64,000 nt of DNA, taken from the NCBI RefSeq assembly GCF_003812745.1, contig NZ_CP033831.1, positions 1,550,001-1,614,000 on the forward strand. Reading direction: 5' to 3'. A program made the position numbers and the translations under genes. Under the pieces are notes generated by a model that saw only the letters and a program-made list of their open reading frames with translations, was not told the DNA's origin and did not search any database. The DNA is from Serratia sp. FDAARGOS_506 (GTDB taxonomy: Bacteria > Pseudomonadota > Gammaproteobacteria > Enterobacterales > Enterobacteriaceae). Shown here in pieces: positions 1 through 64,000 of this stretch. Within the stretch, counting starts at the first letter, position 1; each line of letters opens with the position of its first letter.

Positions 1-779
1 GCGCACTGGGGCCGGAGCCGATGGCCGCCGCCTATGTGCAGCCATCCCGCCGCCCGACCGACGGCCGCTACGGCGAAAACCCGAATCGTCTCCAGCACTA
101 CTACCAGTTCCAGGTGGTGATTAAGCCGTCGCCGGACAACATTCAGGAACTCTACCTGGGCTCGCTGAAAGAGCTGGGTCTGGATCCGACCATCCACGAC
201 ATTCGGTTCGTGGAAGACAACTGGGAAAACCCGACGCTCGGCGCCTGGGGCCTGGGTTGGGAAGTGTGGCTGAACGGCATGGAAGTGACGCAGTTCACCT
301 ACTTCCAGCAGGTCGGCGGCCTGGAGTGCAAGCCGGTGACCGGCGAGATCACCTACGGTCTGGAGCGTCTGGCGATGTACATCCAGGGCGTGGACAGCGT
401 GTACGATCTGGTGTGGAGCAACGGCCCGCTGGGCGTTACCACCTACGGCGACGTGTTCCACCAGAACGAAGTGGAGCAGTCCACCTACAACTTCGAATAC
501 GCCGACGTCGACTTCCTGTTCTCCTGCTTCGAGCAGTACGAGAAAGAAGCCCAATCGCTGCTGGCGCTGGAAAAACCGCTGCCGCTGCCGGCCTACGAAC
601 GCATCCTGAAGGCGGGCCATACCTTCAACCTGCTGGACGCGCGCAAGGCGATTTCGGTGACCGAGCGCCAACGTTACATTCTGCGCATCCGCACGCTGAC
701 CAAAGCCGTTGCCGAAGCCTACTACGCTTCCCGCGAAGCGCTGGGCTTCCCGATGTGCAACAAGAAGAACGAGAACTAA
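1..779 (+). CDS. glyQ: Glycine--tRNA ligase alpha subunit (5' end outside window)
   Basis: Alpha subunit of the alpha2beta2 glycyl-tRNA synthetase, which holds the glycine and ATP site and charges tRNA-Gly in the cytoplasm. The reading frame is already open at the window edge, and the ATG at 21 lies inside a conserved segment ([20 protein letters not shown]), so the true start is upstream. About 258 residues are visible of a family length near 300. Motifs such as [18 protein letters not shown] match the family. glyS follows after 9 nt, as in other enterobacteria, so the two are co-transcribed. Assignment is secure; only the N-terminus is missing. Confidence 0.97.
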
Positions 780-788
780 GAGGCAGCC

Positions 789-2858
789 ATGACTCAACAG
801 ACTTTCCTGGTGGAAATCGGCACGGAAGAGCTGCCGCCGAAGGCTCTTCGTTCCCTGGCGGAATCTTTCGCCGCCAACTTCACCGCCGAGCTGGACAACG
901 CCGGCCTGGAACACGGTGACGTGAGCTGGTTCGCCGCACCGCGCCGCCTGGCGCTGAAAGTGGCCAACCTGAGCGCGGCACAGGCCGATCGCGAAATTGA
1001 AAAACGCGGCCCGGCGATCGCCCAGGCGTTCGACGCCGAAGGCAAACCGAGCAAAGCGGCCGAAGGCTGGGCGCGCGGCTGTGGCATCACCGTCGATCAG
1101 GCAGAACGCCTGGTGACCGACAAGGGCGAATGGTTGATGTATCGCGCCCACGTCAAAGGCCAGTCGGCACAGCAACTGCTGGCCGGCATGGTCAGCACCG
1201 CGCTGGCTAAGCTGCCGATTCCGAAACTGATGCGTTGGGGCGACTCCGACGTGCAGTTCGTGCGTCCGGTACACACCGTCACGATGCTGCTGGGCGCCGA
1301 TCTGATCCCGGGCACCGTGCTGGGCATCGCGTCTGCACGCACCGTGCGCGGCCACCGCTTCATGGGCGAAGCCGAGTTCACCCTCGACAACGCCGACCAA
1401 TATCCGCAGATCCTGCTGGAGCGCGGCAAAGTGGTCGCCGACTATGAAGCGCGTAAAGCCCTCATCAAGCGCGATGCCGAGCTGGCGGCGCAGAAGATTG
1501 GCGGCAAAGCCGATCTGAGCGACAGCCTGCTGGAAGAAGTGGCCTCGCTGGTGGAATGGCCGGTGGTACTGACCGCCAAATTCGAAGAGAAATTCCTGGC
1601 GGTGCCGGCGGAAGCGCTGGTCTACACCATGAAGGGCGATCAGAAGTATTTCCCGGTGTACGACGCCGCGGGCAAACTGCTGCCGAACTTTATCTTCGTG
1701 GCTAACATTGAGTCGAAAGACCCGCAGCAGATCATCTCCGGTAACGAGAAGGTGGTGCGTCCACGCCTGGCCGACGCCGAGTTCTTCTTCAACACTGACC
1801 GCAAAAAACGTCTGGAAGACAACCTGCCGCGCCTGGAAACCGTGCTGTTCCAACAGCAACTGGGTACCCTGCGCGACAAAACCGACCGCATTCAGGCGCT
1901 GGCGGGCTGGGTTGCCGGCCAGATCGGCGCCGACGTCAACCACGCTACCCGCGCGGGCCTGCTGTCGAAGTGCGACCTGATGACCAACATGGTGTTCGAA
2001 TTCACCGACACCCAGGGCGTGATGGGCATGCACTACGCACGCCACGACGGTGAGGCGGAAGACGTCGCCGTTGCGCTGAACGAACAGTATCAGCCACGCT
2101 ATGCCGGCGATGCGCTGCCGCAGTCGCTGGTGGCCTGCTCCCTGGCGATTGCCGACAAGATGGACACCCTGGCCGGCATCTTCGGCATCGGGCAGCATCC
2201 GAAAGGCGATAAAGACCCGTTCGCGCTGCGCCGCGCCGCGCTGGGCGTATTGCGCATCATCGTCGAGAAAAACCTGCCGCTGGATCTGCAGACCCTGACC
2301 GAAGAGGCCGTGCGCCTGTACGGCAGCAAGCTGACCAACGCCAAGGTGGTCGACGAGGTGGTGGAATTCATGCTGGGCCGCTTCCGCGCCTGGTATCAGG
2401 AAGAAGGGCACGCGGTCGATACCATTCAGGCGGTGCTGGCGCGCCGTCCGACCAAGCCGGCCGACTTCGACGCGCGCGTCAAGGCGGTGTCTCACTTCCG
2501 TACGCTGGAAGCGGCGGCGGCGCTGGCAGCGGCCAACAAACGCGTCTCCAACATCTTGGCCAAGTCTACCGAAACGCTGAACGACAGCGTGCGTGCCTCG
2601 GTGCTGAAGGACGCGGCGGAGATCCAGCTGGCGACTCATCTGGTGGTGCTGCGCGACAAGCTGCAGCCATACTTCGCGGCGGGCAACTACCAGGAAGCGC
2701 TGGTGGAGCTGGCTGCGCTGCGCGAGCCGGTGGATGCGTTCTTCGATAACGTGATGGTGATGGCGGACGATGCGGAAGTGCGCGTGAACCGCCTGACGCT
2801 GCTGAGCAAGCTGCGTGAACTGTTCCTGCAGGTGGCGGACATCTCCGTGCTGCAGTAA
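789..2858 (+). CDS. glyS: Glycine--tRNA ligase beta subunit
   Basis: Beta subunit (689 residues, the normal length) of glycyl-tRNA synthetase; it supplies tRNA recognition and is needed for aminoacylation by GlyQ. The N-terminus [20 protein letters not shown] is the family signature. An HD-like region around residues 370-470 and a C-terminal anticodon-binding-like segment can be followed. The ATG is preceded by an AGAGG-type ribosome site and lies 9 nt after the glyQ stop. An intrinsic terminator just downstream ends the glyQS operon. Confidence 0.97.
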
Positions 2859-2874
2859 GCGATTCTCTGCTGTG

Positions 2875-2901
2875 AAAAGGCGCCTGCGGGCGCCTTTTTT
2901 T
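2875..2901 (+). terminator. Intrinsic terminator of glyQS
   Basis: A 10-bp perfect stem (AAAAGGCGCC / GGCGCCTTTT) with a TGCG loop is followed by a T run, 16 nt after the glyS stop codon. Confidence 0.9.
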
Positions 2902-2938
2902 ATTTCCGTTTCCTGGGCGCGAAGGCAAGGTCGCCTGG

Positions 2939-2996
2939 CGACTTGGGGGGCGACTTGGGGGGCGACTTGGGGGGCGACTTGGGGGGCGACTTGGGG
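2939..2996 (+). repeat. 12-bp G-rich tandem repeat, five copies
   Basis: The unit CGACTTGGGGGG starts at 2939, 2951, 2963, 2975 and 2987; the last copy is two bases short. Five runs of four to six G on the plus strand are separated by identical 6-nt CGACTT spacers, a pattern compatible with an intramolecular G-quadruplex. It lies in the 344-bp gap between the glyS terminator and yiaF. A frame through it would encode a Gly-Gly-Asp-Leu repeat, but that frame has no credible start and resembles nothing known. The rest of the gap shows no gene. Confidence 0.9.
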
Positions 2997-3167
2997 AAAT
3001 TGAAGCGTCCGGTCGCCGACGGCAATGAACCTCAGTGCGTTTTGCGCACGATTTTCAACCGCATCCGGCCGGGGCAATGCTCATCGCAAGCGGAATCGCG
3101 TATCGGAACGCCGCCAGTTGATCTATTCTTATAGGCGCACGGAGTGCGGAAAAAGGGGCGGAGTCCA

Positions 3168-3212
3168 ATGAAAAAGCAGGTTTATAACAGGAGTTATGTC
3201 ACATGGCGGTAG
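3168..3212 (+). CDS. Possible 14-residue leader ORF overlapping the yiaF start
   Basis: ATG at 3168 opens a 14-codon frame (MKKQVYNRSYVTWR) ending in TAG at 3210-3212, so it overlaps the first codons of yiaF by 10 nt in another frame. It is preceded by a strong ribosome-site-like GGGGCGGAG. This arrangement could couple translation to yiaF. It may also be chance, because yiaF has its own AGGAG at 3189-3193. Confidence 0.25.
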   Translation: MKKQVYNRSYVTWR

Positions 3213-3922
3213 GGATCCAGAGCAGAGGTTTCGCGCGTTGGTTGGCACCGGTATTGGCATTGTTGGTGGTCATGCAATTGACCGCCTGCGGCGATAAAGA
3301 GCCGGAACAGCGCAAAGCATTTATCGACTACTTACAGAATACCGTGATGCGCAGCGGGGCGAACATCCCCACGCTGAGCGAAGATCAGAAGCAGAAGTTC
3401 GGCAATTATGCCGGTGATTACGCGATTTTGGTCGGTTTTTCTCAGCAGTTGTCCAAGTCGGTCGGCGCCAGTCTGACGCCGGCGCTGGATCAGATTAACC
3501 AGATCCGCACCGCGCAGGATTACCTGAACAAACGCGATGCGCTGCAGCAATCGGTCGGGGCGTTGAACCTGCTGGGCCAGCAGATCCAGTCGGCCAAATC
3601 GCAAGCGGATACCGCCCGCGCGGCGCTGAAGCAGCCCGACGATCTGAAGGCGGTGTACAACCAGGCCTATGACAAGATCGTCACCGCACCGGCCAACGCC
3701 TTGATGCCGGCGATCCCGACTACCGCCAGCTTCGTGCAGGATCTGGTGCAGGTTGGCGATTTCCTGCAGAGCCAGGGCAATCAGGTCAGCTTTAATAACA
3801 ACGGCGTGCAGTTCCGCACTGCGCAGCAGGTGGCGCAGTACAACACCATGATGTCGAATCTGGTGGCCAAACAACAAAACCTGCTGAATGCGCAGAAAAC
3901 CATTCAAAGCGTGACGCAATAA
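3203..3922 (+). CDS. yiaF: DUF3053 lipoprotein YiaF
   Basis: Predicted membrane-anchored lipoprotein of 239 residues. An N-terminal hydrophobic segment (about residues 13-28) ends in the lipobox LTAC, so Cys 30 should be lipidated. The start MAVGIQS... aligns with E. coli YiaF, and AGGAG sits 9 nt upstream. The body (KAFIDYLQNTVMRSGANIPTL, then a long helical region) matches the DUF3053 family; its molecular function is unknown. A clear terminator follows. It lies alone between glyQS and the mannitol operon. Confidence 0.85.
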   Translation: MAVGIQSRGFARWLAPVLALLVVMQLTACGDKEPEQRKAFIDYLQNTVMRSGANIPTLSEDQKQKFGNYAGDYAILVGFSQQLSKSVGASLTPALDQINQIRTAQDYLNKRDALQQSVGALNLLGQQIQSAKSQADTARAALKQPDDLKAVYNQAYDKIVTAPANALMPAIPTTASFVQDLVQVGDFLQSQGNQVSFNNNGVQFRTAQQVAQYNTMMSNLVAKQQNLLNAQKTIQSVTQ

Positions 3923-3936
3923 CGCATACATGCACG

Positions 3937-3967
3937 AAACAGGCCGGCAAGGCCGGCCTGTTTTATT
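3937..3967 (+). terminator. Intrinsic terminator of yiaF
   Basis: A 12-bp perfect stem (AAACAGGCCGGC / GCCGGCCTGTTT) with a 3-nt loop, followed by TTATTT, 15 nt after the yiaF stop. Confidence 0.9.
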
Positions 3968-4153
3968 TCCCCTCAGCGTTTCCAATAGCTTGCTGGTTTA
4001 TTGCTCAGGCTTCTGTACTACACTTCAATTAATCCATTCATCAGGCAATGTAGTTTTCTTTCATTCATCACTTCGCTAGTTCCCGGTGGGATGAGTGCTC
4101 ACAGGGAAGATCAAACAGAGCGTCGCGATCGGGCGCTGCAGCTAAAAATAAAT

Positions 4154-4330
4154 TGTGATATTTGTCACAATTTAAAAACAAACCACCAAGTTAAAAATGT
4201 GACACGCATCACTTTATTGTGGATTTATAGGCGGTTTATTTCTCTCTGTGCTTTTTTTACACGCCATAAATGTGATCTTTATCACTATAAATGGTGGTTT
4301 GCTGGGGTGTTATATGTGACTTGTATCACA
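4154..4330 (+). promoter_or_regulatory. Array of four CRP-type sites upstream of mtlA
   Basis: Four TGTGA-N6-TCACa/t sites lie at 4154-4169 (both half-sites perfect), 4198-4213 (TCACT), 4271-4286 (TCACT) and 4315-4330 (both perfect). Centre-to-centre spacings are 44, 73 and 44 bp. The 540-bp gap 3923-4462 holds no gene and is AT-rich around these sites. The E. coli mtl promoter region is also known for several cAMP-CRP sites. The short open frame at 4001-4342 runs through the sites and is not considered coding. Confidence 0.85.
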
Positions 4331-4462
4331 AAAAATCCGTGAAGTTCGCGTGACAAAAACAGCGTGATAGAGTCCGTTTCGCATACAGCGGTAACACGGC
4401 TGGATCGTCACAACAATAATCACGCGCTCTATTGTCAGCGCGTAACAATAGGGGTGTGTTTT

Positions 4463-6382
4463 ATGTTTTCACCAGACATCAAGGTTAAAGTGCAAAACTT
4501 TGGCCGCTTCCTGAGCAACATGGTGATGCCCAACATCGGCGCCTTTATCGCCTGGGGGATTATCACCGCGCTATTCATTCCAACCGGCTGGCTGCCCAAT
4601 GAAACCTTAGCCAAGCTGGTCGGCCCGATGATCACCTACCTGCTGCCATTGCTGATCGGTTATACCGGCGGGCGGCTGGTGGGCGGCGATCGCGGCGGCG
4701 TGGTCGGCGCCATCACCACCATGGGCGTCATCGTCGGCGCCGACATGCCGATGTTCCTCGGCTCGATGATCGCCGGCCCGCTGGGCGGCTGGGCTATCAA
4801 GCATTTCGACCGCTGGGTGGACGGCAAGATCAAAAGCGGCTTTGAAATGCTGGTGAACAACTTCTCCGCCGGCATCATCGGCATGTTGCTGGCGATCCTG
4901 GCCTTCCTGGGCATCGGGCCGCTGGTGGAGGTGCTGTCCAAGCTGCTGGCGGCGGGCGTGCACGTGATGGTGAAAAACAACCTGTTGCCACTGGCGTCCA
5001 TTTTCGTTGAACCGGCGAAAATCCTGTTCCTGAACAACGCCATCAACCACGGCATCTTCTCGCCGCTGGGTATCCAGCAGGCCACGGAAGCCGGCAAATC
5101 GGTGTTCTTCCTGATCGAAGCCAACCCAGGCCCGGGCATGGGCGTACTGATGGCCTACATGTTCTTCGGCCGCGGCAGCGCCAAGCAATCCGCCGGCGGT
5201 GCGGCAATCATTCACTTCCTGGGCGGCATCCACGAAATCTACTTCCCTTACGTGCTGATGAACCCACGTCTGCTGCTGGCGGTGATCCTGGGCGGCATGA
5301 CCGGCGTTTTCACCCTGACGATGCTGAACGGCGGCCTGGTTTCTCCTGCTTCTCCGGGTTCGATCCTGGCGGTGCTGGCGATGACGCCGAAAGGTGCCTA
5401 CTTCGCCAACATTGCGGCGGTGTGCGCTGCTTTTGCCGTCTCCTTCGTGGTGTCCGCTTTCCTGCTGAAAACCTCCAAGGTGAAAGAGGATGACGATCTG
5501 GAAGCCGCAACCCGCCGCGTGCAGGAGATGAAATCGCAGTCCAAAGGCGGCGCAGCGGCGCCGGCATCGGTCGACGGCGATTTGAGCACCGTGCGCAAAA
5601 TCATCGTCGCCTGCGATGCGGGCATGGGCTCCAGCGCCATGGGCGCCGGGGTGCTGCGCAAGAAAGTGGCCGACGCCGGGCTGAAGAACATCTCGGTGAC
5701 CAACAGCGCCATCAACAGCCTGCCGGACGACGTGGATCTGGTGATCACCCACCGCGATCTGACCGAGCGCGCGATGCGCCACGCGCCGCAGGCCCAGCAC
5801 ATCTCGCTGACCAACTTCCTCGACAGCAAGCTGTACAGCGATCTGGTCGACCGTTTGGTGGCGGTCAACAAAACCACCGACAACCAGCAGAAGGTACTGG
5901 GCGCGCTGGACGACAGCTTCGAAGCCGGTGAGCCGAACCTGTTCAAGCTGAGCGAGAGCAACGTGTTCCTCAACCTGCAGGCCAGCGACAAAGAGCAGGC
6001 GATCCGTTTCGCCGGCGAGCAGCTGGTGAAAGGCGGCTACGTCGAGGCGGAGTACGTGCCGGCGATGCTGGAGCGCGAGAAACTCACCTCCACCTACTTG
6101 GGCGAGTCGATCGCCGTGCCGCACGGCACCATCGAGGCCAAGGACCGGGTGTTGCGCACCGGCGTGGTGTTCTGCCAGTACCCGCAGGGCGTGCGCTTCG
6201 GCGAGGAAGAGGATGAAGTGGCCCGCCTGGTGATCGGCATCGCCGCACGCAACAACGAGCATATCCAGGTGATCACCAGCCTGACCAACGCGCTGGATGA
6301 CGAGAGCGTGATTGAGCGGCTGGCGAATACCACCAGCGTGCAGGAAGTGCTGGACCTGCTCGGCGGCAAAAAAGCCGGATAA
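4463..6382 (+). CDS. mtlA: Mannitol-specific PTS enzyme IICBA
   Basis: Inner-membrane mannitol permease of the phosphotransferase system, which imports mannitol as mannitol 1-phosphate. From ATG 4463 (GGGG 11 nt upstream, N-terminus MFSPDIKVKVQNFGRFLSNM) it has 639 residues; E. coli MtlA has 637. Order is IIC (residues 1-340, several membrane helices), IIB with the phospho-cysteine Cys384 in VACDAGMGSS, and IIA with the phospho-histidine His554 in AVPHGT; both numbers equal the E. coli ones. An upstream in-frame start would add 33 residues with no family support. First gene of mtlADR, controlled by the CRP array and MtlR. Confidence 0.97.
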   Translation: MFSPDIKVKVQNFGRFLSNMVMPNIGAFIAWGIITALFIPTGWLPNETLAKLVGPMITYLLPLLIGYTGGRLVGGDRGGVVGAITTMGVIVGADMPMFLGSMIAGPLGGWAIKHFDRWVDGKIKSGFEMLVNNFSAGIIGMLLAILAFLGIGPLVEVLSKLLAAGVHVMVKNNLLPLASIFVEPAKILFLNNAINHGIFSPLGIQQATEAGKSVFFLIEANPGPGMGVLMAYMFFGRGSAKQSAGGAAIIHFLGGIHEIYFPYVLMNPRLLLAVILGGMTGVFTLTMLNGGLVSPASPGSILAVLAMTPKGAYFANIAAVCAAFAVSFVVSAFLLKTSKVKEDDDLEAATRRVQEMKSQSKGGAAAPASVDGDLSTVRKIIVACDAGMGSSAMGAGVLRKKVADAGLKNISVTNSAINSLPDDVDLVITHRDLTERAMRHAPQAQHISLTNFLDSKLYSDLVDRLVAVNKTTDNQQKVLGALDDSFEAGEPNLFKLSESNVFLNLQASDKEQAIRFAGEQLVKGGYVEAEYVPAMLEREKLTSTYLGESIAVPHGTIEAKDRVLRTGVVFCQYPQGVRFGEEEDEVARLVIGIAARNNEHIQVITSLTNALDDESVIERLANTTSVQEVLDLLGGKKAG

Positions 6383-6395
6383 CAGAATCATTTTA

Positions 6396-6419
6396 AAGGG
6401 TGCAGCTTGCTGCACCCTT
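6396..6419 (+). other. mtlA-mtlD intercistronic hairpin
   Basis: A perfect 11-bp inverted repeat (AAGGGTGCAGC / GCTGCACCCTT) with only two bases between the arms lies in the 58-nt gap between mtlA and mtlD. There is no U run, so an RNA-processing or 3'-stabilising role that sets mtlA and mtlD at different levels is more likely than full termination. Confidence 0.75.
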
Positions 6420-6440
6420 CGACATTAAGAAGGTAGAGTT

Positions 6441-7586
6441 ATGAAAGCATTACATTTTGGCGCAGGGAACATCGGCCGCGGTTTTATCGGCAAGCTGCTG
6501 GCGGACGCAGGGGTTGAGCTGACCTTCGCCGACGTCAATCAAACGGTGCTGGATTTGCTGAACAGCCGTAAAAGCTACGCGGTGCACGTGGTGGGCGAGC
6601 AAGAACGCGTGGAGAGCGTCAACAACGTCAGCGCCGTCAACAGCGGCAGCGAGGCGGCGGTGGCGCTGATCGCCGAGGCGGATCTGGTGACCACCGCCGT
6701 TGGCCCGCAAATTCTTGCCAAAATAGCCGGCACGATCGCTAAAGGGTTGGTGCTGCGTCATCAGCAGGGCAATGTGCAGCCGCTGAACATCATCGCCTGC
6801 GAGAATATGGTGCGCGGCACCAGCCAGCTGAAGCAGCATGTGTTCGCCGCGCTGCCGCAGGACGAGCAGGTATGGGTTGAGCAGCACGTCGGCTTTGTCG
6901 ATTCGGCGGTGGACCGCATCGTACCGCCGGCGGACAGCAGCGATCCGCTGGAAGTGACGGTGGAAACCTTCAGCGAATGGATCGTCGATCAGACCCAGTT
7001 CAAGGGGCAGCCTCCGGCGATCGCCGGCATGGAGCTGACCGACAACCTGATGGCGTTCGTCGAGCGCAAACTGTTCACCCTCAATACTGGCCACGCCATC
7101 ACCGCCTACCTCGGCCAACGGGCCGGGCTGCAAACCATTCGCGACGCCATTCTCGACCCGGCGATCCGCCGCGTGGTGAAAGGGGCGATGGAAGAGAGCG
7201 GCGCGGTGCTGATCAAGCGCTACGGCTTCGACGCCGACAAGCACGCCGCCTACATCAACAAAATCCTCGGCCGCTTCGAAAACCCGTATCTGCACGACGA
7301 CGTCGAGCGCGTGGGGCGCCAGCCGCTGCGCAAACTGAGCGCCGGCGATCGCTTGATCAAACCGCTGCTGGGCACGCTGGAATACGGCCTGCCGCACGCC
7401 AACCTGATTCAGGGCATCGCCGCCGCCATGAGTTACCGCAGCGAACAGGATCCGCAGGCGCAGGAGTTGGCAGAATTGCTGAACACGCTCGGGCCGAAAG
7501 CCGCGCTGGCGCAAATTTCCGGCCTGCCGGCGGAAAGCGAGGTTGTAGAAGAGGCCGTTGCTGTGTATAACGCCATGCACAAGTAG
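6441..7586 (+). CDS. mtlD: Mannitol-1-phosphate 5-dehydrogenase
   Basis: Cytoplasmic NAD-dependent enzyme that oxidises mannitol 1-phosphate to fructose 6-phosphate, the step after MtlA uptake. It has 381 residues, the usual length. The N-terminal nucleotide-binding motif is [12 protein letters not shown] (residues 6-17), and the segment [16 protein letters not shown] belongs to the polyol dehydrogenase catalytic domain. ATG 6441 is preceded by AGAAGG. Second gene of the mtl operon. Confidence 0.97.
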
Positions 7587-7593
7587 AATCGTG

Positions 7594-8232
7594 ATGATGA
7601 ACACCCGAGCGCAGCTTGCTGCGCTCCTGCAACCCGAGTTCGGCATCGACGGCCCTCCCCACGCCTTTCGAAAAGCGACGATGGAAGAAGCACAGGCATT
7701 TGAAAACCAGGTTCTGGAAAAGCTGAACGCGGGCAAAACGGTGCGCAGCTTCCTGATCGCAGCGGTAGAGCTGCTGGCGGAAGCGCTCAACGTGCTGGTG
7801 GTGCAGGTATTCCGCAAGGACGACTACGCGGTGAAATATGCCGTTGAACCGCTATTGTCCGGCAGCGGCCCGCTGGGGGAGCTGTCGGTGCGCCTGAAGC
7901 TGATGTACGGGCTGGGGGTGATTTCCCGCCACGAATATGAAGACGCCGAGCTGCTGATGGCGATGCGCGAAGAGCTGAACCACGATGGGTCGGAATACCG
8001 TTTCGTCGACGACGAAATCCTCGGGCCGTTCGGCGAGCTGCACTGCGTGGCCGCGCTGCCGCCGGTGCCGACCTTCCTGCAGCCGGGCGAGGCGGATGAA
8101 GCGCTGATCGCCATGCAGCGCCAGCGCTATCAGCAGATGGTGCGTTCCACCATGGTGCTGTCCATTACCGATCTGATCGCCGGCATCGGCGCCAAACAAC
8201 CTTCCCGACTCTCTCCTCTCGGCCGCGGCTAA
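7594..8232 (+). CDS. mtlR: Mannitol operon repressor
   Basis: MtlR family repressor of the mannitol operon, 212 residues from ATG 7594 (E. coli 195). The conserved core (AFENQVLEKLNAGKTVRSFL, then LNVLVVQVFRKDDYAVKYAV and REELNHDG) is clear. The start lies among GTG 7591, ATG 7594 and ATG 7597 with no strong ribosome site, 7 nt after mtlD, which suggests translational coupling. The C-terminal tail (AKQPSRLSPLGRG) diverges from the E. coli one, and the stop overlaps that of the convergent LysE gene. Confidence 0.93.
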   Translation: MMNTRAQLAALLQPEFGIDGPPHAFRKATMEEAQAFENQVLEKLNAGKTVRSFLIAAVELLAEALNVLVVQVFRKDDYAVKYAVEPLLSGSGPLGELSVRLKLMYGLGVISRHEYEDAELLMAMREELNHDGSEYRFVDDEILGPFGELHCVAALPPVPTFLQPGEADEALIAMQRQRYQQMVRSTMVLSITDLIAGIGAKQPSRLSPLGRG

Positions 8233-8837
8233 GCAAAGGCCGCGCGCCACTCGTCGAACAACAACCACAGCGCTGTGGCGGCCATCAGGCCGGACATCAC
8301 GCCGTTGAAGGCGCGCAGCTTCCAGGTGACCCGCAGCGCGTCGCGCAACCGGTCGCCCAGCACCGCCCACAGCAGCACGCATGGCAGGTTCAGCAGCGCG
8401 AAACCGGCGATGATCGACAGCGTATGGACGAAGGTGGCGCCTTCGCGCGGGGTGAACAGGATCGCCACGTTGATCACCATCAGCCAGGCTTTGGGGTTGA
8501 CCGCCTGAAACAGCGCGCCGTTGAGCAGGCTCATCGGCTGCGCCTGCTCTTTGGCGTCCGGCGAGGCCGCCTGGAACAGTTTCCAAGACAGCCACAGCAG
8601 GTAGGCGCAGCCGATCACTGCCAGCGGGAAGCGGATGACGCCGGCCCAGCTCAGCGCCAGCGCCAACAGCGGGATAATGATCGCCAGCTGCACCGCACAG
8701 CCGACGCAGATGCCGAACAACATCGGCAGGGTGCGGCGCAGGCCGAAGTTGACGCCCGACGAGGCCAACAGCAGGTTGTTGGGGCCGGGGGTAATCGACA
8801 TGACGGTGACGTAGCTGACAAAGGCGGAGTCCAACAT
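8229..8837 (-). CDS. LysE/RhtB family amino-acid exporter
   Basis: Small inner-membrane exporter of 202 residues with about six hydrophobic helices. The N-terminal signature SITPGPNNLLLASSGVNFG (residues 14-32) is typical of LysE/RhtB proteins, which export amino acids or homoserine-like compounds; the substrate cannot be read from the sequence. Its last bases overlap the end of mtlR in convergent orientation. It is divergent from the MocR-type regulator at 8980, its likely controller. Confidence 0.88.
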   Translation of the reverse strand: MLDSAFVSYVTVMSITPGPNNLLLASSGVNFGLRRTLPMLFGICVGCAVQLAIIIPLLALALSWAGVIRFPLAVIGCAYLLWLSWKLFQAASPDAKEQAQPMSLLNGALFQAVNPKAWLMVINVAILFTPREGATFVHTLSIIAGFALLNLPCVLLWAVLGDRLRDALRVTWKLRAFNGVMSGLMAATALWLLFDEWRAAFA

Positions 8838-8932
8838 GGCAGGTTCCTTGAAAATGACGGTAATAACGAGAGGATCAGCTTAATCGTTGCGATAGGATGG
8901 TGACAGAACCACAAATCGGATATTGTCATGGT

Positions 8933-8958
8933 TACAGTTGTGCAAAATGTAAACTGTA
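8933..8958 (+). promoter_or_regulatory. Inverted repeat in the lysE/mocR divergent promoter region
   Basis: TACAGTT at 8933-8939 and AACTGTA at 8952-8958 form a perfect 7-bp inverted repeat with a 12-nt spacer, 21 bp before the regulator start. A plausible operator for the MocR-type protein next to it. The wider 142-bp gap also carries the lysE promoter. Confidence 0.5.
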
Positions 8959-8979
8959 CCCATTGCCTGGAGAGAAACT

Positions 8980-10446
8980 GTGACCCTGCTTGATGAAACC
9001 CCGGATACCCGTTACCTGCAGCTGGCGGATACGCTGGCCGAGGCGATTCGCCGCGGCACGCTGCGGCCCGGCGACCGTTTGCCGTCGGTACGGCGTTGTG
9101 CGCAAACCCATCGCGTCAGTATCAATACGGTGGTATCGGCTTACCGCACGCTGGAGGATCGCGGGCTGATCGAAGCGCGACCGCAGTCGGGGTTTTACGT
9201 TCGCAGCACGCTGCCGGCGCTGAAGATGGCCTCGGCGCCCAGCGGGCGCATCGAACCGCCGGCGGACGACGTGCTGGCGCTGATCGACACGGTGTTTGCC
9301 GCCCAGCAAAACCCGGCTTTCACCAACATTGCGCTGGCCTGCCCGCAGACCAGCGACTTCTATCCCGGCGGCAAGCTGGGGCGCATGCTGTCCTCTCAGC
9401 TGCGCCGCCAGCCGGGTCTGATCGGGCAGTATCCGTTGCCGCCCGGCAGCCTGCGGCTGCGGCAGCAGATCGCCCGCCGCTCGATGACGCTGGGCATGCT
9501 GCTGGAGCCGGGTGACGTGGTGCTGACCCACGGCTGCATGGAGGCGCTGCAGCTGGCGCTGCGCGTCACCACCAAACCGGGCGACTGCGTCGGGTTGGAG
9601 TCGCCAACCTATTTCTATCTGCTGCCGCTGCTGGCCAGCCTGGGGCTGAAAGCGTTGGAAATTCCCACCGATCCGCAGCGGGGGTTGTCGCTGGACGCGC
9701 TGGAACTGCTATTGAATGAGAAGCGGCTGAACGCGGTGATCGCCATGCCGACGGTGCAAAACCCGCTGGGCTGCACCATGCCGCTGGCGGCGAAAAAGCG
9801 GCTGGCGCGGCTGATGAACGATCATCAGGTGCCGTTGATTGAAGACGGGCTGTATGCCGAGATCCAGTTCGGCGGCGCGCTGTCGCCGGCGGTGAAGGCG
9901 TTCGATCGCGACGGTTGGGTGCTGTTTTGCTCCAGCTTTACCAAAACGCTGGCGCCGGATTTTCGCGTCGGCTGGATCTGCGGTGGCCGTTTCCACGAGG
10001 CGTTGCGCAAGCTGAAGGCAGTATCGTCGATGTCCGAGTCGCAGCTGCTGTCGGAAACGCTGGCGACCTTCCTGGAAAGCGGCGGCTACGATCACCATTT
10101 GCGCAACCTGCGCAAGCGCTATGCGGCACAGGTCGACGAGGCGCGGGCGCTGATCGCCCGGCATTTCCCGCGCGGCACGCTGGCCACGCAGCCGGCGGGC
10201 GGCTTCGTGTTCTGGGTTGAGTTCCCTCCCGGCGTTGACAGCGTGGCGTTGTTCCACCAGCTGTTGGAAGAGCAGATCTGTTTGACGCCGGGCACCTTGT
10301 ATTCCCCCAGCGGGCGCTACCGCAACGCGCTGCGGCTTTCCTGCTGCTACCCGTTCAACGCGCGCTACACCCAGGCGTTGGCCCGGCTCGGCGCCAGGGC
10401 CTGCGAGATGAGCGGCCTGCCGCCCGGCATTGCGCAGGACGGGTAA
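8980..10446 (+). CDS. MocR-type regulator (GntR HTH fused to aminotransferase fold)
   Basis: Transcription regulator with an N-terminal GntR-type winged helix (residues about 10-80: AEAIRRGTLRPGDRLPSVRR) fused to a class I aminotransferase domain that binds pyridoxal phosphate. The PLP lysine is expected in SSFTKTLAPDFRVGW. Start is GTG 8980 with GAGAG upstream; 488 residues, normal for MocR/PdxR proteins. Divergent position next to the LysE exporter suggests it activates that gene in response to an amino acid or vitamin B6 compound; the ligand is unknown. Confidence 0.9.
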   Translation: MTLLDETPDTRYLQLADTLAEAIRRGTLRPGDRLPSVRRCAQTHRVSINTVVSAYRTLEDRGLIEARPQSGFYVRSTLPALKMASAPSGRIEPPADDVLALIDTVFAAQQNPAFTNIALACPQTSDFYPGGKLGRMLSSQLRRQPGLIGQYPLPPGSLRLRQQIARRSMTLGMLLEPGDVVLTHGCMEALQLALRVTTKPGDCVGLESPTYFYLLPLLASLGLKALEIPTDPQRGLSLDALELLLNEKRLNAVIAMPTVQNPLGCTMPLAAKKRLARLMNDHQVPLIEDGLYAEIQFGGALSPAVKAFDRDGWVLFCSSFTKTLAPDFRVGWICGGRFHEALRKLKAVSSMSESQLLSETLATFLESGGYDHHLRNLRKRYAAQVDEARALIARHFPRGTLATQPAGGFVFWVEFPPGVDSVALFHQLLEEQICLTPGTLYSPSGRYRNALRLSCCYPFNARYTQALARLGARACEMSGLPPGIAQDG

Positions 10447-10519
10447 CGGCGCGCGCCTTTTGCTACAATGCCGGTATCATTGATTAGCGTGCCATTTTGG
10501 GCACAAACGGGCAGAGACC

Positions 10520-10882
10520 ATGAAAGAGAAAGAAAAGGCAGAGATCAAGCGCCTGAGCGACCTGCTGGACGCCTTGAACCACAAAGACACCACCGTGATC
10601 CAACAGGGCAACCCTGAGTTGATCGCACAGCACACCAAAGAGAAAGAGAAGCTGGCGACAGAGATTGAGCGTTTGAAAAACGTGCGCGGCGAGAAGCTGA
10701 GCGCCGAAGCGCAGAAGCTGAGCAAGCTGCCGTTCAGTCGCGAGATCACCAAGAAAGAACAGGCCGACATGGGGTCGCTGAAGAAAAGCGTGCGCGGGCT
10801 GATCGTGGTGCATCCGATGACCGCGCTGGGCCGCGAGATGGGCCTGAAAGCGGTCACCGGTTACGCCAAGAAAGCGTTCTGA
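10520..10882 (+). CDS. yibL: Ribosome-associated protein YibL
   Basis: Small charged protein of 120 residues, the same length as E. coli YibL (DUF2810), which is known to co-purify with ribosomes. The C-terminal segment [20 protein letters not shown] is nearly identical in the family; the first half is a lysine/glutamate-rich coiled coil. In E. coli yibL also lies downstream of mtlADR; here the LysE/MocR pair lies between. The exact role is unknown. Confidence 0.9.
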
Positions 10883-10893
10883 ACCCCCGGGCG

Positions 10894-11673
10894 TCAGGCC
10901 TTGGTGGTGAAATACGCCTTGGTCTGATAGGGCACGGTTACCGTGTCCTGGCCCCGCAGCTCCTCTTCTTCCGCCACCAGTTGGCGCAATTGATCGATAA
11001 CCTGCTCCTGTTGCGGCTGCGGCAGCGCGGCGATAAAGCTGGTTGAACGCACCCGGTTGTAGATCACGTCCTCCACCGCGCCCCGGTGGCCCAGCATAAA
11101 CACCTGCTCCTGCAGCGGTTCAAAGCCTTTGAACGGGAAGAACTTGCGCCATTCGCCGGTATAGAAACGCGGCGCATCGCCTTCGTGGCGATCGACGATC
11201 TGATTCAGTTTACGCACCCAGCCGACGCGCGCATCGCGCATGTTCCACACCAAACCGAGTTTACCGCCGGGCTTGAGGATGCGCTGGATTTCCGCCAGCG
11301 CCTGCGGCGTGGCGAACCAGTGGAAGGATTGGGCACATACCACCGCATCGACCGACTCGTCCGGCAACGGGATCGCCTCGGCGGTGCCCGCCAGCGTTTT
11401 TACCTGCGGCAGCGCCGCCGACAGTTTTTCCAGCATTTGCGGCACCGGTTCGACGGCGATCACCTGCGCGCCGGTTTCCAGCAGGCGCGGGGTGAACTTG
11501 CCGGTGCCGGCGCCGAGATCGATGACCGTCATGCCGGCGTGCAGGCCGATGGTCTCACGCAGCCAGACGGCGATTTCCGGCGGGTAATCCGGCCGGCCCT
11601 TCACATAGCGATCGGCGTTGGCCTGATAGCCCTCGGCGGCGGCGTGATGAATCGAATGGGTCGGGGTGGTCAT
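10894..11673 (-). CDS. Class I SAM-dependent methyltransferase
   Basis: Predicted cytoplasmic methyltransferase of 259 residues. The SAM-binding motif I is VIDLGAGTGKF and the post-motif acidic residue lies in VIAVEPVPQML; FHWFATPQALAEIQRILKPGG is typical of the Methyltransf_11 family. The chosen start MTTPTHSIHHA (11673) has AGGAGCCAGG upstream; a longer frame would add 51 unsupported residues. Substrate unknown. Convergent with yibL, 11 bp between stops. Confidence 0.88.
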   Translation of the reverse strand: MTTPTHSIHHAAAEGYQANADRYVKGRPDYPPEIAVWLRETIGLHAGMTVIDLGAGTGKFTPRLLETGAQVIAVEPVPQMLEKLSAALPQVKTLAGTAEAIPLPDESVDAVVCAQSFHWFATPQALAEIQRILKPGGKLGLVWNMRDARVGWVRKLNQIVDRHEGDAPRFYTGEWRKFFPFKGFEPLQEQVFMLGHRGAVEDVIYNRVRSTSFIAALPQPQQEQVIDQLRQLVAEEEELRGQDTVTVPYQTKAYFTTKA

Positions 11674-11776
11674 ATACCTGGCTCCTGGCTGAAAAAACGT
11701 GCGGCTACAGTATAGGCGGAAGAGTAGGGTTAACGCGGCATTCGGCGCACGTTTTTCATCTTTTCCACCCGCGATT

Positions 11777-12448
11777 TCAACGGCCGAGCAGGCGGCGATT
11801 GAAGTCCTCGAGGCGCCCTTCGGCAAGCCGCGTGAGCATGGTCTTGCTCCAGCTGGCGGAGAGGCCGGCTACCGCCAACAGGCGGCGATACTGTTCCGCG
11901 TCGAACGGCATGTGCCAGGCGATGGCGATGGCTTCGGCGACCGACACGTCGCTGTTACGCGCCGCCAGCTCCAGCGGACGATCGCCGCTGACCGCGCCGG
12001 GCGACACCACCCGATACAGCCAGCCGCAGCGACCGCTTTGTTGCATCAGCACCGAAATGTCCTCGATGGCGAAGTGATAATTGAGCTTGAAGCACGGTGA
12101 GCGCGGCTGGGTGACCTGGATCAGCGCTTCGCCCCAGCGGAAGATGTCGCCCATAAACACGTTGTGTTCGGTTAGCCCTTCGGTGGAGATATTCTCGCCG
12201 AAGGCCGGGGCGCAAAACTGCTCTGCCTGCGCCGGAAACTGCTCGCGCCAGTGGGCGTAATGCTCGCGCGGGTAGTGGCACAGCGCGCGATCCGGCCCGC
12301 CGTGGTAGCTTTTCTCCGCCTGTTCGTCGCCTTCCAGGCCGAGCGGCGTAAGCCGGATGGCGCCATCCACCTGGCGTTTGGCGATGGCGCTGGGGCGCCC
12401 GCCCTCATAAGGTTGAATATTGCCGATGTAAACGTCTGGGTGATGCAT
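11777..12448 (-). CDS. yiiM: MOSC-domain protein YiiM
   Basis: Molybdenum-cofactor-dependent MOSC protein of 223 residues (E. coli YiiM 224). In E. coli this protein helps detoxify N-hydroxylated bases such as 6-N-hydroxylaminopurine. The MOSC core is seen in LGLEGDEQAEKSYHGGPDRA and FGENISTEGL, and QPRSPCFKL holds the conserved cysteine that should bind the cofactor. The start at 12448 is favoured by a GGAGG upstream. It is transcribed away from the histidine phosphatase at 12580. Confidence 0.9.
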   Translation of the reverse strand: MHHPDVYIGNIQPYEGGRPSAIAKRQVDGAIRLTPLGLEGDEQAEKSYHGGPDRALCHYPREHYAHWREQFPAQAEQFCAPAFGENISTEGLTEHNVFMGDIFRWGEALIQVTQPRSPCFKLNYHFAIEDISVLMQQSGRCGWLYRVVSPGAVSGDRPLELAARNSDVSVAEAIAIAWHMPFDAEQYRRLLAVAGLSASWSKTMLTRLAEGRLEDFNRRLLGR

Positions 12449-12579
12449 GTGCGCCTCCGTGTCTCGCGTCGAGGGCTCAGCATAGCCTGAGTTGATGTCG
12501 TACACTACCCGGCATTTTCCTGTACGGAAGGATGTGTTTTTCCTGTCTATAGTTAGGCCTTTATCGTCGAGAAAAAGCC

Positions 12580-13194
12580 ATGCGTTTCATCGTATTGAGG
12601 CATGCAGAATCAGAATGGAACCACTCAGGGATTATTCAGGGGCGAAGTGACAGTCCGCTGACAGAGGAGGGGCACCGTCAAATCGCTGCGCTTGGCGCCC
12701 GGTTGCAGATGTTATCGCTCACTTTGCTGGTCAGTTCACCGGCCGGCCGGGCGTGTGCGACGGCGGAGACGCTGGCGCAGAGATGTGGCTGCGCTGTACA
12801 AACGGATGAACGCTTGCAGGAGCAAGATTTTGGCCGGCTGGAAGGGTTATCTTATGCGCAGGCCATACGCGATTATCCCGAAGCGACGCAATGTATCTTT
12901 GCCGGCAAGGCAGAGGCGTCGGCGCCGGGAGGGGAGAATGCTTATGAGGTTGCCTGGCGCATGATGGCTTGCCTGTCCGATCTGGCTGTCGATGGACAAA
13001 ATCAAACGCTTGGTGTTGTTACGCACGGCCATGCGCTGCAGGCGCTGATTTGGTGGCTTAAAGGGGCTGACCCGCAGGAAGACCTTCGCAGATACGGTCA
13101 TCGCAATTGCGGTTACGCCATGCTTGATGTGACCGCCGCTGGTTTTAATTTGTTGAATTGGGGGGTAGCAACTCACTTGTTGCCGCAAAGATAG
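12580..13194 (+). CDS. Histidine phosphatase family protein
   Basis: Phosphoglycerate-mutase-like phosphatase of 204 residues. The catalytic motif LRHAESEWN lies at residues 6-14, with His 8 the expected phospho-acceptor, and the second conserved histidine is in VVTHGHALQALIWW. The family covers GpmB, CobC and broad phosphatases; none can be chosen here. Its base composition is less GC-rich than its neighbours and its codon use is less biased, which hints at a different history. Confidence 0.85.
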   Translation: MRFIVLRHAESEWNHSGIIQGRSDSPLTEEGHRQIAALGARLQMLSLTLLVSSPAGRACATAETLAQRCGCAVQTDERLQEQDFGRLEGLSYAQAIRDYPEATQCIFAGKAEASAPGGENAYEVAWRMMACLSDLAVDGQNQTLGVVTHGHALQALIWWLKGADPQEDLRRYGHRNCGYAMLDVTAAGFNLLNWGVATHLLPQR

Positions 13195-13225
13195 GGCGAG
13201 GAACAGATGTCCCTCGCCTGAGAGA

Positions 13226-15154
13226 TCAGAAGGTGGTCCAGTTCTCTTCCGCTGCGGCGTTGGCAGCCGCGGGTTTTACCGCCGGCGCTTTCGGCGCGGC
13301 GGCTTTCACGGCGGCGGGTTCGGTCTGTTCCGCCAAACGGAACACCGAGACGCTCTGCAGCAGCATGTCCGCCTGTTCTTCCAGCGAATCGGCGGCGGCG
13401 GCGGACTCTTCCACCAGCGCGGCGTTCTGCTGGGTGGTGTGGTCCATCTCGACGATCGCCTGGCCAATCTGGGCGATGCCGCGCGTCTGCTCATCGGAGG
13501 CGGCGGCGATTTCAGCCATGATGTCGCGCACGTGGGTGACCGAGCGGACGATCTGTTCCATGGTGTTGCCGGTGCTTTCTACCAGTTCGGTGCCGGTTTT
13601 CACCCGGCTGACCGATTCGGCGATCAGCCCCTCGATCTCCTTGGCCGCCTGGGCGCTGCGGCTCGCCAGGCTGCGCACTTCGCTGGCGACCACCGAGAAG
13701 CCGCGGCCCTGTTCGCCGGCGCGCGCCGCTTCCACCGCAGCGTTGAGCGCAAGGATGTTGGTCTGGAAGGCAATGCCGTTGATCAGGGTAGTAATTTCGG
13801 CGATACGCTGCGAACTGCTGGAAATATCGCGCATGGTGCTGACCACGTTTTCCACCAGCTTGCCGCCCTGCTGTGCGGTCTGCGAAGCGTCGGTGGCCAG
13901 CTGATTGGCGTGATGGGCGTTGTCGGCGTTCTGTTTCACCGTGGCGGTCAGTTGCTCCATGCTGGCGGCGGTTTCCTCGACCGCCGCCGCCTGCTGCTCG
14001 GTGCGGGAGGAGAGGTCGGTGTTGCCGGCGGCGATTTCCGCTGAGGCGGTGGAGACCTGGCTGACTCCCATCTGAATCTTCTCAATCATGGTGCGCAGGT
14101 TTTGGCTCATGGCCGCCACCGCGTTCAGCAACTGCCCCAGCTCATCGCGGCGGGTGCTGGTCTGCGCCTGGCGCAGGTCGCCGCCGGCGATGCGTTCCGC
14201 CATGGCCAGCGTGCTGTGCAGCGGACGGGTGATCTGCAGCGTGATGCGCCAGGCGATAAGTACCCCGGCGATGATGGCGATCAGGGTGGTGATGCCCATC
14301 TGCAGCTGCGCCAGATTGATGTTGTTGCGCGTTTGCACCAGCTCGTCCTGCATAAATGCGTTCACCAGCGTGCCGATCTCTTGCGCGCGTTCGCCGAGCT
14401 GCCGGCTGATCTGCTGCTCGTGCTCATAGGCCGGCAGGTAGGCCGCGATGCGGTTTTTGTAATCGTCCAGGGCGGCCAGCAGCGGTTGCAGCTGCGGGCG
14501 TTGCGCGTCGCTGACCCTGCGGCTCAGGGCGTTGGCCGCGTCGCGCGCGTCGTCGATGGCCGCCATCAGCGGCCCTTCGGTTTCCTTGTTCAGGCTCAGC
14601 AGCAGGCCGCGCGCGCCGTAGCGCACCTGGGTCAGCTTCTGGTTCAACTGGATGAAGGCCAGCTGCAGATCGCCATTGGTCAGCTGGCGCTCCACCTGGC
14701 TCAGGCTGGCCTGCACTTCCGACATGTTCCAGCTCTGGCGCACCGCGTCTTTCGCTGTGACCGCCTGCTCAAAGATTTTTTGCTGCTGCTGATATTCCCC
14801 GATCAACGTCACCAGACGCTGCAGATCCTTGCGGCTTTGGGCGTCCCAGTTCAGCGCCTGCGCCTGGTCTATCAGTTTGACGGCGTTTTCAATATTGGCG
14901 CGGTTGTTCTGCAGATACTCCGGTTGGTAGGTCTGGCCGTACATGGCGCGGTTGTATTTGGCCTGGTTGATCTCCTCGTTCAGCCGGTTGCTGAAGTCGA
15001 TGCGATCGGCGCGCGATTCGATGATATGCAGATATTGCGCCCCGGTGCCGGCGATGACGACCGCCAACAGCAGCAACAGCGCGAAGCCGAGGCCGAGCTT
15101 TTTACCTACGGTGAGATGTGTGAACTTTCCTGCCAATGCTTGCAATGCCGCCAT
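13226..15154 (-). CDS. Methyl-accepting chemotaxis protein
   Basis: Inner-membrane chemoreceptor of 642 residues. It has an N-terminal membrane helix (about residues 15-36), a periplasmic helical sensor domain to about residue 290, a second membrane helix, HAMP, and the cytoplasmic signalling hairpin (methylation region EQQAAAVEETAASMEQL; tip IAFQTNILALNAAVEAARAG). The C-terminus ends in NWTTF, like the CheR/CheB-docking pentapeptide of Tar and Tsr (NWETF). The chosen start MAALQALAGKF is placed just before the membrane helix. Ligand unknown. Confidence 0.93.
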   Translation of the reverse strand: MAALQALAGKFTHLTVGKKLGLGFALLLLLAVVIAGTGAQYLHIIESRADRIDFSNRLNEEINQAKYNRAMYGQTYQPEYLQNNRANIENAVKLIDQAQALNWDAQSRKDLQRLVTLIGEYQQQQKIFEQAVTAKDAVRQSWNMSEVQASLSQVERQLTNGDLQLAFIQLNQKLTQVRYGARGLLLSLNKETEGPLMAAIDDARDAANALSRRVSDAQRPQLQPLLAALDDYKNRIAAYLPAYEHEQQISRQLGERAQEIGTLVNAFMQDELVQTRNNINLAQLQMGITTLIAIIAGVLIAWRITLQITRPLHSTLAMAERIAGGDLRQAQTSTRRDELGQLLNAVAAMSQNLRTMIEKIQMGVSQVSTASAEIAAGNTDLSSRTEQQAAAVEETAASMEQLTATVKQNADNAHHANQLATDASQTAQQGGKLVENVVSTMRDISSSSQRIAEITTLINGIAFQTNILALNAAVEAARAGEQGRGFSVVASEVRSLASRSAQAAKEIEGLIAESVSRVKTGTELVESTGNTMEQIVRSVTHVRDIMAEIAAASDEQTRGIAQIGQAIVEMDHTTQQNAALVEESAAAADSLEEQADMLLQSVSVFRLAEQTEPAAVKAAAPKAPAVKPAAANAAAEENWTTF

Positions 15155-15233
15155 AGCGCTTTTCCTTCTCCGGGCGAACGTCAATTGAACAAACCATCGG
15201 CAAGAAGTGGTCAAACTTTAGCGGATTTCAGGC

Positions 15234-15259
15234 AAAAAAATACCCGCCGGTGGCGGGCA
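15234..15259 (-). terminator. Intrinsic terminator of sodA (minus strand)
   Basis: Read on the minus strand, the stem CCCGCC / GGCGGG with a 3-nt loop is followed by a run of T. It lies 20 nt beyond the sodA stop. Confidence 0.85.
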
Positions 15260-15278
15260 TCTTAATCAGCGGGGCGAA

Positions 15279-15899
15279 TTACTTCTTCGCGGCGAAGCGT
15301 GCGGCGGCTTCATCCCAGTTGACCACGTTCCAGAACGCCTTGATGTAGTCAGGACGTTTGTTCTGATATTTCAGGTAGTAAGCGTGTTCCCACACGTCCA
15401 GGCCGATGATTGGGAAACCGGAAGCGCCGGCGACGGCTTCGCCCATCAGCGGGCTATCCTGGTTGGCGGTAGACACCACGGCCAGTTTGCCGTCTTTCAG
15501 CACCAGCCAGGCCCAACCGGAACCGAAGCGGGTGGCTGCGGCTTTCTCGAACTCTTCCTGGAATTTCTCAACGCTGCCGAAATCGCGCTCGATGGCCGCT
15601 TTCAGATCGCCGCCCAGCGTGGTGCCGGTTTTCAGGTTTTTCCAGAAGAAGCTGTGGTTGGCGTGGCCGCCGGCGTTGTTGCGCATGAAGGTGCGTTTGT
15701 CGGCAGGCACCTTATCCAGATCCTGGATCAGCTCTTCAACGCTGTATTTGGCCAGCTCAGGGTAGGCTTCCAGCACGGTGTTGGCATTGTTGACGTAGGT
15801 CTGGTGGTGTTTGGTGTGATGGATTTCCATCGTCTGCTTGTCGAAATGCGGTTCCAGTGCGTCGTAAGCGTACGGCAGGGATGGCAGTGAATAACTCAT
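15279..15899 (-). CDS. sodA: Superoxide dismutase [Mn]
   Basis: Cytoplasmic manganese superoxide dismutase, 206 residues as in E. coli. The N-terminus [20 protein letters not shown], the His-rich [17 protein letters not shown] and the metal-ligand motif [19 protein letters not shown] are diagnostic. The start at 15899 is preserved; an upstream in-frame ATG would add 15 residues with no family match. A Fur-box-like sequence about 80 bp upstream fits the known iron control of sodA. Confidence 0.97.
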
Positions 15900-15979
15900 A
15901 ATCATCATCTCCAGTGGTGTATGGGCGGCGCAAAGGGCGAGCACCGCGTAAGCAGTCGGATCATTATAGTTAATTAAAT

Positions 15980-15998
15980 GATATTGAAAATGATTATC
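15980..15998 (-). promoter_or_regulatory. Fur box upstream of sodA
   Basis: GATATTGAAAATGATTATC matches the 19-bp Fur consensus at 16 of 19 positions and lies 81 bp upstream of the sodA start. Fur repression of sodA is established in E. coli. The 418-bp gap 15900-16317 otherwise carries the two divergent promoter regions and no gene. Confidence 0.75.
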
Positions 15999-16317
15999 AA
16001 TGCCCTGTGAACTGTGTGGTTAATGAACAAATCGCTGCGCTAACATACTGATAGAAGAGGGCGGCGGGTGGCCGCGTCAAGCCGTCGCCCCGGCGCGTGG
16101 GTTACTCTCTATACTGTAGGAAGCGCCAACGCCGAAATGTATCGAAATGTGCCAAAGCGTTCACTGAATGAGCACGAGTGTGTAACAACCACAAGCACGC
16201 TGTGGTAATATGGCCGGCGTTCGTAGCAAGCATAACAACAGTGACATTCGCGTTTGCCGCGCTAGCGGGGCAGGCGCATTTGAACAATGTGACAATCGAG
16301 AGTGAAAGGAGACCCCC

Positions 16318-19300
16318 ATGCAGGTCAGCAGAAGGCAGTTCTTTAAGATCTGCGCTGGCGGTATGGCAGGAACGACGGTAGCCGCGCTGGGCTTTGCCCC
16401 CGAAGTGGCGTTGGCGGAAACCCGGCAGTACAAACTGCTGCGCGCCCGCGAGACCCGTAATACCTGTACGTATTGTTCCGTCGGCTGTGGGCTGTTGATG
16501 TACAGCCTTGGTGATGGCGCCAAAAACGCCAAAGAAAGCATTTTCCATATCGAAGGGGATCCGGATCATCCGGTAAACCGCGGCGCGCTTTGCCCGAAAG
16601 GCGCCGGCCTGGTTGACTTCATCCACAGCGAAAGCCGCCTCAAGTACCCGGAATACCGGGCGCCAGGGTCGGACAAATGGCAGCGCATCAGCTGGGACGA
16701 CGCCTTTACCCGCATCGCCAAGCTGGTGAAAGAAGACCGTGACGCCAACTTCATCAAAACCAACGACCAGGGCGTTACCGTCAACCGTTGGCTGACCACC
16801 GGCATGCTGTGCGCCTCGGCCGCCAGCAACGAAACCGGTTTTCTGTCGCAAAAATTTAGTCGCGCTCTCGGCATGCTTGCCGTAGACAACCAGGCGCGTG
16901 TCTGACACGGACCAACGGTAGCAAGTCTTGCTCCAACATTTGGTCGCGGTGCGATGACCAACCACTGGGTTGATATCAAGAACGCGAATTTGATTATCGT
17001 CATGGGCGGTAATGCGGCGGAAGCGCATCCGGTGGGGTTCCGCTGGGCGATGGAAGCCAAAATACACAACAATGCCAAGCTGATCGTGATCGATCCGCGC
17101 TTTACCCGAACCGCATCGGTGGCGGACTTCTACACGCCGATCCGCTCCGGGACCGACATCGCTTTCCTGTCGGGCGTGTTGCTGTATCTGATGACCAACA
17201 ACAAGTTCAACCGCGAATACGTCGAGGCCTACACCAACGCCAGCCTGCTGGTGCGGGAAGACTTTGCCTTCGAAGACGGTTTGTTCAGCGGCTATGACGC
17301 GGAAAACCGCAAGTACGACAAAACCACCTGGAACTACCAGTTCGACGAGAACGGCTTTGCCAAGCGCGACGTCACGCTGCAGGATCCGCGCTGCGTGTGG
17401 AACATGCTGAAACAGCACGTGAGCCGCTACACGCCTGACGTGGTGACCAACATCTGTGGCACGCCGAAGGACGATTTCCTCAAGGTGTGCGAATACATCG
17501 CCGAAACCTGCGTCGCGGATAAAACCGCTTCGTTCCTGTACGCCCTGGGCTGGACTCAGCACTCGGTCGGCGCGCAGAACATCCGTACCATGGCGATGAT
17601 CCAGCTGCTGCTCGGCAACATGGGCATGGCGGGCGGCGGCGTCAACGCGCTGCGCGGCCACTCCAACATCCAGGGGCTGACCGATCTCGGCCTGCTGTCG
17701 CAGAGCCTGCCGGGCTACCTGACGCTGCCGTCGGAGAAACAGACCGATCTCGAGACCTACCTGAAGGCCAACACGCCGAAGGCGCTGCTGCCGGGCCAGG
17801 TGAACTACTGGGGCAACTATCCGAAATTCTTCGTCAGCATGATGAAGACCTTCTACGGCGACAAGGCGCAGAAGGACAACAGTTGGGGCTTTGACTGGTT
17901 GCCGAAGTGGGACAAAGGCTACGACGTGCTGCAGTACTTCGAGATGATGGCGCAGGGCAAGGTCAACGGCTACTTCTGCCAGGGCTTTAACCCGGTGGCG
18001 TCGTTCCCGAACAAAAACAAGGTGGTGGCTTCGCTGTCCAAGCTGAAGTTCCTGGTGACCATCGATCCGTTGAACACCGAGACCTCCAACTTCTGGCAGA
18101 ACCACGGCGAGTTCAACGACGTCGATTCGTCGCAGATCCAGACCGAAGTGTTCCGCCTGCCGTCTACCTGCTTCGCCGAAGAGAACGGCTCGATCGTCAA
18201 CTCCGGCCGCTGGCTGCAGTGGCACTGGAAAGGCGCAGACGCCCCGGGTGAAGCGCTGAACGACGGCGAGATCCTGGCGGGCATCTTCAGCCGCCTGCGC
18301 GAAATGTATGCGCGCGACGGCGGTGCGGTGCCGGAACAGGTGCTGAACATGCGCTGGGACTACCTGACGCCGGACAACCCGTCGCCGGAAGAGGTGGCGC
18401 AGGAAAACAACGGTAAGGCGCTGGCGGATCTGCTGGATGCCGACGGCAAAGTGCTGGTGAAAAAAGGCGAGCTGCTCAGCTCGTTCGCGCAGCTGCGCGA
18501 CGACGGCACCACCGCCAGCGGCTGCTGGATCTTCGCCGGCAGCTGGACGCCGGCCGGCAACCAGATGGCGCGGCGCGACAACGCCGATCCGTCCGGCCTC
18601 GGCAATACGTTGGGCTGGGCCTGGGCATGGCCGCTCAACCGCCGCATTCTGTACAACCGCGCCTCGGCGGACCCGCAGGGTAAACCGTGGGATCCGAAAC
18701 GCCAGCTGCTGGAGTGGGACGGCGCCAAGTGGGTTGGGGCCGATATCCCGGACTACAGCACCGCCGCGCCGGGCAGCGACGTCGGGCCGTTCATCATGCA
18801 GCCGGAAGGCATGGGCCGCCTGTTCGCCACCGACAAGATGGCGGAAGGGCCGTTCCCTGAACACTACGAGCCGTTCGAAACGCCGCTCGGCACCAACCCG
18901 CTGCACCCGAACGTGGTGTCCAACCCGGCGGCGCGCGTGTTCAAGGACGATCTGGCGGCGATGGGCAAATCCGACAAGTTCCCTTACGTCGGCACCACCT
19001 ATCGTCTGACCGAGCACTTCCACTACTGGACCAAGCACGCGCGGCTGAACGCCATCGCGCAGCCGGAGCAGTTCGTGGAGATCGGCGAGAAGCTGGCGGA
19101 GAAGAAAGGCATCAAGCAGGGCGACACCGTGAAGGTCAGCTCCAACCGCGGCTACATCAAGGCCAAGGCGGTGGTGACCAAGCGTATTCGTACGCTGCAG
19201 GTGCACGGCCAGGAAGTCGACACCATCGGTATCCCGATCCACTGGGGTTACGAAGGGGTGGCGAAGAAAGGCTTTATCGCCAACACGCTGACGCCGTTCG

Positions 19301-19365
19301 TCGGCGACGCCAATACGCAAACGCCGGAATTCAAGGCGTTCCTGGTCAACGTGGAAAAGGTGTAA
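16318..19365 (+). CDS. fdoG: Formate dehydrogenase-O major subunit, selenoprotein (UGA read as Sec196)
   Basis: Periplasm-facing molybdopterin subunit that oxidises formate to CO2 and passes electrons to FdoH and FdoI. The frame is interrupted by TGA at 16903-16905, residue 196, exactly where FdoG carries selenocysteine (NQARV-Sec-HGPTVAS). Total length is 1015 residues. A Tat signal (SRRQFFK, residues 4-10) and the [4Fe-4S] motif CTYCSVGC near residue 50 are visible. The stop is not a mutation: a SECIS-like hairpin follows directly. AAAGGAG precedes the ATG. fdoH follows after 12 nt. Downstream fdhE identifies the O isoenzyme rather than the nitrate-induced N form. Confidence 0.96.
16906..16944 (+). 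promoter_or_regulatory. SECIS element of fdoG
   Basis: Immediately after the UGA the RNA can fold into a hairpin: outer arms ACCAA (16911-16915) and TTGGT (16940-16944), inner stem AGCAA (16920-16924) and TTGCT (16928-16932) with a GTC loop. Bacterial SECIS elements sit here and are bound by SelB through a G and U in the loop. Confidence 0.8.
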
Positions 19366-19377
19366 CGGAGACGAATT

Positions 19378-20280
19378 ATGGCCATGCAATCTCAAGACAT
19401 CATTCGTAAATCCGCCACCAATGGTTTCACGCCGGCGCCGCGCGCCCGTGACCACCAGGAAGAAGTGGCCAAACTGATCGATGTCACCACCTGTATCGGC
19501 TGCAAGGCCTGTCAGGTGGCCTGTTCCGAATGGAACGACATCCGCGACGAAGTGGGGCACAACGTCGGGGTGTACGATAACCCCGCCGATCTGACCGCCA
19601 AGTCGTGGACGGTGATGCGCTTCTCCGAGGTGGAGGAAAACGGCAAGCTGGAATGGCTGATCCGCAAGGATGGCTGCATGCACTGCGCCGATCCGGGCTG
19701 CCTGAAGGCCTGCCCGTCGGAAGGCGCGATCATTCAGTACGCCAACGGCATCGTCGACTTCCAGTCCGAGCACTGCATCGGCTGCGGCTACTGCATCGCC
19801 GGCTGCCCGTTCGACGTGCCGCGCATGAACAAGGACGACAACCGGGTGTACAAGTGCACCCTGTGCGTCGACCGCGTGGACGTCGGCCAGGAACCGGCCT
19901 GCGTGAAAACCTGCCCGACCGGCGCGATTCACTTCGGCACCAAGGAAGCGATGAAGCAGGTGGCGGCGGATCGCGTCAGCGAGCTGAACACCCGCGGCTA
20001 CCAGAATGCCGGTCTGTACGATCCGGCAGGGGTGGGCGGCACGCACGTGATGTACGTGCTGCACCACGCCGACAAACCGCAGCTGTATCACGGTTTGCCG
20101 GACAACCCGAGCATCAGCCCGGCGGTGACCTTCTGGAAGGGTGTGTGGAAACCCCTGGCGGCCATCGGTTTTGCCGCCACCTTCGCGGCCAGCGTGTTCC
20201 ACTATGTCGGCGTCGGGCCTAACCGCGTCGAGGATGAGGACGAGCACGACGAGTCGCACGACGAGGAGACGCGCAAATGA
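19378..20280 (+). CDS. fdoH: Formate dehydrogenase-O iron-sulfur subunit
   Basis: Beta subunit, 300 residues, which relays electrons from FdoG to the cytochrome through four [4Fe-4S] clusters. The cysteine groups [35 protein letters not shown] and CTLCVDRV are all present. A single membrane helix near the C-terminus (about residues 255-278) anchors it on the periplasmic side. The tail is rich in Glu/Asp/His. Its stop overlaps the fdoI start by 4 nt (ATGA). Confidence 0.97.
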
Positions 20281-20912
20281 GAAAGGAAAAGCCCATTCAG
20301 CGTTACAGCGCACCGGAGCGCATCAACCACTGGATCGTGGCGTTCTGCTTCGTGTTCGCCGCCATCAGCGGGCTGGGGTTCTTCTTCCCCTCCTTCAACT
20401 GGCTGATGAACATCTTCGGGACGCCGCAGCTGGCGCGCATTCTGCACCCGTTTGTCGGGGTGATCATGTTTGCCGCGTTCCTGCTGATGTTCCTGCGCTA
20501 CTGGAAGCATAACCTGATCAACCGGGAAGATATCGTCTGGGCCAAGAACATCCACAAAATCGCCATGAACGAGGAAGTGGGTGATACCGGGCGCTATAAT
20601 TTCGGCCAGAAGTGCGTGTTCTGGGCGGCGATTATCAGCCTGGTGCTGCTGCTGGCCAGCGGCGTGGTGATCTGGCGGCCGTATTTTGCGCCGTCGTTCT
20701 CCATCCCGCTGATCCGCATCGCGCTGCTGGTGCATTCGCTGGCCGCGGTCGGCCTGATTATCGTGATTATGGTGCACATTTACGCCGCATTGTGGGTAAA
20801 AGGCACCATTACCGCGATGGTGGAAGGCTGGGTGCCGGCGGCCTGGGCCAAGAAACATCATCCGCGCTGGTACCGTGAGGTCCGCGAGAAACGACAGGAA
20901 GATAAACCCTGA
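20277..20912 (+). CDS. fdoI: Formate dehydrogenase-O cytochrome b556 subunit
   Basis: Gamma subunit, 211 residues, a four-helix membrane protein that carries two hemes b and reduces quinone. Conserved histidines occur in [11 protein letters not shown] near the N-terminus and in helix 4 ([12 protein letters not shown]). The start overlaps fdoH, and the stop shares a base with the fdhE start (TGATG), so the operon is tightly coupled. Confidence 0.96.
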
Positions 20913-21841
20913 TGAGTATCCGCATCGTTCCTAAAGAGCAGTTAGGGGCACAGCGTGAGAAGTCCACAACGGCGGAGAACATCCCGCCGTTACTTTTCGC
21001 CAACCTGAAAAGCCTGTACAGCCGCCGCGCCGATCGTCTGCGTCAGCTGGCGGTCGACAATCCGCTGGGCGACTACCTGAACTTCGCCGCCGAGCTGGCG
21101 CAGGCGCAGCAGCATGCGCTGCACGATAACCCGCTGGAGCTCGATCTGAGTGAAGCGCTGGCGCAGGGCGCCGCCAGCGGCAAACCGCCGCTCGATCTGA
21201 GCGTGTTCCCGCGCAGCGAGCACTGGCGCAAGCTGCTGACGTCGCTGATCGCCGAGCTGCGTCCGCAGGCGCCGGAGCATATCCTGACGGTGCTGGACAA
21301 CCTGGAGAAAGCCTCAGCGCACGAGCTGGAAATGATGGCCGACGCCTTGCTCAACCGCGAGTTCGGCAAGGTGGGCAGCGAGAAGGCGCCGTTCCTCTGG
21401 GCCGCGCTGTCGCTCTACTGGGCGCAGATGGCCAGCCTGATCCCCGGCAAGGCGCGCGCCGAATACGGCGAGCAGCGCCAGTTCTGCCCGGTGTGCGGCA
21501 GTATCCCGGTCTCCAGCATGGTGCACATCGGCACCGTCAACGGCCTGCGCTACCTGCACTGCAACCTGTGCGAAAGCGAATGGCACGTGGTGCGGGTGAA
21601 ATGCAGCAACTGCGAACAGACCCGCGATCTCAACTACTGGTCGCTGGACAGCGAACAGGCGGCGGTGAAAGCGGAGAGCTGCGGCGACTGCGGCACTTAC
21701 CTGAAGATTCTCTATCAGGAAAAAGACCCTCAGGTCGAAGCGGTGGCCGACGATCTGGCTTCGCTGGTGCTGGACGCCCGCATGGAAGAAGAAGGCTTCG
21801 GTCGCAGCAGCATCAATCCGTTCCTGTTCCCCGCGGAGTAA
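20912..21841 (+). CDS. fdhE: Formate dehydrogenase accessory protein FdhE
   Basis: Cytoplasmic accessory protein of 309 residues required for activity of the Fdo and Fdn enzymes. Four CxxC motifs that bind iron are visible: CPVCGS, CNLCES, CSNCEQ and CGDCGT. The order fdoGHI-fdhE is the same as in E. coli. fdhD, which in E. coli lies divergent to fdoG, is not in this window. Confidence 0.96.
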
Positions 21842-21845
21842 CCGC

Positions 21846-21869
21846 CCGGCCCCGTTCGCGCGGGGCCGG
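21846..21869 (+). terminator. GC-rich hairpin after fdhE
   Basis: A 9-bp perfect stem (CCGGCCCCG / CGGGGCCGG) with a 6-nt loop starts 5 nt after the fdhE stop. There is no U run, so it may be a weak terminator or an mRNA 3' end. Confidence 0.55.
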
Positions 21870-21955
21870 ACAAGCAATTTCAGAACGGGCTTCTGGCATT
21901 CGCCCGGGCGAGTTGCTACGTTTAGGCCATAACGCGCCAAGCGAAAGGAACCACG

Positions 21956-22606
21956 ATGTTAAACACCCTGGCAAAACTGACCGCGGTCGCCGTGCTGGCG
22001 ATGGGACTGGCGGCCTGCGACAACAAAGACGACACCAAACCGGCGGTACCGCCACCGGACACCAAGCCGACAGTGACGCAGCCCGCACCACCGCCGCCGC
22101 CTGCGCCGGTAGAAACCCCGCCCGCGCCGCCGGGGCTGAGCGTGTCGCTGCAGAAGGGTAAAATCACCTTCGAGCTGCCGCCGGGATTTAGCGATCAGAC
22201 GCTGAACAGCGGCATCATCAACGACAGCACCTCCACCATTCAGCGTTTCCTTGACGGCAAGTCGCGGCAGAGCGCGGTCTCGTCCGAAGTGATCCCGCCG
22301 GACGACATGAAGCTCAACACCAGCGACAAAATGCTGAAAGAGCTGGCGCAGAGCGCCATCACGGTGCTGGCCGAGCGCTATCAGAATATCCAGACCACCA
22401 AAGAAGAGAACTTCACCGTCGGCAAACAGAAGTTTCGCCGGGTGGATACCGAGCAGACCGTCAACGGGCAAAAAGTGGTGTCCACGCTGGTGTTGACGGT
22501 GTTCAACAAGCGGGTGGTGACGCTGCAAATGCTGTCGCCGGCCAAAACGCCGGAAGTGCATCAGGCGCTGGTGCAGCGGATTATCGATACCCTGGCGGTG
22601 AAGTAA
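21956..22606 (+). CDS. DcrB-family lipoprotein with proline-rich linker
   Basis: Predicted lipoprotein of 216 residues: signal peptide ending in LAAC (Cys about 20), then a Pro/Thr-rich linker (about residues 28-58), then a domain like E. coli DcrB (ITFELPPGFSDQT..., VTLQMLSP..., IIDTLAV at the end). DcrB is an envelope protein of poorly defined role, needed for some phage and colicin uptake. The linker is longer than in E. coli DcrB, so this may be a paralogue. AAAGGAACC precedes the ATG. Confidence 0.7.
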   Translation: MLNTLAKLTAVAVLAMGLAACDNKDDTKPAVPPPDTKPTVTQPAPPPPPAPVETPPAPPGLSVSLQKGKITFELPPGFSDQTLNSGIINDSTSTIQRFLDGKSRQSAVSSEVIPPDDMKLNTSDKMLKELAQSAITVLAERYQNIQTTKEENFTVGKQKFRRVDTEQTVNGQKVVSTLVLTVFNKRVVTLQMLSPAKTPEVHQALVQRIIDTLAVK

Positions 22607-22641
22607 GGGCGCCGCAGCCAGGACGAAGCGGAGGAGAACGG

Positions 22642-23247
22642 ATGAAGCTTATCGGCAGTTACACCAGTCCCTTTGTGCGCAAGATTTCCGTGATGCTGCT
22701 GGAGAAGGGGATCGCGTTCGAATTCGTCAACGATCCGCCGTATGAGCCCGGCAGCCGAGTGAAGGAGCTGAACCCGCTCGGCAAGGTGCCGGTGCTGATC
22801 GCCGATGACGGCGAGGTGTTCTACGACTCGCCGGTGGTGGCCGAATATCTCGAGCTGCTGGCGGTGGAACCGGCGTTTTTGCCGGCCGATCGCGCCGCCG
22901 CGTTGCGCGTCCGCCAGGTGGCTGCGTTGGCGGACGGCGTGACCGAAGCGGCGGCGACCCTGTTTCGCGAAAGCCGGCGCGCGCCGGAAAAGCAGGATGA
23001 AAACTGGATGCTGCGCCAGCGTGACAAGCTGACGCACGGGTTGGATGCGCTGGAGGCGCTGGCGCGGGAAAAAACGTGGCTCAATGCCGAGCGGCTGACG
23101 CTGGCGGATATCGCCACCGGCTGCGCGCTGGGCTACCTCAATTTTCGCCGCATCCTGCCCAACTGGTGCGTCGAGCGTCCGGCGCTGGTCAAGCTGGCCG
23201 AACGTTTGTTCGCCCGCGAAAGCTTCGCCCGCACCTCGCCACCCTGA
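22642..23247 (+). CDS. yibF: Glutathione S-transferase family protein YibF
   Basis: GST-like protein of 201 residues (E. coli YibF 202). N-terminal thioredoxin-fold domain with GSYTSPFVRK at the glutathione site and LNPLGKVPVL (cis-Pro); all-helical C-terminal domain ending in LFARESFART. In E. coli yibF lies just upstream of selAB, as here. Its substrate is unknown. GGAGGAGAA precedes the ATG. Confidence 0.92.
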   Translation: MKLIGSYTSPFVRKISVMLLEKGIAFEFVNDPPYEPGSRVKELNPLGKVPVLIADDGEVFYDSPVVAEYLELLAVEPAFLPADRAAALRVRQVAALADGVTEAAATLFRESRRAPEKQDENWMLRQRDKLTHGLDALEALAREKTWLNAERLTLADIATGCALGYLNFRRILPNWCVERPALVKLAERLFARESFARTSPP

Positions 23248-23258
23248 GCTTTTTTCTT

Positions 23259-23278
23259 CCCCGCCGCGGCGGGGTTTT
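23259..23278 (+). terminator. Terminator after yibF
   Basis: A 16-nt perfect palindrome (CCCCGCCG / CGGCGGGG) is followed by TTTT. It separates yibF from selA, although the gap to selA is only 68 nt. Confidence 0.7.
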
Positions 23279-23315
23279 GCTATGCCGATACGTCTAAACT
23301 GAAAACCGAGCGACC

Positions 23316-24710
23316 ATGAGCACTGAATCCCACCTTCTTTACAGCCAACTGCCCGCCATCGACCGTCTGCTGCGTGAACCCGCGATTGAACCGCTGGTGG
23401 CGCAGCATGGCCAGACGCTGATCGGCGAACTGCTGCGCCGGCTGCAGGCCCAGGCGCGCGACGCGATCAGGCAACAGCAACGTTTACCCGCCTGGTGCGA
23501 CGACTGGCCGCAGGCGCTCCGGGCGGAGCTGGCCCGGCAGCAACGCCCGGCTTTGCTGCCGGTGTTCAATCTCAGCGGCACCGTGCTGCACACCAACCTC
23601 GGGCGCGCCCTGCTGGCGCAGCCGGTGAAGGAGGCGGTGAACGCAGTGATGGGGGAAGCGGTGACGCTGGAGTACGATCTGGACGGCGCCGGGCGCGGCC
23701 ATCGCGATCGGGCGGTGGCGGATCTGCTGTGCCGGCTGACCGGCGCGGAAGACGCCTGCATCGTCAATAACAACGCGGCGGCGGTGCTGCTGATGCTGGC
23801 GGCGATCGCCCCCGGCAAAGAGGTGGTGGTATCGCGCGGCGAGCTGGTTGAGATCGGCGGCGCGTTCCGCATACCCGACGTGATGCGTCAGGCCGGCTGC
23901 CAATTGGTGGAGGTCGGCACTACCAACCGCACCCATCTGAAAGATTATCGCCACGCCATCAATGAGCAGACCGGCCTGTTGATGAAGGTGCACACCAGCA
24001 ACTACAGCATTCAGGGCTTTACCGCGGCGGTCGACGAGGCCGAATTGGCGTTGCTCGGGGCCGAACAGGGCGTGCCGACCGCCACCGACCTGGGCAGCGG
24101 CTCGCTGATCGACATGGCGCAGTACGGCCTGCCCGCCGAACCGATGCCGCAGCGGCTGCTGGCCGCCGGCGTCGATTTGGTGACGTTCTCCGGCGACAAG
24201 CTGCTGGGCGGCCCGCAGGCCGGCATCATCGTCGGCAAAAAGGCGCTGATCGCCCGCCTGCAACAGCATCCGCTCAAGCGCGCGCTGCGCGTCGGCAAGC
24301 TGACGCTGGCGGCCCTGGAGGCCACGCTGCGGCTCTATCTGCAGCCGGAGAAGCTGGCTGAGCAGCTGCCGACGCTGCGGCTGCTGACCCGCCCGCAGCA
24401 GGAGATGCAACAAGCGGCCGAGCGGCTGCTGGCGGCGCTGGCGCCGCAGTTCAGCGCCGATTTCGACCTGCGTGCCGAACCGTGCTGGTCGCAGATTGGC
24501 AGCGGTTCGCTGCCGGTGGATCGCCTGCCCAGCTATGCGCTGACCTTCACGCCGCGCGACGGCCGCGGCGCCACGCTGGAAGCGTTGGCCGAGCGCTGGC
24601 GCCGCCTGCCGCAACCGGTGATCGGCCGCCTCGGCGACGGCCGGCTGTGGCTGGATCTGCGCTGTCTGGAACAGGAAGGAGCGCTGATCGAAGCGCTGAG
24701 CGCCTCATGA
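23316..24710 (+). CDS. selA: L-seryl-tRNA(Sec) selenium transferase
   Basis: PLP enzyme that converts seryl-tRNA(Sec) to selenocysteyl-tRNA(Sec) with selenophosphate. 464 residues, near the E. coli length. The PLP lysine is Lys295 in [13 protein letters not shown], the same number as in E. coli. Other family signatures are [15 protein letters not shown] and [14 protein letters not shown]. Its stop overlaps the selB start (ATGA, 24707-24710). Confidence 0.97.
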
Positions 24711-26548
24711 TCATCGCCACCGCCGGCCATGTCGATCATGGCAAAACGACCCTGCTGCAGGCGATCTCCGGGATCAACGCGGATCGCCTGCCGGAAGAGA
24801 AACGCCGCGGCATGACCATCGATCTGGGCTACGCCTACTGGCCGCAGCCGGATGGCCGGGTGCTGGGCTTTATCGACGTGCCCGGCCACGAGAAGTTCCT
24901 CGCCAACATGCTGGCGGGCGTCGGTGGCATCGACCATGCATTGCTGGTGGTGGCCTGCGACGACGGCGTGATGGCGCAAACCCGCGAGCATCTGGCGATC
25001 CTGCGCCTGAGCGGACGCCCGGCGCTGACGGTGGCGCTGACCAAGGCCGACCGGGTGGACGCGGCGCGTGTCGACGAGGTACGCCGCCAGGTGCGTGGCG
25101 AACTGGCACGCCAGGGCTGGCCCGATGCGCCGCTGTTTATTACCGCGGCGGCGGCGGGAGAGGGCATCGAGGCGCTGCGCGCGCATTTGCAGGCGCTGCC
25201 CTCCGGCGAGCATGCGCTGACGCGCCGTTTTCGCCTGGCGGTAGACCGTGCGTTCAGCGTCAAAGGGGCGGGGCTGGTGGTGACCGGCACCGCGCTCGGT
25301 GGCCGGGTGCAGGTGGGGGATACGCTGTGGCTGACCGGCGCCGACGCGCCGGTGCGGGTGCGTGGCCTGCACGCCCAAAATCAGAGCGTGGAACAGGCGC
25401 AGACCGGGCAACGTATCGCGCTGAACATCAGCGGCGATGTCGATAAAGACCGGATCGCGCGCGGCGACTGGCTGCTGGCGCAGCGCCCGCCGGAGGCGGC
25501 GGAACGCATTCTGGTGGCGCTGGAAGCGGATCAGCCGATCCGCCATTGGCAGCCGCTGCATCTGCACCATGCCGCCAGCCACATCACCGGGCGCATTTCG
25601 CTGCTGAACGACGGGCTGGCGGAACTGATCCTCGATCGTCCGCTGTGGCTGGCGGAGAACGATCGGCTGGTGCTGCGCGATATCGGCGCGCGGCAAACGC
25701 TGGGCGCGGCCCGGGTGCTCAGGCTGAGCGCGCCCAAACGCGGCAAGCGCCGGCCGGACTATTTGGCATGGCTGCAGGCCCTGACGCAGGCGCAAGACGA
25801 TGCGCAGGCGCTGGCGCTTGAGCTGCCGCACGGCGCGCTGCCGTTGGCGGCGTTCGCCTGGGCGCGTCAGTTGACCGACGATGGCCTGGCGGCACTGCTG
25901 GCGAACCGCGATCTGCTGATCGTCGGTGACCGGGCGCTGGCGCAGGAGCAGGTGCAACAGGCGGAGAGCCGGCTGCTGCAGGTGCTGGCGGAGTACCACC
26001 AACAGCACGCAGACCAGCTGGGGTTAGGGCGCGCCCGCCTGCGGCGCATGGCCCTGCCTCAGCAGCCGGAAGCGTTGGTGTTTATGATGATCGATCGGCT
26101 GCTGAAGGCCGGTGCGCTGCGCAATACGCGCGGCTGGCTACACCTGCCGGAACACGGCCTGGCATTCAGTGCCGAAGAGGCGCCGCTGTGGGCGCGCATC
26201 GAACCGCTGTTCGGCGACGAGCCGTGGTGGGTACGCGATCTGGCGAGTGAGTTGGGCGAGGAGGAGAGCCGGGTGCGGACGCTGCTGCGCAAGGCGGCCC
26301 AGCTGGGCCATGTGACGGCGGTGGTGGTGGATCGCTATTACCTCAGCCGACGCATCGATCAGTTCGCGGCGCTGATCCGCGAGCTGGATGCGGAGCGGGG
26401 CGGCGCCAACGCCGCCGACTTCCGCGATCGGCTCGGCGTCGGGCGCAAGCTGGCGATCCAGGTGCTGGAGTTCTTCGATCGCAGCGGTTTTACCCGCCGC
26501 AAGGGCAACGAGCATCTGCTGCGCGACGGCGGGTTGTTCGGCAACTGA
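24707..26548 (+). CDS. selB: Selenocysteine-specific elongation factor
   Basis: GTPase that brings Sec-tRNA(Sec) to ribosomes paused at UGA next to a SECIS hairpin. 613 residues from ATG 24707 (E. coli 614). G motifs: GHVDHGKTT (G1), DVPGHEKF (G3), TKAD (G4). The C-terminal half (from about residue 370) consists of winged helices that bind SECIS RNA. The open frame extends upstream into selA, but the ATGA overlap and family length fix the start here. Confidence 0.97.
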
Positions 26549-26576
26549 TTGCGTGTTTTTTGTTCTCTGATGGCGG

Positions 26577-26612
26577 TATAATCAGCTTTAATCACTTTGA
26601 TTGATGTTGATT
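26577..26612 (+). promoter_or_regulatory. Promoter and candidate operator of the toxin-antitoxin pair
   Basis: A perfect TATAAT at 26577-26582 is followed by AATCA, AATCA, TTGAT and TTGAT blocks that form an imperfect inverted arrangement up to 26612. Antitoxins of the ribbon-helix-helix type bind such repeats. No good -35 box is seen at standard spacing. Confidence 0.4.
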
Positions 26613-26630
26613 GTACTGAGGAGCAATACG

Positions 26631-26891
26631 ATGAATACGAAAGTCATCACCGCTCATGTGCCGCTGCCTTTGGCTGAAAAGGTGGATGAAATGGCCGCCA
26701 AACTTGAACGTTCACGGGGATGGATAGTGAAGCAAGCCCTCGCAGCCTGGCTTGAGCAAGAGGAAGAGCGCCGTCGATTAACGCTGGCGGCGCTGGCCGA
26801 TGTCGAGCAGCAAAACGTCATCGATCATGAGTCGGTAGAAGCCTGGGCTGCCAGCCTGGACAGTGACGAGCCGCTGCCGGTACCGCGCTGA
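26631..26891 (+). CDS. Ribbon-helix-helix antitoxin
   Basis: Antitoxin-like protein of 86 residues. The N-terminus (VITAHVPLPLAEKVDEMAAKLERSR, then SRGWIVKQAL) is a CopG/RHH DNA-binding fold; the acidic C-terminus likely wraps the toxin. GAGGAG lies 7 nt before the ATG. Its stop shares the A of the toxin ATG (TGATG). Codon use is less GC-biased than in selB, consistent with horizontal acquisition. Confidence 0.85.
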   Translation: MNTKVITAHVPLPLAEKVDEMAAKLERSRGWIVKQALAAWLEQEEERRRLTLAALADVEQQNVIDHESVEAWAASLDSDEPLPVPR

Positions 26892-27166
26892 TGGAGTTAA
26901 AATGGACGAGTAAGGCGCTATCGGATTTGGCGCGTTTGTTTGAGTTTCTTGCCTTGGCTAACCGTACTGCGGCAGCGAATTCGGTGAAGGCCTTGGTCGC
27001 TGCGCCTAAAGCGTTGCTTGATAATCCTCGCCTGGGTGAAAGACTGGATGAGTTTTTACCGCAGGAAGTGAGGCGTATTCTGGTCGGCCGTTATGAGATA
27101 CGTTACCAGGTGCAGCCGGCAACGATTTATGTTCTGCGTATTTGGCATACCCGCGAAGAGCGATAG
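26891..27166 (+). CDS. RelE/ParE family toxin
   Basis: Small basic protein of 91 residues. The fold signature ELKWTSKALSDLARLFEFL at the N-terminus and RRILVGRYEIRYQV...IYVLRIWHTRE at the C-terminus are typical of ParE/RelE toxins. ParE members inhibit gyrase and RelE members cleave mRNA at the ribosome; the target here cannot be assigned, though RIWHTREER is more ParE-like. Translation is coupled to the antitoxin. Confidence 0.85.
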   Translation: MELKWTSKALSDLARLFEFLALANRTAAANSVKALVAAPKALLDNPRLGERLDEFLPQEVRRILVGRYEIRYQVQPATIYVLRIWHTREER

Positions 27167-27177
27167 GCCGAATTCCC

Positions 27178-28089
27178 CTATCCGATAAACCTGACGGCGG
27201 CCCGGCTCACGTCGGGCGTCTGGGCGGTGAGAAACGCCTGTAAACGTTCGATCAGCGGCCGCTTCGCCGACTCCGCCGGCCAAACCAGATAATAACCGTC
27301 GCCGGTGCGCACGGCGGCGTCACAAGGCAGCGCCAATAACCCTTCCTCAATGGTCTGCAGGCTCAGCGCCAGATCGCCGATCGAGACACCGTGCCCGGCG
27401 ATGGCCGCCGCATTGCCCTGTTCCAGCGAATCAAATACCTGGCCGCGTGCAAGATCGAGCGGGGCCGCGATGCCGCTTTTTTGCAGCCAGCGCCGCCAGT
27501 CGCGCCGATCGGGCGAAGGGTGGATCAGCGGGCAGGCGGCGAGATCGCGCCGTCCGTCGGCGAGCAGCGCAGGGGCGCAAATCGGGATTAGCCATTCGTC
27601 GAACAGCTTGGCGGCGGCGGTAGCGGCGCCAAAATGACCGTTGCCGAGCAGGATGGCGCAGTCGTAGGGTTCGCTGAAAAAATCCACGCTGTCGATGTCC
27701 ATCCAGACGCTGGTTGCCTGCACGTCGAACGCCTGCGTCGTTTGCCGGAACCGGCTCAGGCAGTCCAGCAGCCAGCGCATAGTCAGGGTGGAGGGCGCCT
27801 TCAGCCGCAGCAGATCGCGGTGGCTTCTGAACAGCTCGCAGGCTTGCTCGATGCGGCCAAACCCTTGCTGCAGCTCGGCGGCGAAGATTTTCCCCTGTGG
27901 CGTGACCTCGATACGCGGGCCGTTGCGCTGGAACAGCCGGCAGCCGAAGTGCTGCTCCAGCGTTTTGATGTGCTTGCTGACGGCGCTGGGGGTGAGATGC
28001 AGCTCCTCGGCGGCCAGTGTGAACGAGCCGGTGCGGGCGGCGCTTTCGAAGGCGCGCAGGGCGTAAAGCGGCGGAAGGGAACTGGCCAT
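27178..28089 (-). CDS. LysR-type regulator (GcvA-like)
   Basis: LysR-family transcription factor of 303 residues. The N-terminal helix-turn-helix (YALRAFESAARTGSFTLAAEEL, HLTPSAVSKHIKTLE) and the effector domain (LRLKAPSTLTMRWLLDCLSRF) resemble GcvA/AmpR proteins. It is divergent from the LysE-type exporter at 28211 with 121 bp between starts, so it probably controls that gene. The inducer is unknown. Confidence 0.9.
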   Translation of the reverse strand: MASSLPPLYALRAFESAARTGSFTLAAEELHLTPSAVSKHIKTLEQHFGCRLFQRNGPRIEVTPQGKIFAAELQQGFGRIEQACELFRSHRDLLRLKAPSTLTMRWLLDCLSRFRQTTQAFDVQATSVWMDIDSVDFFSEPYDCAILLGNGHFGAATAAAKLFDEWLIPICAPALLADGRRDLAACPLIHPSPDRRDWRRWLQKSGIAAPLDLARGQVFDSLEQGNAAAIAGHGVSIGDLALSLQTIEEGLLALPCDAAVRTGDGYYLVWPAESAKRPLIERLQAFLTAQTPDVSRAAVRFIG

Positions 28090-28210
28090 CGCGGCGTCTC
28101 TAATAATGAGTCTGATTCACAGTAAACGACAGGATTACTCCTTTTTCAAGGCGGGGGCGGCGGCATGATAATGGCACGACGCCAACTGACTGAATGTGAG
28201 TGAAATAAAG

Positions 28211-28837
28211 ATGAACCTGTCGTTATTGGCGGCGTATTTCGCCGCCATTTTTTTGCTGATCGCCACGCCGGGGCCGGTGGTGGTGATGGTGGCCAACACC
28301 GCAGCGCGCTTTGGCGCCCGGCGCGCGCTGTTGACCGCGTTGGGCAGCAACTGGGCCTCCTTGTTGCTGATCGGTATCGCCGCGCTGATTATCACCGGTC
28401 TGTTCGCCGTGGATATGCACATGCTGCAGTGGGTAGGCCTGCTTGGTTGCCTGTTTATCGGCCGTATGGCGATCGTTTCGCTGTATGAGGATTTATCCGC
28501 ACGAACCCCCAATGCGCAGCCCGTTGCGCCGCCGCAAAAACGCTCGGCGATCGTGAACGGTTTTCTGGTGGGCATCGCCAATCCCAAAGACATTATCTTT
28601 TTCGTCGCCTTTTTCCCACAGTTCATCGCCGTCACCCCCTCGATCGGCGTCAGCCTGACGCTGCTGACCGTGCTGTGGGTGCTGGCGGACTTCGCCATCT
28701 TGCTGGCCTATATCACTCTGCTGTCGGGGACGGCATTGCAGCGCGCGCGGCGGGCGATCTCTGTCCTGTCGGCGTTGCTGCTGTTGGTGGTGGCTGTGGT
28801 GGGAGCGGGATATGCGCTGTGGGGGCTTCTCGGCTGA
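28211..28837 (+). CDS. LysE/RhtB family exporter
   Basis: Second LysE-type inner-membrane exporter in the window, 208 residues from ATG 28211; a GTG at 28196 is the alternative start. Hydrophobic helices and the signature ATPGPVVVMVANTAARFGAR, plus NPKDIIFFVAFFPQFI, define the family. Substrate unknown. Its terminator is shared with the convergent mdfA. Confidence 0.87.
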   Translation: MNLSLLAAYFAAIFLLIATPGPVVVMVANTAARFGARRALLTALGSNWASLLLIGIAALIITGLFAVDMHMLQWVGLLGCLFIGRMAIVSLYEDLSARTPNAQPVAPPQKRSAIVNGFLVGIANPKDIIFFVAFFPQFIAVTPSIGVSLTLLTVLWVLADFAILLAYITLLSGTALQRARRAISVLSALLLLVVAVVGAGYALWGLLG

Positions 28838-28847
28838 AGCCGTATAA

Positions 28848-28880
28848 AAAACGCCGGTCGGGAAACCGGACCGGCGTTTT
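28848..28880. terminator. Bidirectional terminator between the LysE exporter and mdfA
   Basis: AAAACGCCGGTC (28848-28859) and GACCGGCGTTTT (28869-28880) form a perfect 12-bp stem with a 9-nt loop. A or T runs on both sides allow termination in both directions. Confidence 0.92.
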
Positions 28881-28890
28881 ATCGCGGTGT

Positions 28891-30138
28891 TTAAGCCGCG
28901 CCGTTCGGCTGCGGCGTGGGATCGCCGTTGCGGCGTTTGCCGAGGAACAGCGCCACCAGCGTCAGCCAGCACAGGCCGCTGATGAGATTGAACAGGTTGA
29001 ACAGCCCGCTGCCGCCCCAGACGTAGGCGACCTTGGCCAGCTCGATGCCGACGGTGAACACCATCATGCTCAGCATACCCATGGTGGCCGACACCGTGCC
29101 CTTGCTGACGTTGCTGGAGAACAGCGTCAGGCGGTACAGCCCGGCGTTGGCGAGGCCAATCCCGAAGGCGTACAGGCTCAGGCCGGCGGTCATCCACAGG
29201 TAGGCGTGGCTGGAGAACTGGGTTGCCAGCGCGGCGATCAGCAACCCCAGCAGCATCGGGCCTGCGCCCAGCTTGATCAAGCGCTCCACGCTGTTTTTGC
29301 CGGTCAGGCGCGCCAGCGTCAGGTTGCCGAGGATCAGCGCACCGAACACCGGGATTTGCAGCAGGCCGTAATCCAGCGTCGACAGCGACTCACCGCTGAT
29401 CAGGATCACCGGCGACTGGGCTATCCAGGCCAGCAGCGGCAGGCTGGCGAAACCGATCGCCAGGGCGCCGCACAGGAAGCGGCGATTGCCCAGCACCTGG
29501 CGGTAGTCGCGCCACAGGTTGGCGGCGGAAAACGCCTCGCCCTGCAGCGTGGCGGTTTCCGGCATGGCTTTCCACAGGCCGTAGAAGGCGATGGCCGCCA
29601 GCGCGGCGAACAGCACGAACATGCTCTGCCACGGTGCGACGTGGATCAGCGCCGCGCCGGCCAGCGGCCCGAGCAGCGGGGCGATCAGCGCCACGTTGGC
29701 CATCAGCGCAGTGATCTTGATGCACACCGATTCTTCAAACGACTCCTGGATGGTGGCGTAGCCGACGGCGCCGATAAAGCACAGGCCGATGCCCTGCAGG
29801 AAACGCATGGCGATGAACTGCTCGATGGTGGTGACCAGCAGGATCGCCAAACAGGCGACGATAAAGAAGGCCACCCCGGCCAGCATCACCGGGCGGCGGC
29901 CGCGGCGATCCGACAGCGGCCCGAGCAGCCACTGCAGGAAGATGCCGCCGGCCAGATAGGCGGTCATCGAGGTGGGCACCCACTCTTCACCGGCGTTGAA
30001 ATCCGCCACGACGGCGAGCATGCCCGGCTGAATCATATCGTTGCCAATATAGGTGGCGAACTCGAACAGCACCAGACAAAGAGGGAATAAAAGCGCCTGT
30101 CGGCCCAAGCGTGCCGCAGGTGGTAATGTCGTTTTCAT
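28891..30138 (-). CDS. mdfA: Multidrug efflux MFS transporter MdfA
   Basis: Proton-driven drug exporter with 12 membrane helices, 415 residues (E. coli 410). Conserved stretches include [33 protein letters not shown] with the acidic membrane residue in helix 1, and the MFS motif [14 protein letters not shown]. coli MdfA exports chloramphenicol, cationic drugs and other compounds. Start is 30138 (MKTTLPPA); the longer frame adds 36 residues without support. Divergent from wecH. Confidence 0.95.
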
Positions 30139-30355
30139 ATTATTGTACTGATAGTAAAAGAGAAAAAGGAACTGCCAGGGCGGGAAGCGCAAACTGAGCG
30201 AGTTGTGGCGGCTATTTTGCCGCCAATTGTTCACCTTCGCAATCATAAGGTGTTGTTTAAGTGCATTCTGATATTTCGCTTTTGGGTTGTCGCCGAACGT
30301 CGTGCCCGTTAACCTCTTCTTAACATATCAATGTGACACAAGATCGGGCGAGCGT

Positions 30356-31348
30356 TTGAGCGAGAAAATCGGCTGGATAGACAATCTGAGAGCGATGGCG
30401 TGCATGATGGTGGTGATGATCCACGCCACCACCTATTACGTCACCAACGGCACGGCGATAGGGCTGCACAACTGGGATATCGCCAACGTGCTGAACTCGC
30501 TGTCGCGCGTGTCGGTGCCGCTGTTCTTCATGATTTCCGGCTACCTGTTCTTCGGCGAAAAGAGCGCCGGTCGGCGGCATTTCACCCGCATCGCCTGCTG
30601 CATTCTGTTCTACAGCGTCATCGCGCTGATCTACATCGCAGTCTTTACCAAGATCGGTTTTTGGCCGTCGCTGCGCGGCATCCTGCAAAAGCCGGTGTTC
30701 TACCACCTGTGGTTTTTCTATGCCATTGCGGTGATTTACCTGTTGTCGCCGCTGATCAGCGTCAAGCCGGTGTCGCGCCGTTACCTGGCCGCCGCGCTGG
30801 TGGTGTTGGCGGTGCTCGCCAACCCGAGTACCGACAAACTGACCCTCGGTAACGCGCACCTGTTGCCGGTTAACCTGTATATCTACGGCGATACTTTCTA
30901 CTACCTGTTGTACGCGTTGGCCGGACGGGCGATTGGCATGATGGAGGCGCGCGGGCACGCCGTGGGCTGGCTGGCGGCGCTGGGGTTTGCGCTGTGCGTG
31001 GCGCTGATCGCGCGCGGCACCAAGCATCAGCTGTTCATCAACGGCAACTTCGCCGATACCTACTACATCTACAGCGGCCCACTGGTGTTTATGGCGGCGG
31101 TTGCGCTACTGGTGTGGGTGAAACACTGTTTGCCGCAGCCGATCGGCTGGCTGAGCGTGTTCTCCCGCCATTCGCTGGCTATCTACGGTTTTCACGCTCT
31201 TATCGTCAATGTGATGCGCAGCCGGCATCTGGATTTCACCGGCCACCCGCTGCTGGATATCTTCTGGGTGTTCGGCGTGGCGCTGGGGATCAGCCTGCTG
31301 TTGTCAATCGGCCTGCAGCGGCTGGATACCCGCCGGCTGGTGTCATAG
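30356..31348 (+). CDS. wecH: O-acetyltransferase WecH
   Basis: Inner-membrane acyltransferase (Acyl_transf_3 family, about ten helices) that in E. coli O-acetylates enterobacterial common antigen. The core WIDNLRAMACMMVVMIHATT and RVSVPLFFMISGYLFFGE are strongly conserved. No in-frame ATG exists near the family start; TTG 30356 gives MSEKIGWIDN, which aligns residue for residue with E. coli MQPKIYWIDN and yields 330 residues. An upstream TTG (30287) or GTG (30302) is less likely. Its 3' end overlaps the convergent GlxA-type gene by 6 bp. Confidence 0.9.
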   Translation: MSEKIGWIDNLRAMACMMVVMIHATTYYVTNGTAIGLHNWDIANVLNSLSRVSVPLFFMISGYLFFGEKSAGRRHFTRIACCILFYSVIALIYIAVFTKIGFWPSLRGILQKPVFYHLWFFYAIAVIYLLSPLISVKPVSRRYLAAALVVLAVLANPSTDKLTLGNAHLLPVNLYIYGDTFYYLLYALAGRAIGMMEARGHAVGWLAALGFALCVALIARGTKHQLFINGNFADTYYIYSGPLVFMAAVALLVWVKHCLPQPIGWLSVFSRHSLAIYGFHALIVNVMRSRHLDFTGHPLLDIFWVFGVALGISLLLSIGLQRLDTRRLVS

Positions 31349-32266
31349 CGGCGAGCGCCGGCGCTGCTGGGCGCGGCGCAGCTGCCGCCCGGAAGAAAAA
31401 CCGGCCGCCAACGCGGCCTTCTCCAACCCATACCCTTGCTGCAGGCGCTGTTGCGCCACCGCCAACCGCAGCTGTTCATGATACTCCCGCACGCTGATGC
31501 CGACGTGGCTGCGAAACAGCCGCGCCAGGTGCCGGCTGCTGACGTGCGCTTTTTCCGCCACCTGCGATACCGACCACTCGGCCTCCGGCTCGGCGGCCAG
31601 CACGTCCTGCGCGCGGTGCACCGCCGGGTGCAGGTGGTTGCGGTAGCGCAACCAGGGCGACAGTTGCGGATCGTCGCCGGCGCGGCGGAAATAGACCACC
31701 ATGTCGCGGGCGACGTCGCGCGCCCGGCTGGAGCCGCAGTGGTGGTGGACCAGGTGCAGCGCCAAATCGATACCGGTGGTGATGCCCGCGCTGGTGTAGA
31801 CGCCGCGATCCTCAACGAAGATGCGGTTCTCTTTCACCTGCGCCGCCGGCGCCTGCCGGCGGATACGTTCGATGACGTCGTGGTGGGTGGTGCATTGATA
31901 GCCGTCGAGCAGCCCGGCCTGCGCCGCCAGCAGCGCGCCGGAGCAGATGCAGACCAGGGTGATGCGCTGCCGCTGCAAATCGGGCCGCAGCGTCGCCAGC
32001 CAGCGACGCGCCTGCTCGGCCTCTTCCCCGGCGAAATAGCGCTGCGAATCGCCGACGCCCGGCAGCACCAGGATGGCGCCGTCTTCCAGGCGTTCAGGCA
32101 ACGGCTGCAGGCCGCTCAGCGTCATGCCGATGGAGCAGACGATCTGCGGCGCCGGGCTGAGATAACGCAGGGTGAACTGCCCTGCGAGGCGCAGGGTTTC
32201 TGCCGGGCCGCTGACGTCCAGCGACAACACGTTGGGCAACAGCAGAAAATAGACGGCCTGCGGCAT
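31343..32266 (-). CDS. GlxA/FtrA-type AraC regulator with DJ-1/PfpI domain
   Basis: Transcription regulator of 307 residues: an N-terminal DJ-1/PfpI-like domain (residues about 1-185, with VCICSGALLAAQAGLLDG at the nucleophile elbow) and a C-terminal AraC helix-turn-helix pair (VSQVAEKAHVSSRHLARLFR). It is 2 nt downstream of the cysteine hydrolase gene on the same strand, so they form an operon. It may sense a product of that hydrolase; the ligand is unknown. Confidence 0.9.
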   Translation of the reverse strand: MPQAVYFLLLPNVLSLDVSGPAETLRLAGQFTLRYLSPAPQIVCSIGMTLSGLQPLPERLEDGAILVLPGVGDSQRYFAGEEAEQARRWLATLRPDLQRQRITLVCICSGALLAAQAGLLDGYQCTTHHDVIERIRRQAPAAQVKENRIFVEDRGVYTSAGITTGIDLALHLVHHHCGSSRARDVARDMVVYFRRAGDDPQLSPWLRYRNHLHPAVHRAQDVLAAEPEAEWSVSQVAEKAHVSSRHLARLFRSHVGISVREYHEQLRLAVAQQRLQQGYGLEKAALAAGFSSGRQLRRAQQRRRSPL

Positions 32267-32268
32267 GA

Positions 32269-32820
32269 TTACTCCTGTGCGAGTTGCGCCAGCGCCTCAT
32301 CTACGCTGGCGATGCGGGCGAAACGATCGACCAGTACGGTTTCAGTATGCCGCTTCAACTGCGCGGGGGTAAAGGTTTCACCGTCGGGGTGACGCATCGG
32401 GAAGGTCAGCGTCGCCTCGGTGACGAAAGTCACCCGATAACCGAGATCTGACGCCACCCGGGTGGTGGTTTCGCAACACTGTTCGGTACGGATGCCGGAG
32501 ACGATCAGGTGGTTGATATCCCGCTCGCGCAGCCAGGCGTCGAGGCCGGATTCGGTCAGCGCATTGTGCACATGCTTATGCACGGTGATATCCGCCTGGT
32601 GGGTGAGGAACGGCAGGCGCTTCACGTGGCCTGATGCCAGCGAGAACGGCCCCTGCGGCGAAATGTGCAGCACATCGACCAGCGCCGCGCCGCGTTGCCG
32701 GCAGCCCGCGATCAGGCGCGTCAGCGCCTGTTGGAACGCCGGCAGATCGTCCTCCTGCCAGAATGGACGGTGCTGGAATGATTGCTGGACATCGATGATC
32801 AATAACGCGCTCTGTGACAT
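32269..32820 (-). CDS. Isochorismatase-family cysteine hydrolase
   Basis: Predicted cytoplasmic hydrolase of 183 residues. The catalytic Asp lies in ALLIIDVQQSFQHRPFW and the catalytic Cys in SGIRTEQCCETTTRVASDLGY, in the usual order for cysteine-dependent isochorismatase-like hydrolases (nicotinamidase and carbamoylsarcosine amidase relatives). The substrate is not evident. Start MSQSALLI at 32820. First gene of a two-gene unit with the GlxA-type regulator. Confidence 0.88.
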   Translation of the reverse strand: MSQSALLIIDVQQSFQHRPFWQEDDLPAFQQALTRLIAGCRQRGAALVDVLHISPQGPFSLASGHVKRLPFLTHQADITVHKHVHNALTESGLDAWLRERDINHLIVSGIRTEQCCETTTRVASDLGYRVTFVTEATLTFPMRHPDGETFTPAQLKRHTETVLVDRFARIASVDEALAQLAQE

Positions 32821-32920
32821 TTTCGGCCCTCCGCCAGTGTGTGTAGCGACCATCTTGCGCCGCTTTATACCCCGACAGAAGGCCAAAAACGGCCATCATG
32901 ATGACAGCAGCGGACCGACC

Positions 32921-34309
32921 TTAGGCTTTGGTCACCTGGCCGGCCACCAGGCGCCCCTGATGGAAGGTGGCACTGCGCGCCGGCAGACGGGCGACCGCCT
33001 CGGCGGAACAGCTGGCGTTGACCAGCACGAACTCGGCGGCGTCGCCGGCTTTCGGCCAGGCGCGTTGCCCCTTATTGTCCAGCGGCAGCACACCGCCGGT
33101 GGCGATGGCCATGGCGCGCGACAGATGATACTCGTCGGAGCCACGGTACAGCTGGGCGTACAGGTTGGCCTTCTCCAGGATGTCGCCGGTGCCGAACGGC
33201 GACCAGTGGTCGATCACGCTGTCGGTGCCGGTCATCACAAATACCCCTTTCTCGCTGAGCTGCGGCAGCGGCATCATCAGGCCGCCGATCGGCACCGTGG
33301 AGGCGATGGTGATCTGCTGCGCCGCCAGCCGGGTGGCGGTTTCCGCCAGTTCACTCGGCGTCAGCGTGGTCAGGGCGAACGCGTGGCTGATGGTGACCTT
33401 GCCGCGCAGCGCCGGATTTTTTTCCACGGTGGCGATCATGTAGTTGATGGCGGCGACCCCGGCCGGGCTGGTCTCATGCAGGTGGATATCCACGCCTTTT
33501 CCGGTATCGAGGGCGATCTGGAACATGGCGTCCAGCGATTTCTCCATCGCGCCGTCGACGTTGGTCGGATCGAGCCCGCCGACGTACTGCACGCCCATCT
33601 GCATCGCTTCGCGCATCAGCGCATCGACGTTGGAGTGCAACAGGCCGTGCTGCGGGAAGGCGACGATTTCACAGCTGAAATCCGCCCGGTGGTTTTCCAG
33701 CGCGCGCTGCAGGTGCTCCAGGCTTTTCAGGCCGCTGACCGGATCGATATTGCAGTGGCTACGCGCCACGGTGCTGCCTTTGGACTGCAGCAGGGCGATC
33801 AGGTTTTCCGCCCGCTGCTGCGAGGTGGGCAGCAGTTTCGGGATCAGCGTCTGCTCCAGCGCAATCATGTCCATGATGGTCTTGCCCTGGCGCGGGCGCG
33901 GCGCTTGCCACGGGCCGCTGTAGAAGGTTTTGTCCAGGTGGATGTGCATGTCGCGGAACGCCGGCAGCAGCAGTTGACCCTGCGCCTTATAGCGGGGTAA
34001 ACCGGCGGGCAGGGAGGCGTTGGCGGCGTGAATGGCGGCTATCTTGCCGTCTTTGATCTCGAGTGTGTACAGCGCAGTGCGGGTGCCGATCACCGTTTCG
34101 CCGTCGTATTCAAAGCCGTCTTCCAGCCGCACCTCGCTCAGGCAGTAGTGGCGATCGGTCAGTGTCATCGGTGCGGGCGCGCACTGCCCGTCGCCCGGTG
34201 ACGCGGCCTGCGCCATACCGCCCGTCAGGCCGATCACCGCGCAGGCGGTGGTAAGTTTGCCGGTTTGGCTGAGGAAGGCTCTGCGGCCCGGTTGTTGAGG
34301 GTTTTCCAC
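32921..34309 (-). CDS. Cytosine-deaminase-like amidohydrolase with a Tat-type signal
   Basis: Metal-dependent amidohydrolase of 462 residues from GTG 34309 (AGGA 7 nt upstream). The metal-site motifs are HIHLDK, DIHLHE, SHAFAL and TGTDSVIDHW, in the order seen in bacterial cytosine deaminases. Unlike CodA it starts with a signal-like segment with a twin arginine (GRRAFLSQTG), a hydrophobic stretch and GMAQA at the cleavage region, so it is probably exported folded to the periplasm. Substrate unknown: a cyclic amide or pyrimidine-like compound. It lies 117 bp downstream of xylB on the same strand. Confidence 0.82.
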   Translation of the reverse strand: MENPQQPGRRAFLSQTGKLTTACAVIGLTGGMAQAASPGDGQCAPAPMTLTDRHYCLSEVRLEDGFEYDGETVIGTRTALYTLEIKDGKIAAIHAANASLPAGLPRYKAQGQLLLPAFRDMHIHLDKTFYSGPWQAPRPRQGKTIMDMIALEQTLIPKLLPTSQQRAENLIALLQSKGSTVARSHCNIDPVSGLKSLEHLQRALENHRADFSCEIVAFPQHGLLHSNVDALMREAMQMGVQYVGGLDPTNVDGAMEKSLDAMFQIALDTGKGVDIHLHETSPAGVAAINYMIATVEKNPALRGKVTISHAFALTTLTPSELAETATRLAAQQITIASTVPIGGLMMPLPQLSEKGVFVMTGTDSVIDHWSPFGTGDILEKANLYAQLYRGSDEYHLSRAMAIATGGVLPLDNKGQRAWPKAGDAAEFVLVNASCSAEAVARLPARSATFHQGRLVAGQVTKA

Positions 34310-34426
34310 GTTCGGTTCCTTAATCCAGAGGTGAGGGGTGAAAACATCCCCCAATTTAGGAGAGGAACCGATCGGTTGGCAGCGACATTTGCCACTGGTG
34401 ACTATTCGATTTGGTAATGACCCCCA

Positions 34427-35878
34427 TCACATCAACGGCAGCAGGCAGCGGTACAGCTCGCGGAAAGTGCTGCGTTGTACGGCGTATTGCCGGTGGCGTT
34501 CGGCGTCCGGTGCATGCAGCTGCTCCAGCGGCAGTTCTGGCAACAGCTCGGCCAGCGGCCGCTGTGGATTGAGTGCGATCTGCGCCAGGCGCGCGGCCCC
34601 CAGCGCCGGGCCGACATCGCCGCCGGTACGGTATTCCAGCGTGTAGCCGCTGATGTCCGCCAACATCTGGCGCCAGAACGGGCTGCGTGCGCCACCGCCG
34701 ATCAGCCGAATGGTGGTGGGTTGCAAACCGCCGGCGTGCAGCGCATCCATGCCGTCGGCGAGCGCGAAGCCAACGCCTTCCAGCACTGCGCGCGCCAGAT
34801 CGTTTGGTCCGTGTTGGTGAGTGAGCCCCCAGAACGCGCCTTTGGCGTTGGGATTATTGTGCGGTGTGCGTTCGCCGGACAGATAAGGCAGGAACCACAG
34901 CGGCGCCGCCGCCGGTTCGGCCTGTTCGACGTTGTGCAGCAGCGTGGCGACGCTGTCGACGTTGGTCAGTTGGCAGACCCAGTCGAGGCAGGAGGCGGCG
35001 CTGAGCGTGACCGACATCAGATGCCAACTGTTCGGCAGCGCATGGCAGAAGCTGTGAACCGCTCCGGCCGGATTGCTGAGAAAGCCGTCGCTGACCGCGA
35101 AATACACGCCGGAGGTGCCGAGCGACAGCATCGCCTGCCCGGCCTGATACAACCCAACGCCAATGGCGCCGGCCGCGTTGTCGCCGCCGCCGGCCACCAC
35201 CGGCACCGGCGGCATTCCCCAGCGTGTTGCCAGCTCGGTATGGATTTGACCGGTGATCTGGTTGCCTTCAAACAGCTGCGGCATCTGGCTGCGGCTCAGG
35301 CCGCAGGCGGCCAGCAGCTCGTCGTTCCAGTCGCGGCGTGCGACGTCCAGCCACAGGGTGCCGGCCGCATCGGACATGTCGCTGGCGAACTCGCCGGTGA
35401 GGCACCAACGCAGATAATCCTTGGGCAACAGCACTTTGTTGATGCGGCTGAACAGCTGCGGTTCGTGTTGTTTCACCCATAGCAGCTTCGGTGCGGTAAA
35501 ACCGGGCATCATCAGGTTACCGGTGATCTGGCGTGAATGGGGCACGGCTTGTTCCAGCTCCCGGCACTGGGTGAAGCTGCGGCCGTCGTTCCACAGAATG
35601 GCCGGGCGCAGGATCTGCCCGCGTTCGTCCAATAACGTGGCGCCGTGCATCTGGCCACTCAAGCCGATGGCCTTGACCTGTTGCAGGCTGTGTTGCTTGC
35701 CCAGCGCCAGCATGGCGCGGTCGGTGGCGTGCCACCATGCCTGTGGCGCCTGTTCCGACCACAGCGGCTGCGGGCGTGAAATGGGCAGCGGCTCACTCTG
35801 GCTGGCGAGCAGCTGGCCCTGTTCGCCAAGCAGGATGGCCTTAACGCCGGAAGTGCCGAGATCGATGCCGATGTACAT
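34427..35878 (-). CDS. xylB: Xylulokinase
   Basis: FGGY-family kinase that phosphorylates D-xylulose to xylulose 5-phosphate. 483 residues (E. coli 484). N-terminal MYIGIDLGTSGVKAILL is the phosphate-binding start of the fold; GLSGQMHGATLLD and AGGGDNAAGAIGVG are family hallmarks. It follows xylA by 46 nt on the same strand and ends the malY-nhaC-xylA-xylB string. Confidence 0.96.
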   Translation of the reverse strand: MYIGIDLGTSGVKAILLGEQGQLLASQSEPLPISRPQPLWSEQAPQAWWHATDRAMLALGKQHSLQQVKAIGLSGQMHGATLLDERGQILRPAILWNDGRSFTQCRELEQAVPHSRQITGNLMMPGFTAPKLLWVKQHEPQLFSRINKVLLPKDYLRWCLTGEFASDMSDAAGTLWLDVARRDWNDELLAACGLSRSQMPQLFEGNQITGQIHTELATRWGMPPVPVVAGGGDNAAGAIGVGLYQAGQAMLSLGTSGVYFAVSDGFLSNPAGAVHSFCHALPNSWHLMSVTLSAASCLDWVCQLTNVDSVATLLHNVEQAEPAAAPLWFLPYLSGERTPHNNPNAKGAFWGLTHQHGPNDLARAVLEGVGFALADGMDALHAGGLQPTTIRLIGGGARSPFWRQMLADISGYTLEYRTGGDVGPALGAARLAQIALNPQRPLAELLPELPLEQLHAPDAERHRQYAVQRSTFRELYRCLLPLM

Positions 35879-35924
35879 GATAGGGTTCCTTTAAAGCGCG
35901 GCGAGGGCGCGCCGCGCGCTTCAG

Positions 35925-37241
35925 TTAGCCGAACAGATAGCGATTCATCAGGTTTTCCAGACGCTCCTGGCGGCCGCTGACGTGTTGTGGCGCCAAGGCG
36001 CGGCGTTCAGCGTACTGCGCCAGCGTTTCCAGCGACAGCTTGCCCTGCAAGATTTGTTGGCCCAATTCACCGTTCCAGCCGGCGTAGCGCTGGGCAACCT
36101 GCTGGTGCAGCTGACCGTCGACGATCATTTTAGCCGCCACTTTCAATGCCAGCGCCATCGTATCCATCGCGCCGATATGACCATAGAACAGATCGTATTT
36201 GTCGGTGCTTTGGCGGCGCACTTTGGCGTCGAAGTTCAGGCCGCCGGTCGTGAAGCCGCCGGCTTTGAGGATCTCGAACATCACCAGCGCGTTTTCCTCC
36301 ACGCTGTTCGGGAATTGGTCGGTGTCCCAGCCGAGCTGTGGATCGCCGCGGTTGGCATCGACCGAACCGAAAATGCCCAGCGCGATGGCGGTGGCGATCT
36401 CATGATGGAACGAGTGGCCGGCCAGCGTGGCGTGGTTGGCTTCGATGTTGACCTTAATTTCCTTTTCCAGCCCGAACTGCTTCAGGAAGCCGTAGACCGT
36501 GGCGACGTCGTAGTCATATTGGTGCTTGGTAGGCTCCTGGGGCTTGGGTTCTATCAGCAATGTGCCCTGGAAACCAATCTTATGCTTATGCTCCACCACC
36601 ATCTGCATAAAACGGCCGATCTGTTCGCGCTCCTGGCGCAGATCGGTGTTCAGCAAGGTTTCATAGCCCTCACGCCCACCCCACAACACGTAGTTCTCTC
36701 CCCCCAGTTGGTGGGTGGCGTTCATGGCGGTGAAGACCTGCGTCGCCGCCCAGGCAAACACTTCCGGATCCGGATTGGTGGCGGCGCCTGCGCCATAGCG
36801 CGGGTGGCTGAAGCAGTTGGCGGTACCCCACAGCAGTTTCACGCCGCTGCTTTGCTGTTTTTCTGCCAGCACGTCGGTCATGGCCGCAAAGTTATTCAGA
36901 TAGTCCTGTAGCGAAGCGCCTTCCGGCGCAACGTCGACGTCATGGAAGCAGTAGTAGGGCACGTTCAGCTTGTGGAAGAACTCGAACGCCACGTCGGCTT
37001 TGCGTTTCGCCAGCGCCAACGCATCGCCCGGCTGCTGCCAGGGGCGATCGAAAGCGCCCAGGCCGAACATGTCCGCACCATTCCAGCAGAAGGTGTGCCA
37101 GTAGCAGGCGGCGAAGCGCAGATGATCGGCCATGCGTTTGCCGAGCACCAGCTCGTCGGGATTGTAATGGCGAAAGGCCAGCGGGTTGTTGCTGTCGACG
37201 CCTTCGTAGCGGACCTGGTCAAGTTGATCAAAGTAGGACAT
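35925..37241 (-). CDS. xylA: Xylose isomerase
   Basis: Converts D-xylose to D-xylulose using two divalent metal ions. 438 residues (E. coli 440). The catalytic His is in [13 protein letters not shown], and metal ligands lie in [20 protein letters not shown] and [13 protein letters not shown]. Only 12 nt separate its start from the end of the NhaC-like gene, so there is no room for the XylR/CRP promoter that precedes xylA in E. coli. Confidence 0.97.
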
Positions 37242-37253
37242 GCGGGGTCTCCC

Positions 37254-38705
37254 TTATTTTAACGTATCGGCCGTTTGGGCCAGTAACTGAACCTGTTCTT
37301 CTTTTGCCAGCCGGGCGATGCCGAAGCCGGTAAATCCCCACAGCGTGGCGAAAAATATCCCGCTCCAGCACAGAATGGCCCAGGGCAGATAACTGAGCGT
37401 GGCGACACCCAGAGTACCCGCCATGTAAGCGCCGGCGGCCGTCCAGGGCAGAATGGGTTCAAAGATGGTGGCGGAGTCTTCAACGGTGCGGCTAAGGTTT
37501 TTCGGATGCAGACCGCGCTCAATGTAAGCGTTGCGCAGCATTTCAATCGGAATAAGAATCGAGATTTGGCCATTGCAGGTGACGCTGATCATCGTCAAAC
37601 CGCAGGCCAGCGTAGCGAGGATCATGGTGCCGGTGGAATGCACCAGCTTCAGCAGGTTATGCACGATCACCTCCAATGCCCCGCTGAGCGCCAGGGTGCC
37701 GGCAAAGGAGAGCGCGCAGAAGCAGATCAGCAGCGTGCTCATCATGGAGTTCATGCCGCCGCGGTTGAGCAGGTTGCTCAACAGCGGGCTGACGTCTTTA
37801 TTGGGCAACATGGCGACGTTGAAGCCGTCGACGGCGCTTTTCACCACGTCATGGAAAGCGAATCCCTGGATCCAGACGGCGTTCAGCATGGCCACCAATG
37901 CCGACACCAGCATTACCGGGATGGTGGGTTTTTTGGTGAAGGAGCCGTACAGCACGATGGCGATCGGCACCAGCAGCAGGAGGTTGAAGTGATAGATAGT
38001 GCTGAGCCCGTGAATAATGACCTGCACTTTATCTGGCATTGCCGCGCCGCTGAGATCGCCGTGCATGCCGTAGAACAGCATGACGGCTGCCGAAAGGAGC
38101 AGCGATGGCAGCGTAGTGTAGAGCAGGTGGCCGATGTGTTCGTACAAATCGACCTGAGCGGCCATTGCGGCCAGGTTGGTGTCGCCGGACAGCGGCGATA
38201 GTTTGTCGCCGAAATAGGCGCCTGCCACCACGGCGCCGGCGGTTGCCGCCAGGTTGGCTTCCATACCGATGGCAACGCCCATAAAAGCAACGCCGACCGT
38301 GCCGGCCGAGCCCCAGGAGGTACCGGTACAGACGGAAACCACCGAGGTGACCAACAGGGCGGTAACGTACAGCATCGCCGGATCGATGAGCTTCAGGCCA
38401 TAATAAATCATCAGCGGAATGGTGCCGCCGGCCATCCAGGTGCCGATCAGCAGGCCAACACAGATCAGAATCAGTAAGGCGGGCATGGTTTTGGCGATCT
38501 TCTGGGAAATCGAGGCCAAAATAGCGCTGTAGCTGTGCCCCAGACGTTTGACCAACAGGGCAGCAATCACGGTGGAAAGCACCATCAGCGGTTCAGGCGG
38601 CAGATCGAAAGCGGCATAGCCGACGCCGAGCAACAGCACCATGGTGAGGATTGGCAGTAAGGATTCGACCAACGTGGGCGTTCTGGGTTTTATTATGCTG
38701 TTCAT
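37254..38705 (-). CDS. NhaC-family antiporter
   Basis: Inner-membrane protein of 483 residues with about 11-12 hydrophobic segments. GTSWGSAGTVGVAFMGVA and the segment GDKLSPLSGDTNLAA are signatures of NhaC-type antiporters; members exchange sodium for protons or, as in MleN, organic acids. The true cargo cannot be deduced. It starts 5 nt after the MalY-like gene and ends 12 nt before xylA, so all four genes are probably one transcript. The pairing suggests transport of a substrate or product of the MalY-like enzyme. Confidence 0.85.
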   Translation of the reverse strand: MNSIIKPRTPTLVESLLPILTMVLLLGVGYAAFDLPPEPLMVLSTVIAALLVKRLGHSYSAILASISQKIAKTMPALLILICVGLLIGTWMAGGTIPLMIYYGLKLIDPAMLYVTALLVTSVVSVCTGTSWGSAGTVGVAFMGVAIGMEANLAATAGAVVAGAYFGDKLSPLSGDTNLAAMAAQVDLYEHIGHLLYTTLPSLLLSAAVMLFYGMHGDLSGAAMPDKVQVIIHGLSTIYHFNLLLLVPIAIVLYGSFTKKPTIPVMLVSALVAMLNAVWIQGFAFHDVVKSAVDGFNVAMLPNKDVSPLLSNLLNRGGMNSMMSTLLICFCALSFAGTLALSGALEVIVHNLLKLVHSTGTMILATLACGLTMISVTCNGQISILIPIEMLRNAYIERGLHPKNLSRTVEDSATIFEPILPWTAAGAYMAGTLGVATLSYLPWAILCWSGIFFATLWGFTGFGIARLAKEEQVQLLAQTADTLK

Positions 38706-38710
38706 GGGTA

Positions 38711-39889
38711 CTACTCCTGGTGTGCGTAGGGGAAAGTACTGACAATTCGGTGTAATGCTTCGATCAGCGTGGCCCGGGGCGTAGCGATATTGATACGGAA
38801 AAAGCCGTTGCCCGCTGCGCCGAAGCCGGATCCCCAACTCATTTCGACGCCGGCCAGGTTCAGGAACCAGTGTTTTAGTTGCGGTTCGGTCAGTCCGCTC
38901 GGCCGATAATCGACCCAGAGCATGTAGGTGCCCTCGCTGCGGGTGATTTGCCAGGCTGGGAACGCAGCGCGTAAGGTCTCTATCGCTAATGCCCGGTTTG
39001 CCGCCAGATAGCTTTTCAGCGCCAGCAGCCAGTCATCGCAGTCGCGATAGGCGGCCAAAAAAGCCGGTACGGCGTAATAGCCGGGATTGTGGATCCCGGC
39101 AGCGTCGAGGCAATGACAAAATTTTTCGCGATACTTATCATTAGCAATAATAATATTTGCTACCTCAAGGCCGGCCATATTAAACGTCTTGGCGGGAGAG
39201 GTGCAGATGAATGAATGTTGTTCGACGTAATGACTGAAAGTGGAAATGACCTGGTGTTGACGATTATTAAAAATAAAATCTGCGTGAACGTCGTCGGAAA
39301 TAATAAAAACCTGATGTTTTTCAGCGAGTGCGGCTATTTTTTCTAATGACGCCGCATCCCATACCGTGCCGGTAGGGTTATGCGGCGATAAGAGAATGAA
39401 GCAGCATGCCCGCCGGAATTTGTCCTCAAGATCGACAAAATCTATGGCGTACCGACCATCGTGATAAACCAGTTCGCTCTCGAGCAACGTTCGCTGGTTT
39501 ATCGTCACGGCGTGGCTGATTGGATGATAGGCCGGTGTCAGGCTGACGATGGCGTCGCCGGGTGCGGTAAAGTTTTGAATGTAAAGCGATACGGCCTGTA
39601 TCACTCGCGGACAAAATACCGCATGGCGAGGATCTATCGTCCACCGATAATGGCGTGCCATCCAGCGTGCGACGGTGGTTTGCCAGTCATCACTGAGCAG
39701 CGTGTAACCGTAGATGCCTTTTTGCGTGCATAGTGAAAGCTCGCTTATTATTCTTTCTGGTAAAGGAATATCCATATCGGCAACGGAAAGCGGAATGGTG
39801 GCGTATTGCTGCGCGTGCTGTTCACCATTCCACTTTGCGCTGTAGGTTCCCGTGCGAGATATTAGTTTATCGAAATTAAAATGGCTCAT
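38711..39889 (-). CDS. MalY/PatB-type C-S lyase (PLP enzyme)
   Basis: Aminotransferase-fold enzyme of 392 residues. The PLP lysine is expected in TSPAKTFNMAGLEVAN, and LSPHNPTGTVWD and ISDDVHADFIF are family motifs. MalY/PatB proteins cleave cystathionine and related cysteine conjugates; E. coli MalY also represses the maltose system. Start is ATG 39889 (a GTG 3 nt earlier is possible). The 5' third and the region before it are visibly more AT-rich than xylA, which suggests an acquired segment. First gene of a string with the NhaC-like gene, xylA and xylB. Confidence 0.87.
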   Translation of the reverse strand: MSHFNFDKLISRTGTYSAKWNGEQHAQQYATIPLSVADMDIPLPERIISELSLCTQKGIYGYTLLSDDWQTTVARWMARHYRWTIDPRHAVFCPRVIQAVSLYIQNFTAPGDAIVSLTPAYHPISHAVTINQRTLLESELVYHDGRYAIDFVDLEDKFRRACCFILLSPHNPTGTVWDAASLEKIAALAEKHQVFIISDDVHADFIFNNRQHQVISTFSHYVEQHSFICTSPAKTFNMAGLEVANIIIANDKYREKFCHCLDAAGIHNPGYYAVPAFLAAYRDCDDWLLALKSYLAANRALAIETLRAAFPAWQITRSEGTYMLWVDYRPSGLTEPQLKHWFLNLAGVEMSWGSGFGAAGNGFFRINIATPRATLIEALHRIVSTFPYAHQE

Positions 39890-39995
39890 CACATCGCCCT
39901 ATTTAACGCATTTCATAATGATGGGGCTAAGGTAGCGCTATTTCAGCGCCGCTTTTATTCTGCATTTTGTTTTTATGATTATGAAAAATGCCTAA

Positions 39996-40011
39996 CGTGA
40001 TGACGCTCACA
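39996..40011 (+). promoter_or_regulatory. CRP-like site between the malY-like gene and xylR
   Basis: CGTGA-N6-TCACA fits the CRP consensus except for the first base. It lies in the AT-rich 210-bp divergent gap, which must hold the promoters for xylR and for the malY-nhaC-xylAB string. No convincing XylR operator could be picked out by eye. Confidence 0.5.
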
Positions 40012-40099
40012 AATAAGAATGACAATGATCGGGGAATAATGGGGCATGCTGTAACCGAGCGCGATATGGGCGCGGGCGAATGGGTAAATTGAGGCTGGT

Positions 40100-41278
40100 A
40101 TGTCTGAGAAACGTTACCGCATTACGTTGCTGTTCAACGCCAATAAAGTGTATGACCGTCAGGTGGTTGAAGGGGTTGGCGAGTATCTGCAGGCATCGCA
40201 GTGCGACTGGGACATTTTTATCGAAGAGGACTTTCGCTGCCGCATCGACAATATCCGAGAGTGGCTGGGGGACGGGGTGATCGCCGACTTTGACGATCGC
40301 GAGATTGAGCGGCTGTTGCATAACGTGCAGGTGCCGATCGTCGGCGTTGGCGGTTCTTATCATCGCGAGCAGGACTATCCGCCGGTGCACTATATCGCCA
40401 CCGACAACCAGGCGTTGGTAGAAACGGCGTTTACACACCTCAAGGAGAAAGGCATCAATCGTTTCGCCTTTTACGGCATGCCGATTGAAGGCGGCAAACG
40501 CTGGGCGCAGGAGCGTGAGTACGCTTTCCGCCAGAGGGTGGCGGCGGAACAGTACCAGGGCGTGGTGTATCAGGGAATGGCGACCGCACCGGAGAACTGG
40601 CAGTATGCCCAGAACCGGCTGGCGGATTGGGTGCAGACGTTGCCGCAGCAGACTGGGATCATCGCGGTGACCGATGCGCGGGCACGCCACCTGTTGCAGG
40701 TGTGCGAGCATCTGGACATTGCCGTGCCGGAAAAGCTGTGCGTGATCGGCATCGACAATGAAGAGCTGACGCGTTACCTGTCGCGGGTTGCGCTCTCGTC
40801 AGTGGCTCAGGGTACCCGGCAGATGGGCTATCGCGCCGCCAAGCTGCTGCATCAGTTGCTCGATCGGCGCGATCTGCCGCTGCAGCGCATTCTGGTGCCG
40901 CCGGTGAAGGTGATTGAACGCCGCTCCACCGATTTTCGCTCGCTGCGCGATCCGGCGGTGATTCAGGCAATGCACTATATTCGCCACCATGCCTGCAAGG
41001 GCATCAAGGTAGAACAGGTACTGGATGCGGTGGGCATCTCGCGTTCCAATCTGGAAAAACGCTTCCGGGATGAGACCGGCCAAACCATCCATCATGTGAT
41101 CCATCAGGAAAAGCTGGACCGCGCCCGTAATCTGCTGACGGCGACTTCGCTGACCATCAACGAAATTTCCCAGATGTGCGGCTATCCGTCGCTGCAGTAC
41201 TTCTATTCGGTATTCAAAAAGGGCTATGACATGACGCCCAAAGAGTATCGGCAAAACCATGGCGAGAGCGGGTACTAG
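40100..41278 (+). CDS. xylR: Xylose operon activator
   Basis: AraC-family activator of 392 residues (same size as E. coli XylR). An N-terminal periplasmic-binding-protein-like domain binds xylose (RITLLFNANKVYDRQVVEG and IIAVTDARARHLLQVCEHL), and the C-terminal AraC helix-turn-helix carries VEQVLDAVGISRSNLEKRF and EISQMCGYPSLQYFYSVFKK. GAGG precedes the ATG. It is divergent from the malY-nhaC-xylAB string, which it presumably controls. Confidence 0.95.
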   Translation: MSEKRYRITLLFNANKVYDRQVVEGVGEYLQASQCDWDIFIEEDFRCRIDNIREWLGDGVIADFDDREIERLLHNVQVPIVGVGGSYHREQDYPPVHYIATDNQALVETAFTHLKEKGINRFAFYGMPIEGGKRWAQEREYAFRQRVAAEQYQGVVYQGMATAPENWQYAQNRLADWVQTLPQQTGIIAVTDARARHLLQVCEHLDIAVPEKLCVIGIDNEELTRYLSRVALSSVAQGTRQMGYRAAKLLHQLLDRRDLPLQRILVPPVKVIERRSTDFRSLRDPAVIQAMHYIRHHACKGIKVEQVLDAVGISRSNLEKRFRDETGQTIHHVIHQEKLDRARNLLTATSLTINEISQMCGYPSLQYFYSVFKKGYDMTPKEYRQNHGESGY

Positions 41279-41284
41279 CCTGGC

Positions 41285-42139
41285 TCACTTCAACCCGCAA
41301 AACGCCGTTAGCCGCTGGGCCAGCGCCAGCGTGGCGGCGGGGGCACTGTCGCGGTAATAGAGCGCCAGTTCGAAGCTGTCGATCGGCGGCAATCCTTCGG
41401 CTACGCCCAGTACCCGATGCGTGGGCAGACGGCAGCCGGCCGGCAGCAGGGTGACGCCGAGACCGGCGGCGGAAGCGGCGGTCAGCGCCGCCAGGCTGGC
41501 GCTGCTGTAGCCGATGCGCCAGCGTTTGCCGAGGTTGTCGAGCGCCTGGCACAGCTCGTCGCGGTACAGGCCGCTCAGCGGGAACACCGCCAGCGGCACC
41601 GGCGATTGCTCGATGGCCGGGAAGGCCATGCTGTCCAGCCACAGCAGCGGTTCCGGCCGCGCAGCGCGCGGCGGTTGCTGGCGGCGCTGCTTCACCAGGA
41701 TCAGATCCAGCTCTTCACGCGCGTAGGCGCTGTGCAGATCGGCGCTCAGGCCGCTGGCGACGTCCAGCCGCAGGTGCGGGTGCTCGCGGCTGAAGTCGGC
41801 CAGCAGCTCGGTGGTGGGTACGGCGAAATCCTCCGGCATGCCGATCCGCAGCACGCCGTCGCGCCAGATGCCGGTCAGCGCGTCGTGGGCTTCTTCATTC
41901 AGCGCGATGATGCGGCGCGCGTAGCTCAATAGCTTCACGCCTTCTTCGGTCAGCAGCACCTGATGCGAGGAGCGCTCAAACAATGGTTTGCCCAGCATCT
42001 CCTCCAGCCGGCGCACCTGCTGGCTGACGGTGGACTGCGACAAAAACACCCGCTCTGCGGCCCGGGTGAAGCTGTTGCTGTCGCATACGGCGACGAAGCT
42101 GAGCAGCAGCTGCGGATTGAACATCGGGTAGCGATTCAT
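41285..42139 (-). CDS. LysR-type regulator (LrhA/HexA-like)
   Basis: LysR protein of 284 residues. The N-terminal region FNPQLLLSFVAVCDSNSFTRAAERVFLSQSTVSQQVRRLE resembles LrhA/PecT/HexA; the C-terminal effector domain is somewhat short. M1 or M6 could be the start. Divergent from the CynX-like transporter, so probably its regulator. Convergent with xylR, with only 6 bp between stops. Confidence 0.88.
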   Translation of the reverse strand: MNRYPMFNPQLLLSFVAVCDSNSFTRAAERVFLSQSTVSQQVRRLEEMLGKPLFERSSHQVLLTEEGVKLLSYARRIIALNEEAHDALTGIWRDGVLRIGMPEDFAVPTTELLADFSREHPHLRLDVASGLSADLHSAYAREELDLILVKQRRQQPPRAARPEPLLWLDSMAFPAIEQSPVPLAVFPLSGLYRDELCQALDNLGKRWRIGYSSASLAALTAASAAGLGVTLLPAGCRLPTHRVLGVAEGLPPIDSFELALYYRDSAPAATLALAQRLTAFCGLK

Positions 42140-42265
42140 TTTCCCACTGTTGGCTATTTTATTATTTAATTTCCCAATACTAGCGGCGTTGCCTACAGTA
42201 ACGCAACGCTGTGGCGACCACGTTGTGACGTCACGCTTTTCATCTCGTAGTACCAGGAATATGCC

Positions 42266-43465
42266 GTGTTAAATCATTCTGTTAATTCATCCTCCTCGCG
42301 CCGCTGGTTCAACCCCCTGCTGCTGGCGCTGGTGCTGATCGGCCTGAACATGCGGCCGCTGTTGACCTCGATCGGCCCGTTGCTGCCGACGCTGCGCCAG
42401 GCCACCGGGCTGAGCTTTGGCGGCGCGGCGCTGTTGACCACGTTGCCGGTGCTGATGATGGGCCTGATGGCGTTGGCGGGCGGCGCCATCAACCGGCTGT
42501 TCAGCGAACGCAGCGCCGTGGCGGTAAGTTTGTTGGCAATCGGGCTGGGCGCACTCTGGCGCGAGCTGGCCCCCGGCAGCGTGCAACTGCTGATGAGCGC
42601 GGTGCTGGGCGGGATCGGCATCGGGGTGATCCAGGCGGTAATGCCCGGCATTATCAAGCATCATTTCCTCAAGAGCATGGCGCTGGTGGCCGGGTTGTGG
42701 TCGGCGGCGCTGATGGGCGGTGGCGGGCTTGGCGCTGCGATCACCCCGTGGCTGATGAGCGTGGGGCATGACTGGCACAGCGCGCTGGCCTGGTGGGCAT
42801 TGCCGGCTCTGGTGGCGCTGCTGGCCTGGTGGCCGGTCAGTCGTGGGCTGTCTCGCCTGGGCGCCGCGGGGGAAAATCGCGGGCCAAGCCTGCTGCGTAA
42901 CCGGCGAGCCTGGTTGCTCGGCGCCTATTTCGGTCTGATCAACGGCGGCTATACCAGCCTGATCGCCTGGCTGCCGCCGTATTACATGCAGCTCGGCTGG
43001 CAGCCGCAGGCCAGCGGTTCGCTGCTGGCGCTGATGACCTTCGGCCAGGTCGTAGGCGCGCTGCTGCTGCCGGCGCTGGCGCGCAATCATGACCGACGGC
43101 CTTTGCTGCTGCTGGCGCTGATGATGCAACTGATCGGCTTTATCGGCCTGATTTACCTGCCGCAGATGCTGCCGTGGCTGTGGGTGCTGCTTTCCGGGCT
43201 GGGGCTGGGCGGCGCATTCCCGCTGTGCCTGGTGCTGGCGCTCGATCACCTGCACCAGCCGGCGGCGGCCGGGCGACTGGTGGCCTTTATGCAGGGCGTC
43301 GGCTTCCTGTTGGCGGGCGTGACGCCCTACCTTTCCGGCCTGCTGCGCGACTACAGCGGCGGCTTCGTGCTGGACTGGCAGATCCACGCGCTGCTGGTGG
43401 TGGTGCTGATCGCCATCACCTGGCGCTTCCATCCGCACAGCTACCGGCGGGCGTTCGCCGAATAA
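42266..43465 (+). CDS. CynX/NimT-family MFS transporter
   Basis: Twelve-helix transporter of 399 residues, closely similar to E. coli CynX along its whole length (LVLIGLNMRPLLTSIGPLLP; GLWSAALMGGGGLGAAITPW; YFGLINGGYTSLIAWLPPYY). CynX is the transporter of the cyanate operon and relatives export 2-nitroimidazole (NimT), but no cynS or cynT gene is next to it, so cyanate may not be its cargo. Start is GTG 42266 with AGGAA upstream. Confidence 0.85.
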   Translation: MLNHSVNSSSSRRWFNPLLLALVLIGLNMRPLLTSIGPLLPTLRQATGLSFGGAALLTTLPVLMMGLMALAGGAINRLFSERSAVAVSLLAIGLGALWRELAPGSVQLLMSAVLGGIGIGVIQAVMPGIIKHHFLKSMALVAGLWSAALMGGGGLGAAITPWLMSVGHDWHSALAWWALPALVALLAWWPVSRGLSRLGAAGENRGPSLLRNRRAWLLGAYFGLINGGYTSLIAWLPPYYMQLGWQPQASGSLLALMTFGQVVGALLLPALARNHDRRPLLLLALMMQLIGFIGLIYLPQMLPWLWVLLSGLGLGGAFPLCLVLALDHLHQPAAAGRLVAFMQGVGFLLAGVTPYLSGLLRDYSGGFVLDWQIHALLVVVLIAITWRFHPHSYRRAFAE

Positions 43466-43540
43466 TATTTCTGTCATTGCCGCTCCCTATAGTGACGTTG
43501 CTTTTACTTCTGGGCGATAACAACGAAAAGGGACAATGAC

Positions 43541-44884
43541 ATGCACAACACCAAAACCCGGCTGGCGCTGCTGGTCGGCTGCATGGCGCTGAGCGCCAAC
43601 CTGTGGGCCGAGGCGCAGCCGGTGCAGGCGACGCTGGCCGGGCATGCGCTGCTGCCGGTGAAATCCGCCGTTTCCACACCGAAAGACGCGCCGAGCGATC
43701 TGCAGCAGAGCGGTAAGTACACCAGCGGCAAACGCGTCACCGAACTGGGCAGCGTGGCGGGCAAATCCGCCGATCGCCTGACCGGCCTCGGCCTGCCGAT
43801 CGACGGCCAGCCGCTGCAGGGCCACTCCGGCATCAAACACATGCCCGACGGCACCTACTGGGTGCTGACCGACAATGGCTTCGGCAGCAAGGCCAACTCG
43901 CCGGACGCCATGCTGTATCTCAATCACTACAAGATCGATTTCAAAGACGGCACGGTCGCGCCGCTGAAGACGGTTTTCCTGCACGATCCGGATAAAAAGG
44001 TGCCGTTCCACATCATCAATGAGAGTACCGAGAAGCGCTATCTGACCGGCAGCGATTTCGATCCGGAAAGCTTCCAGTTTGCCGACGATGCCTTATGGAT
44101 CGGTGAAGAGTTTGGACCTTACCTGATCAAGGCCGACCTGAACGGCAAAGTGCTGGCGGTGTTCGACACCCTGGTGGACGGCAAAGTAGTGAAATCGCCG
44201 GACAACCCGACGCTGACCCTGCCGGGCGCGCCGGACGGCAAGCAGAACTTCCAGGTGGCGCGCTCCAAAGGCTTTGAAGGCATGGCCGCCTCGCCGGACG
44301 GCAGCAAGCTGTACCCGCTGCTGGAAGGGGCGCTGTGGGACGGCGAGCAGTTCGAGAACGTCGGCGGCAAACGCTACCTGCGGGTGCTGGAGTTCGACGT
44401 GAAACAGCAGGCCTGGACCGGCCGCAGTTGGCAGTACGTGCTGGAAGACAACCAGAACGCCATCGGCGACTTCAACATGATCGACGCCACCCACGGGTTG
44501 GTGATCGAGCGTGACAACGGTGAAGGAACGCCGGATAAAGCCTGTGCCGCCGGCGCGCCGACCGACAACTGCTTCAGCCAGGTAGCCAAGTTTAAGCGGG
44601 TATATAAAATTGCGTTTTCCGATGCCAACGTCGGTAAACCGGTCGAGAAACTGGCCTATATCGACCTGATGAACATCCAGGATCCGAACAAGCTGGCGCG
44701 CAAGCCGCTGAACGACGGCGTGCTGACCTTCCCGTTCTTCACCATCGAGAACGTGGACGTGGTGGACGCCAACCACATCATCGTCGGCAACGACAACAAC
44801 TTCCCGTTCTCCTCCAGCCGCCAGCCCAATATGGCGGATGACAACGAGTTCATCCTGCTGGACGTGAAGGATTTCCTGAAGTAG
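43541..44884 (+). CDS. Secreted phytase-like (esterase-like) domain protein
   Basis: Exported protein of 447 residues with a Sec signal peptide (about residues 1-23, ending in NLWAEA). The body matches the esterase-like activity of phytase family: LPIDGQPLQGHSGIKHMPDG, WVLTDNGFGSKANSPDA, KGFEGMAASPDGSKLYPLLE and a C-terminal VGNDNNFPFSSSR. These are beta-propeller proteins, often phosphate-regulated; the true substrate is not established. AAAGGGAC precedes the ATG. It stands alone before selC. Confidence 0.82.
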   Translation: MHNTKTRLALLVGCMALSANLWAEAQPVQATLAGHALLPVKSAVSTPKDAPSDLQQSGKYTSGKRVTELGSVAGKSADRLTGLGLPIDGQPLQGHSGIKHMPDGTYWVLTDNGFGSKANSPDAMLYLNHYKIDFKDGTVAPLKTVFLHDPDKKVPFHIINESTEKRYLTGSDFDPESFQFADDALWIGEEFGPYLIKADLNGKVLAVFDTLVDGKVVKSPDNPTLTLPGAPDGKQNFQVARSKGFEGMAASPDGSKLYPLLEGALWDGEQFENVGGKRYLRVLEFDVKQQAWTGRSWQYVLEDNQNAIGDFNMIDATHGLVIERDNGEGTPDKACAAGAPTDNCFSQVAKFKRVYKIAFSDANVGKPVEKLAYIDLMNIQDPNKLARKPLNDGVLTFPFFTIENVDVVDANHIIVGNDNNFPFSSSRQPNMADDNEFILLDVKDFLK

Positions 44885-44891
44885 CGCTCCC

Positions 44892-44919
44892 CGGCCGCCG
44901 GCTTCCCGGTCGGCGGCCG
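44892..44919 (+). terminator. Hairpin after the phytase-like gene
   Basis: A 9-bp perfect stem (CGGCCGCCG / CGGCGGCCG) with a 10-nt loop lies 8 nt after the stop codon. The downstream U content is weak. Confidence 0.6.
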
Positions 44920-44932
44920 CACGATTTCCCGC

Positions 44933-44961
44933 TTAGCGCTAGGGACAAACTGCGCTATAAT
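44933..44961 (+). promoter_or_regulatory. selC promoter
   Basis: A perfect TATAAT at 44956-44961, 26 bp before the tRNA 5' end, with a weak -35 (TTAGCG, 44933-44938) at 17-bp spacing. Confidence 0.6.
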
Positions 44962-44987
44962 CAGCGCCTTGCTTCTCCCTTCTCCAA

Positions 44988-45082
44988 GGAAGATCCTCGT
45001 CCCCGGTGGGGCGGCCGGACTTCAAATCCGGTTGGGGCCGCCAGCGGTCCTGGGCAGGTTCGACTCCTGTGATCTTCCGCCA
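44988..45082 (+). tRNA. selC: tRNA-Sec (anticodon UCA)
   Basis: 95-nt selenocysteine tRNA that differs from E. coli selC at only a few positions. The 5' and 3' acceptor arms GGAAGATC and GATCTTCC pair, the anticodon loop reads ACTTCAAAT with TCA, and the long variable arm (GGGGCCGCCAGCGGTC region) and encoded GCCA end are present. It is charged with serine and converted by SelA, encoded about 21 kb upstream. selC is a classic island integration site in enterobacteria, and the region downstream here looks like such a remnant. Confidence 0.97.
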
Positions 45083-45252
45083 AATTACTGTTTCCCTCAC
45101 TTTCTTAAATTCAACAAAATCCTATCCAAGCGAGTCAGCTTGCAGACATTTTTTTGGGAAAATAACCGTTGTTCGAGTAATGAGCTTTGATGTGGTTCTC
45201 TGGCATACTGAGCAAATTACAGCGTTGTAAGTCAGATTAAAACGGAGGCGAC

Positions 45253-46296
45253 ATGACAGACAAGCACTTAACCCAATCACCGGCAGGTGAGTTTGTTATG
45301 TTTGCCAGCGATGACGGCGAAGTGCGCGTTGAATGTCGTTTTGAGCAGGAAACGCTGTGGTTGCCCCAGGCGACCATCGCGAATCTTTATCAAGTGACTC
45401 CCCAGGCGATTACGCAGCACATCAAAGCGATCTACGAAGAAGCGGAACTTGAACAAAACGCAACCTGTAAGTCTTACTTACAGGTTCAGCAGGAAGGGGC
45501 CCGTCAGGTAAGTCGCAATATCCTGCACTATAGCCTGCCCGTGATTCTTGCCGTCGGTTATCGTGTTCGTTCGCCTCGTGGCACCCAATTTCGCCAGTGG
45601 GCGACCCAAACTCTTCAGGAATACCTGATCAAAGGCTTCGTGATGGATGACGAGCGTCTTAAAAATCCGCCCGTGGGTTCATCCGCTGTACCTGATTACT
45701 TTGATGAGATGCTGGAGCGCATCCGTGATATCCGTGCCAGTGAGCGTCGGGTTTATTTGCGGGTAAGGGAGATCTTCGCATTAGCCGCCGACTATCAGCC
45801 GTCACTTAAAGAGACAACGTTGTTTTTCCAAACTATCCAAAACAAGCTGCATTTTGCCTGCACCGGCCACACCGCTGCTGAACTCATCCATCAGCGGGCT
45901 GACGCCAACCAGCCCCATATGGGCTTGAGCAGCTATAAGGGCGAGGAGGTACGCAAAAGCGACGTAACGGTGGCGAAAAATTACCTCAATCAGGACGAAG
46001 TCAGCGAACTCAACCGCGTGGTCAACATGTGGTTGGATTTCGCTGAAGATCAGGCGCGCCGCCGTCAACAGGTGTTCCTTCGTGACTGGCAGGATAAGCT
46101 GGATCAGTTTCTGCAATTTAACGACCGTGACGTTCTGCAAGGGGCTGGCACGGTCAGTAAGAAAGCAGCAGATGAAAAAGCGCAGGCTGAATACGTCCAG
46201 TATGCCGAGCAGCAGCGCCGTTTAAAAGAAGCGGCGGGGGAACAGGATATCGCCGGTTTACTGCAGTGGAAAACAGACACCAAAAAGCGGCCATAA
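45253..46296 (+). CDS. RhuM-family protein
   Basis: 347-residue protein of the virulence RhuM family: N-terminal ECRFEQETLWLPQATIANLYQVTPQAITQHIKAIYEE resembles a DNA-binding KilA-N/phage-antirepressor-like segment, and HYSLPVILAVGYRVRSPRGTQFRQWAT is the family core. rhuM in Salmonella SPI-3 is also located at selC. Codon use is less GC-rich than that of the flanking genes. Function is unknown; phage-like origin is likely. AACGGAGG precedes the ATG. Confidence 0.85.
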   Translation: MTDKHLTQSPAGEFVMFASDDGEVRVECRFEQETLWLPQATIANLYQVTPQAITQHIKAIYEEAELEQNATCKSYLQVQQEGARQVSRNILHYSLPVILAVGYRVRSPRGTQFRQWATQTLQEYLIKGFVMDDERLKNPPVGSSAVPDYFDEMLERIRDIRASERRVYLRVREIFALAADYQPSLKETTLFFQTIQNKLHFACTGHTAAELIHQRADANQPHMGLSSYKGEEVRKSDVTVAKNYLNQDEVSELNRVVNMWLDFAEDQARRRQQVFLRDWQDKLDQFLQFNDRDVLQGAGTVSKKAADEKAQAEYVQYAEQQRRLKEAAGEQDIAGLLQWKTDTKKRP

Positions 46297-46404
46297 AGCC
46301 CCTTAAACCCCACAAGCAAAATCATTTGGGGGCATAATAGGGGGCATGGTTCAAAATCGAAATTGATAAAACTGAGTAAATTCAACTTAATTGGCCATCA
46401 AATG

Positions 46405-46422
46405 CGACTCCTGTGCTCGCCA
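46405..46422 (+). repeat. Partial direct repeat of the selC 3' end (candidate attachment remnant)
   Basis: CGACTCCTGTG at 46405-46415 repeats exactly the T-arm sequence of selC at 45061-45071, and is followed by CTCGCCA, like the shortened acceptor end ATCTTCCGCCA of selC. It lies about 110 bp beyond rhuM and would mark the far end of an element of about 1.3 kb inserted at selC. The match is short and imperfect. Confidence 0.5.
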
Positions 46423-46500
46423 TTTTCCTATGCTGAACGATACGGCTATCTTTAATGCAATGAGCCGGCTCGGCCGTGCGCGCATCCTTCGGAGGTCAAC

Positions 46501-47013
46501 ATGCGAAGTCTGGAAGATCAACTCGCCGCTTATGCCGTCTACCACCGCGATGCGCGCAATATCGCCACGCACTTCATCGGCATTCCGTTGATCGTCGTCA
46601 GCCTGCTGGCGCTGCTCTCCCGGCCGGCGTGGGGCGCGGGAGGGCTGCCGTTTTCGCCGGCTTGCGCGGTGGTGATCGTCGCGGCGCTCTATTACCTGCG
46701 GTTGAATCTGCGCCTTGGCGTCATGATGCTGGCGTTACTGCTGCTGTGCCTCGTGTTCGGCGCCTGGGTGGCGTCGCTGTCGACGGCGGCGTGGCTGAGC
46801 GTCGGCATCGGCGGTTTCGTCATCGGCTGGCTGTTTCAGTTTGTCGGGCATTTCTGGGAGGGGAGAAAACCGGCGTTTATGGACGATGTGACGGGTCTTA
46901 TCATCGGCCCGCTGTTCGTGCTGGCGGAAGCCTGCTTCCTGGCCGGCGGGCTGCGCGAACTGCAGCGGAACATTGAAATGCGCTCGGGCAAAGTGCGCAA
47001 TGGGAGGGCATGA
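46501..47013 (+). CDS. Mpo1/DUF962-family membrane protein
   Basis: 170-residue membrane protein with about four hydrophobic helices. The N-terminal YHRDARNIATHFIGIPLIVV and C-terminal FQFVGHFWEGRKPAFMDD carry the conserved histidines of the Mpo1 family, which in yeast is a 2-hydroxy fatty acid dioxygenase. A lipid alpha-oxidation role here is inference. CGGAGG precedes the ATG. Confidence 0.85.
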   Translation: MRSLEDQLAAYAVYHRDARNIATHFIGIPLIVVSLLALLSRPAWGAGGLPFSPACAVVIVAALYYLRLNLRLGVMMLALLLLCLVFGAWVASLSTAAWLSVGIGGFVIGWLFQFVGHFWEGRKPAFMDDVTGLIIGPLFVLAEACFLAGGLRELQRNIEMRSGKVRNGRA

Positions 47014-47188
47014 GATGGCCCTAATTTCCACGGTGATGGACGCCGATATTCGCCCCTCCCGCCGCACTTTTAACAAATTTGCAAAAGTCTTTTAGCCTCC
47101 CGCCTGCTTATCTTTGTTGTGATCAATGTCATACTTTCGGCATCTTAACTGTTCCCGCGCTTCGGCAGCGGTAAACCGGAGTTGTTGC

Positions 47189-48355
47189 ATGAAAGTGAAT
47201 TATCCCTTGTTAGCGCTGGCGGTGGGGGCGTTCGGCATTGGCACCACCGAATTCTCACCCATGGGCTTGCTGCCGACCATCGCCAAAGGGGTGGATGTCT
47301 CCATTCCGATGGCCGGCATGTTGATCAGCGCTTACGCCGTCGGCGTGATGGTCGGCGCGCCGCTGATGACGCTGCTGCTGTCTCACCGGGCGCGCAGAAG
47401 CGCGCTGATTTTCCTGATGGCGATTTTTACCCTGGGCAACGTGCTGTCGGCAATTGCACCTGACTACACCACCCTGATGCTGTCGCGCATCATCACCAGC
47501 CTGAACCACGGCGCGTTCTTTGGCCTTGGATCGGTGGTGGCCGCCAGCGTGGTGCCGAAGGAGAAACAGGCCAGCGCCGTGGCGACCATGTTTATGGGGC
47601 TGACCATCGCCAATATCGGCGGAGTGCCCGCCGCCACCTGGCTGGGTGAAACCATCGGCTGGCGCATGTCGTTCTTGGCGACGGCTGGGCTGGGCGTGAT
47701 CGCCATGCTGGGGCTGTGGTTCTCGTTGCCGCAAGGCAGCGCCGGGGCACGCCCTGACGTCAAGCGCGAGCTGTCGGTGCTGGTGCGGCCGCAGGTGCTG
47801 ACCGCGCTGCTGACTACCGTGCTGGGGGCGGGCGCGATGTTCACGCTCTATACCTATATTTCGCCGGTATTGCAGCACATCACCGAGGCGACGCCGCTGT
47901 TCGTGACGACCATGCTGGTGTTGATCGGCGTCGGTTTCTCCATCGGCAACTACCTCGGCGGCAAGTTCGCTGACCGTTCCGAGAGCGCGACGCTGAAGGG
48001 CTTCTTGTTGCTGCTGGTAGCCATCATGCTGCTGATCCCGCTGCTGGCGCGCAGTGACATCGGCGCTGCGGTGAGCATGGTGATTTGGGGCGCGGCGACC
48101 TTTGCCGTGGTGCCGCCGCTGCAGATGCGCGTGATGCGCGTGGCCAGCGAAGCGCCGGGGCTGTCGTCCTCGGTCAACATCGGCGCTTTCAACCTGGGCA
48201 ACGCGCTGGGCGCCGCCGCCGGTGGCGCGGTGGTCTCCGCCGGGTTGGGCTACAGCTTCGTGCCGGTAATGGGGGCGATTATCGCCGGCTTGGCGCTGCT
48301 GTTGGTGTTGTTCACCAGCCGCAGCGCGGCCAAAGTCGTGTACGCCAACGGCTAA
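47189..48355 (+). CDS. ydhP: MFS transporter YdhP
   Basis: Twelve-helix transporter of 388 residues, highly similar to E. coli YdhP from the first residue (MKVNYPLLALAVGAFGIGTT). Motifs include LLLSHRARRSALIFLMAIFT and GGVPAATWLGETIGWRMSF. It belongs to the arabinose-efflux/AraJ group of exporters; the substrate is unknown. The longer frame starting at 47126 adds 21 residues with no match. Confidence 0.9.
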   Translation: MKVNYPLLALAVGAFGIGTTEFSPMGLLPTIAKGVDVSIPMAGMLISAYAVGVMVGAPLMTLLLSHRARRSALIFLMAIFTLGNVLSAIAPDYTTLMLSRIITSLNHGAFFGLGSVVAASVVPKEKQASAVATMFMGLTIANIGGVPAATWLGETIGWRMSFLATAGLGVIAMLGLWFSLPQGSAGARPDVKRELSVLVRPQVLTALLTTVLGAGAMFTLYTYISPVLQHITEATPLFVTTMLVLIGVGFSIGNYLGGKFADRSESATLKGFLLLLVAIMLLIPLLARSDIGAAVSMVIWGAATFAVVPPLQMRVMRVASEAPGLSSSVNIGAFNLGNALGAAAGGAVVSAGLGYSFVPVMGAIIAGLALLLVLFTSRSAAKVVYANG

Positions 48356-48387
48356 ATGCGCGGGTGCGGCGGGCCAGCTCGCCGCCT

Positions 48388-49161
48388 CTACTCAAAGCCG
48401 AGCAGGCTGAACGCATCGTCCTGCGGGGCGTAACCCAGCAGGCGACGGGTTTCTTCCAGCGATAAACGCGTGTAGCGGTTATTGGAAACTCCGTGCACCA
48501 CCGCATATTGCACCCCTTCGACGCGAATGCAGCGCTCCAGCAGATCGGCGGCGTCGCGATGGCTGAGAAACGCGCTCATATCGCGGGCGCTGAGCCGATC
48601 CCCTGGGCTCAGGCTGGTGAAGTTGGCGATGCGCACCGACAGGGCGGAAAGCCCTTCCTGATGGGCGAAGTAGGCGGCGATGCCTTCGCCGAAGGCTTTG
48701 CTGGCGCCGTACAGGTTTTTCGGTTTCGGCGCGTCATCCGGGCGGATTTGATAGTCGAGCGGATAGCCTTCCACCGCCTGCGCGCTGCTGGCGAACACCA
48801 CCCGGCGACAGCCGGCGTCTTTCGCCGCGCGGAAGATATTGAAGGTGCCGAGAATGTTGTTGTCCATCAACGAGCCGCAGAAGTCGGCGTCGGGGGAGGG
48901 ATCGGCCGCCAGGTGCAACACGGTGTCGATATTGGCGCAGGCCGCCCGGCAGGCGTCGAGATCGGCGATGTTGAAGCTGATGACTTCGTCGCCGGACTGC
49001 AGATCGCTCAGTAGGTTGATGTCTCGTTCCGCCAGGCGCAGTGCGTAGCGATCGCCCATTGCCTGACGAAACGCCGTGGCTACCCGGCCGCCGGCGCCGG
49101 TGATCAGAATCCGTCCCAATTCAGTCCGCAACGTCATGGTCGCTGTCATCCCTACAATCAT
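48388..49161 (-). CDS. NAD(P)-dependent epimerase/dehydrogenase
   Basis: Short-chain-type extended reductase, 257 residues. N-terminal Rossmann motif ILITGAGGRVATAFRQA, the catalytic YGASK at about residue 150, and VVFASSAQAVEGYP. The small size resembles uronate dehydrogenases and related sugar oxidoreductases; the substrate is unknown. The start is ambiguous among ATGs at 49161, 49146 and 49137. It is convergent with ydhP. Confidence 0.82.
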   Translation of the reverse strand: MIVGMTATMTLRTELGRILITGAGGRVATAFRQAMGDRYALRLAERDINLLSDLQSGDEVISFNIADLDACRAACANIDTVLHLAADPSPDADFCGSLMDNNILGTFNIFRAAKDAGCRRVVFASSAQAVEGYPLDYQIRPDDAPKPKNLYGASKAFGEGIAAYFAHQEGLSALSVRIANFTSLSPGDRLSARDMSAFLSHRDAADLLERCIRVEGVQYAVVHGVSNNRYTRLSLEETRRLLGYAPQDDAFSLLGFE

Positions 49162-49630
49162 TAGGTGTTGACCAGTAATAATCGCCAGCGTGACTTTTGT
49201 CCAGTTGTTTTAATTAGTAATGCTGATGTTTCTATCGCCATCTTCAATTGCGCACGGTGATTTTTGCGCGGGTGAATATCGTGGAATGTTAACGATATCC
49301 CATCAGGTTTGGCGATTTATTTGCTTTATGGCTTGCGGGTTGTGGCTCGGTAACGGTGATTGGCAGTGGGTAAATGAGCGCTTTGCTTTAGCTTAATAGT
49401 GAATTATTAGGTTAGTTAATCTTATGTTTTTTGCGTGGCGCGATACTCTCCCGCTCCTCTCTTTCGCCTGCGCGATATATCACCGCAGCGGCAAAGCCGA
49501 TAGAGGGTAACAGGCTTTATCTGGTGCCTCCGGATGGTTTTGCCCGTCGGATCACAGTTCGACAATTTGCCGGCACAAAGCCTTGCCCCGACAAAATCCG
49601 CGGTGTTAACGTCATAACTCAACCGATTTA
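49162..49630. other. Gene-free stretch before the bgl leader
   Basis: The first 250 bp are AT-rich and hold no credible coding frame. This stretch must contain the promoters of the epimerase gene (minus strand) and the bgl operon (plus strand), but no clear -35/-10 pair stood out. There is no bglG-like antiterminator gene here. A 66-codon frame at 49431-49631 has no family resemblance and is not counted. Confidence 0.7.
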
Positions 49631-49653
49631 GGGTTGTTACTGCTACGGCAGGC

Positions 49654-49659
<6 letters not shown>
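49631..49659 (+). promoter_or_regulatory. RAT site for a BglG/LicT-type antiterminator
   Basis: The 29-nt sequence begins GGGTTGTTACTG and ends GCAGGCAAAACC, nearly identical to the ribonucleic antiterminator of E. coli bgl. It overlaps the 5' arm of the terminator that follows, so binding of a BglG-type protein would prevent the terminator from folding and switch on bglF-bglB. Confidence 0.9.
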
Positions 49660-53073
<3,414 letters not shown>

Positions 53074-53080
53074 CCTCTAA

Positions 53081-53101
53081 GCCCGGCGGCAAGCGCCGGG
53101 C
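53081..53101 (+). terminator. Hairpin between bglB and the porin gene
   Basis: An 8-bp perfect stem (GCCCGGCG / CGCCGGGC) with a 5-nt loop, followed by GTTAACC with few U. It probably lowers expression of the porin relative to bglFB or protects the mRNA end rather than terminating fully. Confidence 0.55.
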
Positions 53102-53197
53102 GTTAACCTAACCTTATTCGCTGCTGTTCATGATGGGAAATTCTCTCCCAGGGAATGCTGTTGCCCGCAGTCAGCCGTTATGCGGAGAAATATAATA

Positions 53198-54595
53198 ATG
53201 ATGAAAAGCTTATTACCTCGTTCCATGACCCTGGCGGCGCTGGCGCTGCTCTGTAGCCAGGCACAGGCGGAAACGCTGCAAACCGGCAAGGACGTCGAAG
53301 CCCCCACCGCCAAATGGGAAGGGGTGGCGCTCGGCTTTGAGCCGCCGCAGCCCGGGCTGTTAGGGGATATGCTGGGGATCAGGCCGATCCTGGAGGATCA
53401 CGGCTTCCACTATAATCTCGGCTACCTCAGCCAGCTGTCGTATAACGCCGGCGGTGGTTATAACCACGATAAACAGGCGTCGTACATCGACCAATTCTCG
53501 CTGACCTTCAGCCAGGACTTGCAGGCGCTGACCGGCATTCCGGACGCGGCGATCGAAGGCAATATCGTCAACCGCAACCATGACAACAACCTGACCCGCG
53601 ATCGCTTGCAGGATCCGCGCGTCGGCCTGACCGATCTGTCGCAGGAGAGTTTTGGCGGGCAGTCGATTACCCGCCTGGGCTGGTTGACCTTCAGCCGTTC
53701 CTTCCTCGACAGCCGGCTGCAGTGGCGCATCGGCATGATGAACAAGGTGCAGGATTTCGATCAGATCATCCCCTGCGATTTTCAGACGCTGACGCTGTGC
53801 GGCGGCAAGTCTGCCAACTCGTTGACCTGGTACAACTGGAACGTGCATTACTGGGGCACCACGCTGCAATACAAGCTGACCGACGGCCTGACGCTCAAGG
53901 GCGGCGTGATGGAGCAGAACCCGAGCGCCCCCAGCCGCAGCCACGCCTGGAGCTGGTCCACCAAGGGCAGCAAAGGCTTCCTGTTGCCGATGGAGCTGGA
54001 GCTGAAAACCCATGCCGTCAACCAGCTGCCGGGGGTGTATAACCTGGGCGTGCTGTTCACCAACGCGCGCCAGAGCGATCTCTATGAAGGAGTATCCGGC
54101 GGGCCGGGTGCCAGCGATCCGCAGGGTTATCGCAGCCACGATCGCACCTGGTTCCTGTATACCGGCTTCAACCAGCAGGTAACGCGCCATGCGGACGACG
54201 TCAACCGCGGTCTGAGCGTGTTTTACAGCCTGGGGCTGGGAGATCAGCGCAGCAACTACCTGCACTGGTCCACTTCGACCGGCATTCGCTATCGCGGGCT
54301 GTTCGATGCGCGGCCGGACGACTGGCTGGGGCTCGGCGTCTCGGTGGTGAAGCTGAGTGACCGCTACAAAGACAATCAGCGTTATCTCAACCAGATGAGC
54401 GGCATCAGCGATTATCACGATCCGAACTACCGGCCGGTGCCGGGCCATTCGGTGACGGCGGAGCTCTATTACCGCGTTAACGTCACGCCGTGGCTGCAGC
54501 TGCAGCCGGGCCTGCAGTACTGGCATCACCCGGCGGGCGTCAGTGAGACGCAGGACGCCTGGGTGACGGCGTTGAAAACGGTGGTGACCTTCTGA
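53198..54595 (+). CDS. OprB-family carbohydrate-selective porin
   Basis: Outer-membrane porin of 465 residues with a signal peptide cleaved after SQAQA (about residue 24). GFHYNLGYLSQLSYN and repeated beta-strand pattern, plus a C-terminal aromatic ending VVTF, fit the OprB family, not the LamB-like BglH found in the E. coli bgl operon. It likely lets beta-glucosides into the periplasm. Start is ATG 53198 or 53201; GGAG lies upstream. Confidence 0.87.
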   Translation: MMKSLLPRSMTLAALALLCSQAQAETLQTGKDVEAPTAKWEGVALGFEPPQPGLLGDMLGIRPILEDHGFHYNLGYLSQLSYNAGGGYNHDKQASYIDQFSLTFSQDLQALTGIPDAAIEGNIVNRNHDNNLTRDRLQDPRVGLTDLSQESFGGQSITRLGWLTFSRSFLDSRLQWRIGMMNKVQDFDQIIPCDFQTLTLCGGKSANSLTWYNWNVHYWGTTLQYKLTDGLTLKGGVMEQNPSAPSRSHAWSWSTKGSKGFLLPMELELKTHAVNQLPGVYNLGVLFTNARQSDLYEGVSGGPGASDPQGYRSHDRTWFLYTGFNQQVTRHADDVNRGLSVFYSLGLGDQRSNYLHWSTSTGIRYRGLFDARPDDWLGLGVSVVKLSDRYKDNQRYLNQMSGISDYHDPNYRPVPGHSVTAELYYRVNVTPWLQLQPGLQYWHHPAGVSETQDAWVTALKTVVTF

Positions 54596-54596
54596 A

Positions 54597-55196
54597 TCAG
54601 GCCGCGTCGCTCTCGCGGTAGCGCCGGCGGGCGTGTTCGAACCAGCTGGCGGGGACGTTGTGCGGCGGCTGTTGCAACCTGAGCAGCCCCTGTTCAACGA
54701 TATGGCTGGCCTGGCGCCACAGCGTCGGGTCGCCTTCGGTCAGCACCTCCAGCAGGCGCTGTTTCTCGATCAGGTAGGTCTGGGCGAAGTGGCTGTCGTA
54801 GTCCAGCAGCGAGCGGGTGTTGTCGATCAGATCCGCCAGCTTGATGGTTTTGGCCTGCGGCGACGCGCCGGCGCTGTGGCGCCGATCGCGGTTTTTACGC
54901 TCGAAGCGGTTGCCGTCCTCGGCGTGGCTGACGTTGGTTAGCATCCGCACCAGCTCTGCCACCTTCGGCCCGAAATGGCTGTCGATATCGCCGAGGGTGG
55001 TGGGCGTGTCTTCCACCGTGTCATGCAGCCAGGCGGCCGCCAGCATCTCTTCGGTGTGCGGTACGCTGCGCACCAGCTCCATCACCGCCTGCGGGTGGAC
55101 AATATAGGGGTCGTTGGTGTATTTGCGGCGCTGATCGATGGCAGCATGCGCCTTGGTGGCGTAGCGGCGCGCGCGTTCTTCAAGCGTGTTCGTCAT
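54597..55196 (-). CDS. Stand-alone (p)ppGpp hydrolase-like HD protein
   Basis: 199-residue HD-domain protein without a synthetase domain. The motif AAWLHDTVEDTPTT is the signature of SpoT/MESH1 hydrolases, and KYTNDPYIVHPQAV and KLADLIDNTRSL supply other metal and nucleotide contacts. By analogy with small alarmone hydrolases it may degrade (p)ppGpp, or NADPH as reported for MESH1; not proven here. It is convergent with the porin, 1 bp apart. Confidence 0.82.
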   Translation of the reverse strand: MTNTLEERARRYATKAHAAIDQRRKYTNDPYIVHPQAVMELVRSVPHTEEMLAAAWLHDTVEDTPTTLGDIDSHFGPKVAELVRMLTNVSHAEDGNRFERKNRDRRHSAGASPQAKTIKLADLIDNTRSLLDYDSHFAQTYLIEKQRLLEVLTEGDPTLWRQASHIVEQGLLRLQQPPHNVPASWFEHARRRYRESDAA

Positions 55197-55258
55197 TTCC
55201 TTTCCCTCCGAGCATCCTCTGCATGAAAAAATGTAGCATACCTCACAAGAAATAGCTT

Positions 55259-55273
55259 GCGATTACATCGTGC
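55259..55273 (+). promoter_or_regulatory. OhrR operator at ohrR, inside its promoter
   Basis: GCGATTACATCGTGC matches the reverse complement of the site upstream of ohr at 14 of 15 positions. It sits between a -35-like TTGCGA (55257-55262) and a -10-like TATATT (55280-55285) spaced 17 bp, so OhrR binding would block its own transcription. Confidence 0.75.
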
Positions 55274-55292
55274 GCTATCTATATTCACATGC

Positions 55293-55757
55293 ATGAAAAG
55301 CACCGAGACCGAACAACCCAAGGCGAAGAACCTGCTGCAGCTCGATCAGCAGCTTTGTTTCGCGCTGTATTCCGCCAACCTGGCGCTGCACAAAGTCTAT
55401 CGCAAGCTGTTGAGTCAGCTCGAACTCACCTACCCGCAATATCTGGTGATGATGGTGCTGTGGGAACGCGATCGGGTGACGGTATCGGATATCGGTGAGC
55501 GTCTGTTCCTCGATTCCGCCACGCTGACGCCGTTGCTGAAGCGGTTGGAAACCGCCGGTTTGCTGGTGCGTTATCGCGCCACCACCGACGAGCGGCAGGT
55601 GATCATCGCCCTGACCGAAGCCGGCCGCGCGCTGCGCGAGCGGGCGCAATCGGTGCCCGAAGCGGTGATGTGCGCCACCGACTGCAGCCTGGACGAGATC
55701 GTCTCGCTCAAACAGCAGCTGGAAAAGCTGCGCGGCAGCCTGATCGATCAGATTTGA
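55293..55757 (+). CDS. ohrR: Organic hydroperoxide sensor OhrR (MarR family)
   Basis: MarR-type repressor, 154 residues. The peroxide-sensing cysteine is Cys22 in [21 protein letters not shown], the position known in Xanthomonas OhrR, and the winged helix carries [26 protein letters not shown]. When Cys22 is oxidised by organic peroxides the repressor leaves DNA. No ribosome site is visible before ATG 55293, and the promoter -10 ends only 8 nt upstream, which could mean a leaderless mRNA. It precedes ohr on the same strand. Confidence 0.92.
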
Positions 55758-55827
55758 CCTACCGCCGCCGGACGCAAAAACGGCGCGGGTGGTCTACACT
55801 GGTTAATAAGTGTCAAAAATAAGTAGT

Positions 55828-55842
55828 GCACGATTTAATCGC
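55828..55842 (+). promoter_or_regulatory. OhrR operator upstream of ohr
   Basis: GCACGATTTAATCGC contains the palindrome CGATT-T-AATCG and is the mate of the ohrR site (55259-55273). It lies 76 bp upstream of the ohr start. Confidence 0.75.
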
Positions 55843-55917
55843 AAAAGATAAATATGTGACCGGCTTTACCTCGTGGAAGCCGTAGTCATCTCGCCAACCA
55901 GCAAGAAGGAATGAACG

Positions 55918-56343
55918 ATGTCTATTGAGAAAGTGGTTTACCGCGCTCACGCCACCGCAACCGGCGGCCGCGACGGCCGTGCGACCTCCTCCGACGGCGT
56001 GTTGGACGTGAAACTGGGCGTGCCGAAAGAGATGGGCGGCGCCGGCGGCGAAGTCACCAACCCTGAGCAGCTGTTCGCCGCCGGTTACTCGGCCTGCTTC
56101 CTCGGCGCGCTGAAGTTTGTTGCGGCAAAAGAAAAGGTCAAAATCCCGGCCGAAGCCAAGATCGACGGCACCGTCGGCATCGGTGAGATCCCGAACGGTT
56201 TCGGCATCGAAGTGCAGCTGGATATCTCGCTGCCGGGCATCGAGCGCAGCGTGGCGGAAGATCTGGTGAAAAAGGCGCACGTGGTGTGCCCATACTCCAA
56301 CGCCACCCGTGGCAATATCGACGTGACGTTGAACGTGAAATAA
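55918..56343 (+). CDS. ohr: Organic hydroperoxide resistance protein Ohr
   Basis: Thiol peroxidase of 141 residues that reduces organic hydroperoxides. The two catalytic cysteines are Cys60 (YSACFLGAL) and Cys124 ([10 protein letters not shown]), the same numbers as in studied Ohr proteins. AGAAGGA precedes the ATG. Induced when OhrR is oxidised; a clear terminator follows. Confidence 0.96.
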
Positions 56344-56366
56344 CGGTTTTCGCCGACGCTCTGGAA

Positions 56367-56397
56367 AAATGGAGGGGTTTCCCTCCATTTCTTGTTT
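56367..56397 (+). terminator. Terminator of ohr
   Basis: AAATGGAGGG (56367-56376) and CCCTCCATTT (56381-56390) form a 10-bp perfect stem with a GTTT loop, followed by a T-rich stretch. Confidence 0.85.
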
Positions 56398-56567
56398 TGT
56401 CCACCCGCCCATAGTTCACACAACAGGGTAAAAAAAACCTGTTTTGTGAGAATTCTCTTGATTGTTACCTGTAAAACCACGCTTATTGCCGGTTGGCTGA
56501 ACCAGCAGTCGCATTGACTGTCTGAAAAACTCAGAACTGCTATCGCCCTCCGGAGCCACCGCACTAC

Positions 56568-58262
56568 ATGAACAAAATAAAATCGCTATCACAGCAGAAT
56601 TTATCGTTATTGTTAGCGATCTATATCGGCATTTTTTTAAACCTGTCCGTTTTTTACCGCCGTTTTGACTCGCTTGCGCACGGCATTCAGGGGATTAAGC
56701 TTATTTCGGCGGTGACGGAAGTGATCGCCATCGTTTTATTCACTTTCTTTATCATGCGATTGGTGTCGCTCGGCGGCCGCCTGTTTTATCGCATCGTCGC
56801 TTCGCTGCTGGTGCTGATTTCGGTTGCCGCCAGCTACTACATGACGTTTTTCAACGTGGTCATCGGTTATGGCATCGTGGTGTCGGTGATGACCACCGAT
56901 ATCGACCTGTCGAAAGAAGTGGTTGGTCTGCACTTCGTGTTGTGGATGGCGGCGCTCAGCGCCTTGCCGCTACTGCTGATTTGGAAAAACAGCCTGCGTT
57001 ACACTTTGATCGAACAGCTGAAAACCCCCGGCCACCGCATCAAGCCACTGCTGGTGCTGTTGGCGGTAGTGGCGTTGGTCTGGCTGCCGCTGCGCATGCT
57101 GGACGACGAGCAGAGCGTGCAGGAGAAACTTGCCAACGTCGATCTGCCGAGCTACGGCGGCGTGGTGGCGCACTCTTATCTGCCGTCCAACTGGCTGTCG
57201 GCGCTGGGGCTGTTCGCCTATACCCGTTATGACGAAAGCCAGGATCAGAGCACGATGTTCGATCCGGGCAAACACTTCACCTATGTACCGCCAACGGATA
57301 TCGACGATACCTACGTGGTGTTCATCATTGGTGAGACCACGCGCTGGGATCACATGGGGATGCTGGGCTACGAGCGCGATACCACGCCGCGGCTGTCGAA
57401 AGAGAAGAACCTGGTGGCGTTCCGCGGCGAGTCGTGCGATACCGCCACCAAACTGTCGCTGCGCTGCATGTTCGTGCGTGAAGGCGGCACCGAGGATAAC
57501 CCGCAGCGCACGTTGAAAGAGCAGAACGTGTTCGCGGTGCTGAAAGAGCTGGGCTTCTCTTCCGAATTGTTCGCTATGCAGAGCGAGGTGTGGTTCTACA
57601 ACAACACCGAGGTGGACAACTATGCATTCCGCGAGATGATTGCATCCGAGAAGCGCAACGACGGCAAAGCGGTCGATGACATGCTGCTGGTGGACGAAAT
57701 GAAGGAATCGCTGGCGCGCTATCCGAAAGGCAAGCATCTGGTGATCCTGCACACCAAAGGCTCGCACTACCTGTACTCGCAGCGTTACCCGCGCAGCTAT
57801 GCGCGCTATCAGCCGGAGTGCATGGGGGTGGACGATTCCTGCACCAAGGCGCAGCTGATCAACGCGTTCGACAATACGGTGCTGTACACCGACAGCTTTA
57901 TCAGTAATGTGATCGATCAGGTGCGCGACAAGAAGGCCATCGTATTCTATGCCGCCGATCACGGCGAATCGATCGGCGAAAATACGCACCTGCACGGCAC
58001 GCCGCGCGAAATGGCGCCGCCGGAGCAGTTCCGCGTGCCGATGATGGTGTGGGCATCGGACAAATTCCTCGAAAACCCGCAGCACCTCAGCGCGTTTGAA
58101 CAGCTGCAGGCGCAGCAGCGCATCGGCAAAACGCATCGCCACGTCGAGCTGTTCGACACCCTCCTCGGTTGCCTCGGCTACACCTCGCCGAACGGCGGCA
58201 TCGTGGATAAAAACAACTGGTGCCATCTCCCACAGCATAAAACGGCGCCCGCTCGCCTGTAA
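56568..58262 (+). CDS. eptB: Kdo2-lipid A phosphoethanolamine transferase EptB
   Basis: Inner-membrane enzyme of 564 residues (E. coli 563) that adds phosphoethanolamine to the outer Kdo of lipopolysaccharide. Five N-terminal membrane helices (to about residue 180) precede a periplasmic sulfatase-fold domain with the metal site IGETTRWDHMG, the nucleophile Thr in SCDTATKLSLRC, and YAADHGES. The 224-bp gap before it contains only the ohr terminator and its promoter region. Such LPS changes can alter resistance to cationic peptides. Confidence 0.95.
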   Translation: MNKIKSLSQQNLSLLLAIYIGIFLNLSVFYRRFDSLAHGIQGIKLISAVTEVIAIVLFTFFIMRLVSLGGRLFYRIVASLLVLISVAASYYMTFFNVVIGYGIVVSVMTTDIDLSKEVVGLHFVLWMAALSALPLLLIWKNSLRYTLIEQLKTPGHRIKPLLVLLAVVALVWLPLRMLDDEQSVQEKLANVDLPSYGGVVAHSYLPSNWLSALGLFAYTRYDESQDQSTMFDPGKHFTYVPPTDIDDTYVVFIIGETTRWDHMGMLGYERDTTPRLSKEKNLVAFRGESCDTATKLSLRCMFVREGGTEDNPQRTLKEQNVFAVLKELGFSSELFAMQSEVWFYNNTEVDNYAFREMIASEKRNDGKAVDDMLLVDEMKESLARYPKGKHLVILHTKGSHYLYSQRYPRSYARYQPECMGVDDSCTKAQLINAFDNTVLYTDSFISNVIDQVRDKKAIVFYAADHGESIGENTHLHGTPREMAPPEQFRVPMMVWASDKFLENPQHLSAFEQLQAQQRIGKTHRHVELFDTLLGCLGYTSPNGGIVDKNNWCHLPQHKTAPARL

Positions 58263-58271
58263 TCCCTCCCG

Positions 58272-58292
58272 CCGGGTGCCTCGTGCACCCGG
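58272..58292 (+). terminator. Hairpin after eptB
   Basis: An 8-bp perfect stem (CCGGGTGC / GCACCCGG) with a 5-nt loop, 10 nt after the eptB stop. The following TAATTTC is only weakly U-rich. Confidence 0.6.
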
Positions 58293-58380
58293 TAATTTCA
58301 CCCAATACATTCTCTTCATCAATTATTCCGGTGTGTGCATAAGGTATACTTGCGCACTTCCCCTCTAACCGGAGATTTCC

Positions 58381-58971
58381 ATGACCCTGCGCGTGGCGTT
58401 TATCGACGATCATGACATTGTGCGCTCGGGCTTTGTGCAGCTGCTGTCGCTGGAGGCCGATATTCAGGTAGTGGGCGAGTTCAGCAGCGCGGCGCAGGCG
58501 CGCGCCGGCCTGCCGGGGCTGGAGGCGGAAATCTGCATCTGCGACATTTCGATGCCGGACGGCAGCGGGCTGGATCTGCTGGCGGACATTCCCTCCGGCA
58601 TCCGCGTGGTGATGCTGTCGATGCACGACAACCCGGCGCTGGTGGAAATGGCGCTGGAACGCGGCGCCAGCGGCTTCCTCTCCAAGCGCTGCAAGCCGGA
58701 AGATCTGATCACCGCAGTGCGCACCGTCGCCGGCGGCGGCGTCTACCTGATGCCGGAAATCGCGCAGCAGCTGGCGCGGGTGAAGGTGGATCCGCTGACC
58801 CGCCGCGAGCGCGAAATCGCGCTATTGCTGGCGCAGGGCCAGGAGGTGCGCGAGATCGCCACCGCCTTGGGGCTGTCGCCGAAGACGGTGCACGTGCATC
58901 GCGCCAACCTGTTCGCCAAGCTGGGCATCAACAATAACGTTGAGCTGGCCAGACGGATGTTGAACCTGTGA
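58381..58971 (+). CDS. uhpA: Response regulator UhpA
   Basis: NarL/FixJ-type response regulator, 196 residues. The phospho-acceptor is Asp55 in [11 protein letters not shown]; the C-terminal LuxR-type helix-turn-helix is [38 protein letters not shown]. In E. coli it is phosphorylated by UhpB and activates the glucose-6-phosphate transporter gene uhpT. Its stop overlaps the uhpB start by 4 nt. Confidence 0.95.
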
Positions 58972-60512
58972 CACAGCGTCTGATCACCCAGCTGGCGCTG
59001 TTTTTCATCTATGCCGCCAGCGCGTTTTGCCTGTGGGGCATCGGCACCGCGCTGATCGATCCACCCTGGCAAGCGCTGTTGCTGTTCCCATTCGGCCTGC
59101 GCATGGGCATTTTGCTGCAGAGCCCGTACCGTTTCTGGCCGGGGATCCTGCTGGCCGATCTGTTGCTGATGGCGCTGCTGGCGGACCAGTTCGGCTACGG
59201 CCCGGCGCTGTGGGCATCGGTGGCGGTGCTGGTGTTGACGGTGCTGCTCAGCCTGCTGGCCTCGCCGTGGCTGTTGCGCCATCAACAGAGCGACAGCGAA
59301 TGGCGCTGGCCGCTGTTGCAGGGCGCGGTGGTGGCTGCCGCCGCCTTGCTGCAGGCGCTGGTGTGGCAGCTGGTGAGCGGCGAAGGCGCCCGCGCGCTGC
59401 TGCTCGGCCTGACCGGCGGTTTCACCATCGCGCCGACCTGCCTGCTGTTGTGGCATTATCTGGCGCGCCAAATCTGGGTGCCGCTGGAGCCGGGGCTGAT
59501 CCACAAGCCGGTGGAACTGCGCCTGGGCCACCTGGCCAGCTATCTGCTGCTGTTTGCATTCAGCATCTGGCTGCAGCAGCAGGTGAACGCCGCCGAGCTG
59601 CGCCGTTTCGCACCGTTCTGCCTGGCCATTCCCATCGTGTTCATGTCTTACCGCTATGGCTGGCAGGGCGCGCTGTTGGCGACGCTGCTCAACGGCGTGG
59701 CGCTGATGGTCAACGAGCCGCCGCAGCCCGAGTCGCACCGCGATCTGCTGCTCTCGCTGCTGGCTCAAAGCCTGACCGGGCTGCTGTTGGGGGCCGGCAT
59801 TCAGCGCCAGCGCGAGCTGAATCAGCAGCTGCGGCTGCGGCTGGCGGAGAACCGCCAGCTGGCGCGGGCGCTGGTGACGGCGGAGGAGCAAACCCGGCGC
59901 GAGGTGGCGCGCGAGCTGCACGATGAGGTGGGGCAGACCATCACCGTTATTCGCACCCAGGCCAGCATCGTCAAACGCCTGGCGCCGGAGCCGGCGGTGA
60001 TCGGCTGCGCCGACGCCATCGATGCGTTGGCGCTGCGGGTCTACGACGGGGTGCACGATGTGCTGACCCAGCTGTGGCCGGCGGCGCTGAACAACCTGCC
60101 GCTGTCGGCGGCGGTGGCGGCGATGCTGCGGGAGTCGCTGCCGCAGGACGCGTCGCTGGTGAGCAGCCTGCAATGGCAGGTGCCGGACGAGCTGCTGGAT
60201 GAAACGCTGAAAATCACGCTTTACCGAGTGTGCCAGGAAGGGGTGACCAATGTGTGCCGCCACGCCGGCGCCAGCCGCCTGGAGCTGGACGCGCGCCTGC
60301 AGCCGCGCAAAGGCGCCGCGCCGCTGATCGCCCTGACCATCCGCGACAACGGCGTGGGCTTCGATGCAGACAAGCATCAGCCAGGATACGGCCTGCGCGG
60401 CATGCAGGAGCGCATCAGCGCCCTCGGCGGCAGCCTGCGGTTCACCGCTGAACGGGGCGCCTGTTTGAGTGTGATCTTGCCCACAGTTTCACCGACGCAA
60501 GCGCAAAACTAG
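58968..60512 (+). CDS. uhpB: Sensor histidine kinase UhpB
   Basis: Membrane sensor kinase of 514 residues. Eight or so N-terminal helices (MASE1 domain, to about residue 285), an H-box [17 protein letters not shown] with the phosphorylated His, and an HATPase domain ([37 protein letters not shown]). It works with UhpC to sense external glucose 6-phosphate. Start is GTG 58968 within the uhpA stop. Confidence 0.94.
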
Positions 60513-60532
60513 GAAAAACTCCTAGCTGCGTC
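60494..60532 (+). promoter_or_regulatory. Nested inverted repeat between uhpB and uhpC
   Basis: CTAGGA-AAAAC-TCCTAG (60509-60525) is a perfect 6-bp inverted repeat inside a second pair, GACGCA (60494-60499) and TGCGTC (60527-60532). It overlaps the uhpB stop and lies 76 bp before uhpC. LuxR/NarL-type regulators often bind short inverted repeats like the inner one, so a UhpA site for a separate uhpC promoter is possible; an RNA hairpin is the alternative. Confidence 0.5.
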
Positions 60533-60607
60533 GGGAATCCGGCGTAAGCCTCCCGCGCGCGCGAGGAGCATCATAGCGGCACTTTATTCAATCCTCTGAG
60601 GTTCCAC

Positions 60608-61939
60608 ATGTGGTCTTTCCTTAAAAGCCGCTCGGACGCGCCGCAGGTCACCGATCAGCGGCAGATCGACGCCAGCTACAAATACTGGCGCATCCAGCTG
60701 ATGTGCACCATGTACATCGGCTACGCCGCGTTTTACTTCACGCGCAAAAGCTTCAACTTCATCATGCCGGCGATGCTGAGCGATCTGGGCCTGACGATGT
60801 CCGACGTCGGCATCCTCGGTACGCTGTTCTACATCACCTACGGCTGCTCGAAATTCATTTCCGGCATGATCAGCGATCGCTCCAACCCGCGTTACTTTAT
60901 GGGGCTGGGCCTGATCATGACCGGGGTGCTGAATATCTTCTTCGGCCTCAGTTCGTCGCTGCTGATGCTGGGTACGCTGTGGATCCTCAACGCCTTCTTC
61001 CAGGGCTGGGGCTGGCCGCCGTGCTCCAAAATCCTCACCAGCTGGTATTCGCGCTCCGAGCGCGGCAGCTGGTGGGCGATCTGGAACACCTCGCACAACG
61101 TCGGCGGCGCGCTGATCCCGCTGCTGGTGGGCTTTATCTCGCTGCACTTCAGCTGGCGTTACGGCATGATCATTCCCGGCATCATCGGCGTGGTGTTGGG
61201 GCTGCTGATGTGCTGGCGCCTGCGCGACAAGCCATCCACTCTGGGGCTGCCGAGCGTCGGCAAATGGCGCAACGACGCCATGGAGCTGGTGCAGGAATCG
61301 GAAGGCCAGGGGCTGAGCAACCGCGAGATCATCAAACGCTATGTGCTGACCAACAAGTACATCTGGCTGCTGGCGGTCTCCTACGTGCTGGTGTACATCG
61401 TGCGCACCGCGATCAACGACTGGGGCAACCTCTACCTGACGCAGGAAAAGGGCTATTCGCTGATGACCGCCAACTCGGCCATCTCGCTGTTTGAGGTGGG
61501 CGGCTTTATCGGTTCGCTGGTGGCCGGTTGGGGCTCCGACAAACTGTTCCGCGGCAACCGCGGCCCGATGAACCTGATCTTCGCCATCGGTATCTTCCTG
61601 TCGGTGGCGGCGCTGTGGCTGATGCCGGGCGTGACCTACCTGCTGCAGGCCTGCTGCTTCTTCGCCATCGGCTTTTTCATCTTCGGCCCGCAGATGCTGA
61701 TCGGCATGGCGGCGGCGGAGTGCTCGCACAAGGATGCGGCGGGCGCGGCGACCGGTTTCGTCGGCCTGTTCGCCTACCTGGGCGCGGCGCTGTCCGGCTA
61801 CCCGATTGCACGGGTGATGGAGATCTGGCATTGGAACGGCTTCTTCGTGGTGATTTCCATCGCCGCCTGCCTGTCGGCGCTGTTCCTGCTGCCGTTCCTG
61901 CGTGCGCAGACGCCGGCGCTGAAAACTGCCAACGCCTGA
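60608..61939 (+). CDS. uhpC: Hexose-phosphate sensor/transporter UhpC
   Basis: Organophosphate:phosphate antiporter-family protein, 443 residues (E. coli UhpC 439), twelve membrane helices. Family motifs: YAAFYFTRKSFNFIMPAML, SRSERGSWWAIWNTSHNVGG, GFVGLFAYLGAALSGYP. In E. coli it senses glucose 6-phosphate for UhpB and has weak transport ability. It resembles UhpC rather than UhpT. No uhpT follows; the next genes are a tRNA and chiA. Confidence 0.94.
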   Translation: MWSFLKSRSDAPQVTDQRQIDASYKYWRIQLMCTMYIGYAAFYFTRKSFNFIMPAMLSDLGLTMSDVGILGTLFYITYGCSKFISGMISDRSNPRYFMGLGLIMTGVLNIFFGLSSSLLMLGTLWILNAFFQGWGWPPCSKILTSWYSRSERGSWWAIWNTSHNVGGALIPLLVGFISLHFSWRYGMIIPGIIGVVLGLLMCWRLRDKPSTLGLPSVGKWRNDAMELVQESEGQGLSNREIIKRYVLTNKYIWLLAVSYVLVYIVRTAINDWGNLYLTQEKGYSLMTANSAISLFEVGGFIGSLVAGWGSDKLFRGNRGPMNLIFAIGIFLSVAALWLMPGVTYLLQACCFFAIGFFIFGPQMLIGMAAAECSHKDAAGAATGFVGLFAYLGAALSGYPIARVMEIWHWNGFFVVISIAACLSALFLLPFLRAQTPALKTANA

Positions 61940-61947
61940 GTAAAATG

Positions 61948-61971
61948 CGCTGCGCAACCCCCGGCGCAGCG
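61948..61971 (+). terminator. Hairpin after uhpC
   Basis: CGCTGCGC and GCGCAGCG form an 8-bp perfect stem with an 8-nt loop, 8 nt after the uhpC stop. U content after it is modest. Confidence 0.55.
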
Positions 61972-62019
61972 TATTCTGGCGCTTTTATCACCACTTGAAA
62001 TGCAGGGGCAAAAAAGTGA

Positions 62020-62048
62020 TTGACGCCTATAACCGCCAGCAGTAAGAT
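62020..62048 (+). promoter_or_regulatory. Promoter of tRNA-Pro
   Basis: TTGACG (62020-62025) and TAAGAT (62043-62048) at 17-bp spacing, followed by a GC-rich discriminator (GCGCCCC), the pattern of growth-rate-controlled stable RNA promoters. Confidence 0.8.
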
Positions 62049-62059
62049 GCGCCCCGCAT

Positions 62060-62136
62060 CGGCGAGTAGCGCAGCTTGGTAGCGCAACTGGTTTGGGACC
62101 AGTGGGTCGGAGGTTCGAATCCTCTCTCGCCGACCA
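62060..62136 (+). tRNA. proM: tRNA-Pro (anticodon UGG)
   Basis: 77-nt tRNA with encoded CCA. Acceptor arms CGGCGAG and CTCGCCG pair, the anticodon loop reads TTTGGGA with TGG, and the T-arm is GGAGGTTCGAATCCTC. The sequence appears identical to E. coli proM. It stands alone with its own promoter and terminator. Confidence 0.97.
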
Positions 62137-62142
62137 CATTCG

Positions 62143-62172
62143 AAAAACCTGCTTTTAAAGCAGGTTTTTTTT
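62143..62172 (+). terminator. Terminator of tRNA-Pro (copy 1)
   Basis: AAAAACCTGC and GCAGGTTTTT form a 10-bp perfect stem; the T run continues to 62172. It starts 7 nt after the tRNA end. Confidence 0.95.
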
Positions 62173-62215
62173 CGCCCGTCGTTTATGAGGATGAGTACCT
62201 CCGCAGGAGGTTCGA

Positions 62216-62280
62216 GCCTCGCGGAGCGAGACAACGTTGCTTTAGCAACGGCCCGTAGGGCGCGCATCAGAGATGCGCGT
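62216..62280 (+). other. 65-bp hairpin-dense insert in a partial tRNA-Pro T-arm
   Basis: GGAGGTTCGA at 62206-62215 is the 5' half of the tRNA-Pro T-arm, and 62281-62299 is its 3' half plus acceptor end. The 65 bp between them contain four back-to-back perfect hairpins: CTCGC-GGA-GCGAG (62218-62230), CGTTGC-TTTA-GCAACG (62235-62250), GCCC-GTA-GGGC (62251-62261) and CGCGCATC-AGA-GATGCGCG (62261-62279). A fifth, ACCTCC-GCA-GGAGGT, lies just before (62197-62211). It could be a small mobile element that targets the T-loop or part of a structured RNA. Confidence 0.7.
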
Positions 62281-62305
62281 AATCCTCTCTCGCCGACCAC
62301 ATTCG

Positions 62306-62335
62306 AAAAACCTGCTTTTAAAGCAGGTTTTTTTT
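62306..62335 (+). terminator. Terminator copy 2 in the tRNA-Pro repeat
   Basis: Identical in sequence to the terminator at 62143-62172, carried by the second repeat copy. It would stop transcripts that read through the first. Confidence 0.9.
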
Positions 62336-62365
62336 CGCCCGTCGTTTATGAGAATGAGTGCCTCC

Positions 62366-64000
<1,635 letters not shown>

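Follow-up and report, generated by a model that had tools for sequence, protein, structure and literature searches.

In E. coli, 22 tRNA-linked repeats (TLRs) have been described at ten loci, each of which ends in 18–19 bp of the upstream tRNA or rRNA (PMC8144298). This paper cites work of 1978 and 1999, the first description being that of 1978, and presents TLRs as elements that had no known function by 2021. It also states that the starvation phenotype originally claimed for a tyrT-tyrV repeat has since been retracted. Three TLRs that are linked to rRNA bind Hfq and CsrA (PMC8144298). For an rtT RNA, a 175-bp difference in repeat number has been tabulated (PMC2658671). In one E. coli record examined, an RtT RNA is annotated behind a tRNA-Pro gene, between eptB and dppA.

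The window analyzed here, a stretch of 64,000 nucleotides from Serratia sp. FDAARGOS_506, contains a tRNA-Pro(TGG) gene with an MFS transporter gene (60608–61939) on one side and chiA (62724 onward) on the other (Table 1). The chiA frame begins 588 bases past the end of the tRNA, and 13 Serratia records, with 92–100% identity, are nearest to its protein among named relatives. The region 62118–62202 is repeated at 62281–62365 with a spacing of 163, and 83 of 85 positions are identical, the mismatches being at 62190 and 62197. In either copy, the first 19 nt are precisely the 3′ end of tRNA-Pro, with a difference (T versus G) at the 20th base. Exact direct repeats in the window reach 72 nt, compared with at most 20 nt in 30 Markov sequences of order 1 and the same length. 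Each copy includes CCTGC-TTTTAAA-GCAGG plus a T run, and the repeat extends 30 bases beyond the T run. A generic terminator scan of the window did not report this duplicated hairpin, perhaps because A/T pairs extend the stem into the T run; the label "terminator" is therefore based on reading the sequence. The stretch GGAGGTTCGA (62206–62215), upstream of the second tail, also matches the T-arm of tRNA-Pro. When 62180–62299 was folded alone, an energy of -50.4 kcal/mol was obtained (z -2.9; 1 of 200 shuffles was as low), and GAGGAT was paired with ATCCTC of the tail. The consensus scan found two promoter-like sites over both strands versus 0.8 in shuffles, which is no evidence of function.

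Table 1. Features around tRNA-Pro(TGG), with positions in the window
Feature	Position	Strand	Basis
Promoter-like site TTGACG-17-TAAGAT, 11 bases 5′ of tRNA-Pro	62020..62048	+	Consensus scan
tRNA-Pro(TGG) gene	62060..62136	+	ARAGORN
First tail copy: the 19 nt of tRNA-Pro from the T-loop to CCA	62118..62136	+	Repeat comparison
One TLR unit, 163 bp	62137..62299	+	Sequence and repeat comparison
First terminator-like hairpin with T run	62143..62172	+	Inverted repeat, sequence; absent from generic terminator scan
RtT RNA, RF00391, whole model (1-130 of 130)	62171..62299	+	cmscan 71.9 bits, E 4.8e-14, cut-off 45
GAGGAT, base-paired with ATCCTC at 62282-62287 in the second tail	62187..62192	+	Minimum-energy fold
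GGAGGTTCGA, repeats the 5′ strand of the T-stem and the beginning of the T-loop of tRNA-Pro	62206..62215	+	Sequence; tracking across tRNAs
Core module, flanked by both halves of the T-arm copy	62216..62281	+	Models R1, R2
19-nt tRNA tail, second copy	62281..62299	+	Repeat comparison
Second terminator-like hairpin	62306..62335	+	Inverted repeat
GAGAATGAGTGCCTCC, remnant 5′ part of a further unit	62350..62365	+	End of 85-nt repeat

Five parts make up the repeated unit: the terminator-like hairpin, a 5′ strand with complementarity to the tail, a 5′ T-arm half of tRNA-Pro, a hairpin core, and the tRNA-Pro 3′ end. It scores above the Rfam gathering cut-off for RtT across the entire model, and its tail is identical at 19 of 19 nt to the tRNA immediately upstream, TLR tails being 18–19 nt long. 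The 248 bases from the first tail to the end of the repeat were matched at 60–80% identity in 3739 of 5426 E. coli genomes, and in 2456 of these the match covered 80% of the query or more. Like the E. coli TLRs (tyrT/tyrV rtT RNA, RF00391), the unit belongs to a type with the last 18–19 nt of the upstream tRNA as tail, the RtT structure, and tandem arrays. Unlike these, it is located on tRNA-Pro(TGG) beside chiA and includes a terminator-like hairpin, whereas the neighbors of the E. coli Pro case are eptB and dppA. The E. coli rRNA-operon repeats RrA, RrB, and RrF are likewise flanked by two terminators and repeat the tail of the upstream RNA, namely 18 bp at a spacing of 150 bp (PMC8144298). 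However, they are linked to 5S rRNA, and transcription as well as CsrA and Hfq binding have been demonstrated for them (PMC8144298).

The repeat of 85 nt with a period of 163 bp that starts at the last 19 nt of tRNA-Pro had been described in an earlier note on this DNA and was confirmed. The terminator that it assigned to the repeat was recovered as a hairpin with T run in each copy, but not by the terminator scan. Its comparison with the tyrT repeats of E. coli was right, as the RtT match of 71.9 bits indicates, and the pattern indeed is general, with RtT units carrying local tRNA tails behind many tRNAs. The idea of a second instance has been superseded, because ten E. coli loci had already been described (PMC8144298) and RtT is annotated behind an E. 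coli tRNA-Pro. Taken together, the locus is very probably a one-unit TLR/RtT repeat whose copy number changes by recombination, a level of confidence that does not extend to its origin or function. It is a new locus of an already known kind, and as a locus it is ordinary; what its core may be is the interesting part.

The chiA locus was compared within the genus, defined as grouped in the genome collection. A chiA match was present in 26 of 30 genomes, including the own genome, and in three cases the contig edge was reached before the tRNA. The number of units at the 23 readable loci (own included) differed, as at TLR loci: ten had no unit, ten had one, and three had two. One of the ten unit-free loci (L109 of genome G002) is a collapsed remnant, in which the T-arm half is fused to the second half of the tail at the common TCTCG, as if the core had been deleted. 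The unit-free loci retain one hairpin, and the 5′ remnant is present in some of them and absent in others. A second tail is present at 13 of the 23 loci, some 150–165 bases past the previous one. In L098 and L100, the two units are alike within each genome and different between the two genomes, as judged by eye. The occurrence of zero, one, or two units at this regular spacing fits unequal homologous recombination, whatever the order of the states. Variable copy number in other Serratia, which the earlier note had proposed to look for, was thus found. In two genomes of the same genus, a gene for a TumE-type toxin and its partner with an HVO_A0114 domain lie between tRNA-Pro and chiA (L107:469-1103, L117:2556-3196), and further genomes of the genus have a longer spacer there.

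Next to the window locus, the own genome contains many related units. RF00391 matches 23 times at E values up to 10, and 11 matches are above the cut-off. These are found behind tRNA-Tyr, Pro(GGG), Pro(TGG), and Lys, and weaker ones behind Ser and Arg. Two weak partial matches were omitted from scoring. Of the remaining 21, 13 end in 16–19 nt shared with the tRNA upstream of them (Lys, Pro TGG, Pro GGG, Ser, Tyr); four are mutated or degenerate, three are reversed behind tRNA-Phe, and one lies outside the compared sequence. More widely, RF00391 was found above the cut-off in 26 of 30 of the genus and 32 of 60 of the family. From the matches listed in the genus and family scans, 167 RtT units were taken that lie in 100 retrieved regions, which cover part of the same-genus matches listed. 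Two partial matches (G059 C11, G071 C4) and one unit without upstream tRNA were omitted, and 166 units were evaluated.

Among the matches listed, 136 of 166 units have at least 14 nt in common with the nearest upstream tRNA. For 39 other genomes, again among the matches listed, at least 14 nt of the own tRNA end were present in 129 of 159 distinct units, the median match was 18 for the cognate tail versus 4 for other tRNA types, only 1 of 1113 non-cognate comparisons reached 14 nt, and the own tail was strictly best in 136 of 159. The local tRNA is likewise reflected in the T-stem 5′ strand, which agrees with it over at least 9 nt in 111 of 155 units that have the motif (among the matches listed), and this tracking is weak for Tyr (7.8 for the own tRNA versus 7.2–7.3). 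Many units therefore contain the T-arm and acceptor 3′ strand of the local tRNA, split inside the T-loop. Pairing of the unit 5′ strand was strictly best with the own tail in 70 of 159 and at least equal in 108 of 159 units among the matches listed; the own tail was not best for Arg, and for two prolines the tail of another proline was slightly better. The 30 of 166 units that match their tRNA over less than 14 nt include, among those listed, many mutated copies of the right tail, and one is an artefact of a tRNA call that runs off the contig (G068 C11:526127). A unit behind tRNA-Ser(GCT) in G060 (L190) has a tRNA-Arg tail, perhaps because the Arg gene was lost. Because units with such tails were the training material of the RtT covariance model, they are overrepresented in the set; in all tallies, related sequences were counted as independent.

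At tRNA-Phe, the arrangement is reversed. The own genome has tRNA-Phe-linked arrays with an RtT-like core on the opposite strand (C2:780109-780701, L038 and L224; C2:1835926-1836181). Three units of about 161 bp follow its tRNA-Phe, and the exact 17-nt tRNA tail is present in two of them. Matches to this array at E 1e-5 or better, some of them partial, were obtained in 26 of 30 same-genus genomes. Examination of 31 loci revealed that the CCCGnAGGG motif downstream of tRNA-Phe is reversed in all 24 loci with a called tRNA-Phe and forward in none, and the exact 16-nt Phe tail is present downstream in 16 of these 24. Rfam reported RtT in only 3 of 15 Phe loci, at most at 24.8 bits, below the cut-off and on the strand opposite to the tRNA.

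For comparison of the cores, two models were built. R1 comprises 47 of 71 extracted forward TLR cores, with no Phe or dispersed members; over-extended, Ser-type, CAAAA-type, and some irregular cores were omitted by eye, and 38 chosen sources were searched. R2 comprises 21 distinct modules from 28 dispersed loci, with no tRNA-linked member, and was applied to 29 chosen sources; its members were picked by one pattern, which they therefore have in common by construction. The window core scores 65.2 bits with R1, a model from related TLR cores of other genomes. With R2 it scores 27.5 bits (E 1.8e-6, 62225–62282), and the next-best match in the window has E 0.11. R2 also finds cores behind Tyr, Lys, Ser, Arg, Pro, and Phe, one Tyr locus (L124) being about at background (12.5 bits, E 0.08). 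The R1 scores of Phe cores are 28–46 bits for the same genus plus one other and 19–26 bits elsewhere, and these cores lie opposite to the tRNA in 16 of 16 loci with a called tRNA-Phe (17 loci). With 20 dispersed loci, R1 yields 13.5–25 bits, compared with a best background match in the window of 14.4 bits (E 0.06); L263-L265, at 13.5 bits, are below this background. In the own genome, R1 gives E 0.006 for copies of a 780-bp repeat and E 0.5 for an ERIC-like copy.

R2 matches at E 1e-4 or lower were found in 50 of 148 genomes of the order, with a maximum of at least 33 per genome. When R2 was run on the whole own genome, the window core and the Pro GGG cores were not among the matches listed (150 of 4922 candidates scored). 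The dispersed loci are no blind sample, as they were chosen for matching the Phe unit, and an Rfam scan of 15 of the 20 gave no RtT match; Rfam on its own does not connect the Phe and dispersed loci with RtT. In the TLR cores, hairpin 2 covaries: at two of its five pairs, both sides have changed in 15 of 47 sequences. The AaHKsRNA22 family (RF02902) matches some dispersed modules, with 40.1 bits for L274 (cut-off 39.8) and 38.4 bits, below the cut-off, for L293; the window core reaches only 14.5 bits.

Two pairs of filled and empty sites outline a module of about 70–77 nt. The own genome has a dispersed repeat of some 780 bp that is non-coding and whose ends are inverted, as judged by eye; it occurs in six near-complete copies (one at C2:875554-876366, L293:938-1750) and several shorter pieces, and the six and one shorter piece carry the module. 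Another copy lacks exactly the module, reading GAGAGAGG-GG-AGTTGGC versus GAGAGAGG-ACAAAT...GAGTAA-AGTTGGC in the filled state. Neighboring units of a same-genus Lys array (L205) differ by a like insert (GTGAGA-G-CCTGCG versus GTGAGA-CAAAAG...GAGTAA-CCTGCG), which is located in the 5′ strand next to a classical core and outside the T-loop. An ERIC-like element of the own genome also carries the module. At three TLR loci (L217, L191, L164), the module is bordered immediately by GGTTCGA on one side and by ATCC or AATCC of the tail on the other, and these junctions may be read as insertion into a T-loop copy.

We hypothesize that the TLR core is a mobile hairpin module of about 70 nt (ACAAA-hairpin-TTTGAAC-hairpin-GGCCCGnAGGG-hairpin-GA(A/G)TAA) that is dispersed within the order and entered the T-loop of duplicated tRNA ends. 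The proposed settings are ERIC-like and other MITE-type repeats, the reversed position behind tRNA-Phe, and a T-loop target GTTCGA|ATCC, and we regard this reading, settings included, as having an even chance of being correct. The insertion point in the T-loop would account for a tail of 18–19 nt whatever the tRNA. Counting against the module are the Rfam results on the Phe and dispersed loci, the scores near or below background of three dispersed loci with R1 and of one Tyr locus with R2, the high E values of R1 in the own genome, the R2 listing for the whole own genome, the selection of the dispersed loci, the weak T-strand tracking for Tyr, and the exact Phe tail in 16 of 24 loci. For the classical GCGAG-type cores, including that of the window, common descent with the module is suggested more weakly, by scores below those of the CAAAA-type cores. 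Alternatively, old TLR cores might have been the source and have spread outward into the dispersed repeats. Some ERIC-like or dispersed elements among the ERIC and other MITE-type repeats of enterobacteria (for these repeats, see PMC2759123, PMC2229807) hold a module that matches the TLR core, but the TLR unit differs from them in its position behind tRNAs and in lacking terminal inverted repeats of that type. Our literature searches found no paper connecting TLR cores to ERIC or MITE inserts. The loci named ERIC here are presumably such elements. ERIC copies with inserts of about 70 bp are on record, and the insert itself may therefore already be published. The window unit by itself is one more locus, and what is possibly new is the nature of its center. 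The common module, the Phe reversal, and the filled and empty pairs make it testable whether the origin was a small non-autonomous element with the T-loop among its targets; if so, the RtT "RNA" family and the inserts of dispersed repeats would be a single family.

A duplicated tRNA 3′ end could also be what a lost phage or genomic island that used tRNA-Pro left behind as attL and attR, the main alternative of the earlier note. The stretch from the T-loop to CCA is a classic attachment-site position, the toxin gene pair lies between tRNA and chiA in two other same-genus genomes, and in E. coli NZ_CP027452.1 (L123 / L311) an IS3-family element separates two RtT copies behind tRNA-Pro. However, by its annotation the latter is an ordinary insertion sequence and not an integrase element. 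In addition, the repeat reaches far beyond the tRNA, through the terminator, and the intervening stretch is the RtT core, which is found behind many tRNAs, often in tandem. Of the 23 readable loci in the genus, the 13 that have a second tail show it at the regular short spacing, with no integrated or integrase-type element between the copies. Integration by a phage-type recombinase is unneeded and very improbable. Phages and plasmids were also considered as vehicles. In a distant blastn search, the 163-bp unit matched 4 of 50,697 phage records, namely three of more than 500 kb with Salmonella strain titles and one unannotated Salmonella phage record of 7.4 kb. It was present in 13 of 72,556 plasmid records; of the ten listed, seven exceed 240 kb and three of these are chromosome-sized. 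Both sets of matches were taken as chromosomal or unexplained, and neither as pointing to a vehicle.

Function offers two further explanations. The unit could be a conserved regulatory sRNA, e.g., one titrating CsrA like RrA, RrB, and RrF, with the tail retained as a processing signal. RrB, which is flanked by dual terminators and produced by read-through, is bound by Hfq and CsrA (PMC8144298), and Northern signals have been reported for two RtT RNAs in Actinobacillus (PMC4986893). The window has the same two-terminator layout, GGA can be read three times between the hairpins, and the core hairpin covaries. Nevertheless, the unit is absent from 10 of the 23 loci of the genus that could be read, the core has the opposite orientation behind tRNA-Phe, and the effects of deleting and of overexpressing the E. 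coli homologues were no more than modest (PMC8144298), so we consider a conserved sRNA possible but rather unlikely. It is still less probable that the duplication chiefly serves as insulation, shielding chiA from transcription of the tRNA by a second terminator. There are indeed two copies of the terminator-like hairpin, and the chiA frame follows 588 bases past the tRNA, but unit-free genomes with chiA likewise placed have a single hairpin (e.g., G013, G022, G029), and the Tyr units of the own genome show no such terminator.

For the recombining TLR/RtT repeat, the following course is envisaged. The unit would most likely have originated by insertion of a small hairpin element into the T-loop of a tRNA end that had been duplicated, and this insertion would set the tail at 18–19 nt. 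Arrays would then grow, shrink, and homogenize via homologous recombination between repeats. Transcripts that pass the first terminator would contain the RtT RNA, which would be cut behind the tail by tRNA-end processing enzymes and would end at the second terminator. For RrB, the repeated tail has been suggested to be a processing signal (PMC8144298). A later role for the RtT RNA is possible but unproven.

Two further tRNA genes were noted. A selenocysteine tRNA gene is located at 44988–45082 of the window. The own genome has a second tRNA-Pro(TGG) (C2:1663695-1663860, L006), the last gene of an Arg-His-Leu-Pro cluster, behind which an RtT unit is represented by its 5′ part alone and breaks off after the T-arm half.
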